From positions 1 to 20,482 of the IMG/VR virus record IMGVR_UViG_3300040801_004248: a stretch of DNA of 20,482 nt; one strand, given 5' to 3'. The position numbers were made by a program, and so were the translations under genes. How positions within the stretch are numbered: the first letter of the stretch is position 1; each line of letters opens with the position of its first letter. The stretch is from a virus. Below, piece by piece: positions 1 to 20,482 of this stretch. The notes under the pieces are model-generated. The model saw only the letters and a program-made list of their open reading frames with translations, searched no databases and had not been told where the DNA came from.

Positions 1-783
1 ATGCCAATATAAACCACACACTTCTACTCCAAGTTTACTGTTGGGAAAATATAAATCAAGTTCTAATGGAGCTATTTGCTTTCTATCATTGTGTATTAAT
101 TCTATTTGTGAGTAATTTTCTACAAAATAACTCAATAATTTCTGTTCTGGCCTAGATGTATAATTATTCTGTAAATAACAATATAAACAGCGATTACCTT
201 TTTTACCACCACTATTCCTAAAATTGTGAAATGTAGTCTCCCACTCATGCCCTTCTGGACACAATAGTTTTATTTTTGATATATTATTTATATACTCATC
301 AGATAGTAATTTATAACCAAACTGTTCAACATAACTACACACATACTCTATATTATGTTTATAAATCCTACCAGGAACATATGAATTAGCCCCTGGATGT
401 ACTTCTCTATATTTTGTAGCCTTTTGTAACAGGCGATCCCCTTTAGTAGTGTAATAATATTCCAATTTTCTTACACACTCAGATTTTTTATCACGGCCCT
501 CTTGGGTTTTACGATTCTTACGGCATAACCTCACCCTTTCACAATCTTCAGATCCACAAAAACGCTTTTTACTATAATAAGTAGAAAATTTCTTGCCACA
601 AGACTCACACACTTTATGATATTCTTCATACCCACATTTCTTGCGAGACCTTTCTCTATCACGTATCCTACTAACTAATTTACGCCCCTCATCTTTACAA
701 GCCATACAATACTTTTGATTTGGGCTTGTTGGTGTAAAAATTTCCCCACACACACCGCAACACTTATCTTTATATTTTGTCAT
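1..783 (-). CDS. Vsr-like (EDxHD) homing endonuclease, 3' end cut by window
   Basis: This reading frame opens with ATG at 783, has GGAGG seven bases upstream, and runs without a stop for 261 codons to the window edge, so the C-terminus is missing. Residues 9-29 and 59-81 hold two CxxC...C zinc-finger-like units (CCGVCGEIF and CESCGKKF). Residues about 158-202 form a third Cys/His module (CPEGHEW ... CLYC). Residues 211-261 start a nuclease domain: RPEQKLL (E213), LELDLYFP (D243), then GVEVCGLYWH ending at H261. This spacing matches the EDxHD family related to very-short-patch-repair nucleases, whose known member I-Bth0305I is a phage homing endonuclease. It sits just downstream of the capsid gene but has its own promoter, so it looks free-standing. 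Family assignment comes from motif recall, not a search. The expected Asp after the His lies outside the window. Confidence 0.85.
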   Translation of the reverse strand, partial: MTKYKDKCCGVCGEIFTPTSPNQKYCMACKDEGRKLVSRIRDRERSRKKCGYEEYHKVCESCGKKFSTYYSKKRFCGSEDCERVRLCRKNRKTQEGRDKKSECVRKLEYYYTTKGDRLLQKATKYREVHPGANSYVPGRIYKHNIEYVCSYVEQFGYKLLSDEYINNISKIKLLCPEGHEWETTFHNFRNSGGKKGNRCLYCYLQNNYTSRPEQKLLSYFVENYSQIELIHNDRKQIAPLELDLYFPNSKLGVEVCGLYWH

Positions 784-818
784 AACAAAACCTCCAAAAT
801 AAATTTATCTATATATAT

Positions 819-848
819 ATTATAGAATATTTTTTCAATTTTGCTAGA
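819..848 (-). promoter_or_regulatory. Phage promoter, copy 1 (endonuclease gene)
   Basis: The minus strand reads TCTAGCAAAA, nine variable bases, then TATTCTATAAT. TATAAT (819-824) is a consensus -10, and CTAGCA (842-847) lies exactly 17 bases upstream at the -35 position. The same arrangement occurs at 14811-14840 and 16786-16815. It is placed to transcribe the endonuclease gene starting at 783, with a leader of about 30 nt. Confidence 0.8.
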
Positions 849-896
849 CCGAAAATACCTGCTTTTAGAAAAAGATATCTAAGAACTTTTTGTTTT

Positions 897-930
897 AGTT
901 ACGCCCACCAAAAATTTAGTGGGCATAACT
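897..930 (-). terminator. Stem-loop after the capsid gene (terminator or processing site)
   Basis: A 12-bp near-perfect inverted repeat (agttacgcccac / gtgggcataact on the plus strand, one G-U pair as RNA) encloses a 10-nt loop. It begins 15 bases beyond the stop codon of the capsid gene. On the minus strand it is followed by AAAACAAAAAG rather than a U-run, so it is not a textbook intrinsic terminator. On the plus strand a T-rich stretch lies on the 5' side. It could terminate weakly, protect the 3' end of the abundant capsid mRNA, or be an RNase site. Confidence 0.6.
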
Positions 931-944
931 ATATGAAATTACTA

Positions 945-2015
945 TTATACTGATCTATCTATAATTCCAACACCTAACATACGTGGATCCAAACATGCAA
1001 ACCCAATTTCCTCCCATCCAAAAAACCCAGCTTTCTGAACTCTTAAAAGAGTAGGATCATCATACGCTTCGTACTCTTTACGAATAGGCATTACTAACGA
1101 ATCATTAACACTAAGGTCAAAACCAACAACTTGTGTTTCGCCCAAAGTAGATACAGTACCGTCTGCAGCAGTAATATTCGGATTATCCAGCGAATAAGCA
1201 TTATACTCATCATTAACATCGGCAATAAACTTACCATAAGCTGAACCATTACCATTAATATTATACAAACCAGTTGCACCAAGGTGCTGCACTACATTTA
1301 ATGTTACATTCCAGATACTACCCATACCAGCAGCTTGAAAAATCTCTCGCCTAGTTATAGGATCAATATCTGTATCCGTCCATTCTCTTATGTCCGCCGC
1401 ATCCTCAGGCGAAACATACAAATCAGTCAACTTACGACCAATTCTCTGAAAACCAACTATCATTTTATTAATAAGCTCTTTTGAAAGATACCCAGCACCA
1501 GTAGATGCAGGATTAATTTCATAAATAGGAGCTGGACGTGATCCAAGTAATCCCTTTCCAAAAAATCTAGAAGTAGCCGCGGGTAAAATAACCCTCCAAC
1601 CACATTCCTCTTCATAATCTGCCAAAGCTTTAGCAGCTTTCTCAGCAGCTCGAGCTGCAATATCAATCCTCGAATCCCTAGCATAAGTAAGTTTCCAATC
1701 ACCAGTCGCATCAACGGTAAATGTAGGAACATATACTTCCTCACCAATACCTTCTATAAAATTCTGAGCGACATAACCAAGACCCGGTAATACCCAAACT
1801 GGAATTTCAAAATCTTCAGCCACAGGATAACTAGCCTGTGCACCAGGCCCTAATCTCTCGACAGCAAATAACTGCCTCATAATGGAATCTCTTTCTATTG
1901 CTTGAAGGATTGGAGTAGTAAGAGCAGCAGCAAATGCTTTATATGCAATCAATCCTTCTGGAGTATTGATAGCAGCAGTAGCTTTAAACAGATCTTGCAT
2001 TTCTTTTCTATCCAT
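945..2015 (-). CDS. Major capsid protein (HK97-fold type, inferred)
   Basis: This 356-residue protein is the last gene of the head module, after protease, scaffold and a decoration-like protein, which is the usual place of the major capsid protein. The length suits an HK97-fold subunit. The N-terminal region is helical with Ala-rich segments, residues about 60-125 are beta-rich (an extended-loop-like part), and an Ala-rich helix (AARAAEKAAKALADYEEEC) near residues 119-137 resembles the long spine helix. The C-terminal third has strand-rich domain features. No signal peptide or membrane segment is present. GGAGGA lies 11 bases before the ATG, a slightly long spacing. No family motif is decisive; the call rests on order, length and composition. 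Confidence 0.75.
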   Translation of the reverse strand: MDRKEMQDLFKATAAINTPEGLIAYKAFAAALTTPILQAIERDSIMRQLFAVERLGPGAQASYPVAEDFEIPVWVLPGLGYVAQNFIEGIGEEVYVPTFTVDATGDWKLTYARDSRIDIAARAAEKAAKALADYEEECGWRVILPAATSRFFGKGLLGSRPAPIYEINPASTGAGYLSKELINKMIVGFQRIGRKLTDLYVSPEDAADIREWTDTDIDPITRREIFQAAGMGSIWNVTLNVVQHLGATGLYNINGNGSAYGKFIADVNDEYNAYSLDNPNITAADGTVSTLGETQVVGFDLSVNDSLVMPIRKEYEAYDDPTLLRVQKAGFFGWEEIGFACLDPRMLGVGIIDRSV

Positions 2016-2092
2016 AATCTAACATTCCTCCATCAAATAGTTTTGGATGCACTAGCCGTGCTTTTATCCATAATTCACTTATTCTATTTGTT

Positions 2093-2686
2093 TTAATATA
2101 ATAATTTTACCCTAATCGGATAAAGTGTAGTATTGTTATTGTTAGCAGTAACCTGTGCGGCACTTGCCCCCTTAACAACAGTAGCAACCCACCCACTACC
2201 ACCAATAGGCGTAGTCTGAGTATTTTGAGTGGCACCATCATCACAAAGCTCAGACAAACTGGCCTGCCTTACATATAATTTAGTACCACCGGCCAATGCC
2301 CCACTACCATAATAATGGATAGTGTCCCAAATACCTAAATGAGCAACACCAACAGGCGCTGGCTTTGATCCATTAATAACACCATTACTATCATAACTAG
2401 GCTGTGCAATAACATCCGAAGATCCAAGATCTCCAGGAAGCATAATACCAGCTGGATGAATAGAATGATAACCAGCCTTCACTTTTTGCATTAAAAATCC
2501 AAAACAAGGCTTGTCTTCATTGGCAGCATAAATATTAACAGTACCATCACTTGCACCTGTATCAAGATAACAAGCTGAACCAGCATAAGCCAAAACACCT
2601 CCGGCACCTGTAGTTGCAGCCGTACCAGAACTTGTACCAAACTGGCAAAATTGATTTTCTATAACAGGATGTCTAGGAATAAACAT
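2093..2686 (-). CDS. Putative head decoration/stabilisation protein
   Basis: This 197-residue protein is rich in Gly, Ala, Ser and Thr, with predicted beta structure throughout and no charged coiled coil or membrane segment. It starts MFIPRHPVIENQF and ends PIRVKLLY. Its ATG follows a strong AAGGAGGGAAGG site. It lies immediately upstream of the major capsid gene and downstream of the scaffold-like gene, the common slot for capsid decoration or stabilising proteins. Function is inferred from position and composition only. A second capsid or vertex protein is the main alternative. Confidence 0.55.
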   Translation of the reverse strand: MFIPRHPVIENQFCQFGTSSGTAATTGAGGVLAYAGSACYLDTGASDGTVNIYAANEDKPCFGFLMQKVKAGYHSIHPAGIMLPGDLGSSDVIAQPSYDSNGVINGSKPAPVGVAHLGIWDTIHYYGSGALAGGTKLYVRQASLSELCDDGATQNTQTTPIGGSGWVATVVKGASAAQVTANNNNTTLYPIRVKLLY

Positions 2687-2721
2687 AACTACCTTCCCTC
2701 CTTAACTATATTTTACAACAA

Positions 2722-3492
2722 TTACTCACCATCAACTGACTTATCCAATCCTTTAGCCATCGCCTTACCTAATTCTTTATACTTATTAAGTATATCATCA
2801 CCAGGAGCAACTTCCATATTAAGTAAAGCAGCCATAGCTTTCATTGGTTCTATAGGGCTATCAGAAATAGCAGCAGCCTCTTCCTCAGCCTTTATTCTTG
2901 CAGCTTCAATTTCTTCTGCTTCTTTCCTAGCAGCTTCTTCTTCAGCTTCCAATTTTTCATCAGTTTTTAATTCAGAAGATAATTCTAATTCAGTAATAAC
3001 AGATTTACGTAATTCAATACGATCTGTTTTATAAGCTGCGAATTCTTCATCATCCATTTCACGAATCTTAGCAACCTGATCTTTTACAGCTTCTTCATCA
3101 ACAGCGGACACGCCTTCGCCCTTGAGTTCTTCAAATCTAGCTTGTGTAAGCTGATCCTTTTTAATATTCTCAAGATCTTCTTCAACCATTTCCGCTCTCT
3201 TAATTAATTCTTTCTTTTCAGCCTCAAAATCAGAAGTCGCTTTCTCAAGATTCTCTTCAAGCTCTTTATTAGTCTTAGAAACTTCAGAAACAGTTAATTC
3301 AAGCTCTTCTATCTTCGATGTAAACTCGCTAAGTTCTTCATCTTTTGCCTCTAAAGATGTCACCAACTCGTTTATTTTCTCAGCAGATTCATTAAGAGCT
3401 TTTTCAGTCTGTTCCCTCATATCTAATTCTTCTTTTTGCCTAAAGATATCGTCTACAACACTCTGAATATCTTGAGTAAGTTTATCAGACAT
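2722..3492 (-). CDS. Capsid scaffold-like coiled-coil protein
   Basis: This 256-residue protein is highly charged and predicted to be a nearly continuous alpha-helical coiled coil from about residue 10 to 215, dominated by Glu, Lys and Ala. A short C-terminal region follows (PMKAMAALLNMEVAPGDDILNKYK..., starting near residue 216) that looks like a separate helical domain. Scaffolding proteins have this makeup: a long acidic coil with a small C-terminal segment that binds the capsid subunit. The gene sits between the prohead protease and the capsid gene, as scaffold genes do. It has a strong AGGAGG ribosome site. Scaffold function is inferred. Confidence 0.7.
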   Translation of the reverse strand: MSDKLTQDIQSVVDDIFRQKEELDMREQTEKALNESAEKINELVTSLEAKDEELSEFTSKIEELELTVSEVSKTNKELEENLEKATSDFEAEKKELIKRAEMVEEDLENIKKDQLTQARFEELKGEGVSAVDEEAVKDQVAKIREMDDEEFAAYKTDRIELRKSVITELELSSELKTDEKLEAEEEAARKEAEEIEAARIKAEEEAAAISDSPIEPMKAMAALLNMEVAPGDDILNKYKELGKAMAKGLDKSVDGE

Positions 3493-3600
3493 GAATTAAA
3501 CCTCCTATAATAATTTTTTACATATTAAAAACTAACGACCAACCTCGTATAAATCATTTCACAATTCCCCATTTCCTTAACCTAATCCATATATTATGAA

Positions 3601-4020
3601 TTAATTACTGTAATGCCTGCGCCAAATCTGGTTAGTATGTGTATTGTCAAAATTATAACCAATACCTAACATGAACATAACATCAAAATTACAATCATCA
3701 TTAGCAGCAGCTGTCTTAACTTTGAGCTTAACTACGTTGTTATCTGTATCTTTAGACACATAATAGTCTAACTCTGCTGCTGGTTCTGATAACGGTGTAA
3801 TTTGAATAACTCCACCTGCAACGTCATGATCATTAAACGATACACCGCTGGACAGCACTACTTCAGTACTACCTGATGCCAAAGTAAAAGTATCAGCCCA
3901 TATGAAAGGGAGTCTGCGTCCATTACCTAAATTTCTGTATAACACGGATTCACCATCAGAAGCATTAACCCTAACAACTTTGGGCACACTTTTTGTTTTT
4001 CCTACTTGTGCTTGTGGCAT
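3601..4020 (-). CDS. Unknown 139-residue protein in the head module
   Basis: I do not recognise this family. The protein is beta-rich, has a basic N-terminus (MPQAQVGKTKSVPKVVRVNA) and ends with an aromatic, basic tail (GYNFDNTHTNQIWRRHYSN). It lacks membrane segments and coiled coils. A strong AGGAGG lies before the ATG. It lies between the prohead protease and the scaffold-like gene, so a minor head, decoration or head-fibre role is plausible but not shown. The 107-base gap downstream of it to the scaffold gene holds only that gene's ribosome site and no convincing promoter. Confidence 0.6.
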   Translation of the reverse strand: MPQAQVGKTKSVPKVVRVNASDGESVLYRNLGNGRRLPFIWADTFTLASGSTEVVLSSGVSFNDHDVAGGVIQITPLSEPAAELDYYVSKDTDNNVVKLKVKTAAANDDCNFDVMFMLGIGYNFDNTHTNQIWRRHYSN

Positions 4021-4046
4021 AAGCGATATCCTCCTATTTTAAATTT

Positions 4047-5120
4047 TTAAATTCCTAATAAATTCTTTAATTGCGCCAAAAGATTGCCTCGTTTATCTAT
4101 GTCCTTTAAATCATCTAACTTATGTTTAGTATACTCCGTTGTTACTTCTGTTACTTTATACCTAATACATTCCGGATCATCAGCTCCTCTAGAAGACGAG
4201 GTACACCCAGTATCATAAAGTGTACACCAGTTTTCATGTAAAACCTTAGCACCTGGACCATTAAAAGCAGCATCTATTACACGTTTTTGATAACTCACAC
4301 AAATACCTACACTAGTTTGTGATCGTATATCGACAATACCTATATCAGCCGCTTCCTTCCCTTCTTTATTATCCAAACCGATTTCAAGATCCATCTCGAC
4401 CACAAGATCTGTTTCATTTGATTCTTTTTTCTTAGCGGTCTCTAAAATAATAGATCTAGGATTAGCAGGCTTCTTAACCAACCCACACCCAGAAAACAAT
4501 AGACTTCTTAAAACTCTATCTACTTCTCCCTTTGCTATTTCCTTCCCCTTTTTTAAAACTCTCGCTACACGCCCTAATACATCATCTGAATCTAACCCCA
4601 AAACTTCAGCTTCTTGTCTAGATATTATAAGATCCCCTATTTTTATATCATAATCTTGAAAATAAGTCTCCATAGATAATTTCCATTTATGTTCTTTGAC
4701 TTCCTCAGCTAATTCTGGAAATCTACTTTTATACACAATACCAGCTATCATAACATCCATGTCAATATTCTCAAGTTCATCTTGTTTCATACTTTGTAAA
4801 ACATCAATATCAAGTTTATTCCCAGTACGGTCTACAAAAGCGCTCGAATATATATGTCCAACAATTTGTGATTCATCATGCTCAACGTCTAACGCCTTAT
4901 TGTTAATAGTATTATGTGCTTTAACAAGCTCGGAAGGTAAGAAAAATGCTTTATTCAAATTTCCGCCTGATGATACAAATATACCAGAAAAAAATAACAT
5001 GTCTGGTGTTTTATCTTCCGGAAACTTCACTACTGAAGCAACTTCCTGCCTAATATCCTCTGTACCCTCAAACAATTCGATTTCAGCCTCCAGTGTAACT
5101 GGGCTATATTTTTGTTCCAC
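4047..5120 (-). CDS. Prohead maturation protease (serine protease, S78/U35-like)
   Basis: This 357-residue protein begins at GTG (5120), preceded by GGGGAGG. Residues about 40-165 look like a prohead protease: a His in LDVEHDESQIVGHI (H81) and a Ser in KWKLSMETYF (S149) match the His and Ser positions of the herpesvirus-assemblin-like phage proteases. The rest is acidic, then Cys-containing (about residues 275-325) and ends in a short amphipathic helix (LLAQLKNLLGI). The protease would cleave scaffold and capsid proteins during head maturation and is correctly placed between portal and scaffold/capsid. The long C-terminal part may be a self-cleaved delivery or scaffold-binding segment. The third catalytic residue was not assigned. 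Confidence 0.75.
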   Translation of the reverse strand: MEQKYSPVTLEAEIELFEGTEDIRQEVASVVKFPEDKTPDMLFFSGIFVSSGGNLNKAFFLPSELVKAHNTINNKALDVEHDESQIVGHIYSSAFVDRTGNKLDIDVLQSMKQDELENIDMDVMIAGIVYKSRFPELAEEVKEHKWKLSMETYFQDYDIKIGDLIISRQEAEVLGLDSDDVLGRVARVLKKGKEIAKGEVDRVLRSLLFSGCGLVKKPANPRSIILETAKKKESNETDLVVEMDLEIGLDNKEGKEAADIGIVDIRSQTSVGICVSYQKRVIDAAFNGPGAKVLHENWCTLYDTGCTSSSRGADDPECIRYKVTEVTTEYTKHKLDDLKDIDKRGNLLAQLKNLLGI

Positions 5121-5213
5121 AACTAGTCCTCCCCTAAAATAAAAATATAATAATCTCCTATTAATATACAGTTAGATTATTCATAACTGACTGCCATCAC
5201 TAAAAATAGGCGT

Positions 5214-5553
5214 TTAATTACATTTTAATTCATGGTATCCACAACCAATTTGCTTATGAACTTCTTTATGGCAATAAATACAATAAGTTATACAATTATC
5301 TATGTCTACCGATTCTATAGGGTTATTTACAACTGGATATATATATATGATGGCAGTGCAATTCCACTTCTTCCACAGTTTTGCCACATTTTTGACATGT
5401 ATATTCATCACGTTCTAGCACTAATTGCCTTAATTCTGGCTGAACCTCTCTAGATGTGGCGTCTTTAAACCCCTTAGGCTATAGAGTTTGATTATAAATA
5501 TGGCAAACATTTTCTTTTTTAATAAAATCAATATCATATTTAGTCTTCGACAT
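5214..5553 (-). pseudogene. Dead HNH endonuclease gene (amber plus frameshift)
   Basis: Starting at ATG 5553, which overlaps the end of the portal gene and has AGAGGA upstream, the frame reads MSKTKYDIDFIKKENVCHIY..., meets TAG after 24 codons, and continues in frame through LRQLVLERDEYTCQKCGKTV to LHCHHI, the first half of an HNH motif. It then shifts frame inside an ATATATATAT run (around 5337-5348). The other frame carries on as PVVNNPIESVDIDNCITYCIYCHKEVH, the second half of the HNH motif (CxxC, H), and ends at 5214. Joined, the pieces make one HNH protein of about 110 residues with CxxC ... HH ... N ... CxxCH. A stretch of only the last part also opens as a 65-codon frame but is not a real gene. 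It is a mobile HNH insertion between portal and protease that has decayed. Confidence 0.8.
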
Positions 5554-7489
5554 TTCCTCTTAATTCCCCCAAAAACCCCTCTAAAAATGTTCTAAACTGT
5601 TCTTCATCCATAATTTCTGCAGCATTAGATATCAATGTTTTTACATTTATATTAGCTGCTTGCGAACTTGGGCCTGGTTGTTGACTAGGTGTTTGCTTTG
5701 GTACTTTAGTTTTATTATTTACATTAGTACTAGGTTGTTTCTTTTTAGGCACTTGTCCTTTAGGTCTACCACTAGATGGAGTACCAGTAGGAGCATTTTG
5801 AGTTGATTGTGTTTTTGCTTGTTGAAATGGGCTACCTACAATACCCAAAACACCATCCAAAACAGATTGTAATTCATTCTCCATATTGTTAAATTCATTA
5901 CTATAATCAAACCCAAGTTGCTCAAGTGCAGTTTCATATGATAACATTCTACGATCCACAAGAGACGATATAGTAGACATATACAATATAATATCACGTA
6001 GTACTGTATTATCCCACCTAACTTTAGGAAACCTATCAAACCCCATAGCTTCAGCTATCTGTCTATATTCATTATATATCCAAACCTCTACCTGACGTCT
6101 TGCATAGTTTACTTCTTCTATAACAGTTTTTACAAGTAGACCAGCTTCAGCTTGCTGAACATTTGTAATACCATCAACCAACGCTCTACTAAACGCAAGG
6201 CCACCACTAATATCTTCATTAACTTGTTGATATTTATCCTGACCTAATATAGCTTCAATTTCAGGAGATACTATTTTTTCAACTGATAGTGTGTGGTTCC
6301 AAACTACATCAAACGCTTTCGAAGGTGTGTTGAATAGTTGGGCAACCGTTTCTAGCTGGGACTGATCAGTTACAGGGTATTTGTCAGTACCAACAGTTAC
6401 TTTTAAAATAGCATTACTAATACCATCAAGCGTACTCAAGTCTGCCTCACGTAACGCGCTTTTATATTCCAACGAATCAAATACCTTAACCCCACGTGGT
6501 TTTGAATAACGCTCATAAGGTTGTTTTCTATAATCTATACTACCAACAAATAATGGATCAAGCACAACACCACCACCTTCTTCAACAGATGATTTAAAAT
6601 CAGAAGGTAAAAGTTTAATAATTAATTTTTCATCTTCTGTAAGTTCAGAGGTAGGTTTTTTAAATAGTTTTTTAAGTTCATCTGAGGGTTTTAAAGTTAC
6701 TTTAGTTTTATCAAATAACAGACTGCCCTCAATTTCAATTAAAAGTGGATTCAAAATAGTGTAAGATATAGGCATGAACCCTTTAGACCATACTCTTTTT
6801 TTAGCCGCGAGTTCTTCTTTAAGGTCCCTTTCGTTTTTCTTACGCCCGTCAAGAAGTTTCAATTTTGCTTCAAGATTTTTCAGTCTCTGCTGATGTATAC
6901 GGGCAGCCCTTTCCGACATTTTTTTAAGGTCACCTTTAGCTTTCTTTACACCAGGAACAGTGGATAAATAACTTATACCAGGATCATATTTACCTATAAT
7001 TTTATAAGTTCTTACCATTCCAATACGAAAAAAATCAAAAAATATCCAATCAATAATCTGCTTAAAATTTACATCAAAATTCCAAGTATCATAAAAGGAT
7101 TTAATATCGTCATCATCTATATCGTTTTCAAACCCCTTCGATGCAAAATTAGTTAAAATATCTATATGAGAACCATAATAGTCATGCTCATAGTAATATT
7201 TTATAGCCCTCTTAAATATTTCGTGTGGATCTTCTTCCGAAACCGATTTTTTAATCAAATCTAATACTGAGCGGTTAACAACATCCCGCCTCAAAGTGGA
7301 AGCAAGTTCAGCAGCCCCGTGTAAATTAACAGCTTTTTCTATAGGTAGTGTTGCCAAAACCTTTTGGGTAGGCTTTAAGAAAAAAGCAGACCTACCGCTT
7401 TTCTCATCCACTTCAATTTTTTGTATACCAACTTCTGGGTATTTGTCTTTTAGTTCAGCTGTAATTTTTTGTAAATTTGTATAATCCAT
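5540..7489 (-). CDS. Portal protein
   Basis: This 649-residue protein lies between TerL and the prohead protease, the standard portal position. It contains features common in phage portals: a conserved-looking block RYSKPRGVKVFDSLEYK followed by SALREADLSTLDGISNAILK (near residues 330-370), and a later TM-like/stem region LVDRRMLSYETALEQLGFDY. A very basic coiled coil occupies about residues 190-235. The C-terminus (about 560-620) is rich in Pro, Gln, Thr and Ser and looks disordered, ending in an acidic helix. Twelve copies would form the DNA channel at one head vertex. GGGAG precedes the ATG. The last bases overlap the start of the dead HNH gene. Confidence 0.85.
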   Translation of the reverse strand: MDYTNLQKITAELKDKYPEVGIQKIEVDEKSGRSAFFLKPTQKVLATLPIEKAVNLHGAAELASTLRRDVVNRSVLDLIKKSVSEEDPHEIFKRAIKYYYEHDYYGSHIDILTNFASKGFENDIDDDDIKSFYDTWNFDVNFKQIIDWIFFDFFRIGMVRTYKIIGKYDPGISYLSTVPGVKKAKGDLKKMSERAARIHQQRLKNLEAKLKLLDGRKKNERDLKEELAAKKRVWSKGFMPISYTILNPLLIEIEGSLLFDKTKVTLKPSDELKKLFKKPTSELTEDEKLIIKLLPSDFKSSVEEGGGVVLDPLFVGSIDYRKQPYERYSKPRGVKVFDSLEYKSALREADLSTLDGISNAILKVTVGTDKYPVTDQSQLETVAQLFNTPSKAFDVVWNHTLSVEKIVSPEIEAILGQDKYQQVNEDISGGLAFSRALVDGITNVQQAEAGLLVKTVIEEVNYARRQVEVWIYNEYRQIAEAMGFDRFPKVRWDNTVLRDIILYMSTISSLVDRRMLSYETALEQLGFDYSNEFNNMENELQSVLDGVLGIVGSPFQQAKTQSTQNAPTGTPSSGRPKGQVPKKKQPSTNVNNKTKVPKQTPSQQPGPSSQAANINVKTLISNAAEIMDEEQFRTFLEGFLGELRGNVED

Positions 7490-7526
7490 GTAAATACTCC
7501 CTTTATATAGTTTAATTTTATTAAAA

Positions 7527-7925
7527 TTAAACCTTATCTATTATATCACCGTTAGTGCCGCCTCGTTTCCAAACATCAGCTACAGAAAAAATACCCTTCA
7601 TTCCCATCACAATTCCTAAAATAGCTGCGAATTGGGTACTCGTTATTAAACTTACGCTGAGTAATATAGTAATTAGTGCTATTATCCATATTTTAACTGA
7701 TATTAATTGGCCAAATAATTTCTGTAACCAAATATCCCAAAGCTGGTTCTTACAAATAAAATAACTTTTAAAACTCTTTTTTACTTTTAACTGATCCTCC
7801 ATCTCTTTGAGAAATTCTTTATCAACATCATCAGTAAATTCATCTATCTTAGTATGTATACGCTCTACCATATCTTTAACAGTAGTAACATCTTGTTCAA
7901 GTTCTTTACTTCCTTCTTCAACCAT
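7527..7925 (-). CDS. Small membrane protein between terminase and portal
   Basis: This 132-residue protein has an acidic helical N-terminus (residues 1-50, coiled-coil-like), then two hydrophobic segments (VKIWIIALITILLSVSLIT at about 77-95, FAAILGIVMGMKGIFSVADVW at about 98-118) and a short charged tail. A ribosome site GGGGTGGAG precedes the ATG. I do not recognise the family. Its size, two membrane segments and charged N-terminus could fit a holin or another inner-membrane protein, but its place between TerL and portal is unusual for lysis genes. A role in membrane-associated head assembly is another possibility. Confidence 0.65.
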   Translation of the reverse strand: MVEEGSKELEQDVTTVKDMVERIHTKIDEFTDDVDKEFLKEMEDQLKVKKSFKSYFICKNQLWDIWLQKLFGQLISVKIWIIALITILLSVSLITSTQFAAILGIVMGMKGIFSVADVWKRGGTNGDIIDKV

Positions 7926-7983
7926 CTTACTCCACCCCCACTCTCAAATAAAAACATGTTTATATAAATTACTAGTTAGATTA

Positions 7984-9708
7984 TTATATTATAGTTAAAA
8001 CAGCGTCTTTTAAGTACTCTTTACCGGAAGAACCTATTTCAGGTGTAGTACCAACAAACCGTGCCCCTTGTCCATGCTGTCTTATTAACCCATCGGCCAA
8101 AACCACATTAACTTCAACAACTTCCCTAAACATTTCTCTTACGCCCCAAGCAGCAAGTACTAATGCTGAATATAAATCCTTATTCTGTCCTTTTTTAGGC
8201 GTATCAAAATGCCTTACACCACGTGATGTCTGTGTTACAACTATATTTAATAATTGTGATTTCAATACTTTAACTTCTTCATGTAACTTCTCAGTTATAG
8301 GATCTGATGTTAAAGGCATCCCTGGAAATCTAAGATCTTGATGCTCAAACATAGCTAATGTATCAAAATTGGCATCATTTATCCATGCCGAGGTAGGATT
8401 AATAAGTTGTAAAATACGTTTACCATATTTATCTTTAGTAGTATCATCATCCATATCCAAAATAGGTTCATGGTTACTGTATCCTTCTTGTAACAAATCT
8501 CTAATAGGTTTTCCTCCGCCCTGAGAATCCATAAATATACGAACAATATTAAATACATCAGTAAGTCTCTGAAACTCCATCACCATGTTTTGAGTAGTTT
8601 TTTTCTTCAGCTCTTGAACATATATTATTTTATGGGGAGTCCCTACCTCTATTATAATTACACCACATGAAGCCTTCCCGCCCTGGTTAGGATCAATGCC
8701 CATAACATATTCCTTATCTCTTTCACCTATAGCACGTACACTAAAAGTACTGCCTGTAGTACAAGATTCAAGCATAGAAGCCTTAAAAAACCCATCACTA
8801 TCAGACACCATAGCAGCCTCATACTCCATACTAAACTCAATACTTGACATAGTACGCTTAGCTTCCTTAATGTTCTCTTCATCAAGAAATGCTGTCGGTA
8901 ATAACTGATATGGCACTTGATGTACAGCGTATTTGGTATTCTCGCCCTCTTCTTTCATAGCCTTCCAATAGGATTTCATTCTATTCCACATATGGTTAAA
9001 TTTAAAATAACCAGAGGAAGTCATTATCATTTTATTAGCCGCACCGTCTACAAAATCCGCCTCTGTCGCAAGCCCTTGTTTAATCATCTCTTCCTGACGT
9101 TTTCGTTCGCGTACACGCTGCATAGGCTCCAAAGACACAGCCCCAAACGGTCTAATAACTAAATCAATAATATCTGGCATCATCTGAGCTAACTCGTCTA
9201 TCTGTATTAAATAGAAACGAGAACCACGAATTTTTGCACCATCAACCCCTATGGGTAATGCTTCAATAAAACTACCATTAGAATAGTCTGTACCTCTGAA
9301 TCTTAAATTACAACTATCAGCTAACCTGGATGGTTTTTTATCACAAGCCTCTCTCAGTATAGGAGATCTTTGATAAATTTTTTCTACCTCGGCAAAGATC
9401 ATTTTACTCTGCCTAAAAGATGGCCCGATCAGGCCAACTCGATATCCGGGAAATAAAAGTGCATGTAGTACAGCGTTAAGTCCTAACAAAAAAGTCTTAC
9501 CGAATCCTCTTGAGCACACCGAAATAGAAAAATTCTTAAACCACATATCACGCAAGACAATCTGTTGAATAGGAGCTAAATCAATATTTAACAGATCGTA
9601 AGCTGCCATTACAGGGTCACTTCTATAATACTCTATCATAGCAGCTCCCTGTTCTAACACAACATACATATCGTCATACATATCGTCATACATATCAACA
9701 TTAACCAT
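7984..9708 (-). CDS. Terminase large subunit (ATPase and nuclease)
   Basis: TerL cuts concatemeric phage DNA and pumps it into the prohead. The N-terminal ATPase shows Walker A CSRGFGKT (65-72), Walker B YLIQIDE (166-172, E172 catalytic) and motif III MTSSG (229-233). The C-terminal RNase-H-fold nuclease has D339 (MGIDP), D394 (IFMDSQGGGK) and D511 (NKDLYSAL), the three expected acidic residues. The 574-residue length is normal. The start is uncertain: the ATG at 9708 lacks a good ribosome site and the next 22 codons contain a repeated MYDD unit, while the ATG at 9639 (MIEYYRSDPV) has AGGGAG at the right distance. The upstream gene ends two bases before 9708. Confidence 0.93.
   Translation of the reverse strand: MVNVDMYDDMYDDMYVVLEQGAAMIEYYRSDPVMAAYDLLNIDLAPIQQIVLRDMWFKNFSISVCSRGFGKTFLLGLNAVLHALLFPGYRVGLIGPSFRQSKMIFAEVEKIYQRSPILREACDKKPSRLADSCNLRFRGTDYSNGSFIEALPIGVDGAKIRGSRFYLIQIDELAQMMPDIIDLVIRPFGAVSLEPMQRVRERKRQEEMIKQGLATEADFVDGAANKMIMTSSGYFKFNHMWNRMKSYWKAMKEEGENTKYAVHQVPYQLLPTAFLDEENIKEAKRTMSSIEFSMEYEAAMVSDSDGFFKASMLESCTTGSTFSVRAIGERDKEYVMGIDPNQGGKASCGVIIIEVGTPHKIIYVQELKKKTTQNMVMEFQRLTDVFNIVRIFMDSQGGGKPIRDLLQEGYSNHEPILDMDDDTTKDKYGKRILQLINPTSAWINDANFDTLAMFEHQDLRFPGMPLTSDPITEKLHEEVKVLKSQLLNIVVTQTSRGVRHFDTPKKGQNKDLYSALVLAAWGVREMFREVVEVNVVLADGLIRQHGQGARFVGTTPEIGSSGKEYLKDAVLTII
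9637..9651 (-). promoter_or_regulatory. Internal ribosome site and likely true TerL start
   Basis: The minus strand reads AGGGAG (9650-9645), five bases, then ATG (9639-9637) in the TerL frame. This is far better than anything before the ATG at 9708, and the product starting here retains all terminase motifs. It suggests TerL has 551 residues rather than 574. Confidence 0.6.
9663..9696. repeat. 12-bp tandem repeat at the TerL N-terminus
   Basis: The unit catatcgtcata is repeated about 2.8 times without error. If translated it gives MYDD-MYDD-MY. It is in frame (12 is a multiple of 3), so copy-number change would not break the frame. It sits between the two candidate TerL starts. Confidence 0.85.
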
Positions 9709-9709
9709 A

Positions 9710-10225
9710 TTACTTTTCTATTACATCAACCCCTTCGTCGTTACTATTACCTATAAGAAGTTTTGACTTCTTAATTTCTTCTTCTTTCACTAACATTTTA
9801 GACGCCCTATCCACCACATCCCTCTTTTTATCCATATCAAAAGCTACCGCCAAATCAACAATAGAAAAGCCGCTATATTTTTTAGGATCTATACGATCTT
9901 TTCGTCTCGATGCTAAATTCTCTTTCAATTTTTCTGTCTGCTTTCTAATACGTTCTATTGACATAGAAGCATCCATCTGCATTGTAGGATCCCCCTTACT
10001 AGCTTTCAATAGTCTTATCTCTAGGACCCTATTCATAGCTATTGACATAATATCATCCATATCATTAGCGGTTAGTTGTGATTCATCAAAATCATTCAAA
10101 TATATACTTATTAGAGATTCATAAGTAGTCATCTCCTGCTCTTCAAATATATCTGCCGCAGGTATAGTCTCTTTCAATAAATCTTTAAATTTAGGTATTT
10201 TCTTTGGTCTACCACGTTTAGCCAT
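9710..10225 (-). CDS. Putative terminase small subunit
   Basis: This 171-residue, mostly helical, charged protein starts with an AT-hook-like basic motif (KRGRPKK, residues 3-9). The centre holds helices with the sequence SIERIRKQTEKLKENLASRRKDR near residues 88-110. It lies directly before TerL with one base between its TAA stop and the TerL frame, the usual position of the small terminase subunit that recognises the packaging site. No clear TerS family motif could be named; position, size and DNA-binding motif carry the call. An RNA-polymerase-like or regulatory DNA-binding protein is an alternative. Confidence 0.55.
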   Translation of the reverse strand: MAKRGRPKKIPKFKDLLKETIPAADIFEEQEMTTYESLISIYLNDFDESQLTANDMDDIMSIAMNRVLEIRLLKASKGDPTMQMDASMSIERIRKQTEKLKENLASRRKDRIDPKKYSGFSIVDLAVAFDMDKKRDVVDRASKMLVKEEEIKKSKLLIGNSNDEGVDVIEK

Positions 10226-10240
10226 TATTATATTTCCTAT

Positions 10241-10690
10241 TTATACCCCCACCAACGAATTAAATTCTTTTAAAATATCACTATCGTTAAGTAATTGTAT
10301 TTTTTCTTTCAGCATTAACAAAAATTCAGGAGTAGTGTTGTGCCCAAAAAAATATTCTATATCACTACCAATACACAATTCTATTTGATTCGGACGTAAA
10401 AGTTTTTTTTCAGCTACTACGTTATCAACGTCATCAATAGTATCTTTATTAACTTCAACCCACTCAACAGCTTCTTCTGATACGTAATTATATTCATACA
10501 ACATGCTATCAGATAATGAGTCTTTTTTCTTGAAATACCTTGATAAAGACTTAGATATTTTATCTCTAGTTTCTTTAGAGTGATGCGTTCCTAGTCTTTT
10601 ACATCTTATTTTATTTTTAGTTTCATCACTTAATCTATGTCCAAAAGGTCGCCCACGTTTTCTACTAATTATACCACTACCACTTTCCAT
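10241..10690 (-). CDS. AT-hook/NUMOD3-like DNA-binding protein
   Basis: This 149-residue protein has an AT-hook (RKRGRPFG, residues 10-17) that leads straight into two NUMOD3-like repeats (HRLSDETKNKI and HHSKETRDKISKSL, residues about 18-50). NUMOD3 is a helix-turn-helix-like DNA-binding module found in GIY-YIG and HNH homing endonucleases. No nuclease motif follows. Residues 55-149 are acidic and helical with no family I recognise. It is therefore more likely a DNA-binding protein built from homing-endonuclease parts than an active nuclease. It sits next to the putative TerS, which also has an AT-hook, and may work in packaging-site recognition. Confidence 0.6.
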   Translation of the reverse strand: MESGSGIISRKRGRPFGHRLSDETKNKIRCKRLGTHHSKETRDKISKSLSRYFKKKDSLSDSMLYEYNYVSEEAVEWVEVNKDTIDDVDNVVAEKKLLRPNQIELCIGSDIEYFFGHNTTPEFLLMLKEKIQLLNDSDILKEFNSLVGV

Positions 10691-10697
10691 TTATATA

Positions 10698-11183
10698 TTA
10701 CCTTTCCAAGTCGATATCATTAATTGAGCATTTTATAAGTCTACCTGATCCAAATAATTCTATGGACACTACTAAATTATCACCATCAATATCCACTACT
10801 ACACATTCCATATCTACAAAAGGTGTTCCTATCAACTTATAAGTATTTCCTTTTTGCAGTTCACTGTCTGGTACCAAATCACCATACCTCTTATTAGACA
10901 ATGCTGAAACACTCTCCATCTCTTTCTCTGAACATTTACCAATATAATCTTTTATCCAGTTATTATTAGATATTTCATTATGTAATTGAATATTATGTTC
11001 ATATTTAGTAAATATATAGTTGTTAAATAATGGTACATCTTTAGTTTTTTTACCCGATTTAGTTTCATAATCTTTAACTACTGTAGGGTAAAAACACTCA
11101 CTAATTCCAGGCAACCTATCTAAAAACTCTTTCACCCTCTTATACTTTTGTGGATTTATTGTCCAAATATGCCATTGCGACAT
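10698..11183 (-). CDS. NusG-like transcription elongation factor
   Basis: This 161-residue protein has the two-domain pattern of NusG/RfaH. The N-terminal part (MSQWHIWTINPQKYKRVKEFL ... FYPTVV ... KKTKDVPLFNNYIFTKYE, residues 1-95) matches the NGN domain, including the P-L-F-x-x-Y-I-F signature. The C-terminal part (KGNTYKLIGTPFVDMECVVVDIDGDNLVVSIELFGSGRLIKCS, about 111-152) matches a KOW domain. NGN binds the RNA polymerase clamp; KOW contacts partners such as ribosome, Rho or NusB/E. It would be a paralogue of the host NusG that redirects elongation or antitermination on phage operons. A strong AAGGAGAGG lies before the ATG. Confidence 0.8.
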   Translation of the reverse strand: MSQWHIWTINPQKYKRVKEFLDRLPGISECFYPTVVKDYETKSGKKTKDVPLFNNYIFTKYEHNIQLHNEISNNNWIKDYIGKCSEKEMESVSALSNKRYGDLVPDSELQKGNTYKLIGTPFVDMECVVVDIDGDNLVVSIELFGSGRLIKCSINDIDLER

Positions 11184-11195
11184 TTAAACCTCTCC

Positions 11196-11447
11196 TTAAT
11201 CCTGATTTAATTTTTCAACTTTAGTAGTTTTTTTACAATTATGGCACACACACATAATTGTATTTATAGGAGCAAACAACACTCCACTACATTCTATACA
11301 TTCAAATCTAGTATATCTTTTATCTTTTTTCGGTTTAGAAAATTTAAAGGGTAAGTTCTTATAGTCATCTGCTATCTTACTCTCCCTATGAATTTTTTCA
11401 TTGTGTTTTCTTTCTCCTATGTCTGGCAACCATCTACGGTCTGACAC
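11196..11447 (-). CDS. Small zinc-ribbon protein
   Basis: This 83-residue protein starts at GTG (11447) with AAGGAG eight bases upstream and overlaps the end of the HNH gene by 31 bases in another frame. The N-terminus is charged. The C-terminal half holds a four-cysteine zinc ribbon (FECIECSG ... CVCHNCKK, Cys pairs near residues 50-53 and 69-73). Such single ribbons bind nucleic acid or proteins; a specific role cannot be named. Confidence 0.65.
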   Translation of the reverse strand: MSDRRWLPDIGERKHNEKIHRESKIADDYKNLPFKFSKPKKDKRYTRFECIECSGVLFAPINTIMCVCHNCKKTTKVEKLNQD

Positions 11448-11752
11448 AACGTTATCTCCTTTTCCAATACTCTTATAAATTTTTCATTTATGTTTTTGTT
11501 ACTATGCACCCACCTATGACAATCCTCACATAAAGTTACCACATTGTTTATATCGAACAACAAACTGCAATTTTTAGCTTCCTCTATAGTGGTAATGTTA
11601 TATCGATTTATTATTTTCTTAAATGGGATAGTATGATGTGCATTTAGATTACCACCTCTAATACCACATTTTTGACAAATATAACCACCACAACCCTCTC
11701 TTTTTAATATGTGTTGGCTTTTCACCTTTCTCTGTGACAACCAATCTGCCAA
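11417..11752 (-). CDS. HNH endonuclease, probably mosaic or truncated
   Basis: The frame from TTG at 11752 to TAG at 11417 encodes 111 residues with a good HNH core: CQKCG (26-30), AHH (38-40), DINN (67-70), CEDCHRWVH (75-83). This keeps the His-Asn-His catalytic set and both zinc CxxC pairs, so the nuclease part looks intact. The start is poor: TTG with little ribosome site, four codons after an in-frame stop. In another frame the same DNA upstream (11786 to about 11690) reads IGKELDLLGNRFGRLVV, a typical N-terminus of another HNH/AP2-type phage endonuclease, so the gene may be a recombination product. It lies between the HD phosphohydrolase and the zinc ribbon genes. Confidence 0.7.
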   Translation of the reverse strand: MADWLSQRKVKSQHILKREGCGGYICQKCGIRGGNLNAHHTIPFKKIINRYNITTIEEAKNCSLLFDINNVVTLCEDCHRWVHSNKNINEKFIRVLEKEITLCQTVDGCQT

Positions 11753-11790
11753 ACCGATTACCTAATAAATCGAGTTCTTTACCAATATTT

Positions 11791-12363
11791 TTATCCCAAC
11801 TTCCTTTTGTAATCTATATGTACAAATCTCTTACTTGACACATAGTCCGCAACATATACAGTTAATTCTTCTGGAGTATACTCTTTTAAGGGTTTTTTTA
11901 CATCTTTACCACTCCAAGGGCCATAGTGATAAGCAACACAATAGTAAATAATCAGAGCTGACTCCCTATTCAATTTATCTTTAAACTTTGACTTATAAAC
12001 ATCTGCAACTAATTTAGCCATTATCTGCGGATGATTTTTTACAGTATGCCCTGACTTAGTCAATCCTTGTTTTGCCATATCATGTAAAAGTGCAGCCGAA
12101 CATATTTCATCTCGGCGATGTTCGCAATCAAACCCCCTACTAAGTTCATAAGCTAAGGCAAAAACACGCTTGGTGTGGACTATATTCCCGTCTGGCCCCA
12201 ATTCGTCTAAATTATGATATTTTCCACTTGAACTCGACGGACAATCTTCAAACACATAATCTGGCGAAGCCTCTATACAGGCCTCTACGAACTCCCTAAT
12301 ATCTGATCTAACTATAAGATCCAACTCATCTTTAAATAATTCTAACCTGTCCTTTAATTCCAT
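11791..12363 (-). CDS. HD-domain phosphohydrolase
   Basis: This 190-residue protein carries the HD metal-binding pattern: H63 (IVHTKRVF), the HD pair H94-D95 (LLHDMAKQG), H111 (KNHPQ), H146 (AYHYGPW) and D173 (YVADYVSSK). HD proteins remove phosphate from nucleotides or cyclic nucleotides with a divalent metal. Which substrate is used cannot be read here. The gene is near a deoxynucleoside monophosphate kinase, which favours a nucleotide-pool role. ATG 12363 has AAAGGAG before it. Residues 150-190 end soon after the last Asp, so it is a minimal HD protein. Confidence 0.8.
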   Translation of the reverse strand: MELKDRLELFKDELDLIVRSDIREFVEACIEASPDYVFEDCPSSSSGKYHNLDELGPDGNIVHTKRVFALAYELSRGFDCEHRRDEICSAALLHDMAKQGLTKSGHTVKNHPQIMAKLVADVYKSKFKDKLNRESALIIYYCVAYHYGPWSGKDVKKPLKEYTPEELTVYVADYVSSKRFVHIDYKRKLG

Positions 12364-12396
12364 ATTAATTCTCCTTTAATAAAAATCCCCATAACA

Positions 12397-12630
12397 TTAA
12401 CGAGCACGAATGTATGGGGTATCTGTACTTAAATTTACTTTATCACTAGTTATACTTGGACTCTGAGCATTGTATCCAGGTTGTGGTTTATTTCTCCAAT
12501 GGCGATTAGGCTGATTATCATACCGAACATCCATATTAGCAAATCGTAACCTATCGTCCCTAGATAAAGTTGCTCCATATTTTATTCTAATCCAATACGA
12601 GTTTTGAAATGCAGATTCAGGTAGTGCCAT
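12397..12630 (-). CDS. Unknown 77-residue protein
   Basis: I do not recognise this protein. It is basic and rich in Arg, Asn, Pro and Tyr, with a hydrophobic start (MALPESAFQNSYWIRIKYG), and the middle looks disordered. ATG 12630 follows a GGAGAG that lies inside the end of the previous gene, whose TAG stop is one base away, so translation is probably coupled. It is a real gene by spacing and ribosome site, but no function can be offered. Confidence 0.55.
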   Translation of the reverse strand: MALPESAFQNSYWIRIKYGATLSRDDRLRFANMDVRYDNQPNRHWRNKPQPGYNAQSPSITSDKVNLSTDTPYIRAR

Positions 12631-12631
12631 A

Positions 12632-12910
12632 CTACATTCTCTCCTTTAGTGCCTTATACTCCTCAGCACCAGTTTCTTTGGCTTTATCAACTATTTCTTT
12701 ATTCTCACTGGATGTCATAAATGCCATCAACCCTAAAACAAATTCTGGTATGTTTCCTTCGCCTTTCCATTCGTATGAAACTCTCAAATATTCACTATCA
12801 CCTTTTTTAATTCCTACACTAGCATAACGATAATCACCCCTTTTTACAATTTCTGAACCTACAATTTCTTCAGGTAAAACATTAATAGTTAATCCTTTAT
12901 TCTTTGCCAT
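12632..12910 (-). CDS. Unknown 92-residue protein
   Basis: I do not recognise this protein. The N-terminal half is beta-like (LTINVLPEEIVGSEIVKRGDY, RVSYEWKG) and the C-terminal half helical and charged (ENKEIVDKAKETGAEEYKALKERM). ATG 12910 lies 14 bases inside the end of the kinase gene, with GGGAGGAG as ribosome site. It ends in TAG. Tight packing with its neighbours says it belongs to the same operon. Confidence 0.6.
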   Translation of the reverse strand: MAKNKGLTINVLPEEIVGSEIVKRGDYRYASVGIKKGDSEYLRVSYEWKGEGNIPEFVLGLMAFMTSSENKEIVDKAKETGAEEYKALKERM

Positions 12911-13553
12911 TCTTTATACTCCTCCCTCTCTTCATCATATTCTCTACCATAATTATTGCGTCTGAACTATCTTCAGCCGCAACATATAAGTCTTTTAAAG
13001 TACCACAATTATTTATTTCTATATCAAAATAATCTTCAGGTTTATCATCAAGAGCTGTTTCTGATTCATGATCCATACCATGAATTTTATCAGCACTATC
13101 TCTAGTAATTTTGATCAACACCCCTTTATTGGCTTTTACATACTCACATTCATTTACATGTCTAACATCTGTAATTATAACGTCTTTTATATCGTTACTT
13201 ATCAAATAGAGATTAAGATGTTTTACCCAAAAATTATAATCTATACGCCTATAAAAACTACCAAGTTCTTGCATAATTTCTCTAGGTGTCCAATAAGAAT
13301 CAGCCTGACTAAACATTAATGCCTCTGGCGGTAATTTAATAAATCTTTTATCTGGGGTCTCTCTTATGTTCTTACCGCTTTCCCATAATTGATCATCAGA
13401 TAATCCAAACTGTTCCTTACACATTTCTTTCAACCTAGTAGCGAAAGCCATCTGCACAAAATCTCTATTATGTCTTTCCTTAAAACATTCTATTAAATAT
13501 CCACCAAAAGTGTCCTTTCCACACCTCGCCTTAGATACTAGTCCGCAAATCAT
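12897..13553 (-). CDS. Deoxynucleoside monophosphate kinase
   Basis: This 218-residue P-loop protein has GLVSKARCGKDTFG (residues 4-17), the Walker A type with Lys-Asp-Thr found in phage dNMP kinases. VIITDVRHVNECEYVK (around residue 129) is the second conserved segment (DVR) of this family. It would transfer phosphate from ATP to dNMPs to feed phage DNA synthesis, in line with T4 gene 1-type kinases. A strong AAGGAGG precedes ATG 13553, which overlaps the TGA stop of the previous gene. It lies close to the HD phosphohydrolase. Confidence 0.8.
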   Translation of the reverse strand: MICGLVSKARCGKDTFGGYLIECFKERHNRDFVQMAFATRLKEMCKEQFGLSDDQLWESGKNIRETPDKRFIKLPPEALMFSQADSYWTPREIMQELGSFYRRIDYNFWVKHLNLYLISNDIKDVIITDVRHVNECEYVKANKGVLIKITRDSADKIHGMDHESETALDDKPEDYFDIEINNCGTLKDLYVAAEDSSDAIIMVENMMKRGRSIKNGKE

Positions 13554-13801
13554 ATACTAAACCTCCTTAAATCTTTAATAGTTTTTTGTATTTCACTATC
13601 CATTTCCCTCATACCTTTAACAATGTGTTTAGCTGACTTAGTAGCTTTATCTATCTTTTTTGTCAACTCATAGTTATTTCTAACTATTGGGATTAATTTT
13701 ACTATATACTCCTTACAAGAAGACACACACTCATCTTTTGATTTATACAATGCTTTTATTTCCCCGTCTTCATCAAATTCTACCCAATATTTAAAAGTCA
13801 T
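13550..13801 (-). CDS. Unknown 83-residue helical protein
   Basis: I do not recognise this protein. It begins MTFKYWVEFDEDGEIKALYK, a beta-like segment, then becomes a charged helix with coiled-coil character to its end. The start is chosen at 13801, not the longer frame from 13822, because ATG overlaps the stop of the upstream gene as TAATG and AGAGG lies at a suitable distance. The overlap signals translational coupling. The Cys pair near residues 24-28 (CVSSC) is the only notable motif. Confidence 0.6.
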   Translation of the reverse strand: MTFKYWVEFDEDGEIKALYKSKDECVSSCKEYIVKLIPIVRNNYELTKKIDKATKSAKHIVKGMREMDSEIQKTIKDLRRFSI

Positions 13802-14265
13802 TAGGAAACCTCTGTGTTCCAATATGCATATTCTATTTCAGACTCAAGAGTTTTAATGTATATTTTAATGCCCTCTATTTCTCTAAATAACCAGTCCATA
13901 TCAACACATAAAACATCTTCACAGTGTACATTTTTATATGAAGCTCGTAATAATAGTGATTCAAAGTTGTATAATTTAAACTGTATAGCGTCCTTAATAG
14001 TAACTGCATCTACTAAACTTAGTTCAGTATCGTTTACCTTAATCGAGGTTTTTGCCTTTGCCCTTTCAATAGTAACGGAAAACTGTTGGTATTTTTTACA
14101 TAACTCTTTTAATTCACCTAACCGACCTTCAATTAAGGTTTTATTTGTTTTAAATTCCGTTTTATCTTTAACAGTCATTAAATTTGTTATATAATCCTTA
14201 AGACTTTTTATAGATTCTTTTATGTAATCCTTTTCCCTAATAGCCTCTGCTAAAAACATAAACAT
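13801..14265 (-). CDS. DIP1984/septicolysin-like helical protein (tentative)
   Basis: This helical protein has up to 154 residues. It begins with FLAEAIREKDYIKESIKSL, resembling the start of the DIP1984 (septicolysin-like) family, which opens with L-A-E-A-L-x-x-R and continues as helical pairs. Another resemblance is the segment LVDAVTIKDAIQFKL around residue 83. This family is small and its function is not settled. Two ATGs compete: 14265, three bases from GGAG, and 14259, nine bases from GGAG. The second has the better spacing. It follows the cold-shock gene with an 8-base gap and is coupled to the next gene through TAATG. Confidence 0.5.
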   Translation of the reverse strand: MFMFLAEAIREKDYIKESIKSLKDYITNLMTVKDKTEFKTNKTLIEGRLGELKELCKKYQQFSVTIERAKAKTSIKVNDTELSLVDAVTIKDAIQFKLYNFESLLLRASYKNVHCEDVLCVDMDWLFREIEGIKIYIKTLESEIEYAYWNTEVS

Positions 14266-14273
14266 ATTCTCCT

Positions 14274-14751
14274 TTACTCAGGAATTACTTCCTCTGCCTG
14301 CGTACCTTTATCAGTTTCCACTAATATAAAAGTAACTTTTTGTCCTGGCTGTAGAGTCTTATAAGACTCCATTAAAATGTATGAGTAATGAACAAAATAT
14401 TCTGTAGATTCATCCCCATCTTTCAACACAAAACCATACACTAATGTTCACACGGGATAGCTACTCCCGCACCGTTCTCTTATGAACTGCTCATAGTTTC
14501 CTATGAGGTCAGACTATATCAAAACCTTTTAAGGTCTCCCCCGTTTCGACTCGCTTGAGTCTACGAGCTGTCGCTCTAGTCGTTGAACGTTCCCTTTTAG
14601 GGCTTCGCTGCTGATTGTCCTCAGCATAATCTGTTAGAATATTCCAGCAATTAGAGGGATTTCGACGTAAAATTTCTCTTACGAAGGGCTAATAAGCACC
14701 GCGTTCTGCGTTGAACCATTTCACAATTCCACTAACTCTTTCTTCCGACAT
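14274..14751 (-). CDS. Cold-shock protein gene split by a group I intron
   Basis: Exon 1 (14751-14698, 18 codons: MSEERVSGIVKWFNAERG) plus exon 2 (14438-14274, 54 codons: YGFVLKDGDESTEYFVHYSY...) join to a 72-residue protein of the CspA family. RNP1 is RGYGFV, with the splice junction between Gly and Tyr (phase 0). RNP2 is YFVHYS. The end (LQPGQKVTFILVETDKGTQ) is typical too. These small OB-fold proteins bind single-stranded RNA or DNA, melt RNA structure and can act as antiterminators. Without splicing, translation stops after two intron codons. The ribosome site AGAGGAGG and the promoter at 14811-14840 drive it. It is fully intact once spliced. Confidence 0.88.
14439..14697 (-). ncRNA. Group I intron (259 nt, no endonuclease gene)
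   Basis: On the minus strand the intron follows a U (exon GGU) and ends in G, as group I introns do. Core pieces appear in order: P element AATTGCTGGAA (14652-14642), Q element AATCAGCAGCGAAG (14616-14603), R element GTTCAACGACTAGA (14588-14575), S element GATATAGTC (14520-14512). Helices can be drawn: P2 CGTAA/TTACG, P3 TCCCTC/GGGGGA, P4 TGCTG/CAGCA, P6 CCCT/AGGG, P7 GACTA/TAGTC, two P7.1/P7.2-like hairpins, P8 ACCTT/AAGGT and P9 CTCATAG-GAAA-CTATGAG (14507-14490). The GACTC-AAGC-GAGTCGAAACG segment resembles the T4 td intron, suggesting subgroup IA. P1 is weak (GGU/GCC with a U-G pair at the splice site). Confidence 0.88.
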
Positions 14752-14781
14752 TAATTAATTCCTCCTCTTAATTAAATTATT

Positions 14782-14798
14782 GTGCCCTATAAGGACAC
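14782..14798 (-). promoter_or_regulatory. 5' leader hairpin of the cold-shock mRNA
   Basis: The minus strand reads GUGUCC-uuaua-GGGCAC, a 6-bp stem with a 5-nt loop. With the -10 at 14811-14816, transcription should begin near 14804, so the hairpin lies within about six bases of the 5' end. Such 5' hairpins protect mRNAs from decay. The other two copies of the promoter have no similar hairpin. Confidence 0.6.
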
Positions 14799-14810
14799 TT
14801 ACATATATAT

Positions 14811-14840
14811 ATTATAGAATATTTTATTGTTTTTGCTAGA
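14811..14840 (-). promoter_or_regulatory. Phage promoter, copy 2 (cold-shock operon)
   Basis: This is a further match to TCTAGCAAAA-N9-TATTCTATAAT, with TATAAT at 14811-14816 and CTAGCA at 14834-14839, 17 bases apart. It lies just past the stop of the actin-like gene and is placed to transcribe the cold-shock gene and the genes after it, possibly through to the packaging module since no strong terminator is seen before 930. Confidence 0.82.
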
Positions 14841-14846
14841 TATTTA

Positions 14847-15839
14847 TTACAATGTTGAAGCAAGAAGAGCCCCATGAGACACACAGGTCATCGGGTCCTT
14901 AGCACTACGAATCTCCTTAACTTCAAAAGGAAATTGTTTTTTTACATACTCCAGCTTAAATTTCTCTACAAAATTATCAGCTAAAACTAACCCGCCGGAC
15001 AACACAATAGGGATAGGTTCCCTAAAAGCTGGAAGCTTAGACTTCTTTAACTCATAAACAATATTATTTAATACATAATTGATTAGAACGTTATAATAAA
15101 CCACAATAGCCTCTTGAATTTGTCCCTTTGTATTTAATAAATCTATATTTGATTCTTCCTTTTCAATTTGAATCATAGAAGGGTTTAAGTCAAGAGCTTT
15201 CCCCACCGAGTTATCTATCCAATCGCCCCCCTTAGTAACAGAAAATTCAACTATAGGGTCTCCTTCATAACACACCGATATATTTACCATTCCAGCTCCA
15301 AACGATAAACACATTCCTGTTAAATTATCATCCAATAACTCAGAAAACGCAACAGCAAACCCTTCATTTAAAGATTCTGCGCTAAAACCCATCTCTTTTA
15401 AATAAGCTTTCATCATAGCTTCATGATAAGAAATATCAAAATCACTATCTATAGGTTCGGATGGGATAGAAAAAACTAATTTATCACTTCCAGACCCTTG
15501 TCCTATTAGACTTTTAATAATAAGTTTAATCATCGGTAATGAAGATTTTTCCTTCGGGGACAGCACGCCTCTACTCATAGGGCGTCTAGCTTCTAAATTT
15601 CTTTCATTAGCCATACGCAAAGCACTCTCTCCCACCACAAAAAAATCATTTCCATCAATAATAAAATTTGATTTACGCCCCTCTAAAGCCATTTGAATAC
15701 TCTTACGGTTGACTTCTGATTTAGAGCTTATTTTTAAAAAAGCATCTCTCTGTTTTTTATATACAGGACGGCCTTCTTCGTTCATTGTAGCATGTACAAT
15801 CATGTTAGTACCTAAATCTAGCCCGTTTCCGTCACTCAT
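14847..15839 (-). CDS. Actin/MreB-like protein
   Basis: This 330-residue protein has the five-motif actin/Hsp70 pattern: phosphate-1 GLDLGTN (6-12), connect-1 LVFSIPSEP (121-129) with NEGFAVAFSE (158-167), phosphate-2 LSFGAGM (178-184), a GGDWID motif (204-209) like that of MreB and Hsp70, adenosine VLSGGLV (279-285) and connect-2 SHGALLAS (321-328). The Asp normally in phosphate-2 is Ser179, so ATP hydrolysis may be altered. Phage actin-like proteins can form filaments for DNA positioning or partition. It has AAGGAGG and follows the coiled-coil gene by 13 bases, and both share one promoter. Role in this phage is inferred; an Hsp70-type function is possible. Confidence 0.8.
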   Translation of the reverse strand: MSDGNGLDLGTNMIVHATMNEEGRPVYKKQRDAFLKISSKSEVNRKSIQMALEGRKSNFIIDGNDFFVVGESALRMANERNLEARRPMSRGVLSPKEKSSLPMIKLIIKSLIGQGSGSDKLVFSIPSEPIDSDFDISYHEAMMKAYLKEMGFSAESLNEGFAVAFSELLDDNLTGMCLSFGAGMVNISVCYEGDPIVEFSVTKGGDWIDNSVGKALDLNPSMIQIEKEESNIDLLNTKGQIQEAIVVYYNVLINYVLNNIVYELKKSKLPAFREPIPIVLSGGLVLADNFVEKFKLEYVKKQFPFEVKEIRSAKDPMTCVSHGALLASTL

Positions 15840-15852
15840 CTCACAATCCTCC

Positions 15853-16722
15853 TTATAACTTTAATAAACTCCTTAATTTAGCCAGATCAGTATTTACATC
15901 ACGATCAGGCATATCTTTTAAATCTTCATCTTCCTTTATATTTATATATGAATCTAATTCAAGTTCTTTATTTTTTTCTATTGGGTCTATAAATATTTTA
16001 TCTTCCAGCGCCGGTCTTTCCATTTTACTACCAACCAGCGGTTTAATAGATCCGTCGGATATACTAGTATATAGTTTATCCAATTTATCTTTTAATTCTT
16101 CTAAATCACAAGAAGACTGTAAATAAATTTCCTCTTTAATTTTTAAATTAGCTTCTAATTCAGCTATTTTAATTTGATTTTTAGTATCTCTTTCAACACT
16201 ATCTGATAATTTCTGGTGAACTTCTGATAGATCACATACAACTTTGTCATATAATTGAGACTTAACATCAAGGTTTGACTTAAGTTCAGTAATAAGTATA
16301 TTTTTTTCATTGATAAGTTGTCTGGTTTTTTCGGAAATCTCAGGTGATTGGTTTATTTGTGCCTTCAATCTAGTTATCTCAGAATTAGCATTAATTAATT
16401 GATCTTGAAAAGCCCCTATTTTTTTACGCTCAGCATTCAATTGGTCATTCAAATTTTTCAAACCACTTTCAAAACGCTTACGTTCTGATTCAGCGGATGT
16501 AGCAGCCGCTTCCTCTAATTTCTTCTTAACTTCCACTAAAGGTAAGTACTGAGATAAATCGATTTCCGGCTGTGTAGAAACTCGTGCAGACATAGATGGG
16601 CTTGTAAGTCCTAATATTGCCTGATCATTTCTAATCTTTTGAGCTAATTGCCTATCTCTTGGACCACCACCACCTACTTGTTTACCTGAAAGTCTTTCCT
16701 TATTATATTTGATTCTAGCCAT
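15853..16722 (-). CDS. Coiled-coil protein, partner of the actin-like protein
   Basis: This 289-residue protein has three parts: a basic N-terminus (MARIKYNKERLSGKQVGGGG, residues 1-20) with a glycine run, a long coiled coil from about 66 to 220, and an acidic, probably disordered tail ending in a short helix (LAKLRSLLKL). No catalytic motif is visible. It is first in a two-gene unit with the actin-like gene and has its own promoter (16786-16815). The basic start plus coil would suit an adaptor linking DNA or another cargo to a filament, but this is inference from layout. AAGGA precedes ATG 16722. Confidence 0.65.
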   Translation of the reverse strand: MARIKYNKERLSGKQVGGGGPRDRQLAQKIRNDQAILGLTSPSMSARVSTQPEIDLSQYLPLVEVKKKLEEAAATSAESERKRFESGLKNLNDQLNAERKKIGAFQDQLINANSEITRLKAQINQSPEISEKTRQLINEKNILITELKSNLDVKSQLYDKVVCDLSEVHQKLSDSVERDTKNQIKIAELEANLKIKEEIYLQSSCDLEELKDKLDKLYTSISDGSIKPLVGSKMERPALEDKIFIDPIEKNKELELDSYINIKEDEDLKDMPDRDVNTDLAKLRSLLKL

Positions 16723-16785
16723 ATTAATTCCTTATACCCCCATAAACAATTACTACCACCATAAATCTAAAAACTTATATTAATT

Positions 16786-16815
16786 ATTATAGAATACAAC
16801 TTTGATTTTGCTAGA
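16786..16815 (-). promoter_or_regulatory. Phage promoter, copy 3 (actin-like operon)
   Basis: TATAAT at 16786-16791 and CTAGCA at 16809-16814 are spaced by 17 bases, with the flanking TCTAGCAAAA and TATTC identical to the other copies; only the nine-base spacer part differs. It separates the fibre genes from the coiled-coil/actin-like pair. Confidence 0.8.
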
Positions 16816-16861
16816 TATTAGTTATATCAGATATACTTATTTTACTTCTGCGAAAAAATTT

Positions 16862-17297
16862 TTATCCTACTTTCCAGAACTCTGCTACTGTGTAAACTTC
16901 ATTTACACCAAAATTACAATCAAGCCCAAAACTATCTGTATCAGTACATCTATGTTGTACTTCTAGTGCTTTACTAGATGCTATTGTAAACTTACCTGAA
17001 ATAAAGGAACGGATATGAACATATCCTGCATCATGAGCAAATGCGGACGTACCAATCATAACATCACTATTATCAGTAACATTCCGTAATTTAGCTTGAT
17101 GTCTTTCTACTTCGAAGGCTGGAGCACTAATTCTACACTCATAAGTCCCAGCATCTAAAGTAATTTGATTACTTGATAAAGAACAAATGTACATAAGCAT
17201 ACTGACTCATAGTACTATCAAAAGCATCACTAACATCTGTCCAAGATGCCCCTGAACCTTCTTCAGTTCCACTTGTGTAATAATATTGAGTAGCCAT
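16862..17297 (-). pseudogene. Small tail-fibre gene broken by a frame change
   Basis: ATG 17297 overlaps the TAA of the large fibre gene as TAATG. It opens a 42-codon frame, MATQYYYTSGTEEGSGASWTDVSDAFDST..., which reads like the start of a fibre or sugar-binding protein but stops at 17169. The +1 frame, open from about 17200 to 16862, encodes 112 residues with a typical fibre C-terminus (SLSSNQITLDAGTYECRISA, RHQAKL, VQHRCTDTDSFGLDCNFGVNEVY). The two parts overlap by about 30 bases. The simplest reading is a fibre gene that lost its middle, or one base changed. A +1 programmed frameshift or two separate small proteins are alternatives; the second frame alone begins at a poor start (MLMYICS, no ribosome site). 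Confidence 0.6.
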
Positions 17298-19492
17298 TAA
17301 GACACCTCCACAACCATACTATTAGGATTAAAATATATTATATCAGATTGAACAGCATAACCAAGTTTAACAACCTGGTCACCAGATCCAGAAGGAGCTG
17401 TTGATGTTATTGCTCCTGTAGTAGTACTTAAGTATATCGGAGCACCTACAGTTAAAGACCACCCATTACCTCTAAAATATCCTAAATCCAAAACTTTTTT
17501 AGTCCCAGTACCTGATTCAAGTGCTATTACAAGTTTTCTGTCTGCTGTAGTTGAAGAACTAGCATCAGCTTCATCGTAATGTTCATCGGTATTCAAATAA
17601 AGTACAGCCCCTACACCAGTAGAATTTGTATCTACAGTAACAGAAGACATAAGACCATTACCAGTATTACCAGTTCCAGGTACTGGTTTTAATTGAATAT
17701 ACTCATCACCTAATTGAAGATTTGCATATAAATAAACTTCCCCACCATCTGCAATTAAAATACTAGAAGTACCACTATCATCTTTTAAGGACAACCCCCC
17801 TGAATCTCTTGCCCTTATTTCATCTGTGGCAAAATAAAGACTGTCAGCTTGAGTTATATTTCCATCAGAGTCTATAGTTAATCTATCAGATGGATTATTA
17901 CCACCACCAGTACCTAAAGCTAGCCCGTATCCAGTAAATTTTAGGTAAGCTTGATCAGTCTCATCTACTTTTTTCTGCAAATATAAATCATCAGTGTTCC
18001 AATCAGATCCAGTGGCCGATCTTTTTGCCCTAACTATTATTCTGCTATTATTATTATCATATACGCCAAACTCAGTTAAGTTAGCTACAGTACCACTAAC
18101 AGAAGATAAGTTACCACCAAACACTTCTAAGCTACTCTCTGGATTATTTGTACCGATCCCTACCTGGCCGCCGTTCTCAACAAAAACTCCATGTGTTCCA
18201 CTGTCATCTGTCAGTGAGAGACCTCCTGAGTCTCTTGCCCTTATTTCATCAGCGGCTAAAAATTTTCCGTCTCCAATATAAATATTATTTGTCGGATCTA
18301 AAACAAGATTACCAGCACCAGTATTTATTACTCCTTGGTTACCATCGTGATATATCTCTACACGATTGCTGGTCCAAGATCCTCCGTACATAGAAATAAC
18401 TCGACCTCTAGAAGTAGCACCCGTGCCTATACTTATTACACTGGATAAATTTGTACCCGCACCTTGTATATAAAATGCATTATTATCATTAACATCTTTA
18501 GTATCACCTTTAATATATTGGTTTGCACTACTAGACAACATTAAAAACCCAGATACATCCAATGCTTCTGATGGTGTTGCTGTTCCAATTCCTACTTGCC
18601 CACCATCCTCAACGAAAACTCCAAGTGTTTCGCTATCATCTTTTAAAGATATCCCACCAGAATCTTTTGCTATTATTTCATCAAACACAGCCTTATCAGA
18701 ATAAAGAGTGCCGCTAGTATATTTAAATAAATTATCAGTATCCAACCTAGACGCAGTATTGTTCCAAAAAGGTACCCCGCTAGTAGTTGGCGTATCCTCT
18801 CTAGAAGCCACAGCCTGTAAATCTCCTATTTCCCCAATACGGAAATTATCTTGTGTTTCATCAAAAACGAATCTATAGTTAGTTAAGGATCCTCTATAGA
18901 CTTCTATACCAGCTATATTTCCAGAAGCGGTTACTCCAGCTCCTACTTCGCCGTTATTAATAAGAAGTAAATTATCAGTGATCTCAACCGTTTCATGTTG
19001 TGTTATAAAAGTTGTACCAGAAACCGTCAGGTCTCCAATTATAGAGGTAGTGCCATTTAAATACGAAGTGCCATTGACCTGTATACCATCGGTAGTAGTT
19101 TCAAACTTCTTTGAATTATCGTAATAAATATCAACTGACCCATCTGGAGAGATTACCAAGCCATCCTCTCCAGCCTTCGGTCTTAGATATAAATTTCCAG
19201 TTATATTATCTATATAAGAATGAGATCCGTTATGGTAAATTTGTAGATCATCGCCTGCACCAAAAATAGCTTTATTACTATTGCCCCATGAAATATCCGC
19301 ACTTATATTATCATTAACATCTGATCTAATAAATTGTGTTGAATCTAAACTATCTAATGTGGTAGCATCGACCAAACCATCAGCACTTAAATTATTACAA
19401 AAAACATCACCGGTACCAGAAACAGTATTAGCCCCAAATGAAATATCCCCATTAGAAATTAATCCATGTTTTACTAGAAACTCATTAGCCAT
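17297..19492 (-). CDS. Tail fibre protein with internal repeats
   Basis: This 731-residue protein is rich in Gly, Ser, Asp, Asn and Thr with repeated short beta segments, typical of a trimeric phage fibre or receptor-binding adhesin. It contains three copies of a DEI(R/I)A(R/K)DSGG(L/I)SL-x-DD module followed in two copies by VGIGTxxP, a pattern common in fibres. The segment GTTFITQHETVEITDNLLLINNGE and the following block ending SGVPFWN also appear in fibre proteins of marine and large phages. The C-terminus (TTGAITSTAPSGSGDQVVKLGYAVQ) resembles fibre ends that present a receptor tip. No chaperone or peptidase domain is seen. AGGGG precedes the ATG. It is coupled to the following broken fibre gene. 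Confidence 0.82.
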   Translation of the reverse strand: MANEFLVKHGLISNGDISFGANTVSGTGDVFCNNLSADGLVDATTLDSLDSTQFIRSDVNDNISADISWGNSNKAIFGAGDDLQIYHNGSHSYIDNITGNLYLRPKAGEDGLVISPDGSVDIYYDNSKKFETTTDGIQVNGTSYLNGTTSIIGDLTVSGTTFITQHETVEITDNLLLINNGEVGAGVTASGNIAGIEVYRGSLTNYRFVFDETQDNFRIGEIGDLQAVASREDTPTTSGVPFWNNTASRLDTDNLFKYTSGTLYSDKAVFDEIIAKDSGGISLKDDSETLGVFVEDGGQVGIGTATPSEALDVSGFLMLSSSANQYIKGDTKDVNDNNAFYIQGAGTNLSSVISIGTGATSRGRVISMYGGSWTSNRVEIYHDGNQGVINTGAGNLVLDPTNNIYIGDGKFLAADEIRARDSGGLSLTDDSGTHGVFVENGGQVGIGTNNPESSLEVFGGNLSSVSGTVANLTEFGVYDNNNSRIIVRAKRSATGSDWNTDDLYLQKKVDETDQAYLKFTGYGLALGTGGGNNPSDRLTIDSDGNITQADSLYFATDEIRARDSGGLSLKDDSGTSSILIADGGEVYLYANLQLGDEYIQLKPVPGTGNTGNGLMSSVTVDTNSTGVGAVLYLNTDEHYDEADASSSTTADRKLVIALESGTGTKKVLDLGYFRGNGWSLTVGAPIYLSTTTGAITSTAPSGSGDQVVKLGYAVQSDIIYFNPNSMVVEVS
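17729..17824 (-). repeat. Fibre repeat, copy 3
   Basis: DEIRARDSGGLSLKDDSGT, then a diverged ILIADGGEVYLYANL. The first half nearly equals copy 2; the VGIGT end is lost. Confidence 0.75.
18136..18250 (-). repeat. Fibre repeat, copy 2
   Basis: DEIRARDSGGLSLTDDSGT followed by HGVFVENGGQVGIGTNNPES. Closely matches copy 1 (18551-18682) and the first half of copy 3. Confidence 0.8.
18551..18682 (-). repeat. Fibre repeat, copy 1
   Basis: DEIIAKDSGGISLKDDSET followed by LGVFVEDGGQVGIGTATPSE. It is the first of three in-frame modules; spacing between copies is roughly 430 bases. Confidence 0.8.
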
Positions 19493-19547
19493 ATTATTTT
19501 CCCCTATTTTGTTTCACTATCCACTAAAATAGAATTCACAATAAAAC

Positions 19548-20482
19548 TTACATTAACACCCTTACAACATTAACTGACCAGTTATCACTGGATGCCGTAG
19601 CTCTCAATCTAACATTACTAGAGCTTATATCAACTGCAAGAGTTAAACCTGATGTATCTCCCAAACTATTAGTACTTGACTCTGTATATTCAACATTATC
19701 ACTATAATCCCAACACGCCATTACTTGGCCTGTTCTTAAATTAGTTCCATTTTTTACCACGAAATTCCATACACAACCATCACCAGTAGTATCTGCAAAT
19801 GTATCTACTGTTTCAGTTCCGGTATCGACGTCTACGTTTGAAGCCGTCTGTAGTACTGAATCGTCCACATATTTCTTGGTGGACAAGTGTAGATCTTCTG
19901 TAGGAGCTACGCCACTTATGGTTGCAGTAAATGCACGAGTACCATCCACAAGAATATATTGTGTGTGGTCATCATCCACTATGCCATTTATTGATCCATG
20001 ATCAATGTCAGTTGTAAGATTGTGCTTATTAAGTAGATTATTATGATTTATAGCCGCCTCATGTTGCGTAACATTTGACTGTGCTATAAGGGCATCTGCA
20101 AAAGTACCAGTAGTAACATCACCAGCCACATGTGCATGAGAACCTATCTCGCCATCTACATACCCTTTAGTAGCCACGTGAGCAGCAATAGTAGGTGTAA
20201 TACCAGATACTTTACCAGTAAAAGCTCGATTTCCATTAGCTAAAACATATTGCTGATGGTCGTCATCAGTCAGACCATCTAAATTACCATGATCGGTATA
20301 CACACCACCACCCAAACCAGCAGACATTAGATAACTACAAAGTAAGATATCATTTGTAACTGGTGGTTCGGTGAAAGTTATATTAGTCCCACTAACCGTA
20401 TAATCGTTACCAACTCCTGGTTGCTGTAAAATACCATTGAGATTAACCTCTAAGGTATTTCCCACAGGCGTATCATTTAGTA
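19548..20482 (-). CDS. Tail fibre/hinge protein, 5' end cut by window
   Basis: The frame is open to the window edge (LNDTPVGNTLEVNLNGILQQ... from 20480), so the start lies outside; the GTG at 20465 is internal. The visible 310 residues start with NTLEVNLNGILQQPG, a common fibre motif, then two 49-residue copies of a DHGxLxGLxDDDHxQY...RAFT...SG...TxxYVD module, and end with a beta-rich C-terminal domain (about the last 100 residues). The DDDHxQY hinge repeats occur in fibres and baseplate-linked proteins. It precedes the large fibre gene by 55 bases. Without the N-terminus, attachment to the baseplate cannot be judged. Confidence 0.8.
   Translation of the reverse strand, partial: LNDTPVGNTLEVNLNGILQQPGVGNDYTVSGTNITFTEPPVTNDILLCSYLMSAGLGGGVYTDHGNLDGLTDDDHQQYVLANGNRAFTGKVSGITPTIAAHVATKGYVDGEIGSHAHVAGDVTTGTFADALIAQSNVTQHEAAINHNNLLNKHNLTTDIDHGSINGIVDDDHTQYILVDGTRAFTATISGVAPTEDLHLSTKKYVDDSVLQTASNVDVDTGTETVDTFADTTGDGCVWNFVVKNGTNLRTGQVMACWDYSDNVEYTESSTNSLGDTSGLTLAVDISSSNVRLRATASSDNWSVNVVRVLM
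19857..20003 (-). repeat. Fibre hinge repeat, copy 2
   Basis: DHGSINGIVDDDHTQYILVD ... RAFTATISG ... STKKYVDDS. It is exactly 147 bases, the same length as copy 1. Confidence 0.8.
20148..20294 (-). repeat. Fibre hinge repeat, copy 1
   Basis: DHGNLDGLTDDDHQQYVLAN ... RAFTGKVSG ... ATKGYVDGE. It is exactly 147 bases, separated from copy 2 by 144 bases coding for a His/Asn-rich linker. Confidence 0.8.

Follow-up and report, generated by a model that had tools for sequence, protein, structure and literature searches.

The split cold-shock gene

The window analysed here is the whole stretch of 20,482 nucleotides of the virus record IMGVR_UViG_3300040801_004248. It contains a cold-shock gene (csp) on the minus strand, which is divided into two exons by 259 nt. 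Exon 1 (14698–14751) carries codons 1–18 (...KWFNAERG), and its 5' splice site lies after the U at 14698. Exon 2 (14274–14438) reads YGFVLKDGDES...VIPE, followed by a stop. A putative ribosome site (GAGGAGG) is located upstream of exon 1. Without splicing, the csp frame is closed after 20 codons (MSEERVSGIVKWFNAERGAY, then a stop). When the exons are joined, exact ligation restores the conserved reading frame, and a 72-aa cold-shock protein is obtained: MSEERVSGIVKWFNAERGYGFVLKDGDESTEYFVHYSYILMESYKTLQPGQKVTFILVETDKGTQAEEVIPE. The joined product matches Pfam CSD (PF00313) with 76.7 bits (cut-off 27), and exon 2 alone scores 52.3 bits. It contains the RNP1- and RNP2-like motifs RGYGFV and YFVHY. 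The exon junction falls between Gly18 and Tyr19 (ERG-YGFV), inside RNP1. The preliminary description was made from the letters of this DNA. Its coordinates, the 259-nt length, the preceding U, the terminal G and the Gly/Tyr junction are all correct, and its claim that a 72-residue cold-shock protein becomes readable on removal of 259 nt is borne out by the Pfam match. Its suggestion that a junction at so conserved a spot suits an element targeting conserved DNA is reasonable.

Exon 2 shares 65–80% identity with the corresponding part of related phage genes. A GTG/ATG directly before exon 2 was considered as an alternative start and rejected; it is missing in the related contig L041 and has no preceding ribosome site. 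The gene for an actin-like protein (14847–15839, minus; Pfam Volactin, 225 bits) adjoins csp here and in nearly all related phages. Between them, the TATTCTATAATATA stretch (14800–14845, minus) is conserved also in L041, L002, L005, and L006, and is likely a phage promoter; a consensus promoter scan gave a result no better than shuffled sequences. A NusG-like transcription factor (10698–11183, minus; Pfam NusG, 33 bits) is encoded beside the packaging genes.

Family membership and structure of the intron

The 259 nt between the exons (14439–14697, minus; terminal G at 14439) match the Rfam Intron_gpI model (RF00028) with 87.2 bits (E 8e-23) over all 253 model positions, and a second scoring gave the same value. 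The curated cut-off of this model is 50 bits. The match extends over 14490–14707 (minus) and spans P1 to P9 with the P, Q, R, and S elements. The covariance-model check thus upholds the earlier proposal that a group I intron interrupts this cold-shock gene. A gathering scan of the whole window with Rfam reported no Intron_gpI match, which we attribute to its speed filters because local searches score the same sequence far above the cut-off. BLAST found 76–80% similarity between part of the intron core and Staphylococcus phage BE04 and Streptococcus phage Str-PAP-1. The minimum-energy folding of the intron (z -2.85) is modest evidence by itself. No ORF of at least 50 aa was found inside the 259 nt in the open-reading-frame list, and the element is classed as an ORF-less intron. 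Decisive support comes from the covariance model together with independent homologues in two other phage contigs, L020 and L041. A group I intron whose removal yields the cold-shock protein is almost certainly present.

The structures of the three introns were compared helix by helix. All three are preceded by U and terminated by G, and all share the guide GCC and the exon sequence GGU. In the window, the internal guide GCCC lies at 14686–14689 (minus), of which GCC (14689–14687) pairs with the exon-1 end GGU to form P1, with a U-G pair at the cut. P1 is short, containing only these 3 bp. The Rfam alignment sets the -1 U against C; this P1 register was set aside in favour of the one common to the three introns, in which the required U-G pair forms. 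The P10 strand (14690–14692, minus) adjoins the guide, and its partner is the start of exon 2. In the window it makes two of the three pairs and has a mismatch; all three form in L020 and in L041, where pairs have changed. The P2 hairpin CGUAAGA-GAAA-UUUUACG (14666–14683, minus) shows compensatory changes in L020.

The core elements of the window intron are P AAUUGCUGGAA, Q AAUCAGCAGC, R GUUCAACGACUA, and S GAUAUAGUCU. P7.1 (GAGC/GCUC) and P7.2 (GACUC/GAGUC) sit between R, which is the 5' strand of P7, and the 3' strand of P3, presumably as in IA introns. These two helices are the feature expected of subgroup IA2, and as between IA1 and IA2 they may serve as a lead. P9.1 of the window pairs fully (GUUC/GAAC). 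About 205 of the 210 listed pairs in the three introns are standard. Two-sided compensatory changes occur in P2, P4, P7, P7.2, P9.2, and P10; in the P3–P9 core, P4 changes from UGCUGG/UCAGCA to UCAGGG/UCCUGA, and P7 changes from GACUA/UAGUC to GAUCA/UGAUC.

Sister introns and distribution

Related contigs were searched in IMG/VR with the joined csp protein and with exon 2, and more than 20 were found. Two of them carry sister introns. L020 (IMGVR_UViG_3300009537_000068) has a 254-nt intron at the identical site (site A), with 82.3 bits against RF00028. L041 (IMGVR_UViG_3300031692_000014) has a 268-nt csp intron with 68.2 bits, which lies 17 nt upstream (site B), after TGGT of the Trp-Phe codons. 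The conserved core is present in both; the same insertion without such a core in related phages had been named beforehand as a sign against an intron. In all three carriers, joining of the exons gives intact cold-shock proteins of 72–73 aa, and an in-frame stop occurs within the first three intron codons. The introns of the window and L020 share 84.2% identity, and the coding parts share 75.1%; the higher identity of the introns may reflect only the constraint on the ribozyme. A search of viral contigs with an intron-core pattern found only L020 and L041 besides the window, and a pattern search of bacterial genomes found none. Exon 1 is contiguous in 41 of 41 bacterial csp relatives.

An uninterrupted csp gene was found in about 20 related contigs (such as L002, L006, and L028), at the same locus in relatives; the search for intron-free alleles proposed earlier thus has a positive outcome. 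Most of these contigs have the gene order volactin, csp, a 154-aa protein, a 90-aa protein, dNMP kinase, and HD. Among the GenBank phage csp records, 87 of 92 contain most of the protein as a single piece, and these appear uninterrupted.

A phylogenetic tree was reconstructed from neighbouring proteins of 20 phages (three carriers and 17 intron-free rows). The carriers are separate on this tree. The window groups with the intron-free L002 and L006, L041 with the intron-free L005, and L020 with the intron-free L009; a clade of the window and L020 is rejected (p-AU 0.0006). The patchy distribution would be best explained by transfer of the intron between phages. Alternatively, the common ancestor of this phage group might already have had the intron in csp, with many later losses and no present mobility. 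The window and L020 share their site, and losses alone could scatter the carriers. However, the L041 intron occupies a different site, and gains need three changes on the tree, against many losses over the 17 intron-free rows. Moreover, both carriers with an intron at site A encode the Gly there by GGT, a codon found in only three of 19 intron-free alleles; the other 16 use GGA, GGG, or GGC. An ancestral origin is therefore rather improbable. Site B invariably reads TGGT because of the encoded amino acids.

Another explanation weighed for sites A and B is that the intron moved from one to the other inside csp, with guide-directed reverse splicing and recombination as the route. Both sites read GGU/U (the slash marks the insertion point), the guide is identical, and the window and L041 agree fully over 41 nt, from the guide through P3. 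However, GGU is only 3 nt long and common, no intermediate was seen, and the two sites are equally well accounted for if related introns were gained independently through endonuclease-led homing. Such a movement is considered unlikely, to about the same degree as the ancestral origin.

HNH endonuclease genes near csp

A free-standing HNH endonuclease gene (11417–11752, minus; Pfam HNH, 28.5 bits) lies 2.5 kb downstream of csp in the window. It is homologous to the HNH gene adjoining csp in L041, and is absent at the corresponding place in L041 and L047. HNH genes are common in phage genomes. All three carriers have an HNH gene within 3 kb of csp, as do 3 of the 22 distinct non-carriers; Fisher's test gives p 0.009, with no correction for relatedness. 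The distance from csp is about 1–2.5 kb in the window and L020, whereas the gene abuts csp in L041, and the carriers' HNH genes vary in their position and in details of family. The HNH gene of L041 (from 1969) is inserted directly behind the conserved promoter-like stretch, ahead of csp. In a frame different from that of csp, its ORF (1969–2874) continues across csp exon 1 and 159 nt into the intron, so that splicing would alter the C-terminus of the HNH protein.

Collaborative or trans homing has been described for F-CphI of cyanophage S-PM2, and for MobE and the nrdB intron of T4 (PMC3984707, PMC2988022, PMC6083498). L041 likewise has an ORF-less intron and an adjoining free-standing endonuclease gene. 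In contrast to these systems, the window HNH gene is 2.5 kb from csp, and csp is a putative target of the HNH proteins. The HNH-csp arrangement, seen here as proximity, plausibly fits collaborative homing as described (PMC3984707, PMC2988022), and the window HNH gene is a possible homing helper. The chance that homing is part of the explanation is put at about even.

Proposed splicing and spread of the intron

The explanation that we favour, with high but not full confidence, is an ORF-less IA-type group I ribozyme in the csp pre-mRNA, which is removed from the transcript and has spread by transfer, plausibly led by HNH endonucleases. The window intron is probably self-splicing. The guide GCC would pair with the exon-1 end GGU, and a guanosine cofactor would cut after the U of exon 1. 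Exon 1 would then attack after the terminal G of the intron, and the ligated mRNA would encode the 72-aa cold-shock protein. Splicing could be weak, given the 3-bp P1 and the P10 of 2 bp and a mismatch in the window. The in-frame stops in the first three intron codons would halt translation of the unspliced RNA, and ribosomes might thereby be kept out of the ribozyme core. Free-standing HNH endonucleases would cleave the intron-free csp alleles, and repair would spread the intron. The intron may be a passenger that occupies two sites in csp and persists because splicing hides it.

A degenerate element is very improbable. It would be of group I origin, with splicing lost and csp dead, as the short P1 and the imperfect P10 could indicate. 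However, the core helices are intact with compensatory changes, both exons are open in three phages, and a dead csp gene would be expected to decay. An insertion by sequencing or assembly error, conceivable for a single metagenomic contig, is refuted by the homologous csp introns in L020 and L041, and its probability is negligible.

The favoured ribozyme has much in common with known phage group IA introns (T4 td, nrdB, and nrdD; those of the Twort-like staphylococcal phages and Bastillevirinae). These share with it the P/Q/R/S core, P7.1/P7.2, the U-G pair at P1, the terminal G, and insertion in a conserved coding motif. The window intron differs from them in lacking an internal endonuclease ORF. 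Its host gene is a csp of 72 codons, whereas the usual hosts are polymerase, reductase, and terminase genes, that is, mostly replication, nucleotide, or packaging genes (PMC3984707). The intron-free phage csp genes (such as those of L002, L006, L028, and Vibrio phage pVa5) belong to the same protein family and have no insertion; in the close intron-free relatives the genes also follow each other as in the window (volactin, csp, kinase, and HD). Searches of the open-access literature turned up no cold-shock gene described as carrying a group I intron, in agreement with the preliminary description. As far as these searches reach, the host gene is new and the kind of element is already known.

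Cold-shock proteins are RNA chaperones, and a tiny RNA-chaperone gene is hereby added to the hosts of phage group I introns. If the intron splices, production of the cold-shock protein depends on the folding of its own mRNA, as was remarked at the outset. Another chaperone, StpA, promotes td splicing (PMC3017892). It might be speculated that the csp product aids or limits the folding of its own intron, the ribozyme being an autoregulatory switch that responds to temperature or dose, and that csp has been colonised repeatedly for that reason; we regard this as a long shot. A ribozyme in a cold-shock mRNA makes such feedback directly testable. The sister introns share one guide, occupy two sites separated by 17 nt in a 72-codon gene, and are scattered among phages that have free-standing HNH genes close by; they offer a compact natural case for the spread of ORF-less introns. 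Annotation pipelines would call the window csp truncated or missing.

Group I-like sequences elsewhere in the related contigs

In L055 (L020's contig, ~23.4 kb) and in L053 (L007's contig), the major capsid gene is split by introns that resemble group I and carry an endonuclease-like ORF. These introns score 44.5 and 38.8 bits, respectively, below the Rfam cut-off. The capsid gene of the window (945–2015) is intact. The contig of L009, whose csp is intron-free, has two further weak group I intron matches at G009:C1:41846-42015 and 60857-61001 (32.3 and 38.1 bits).
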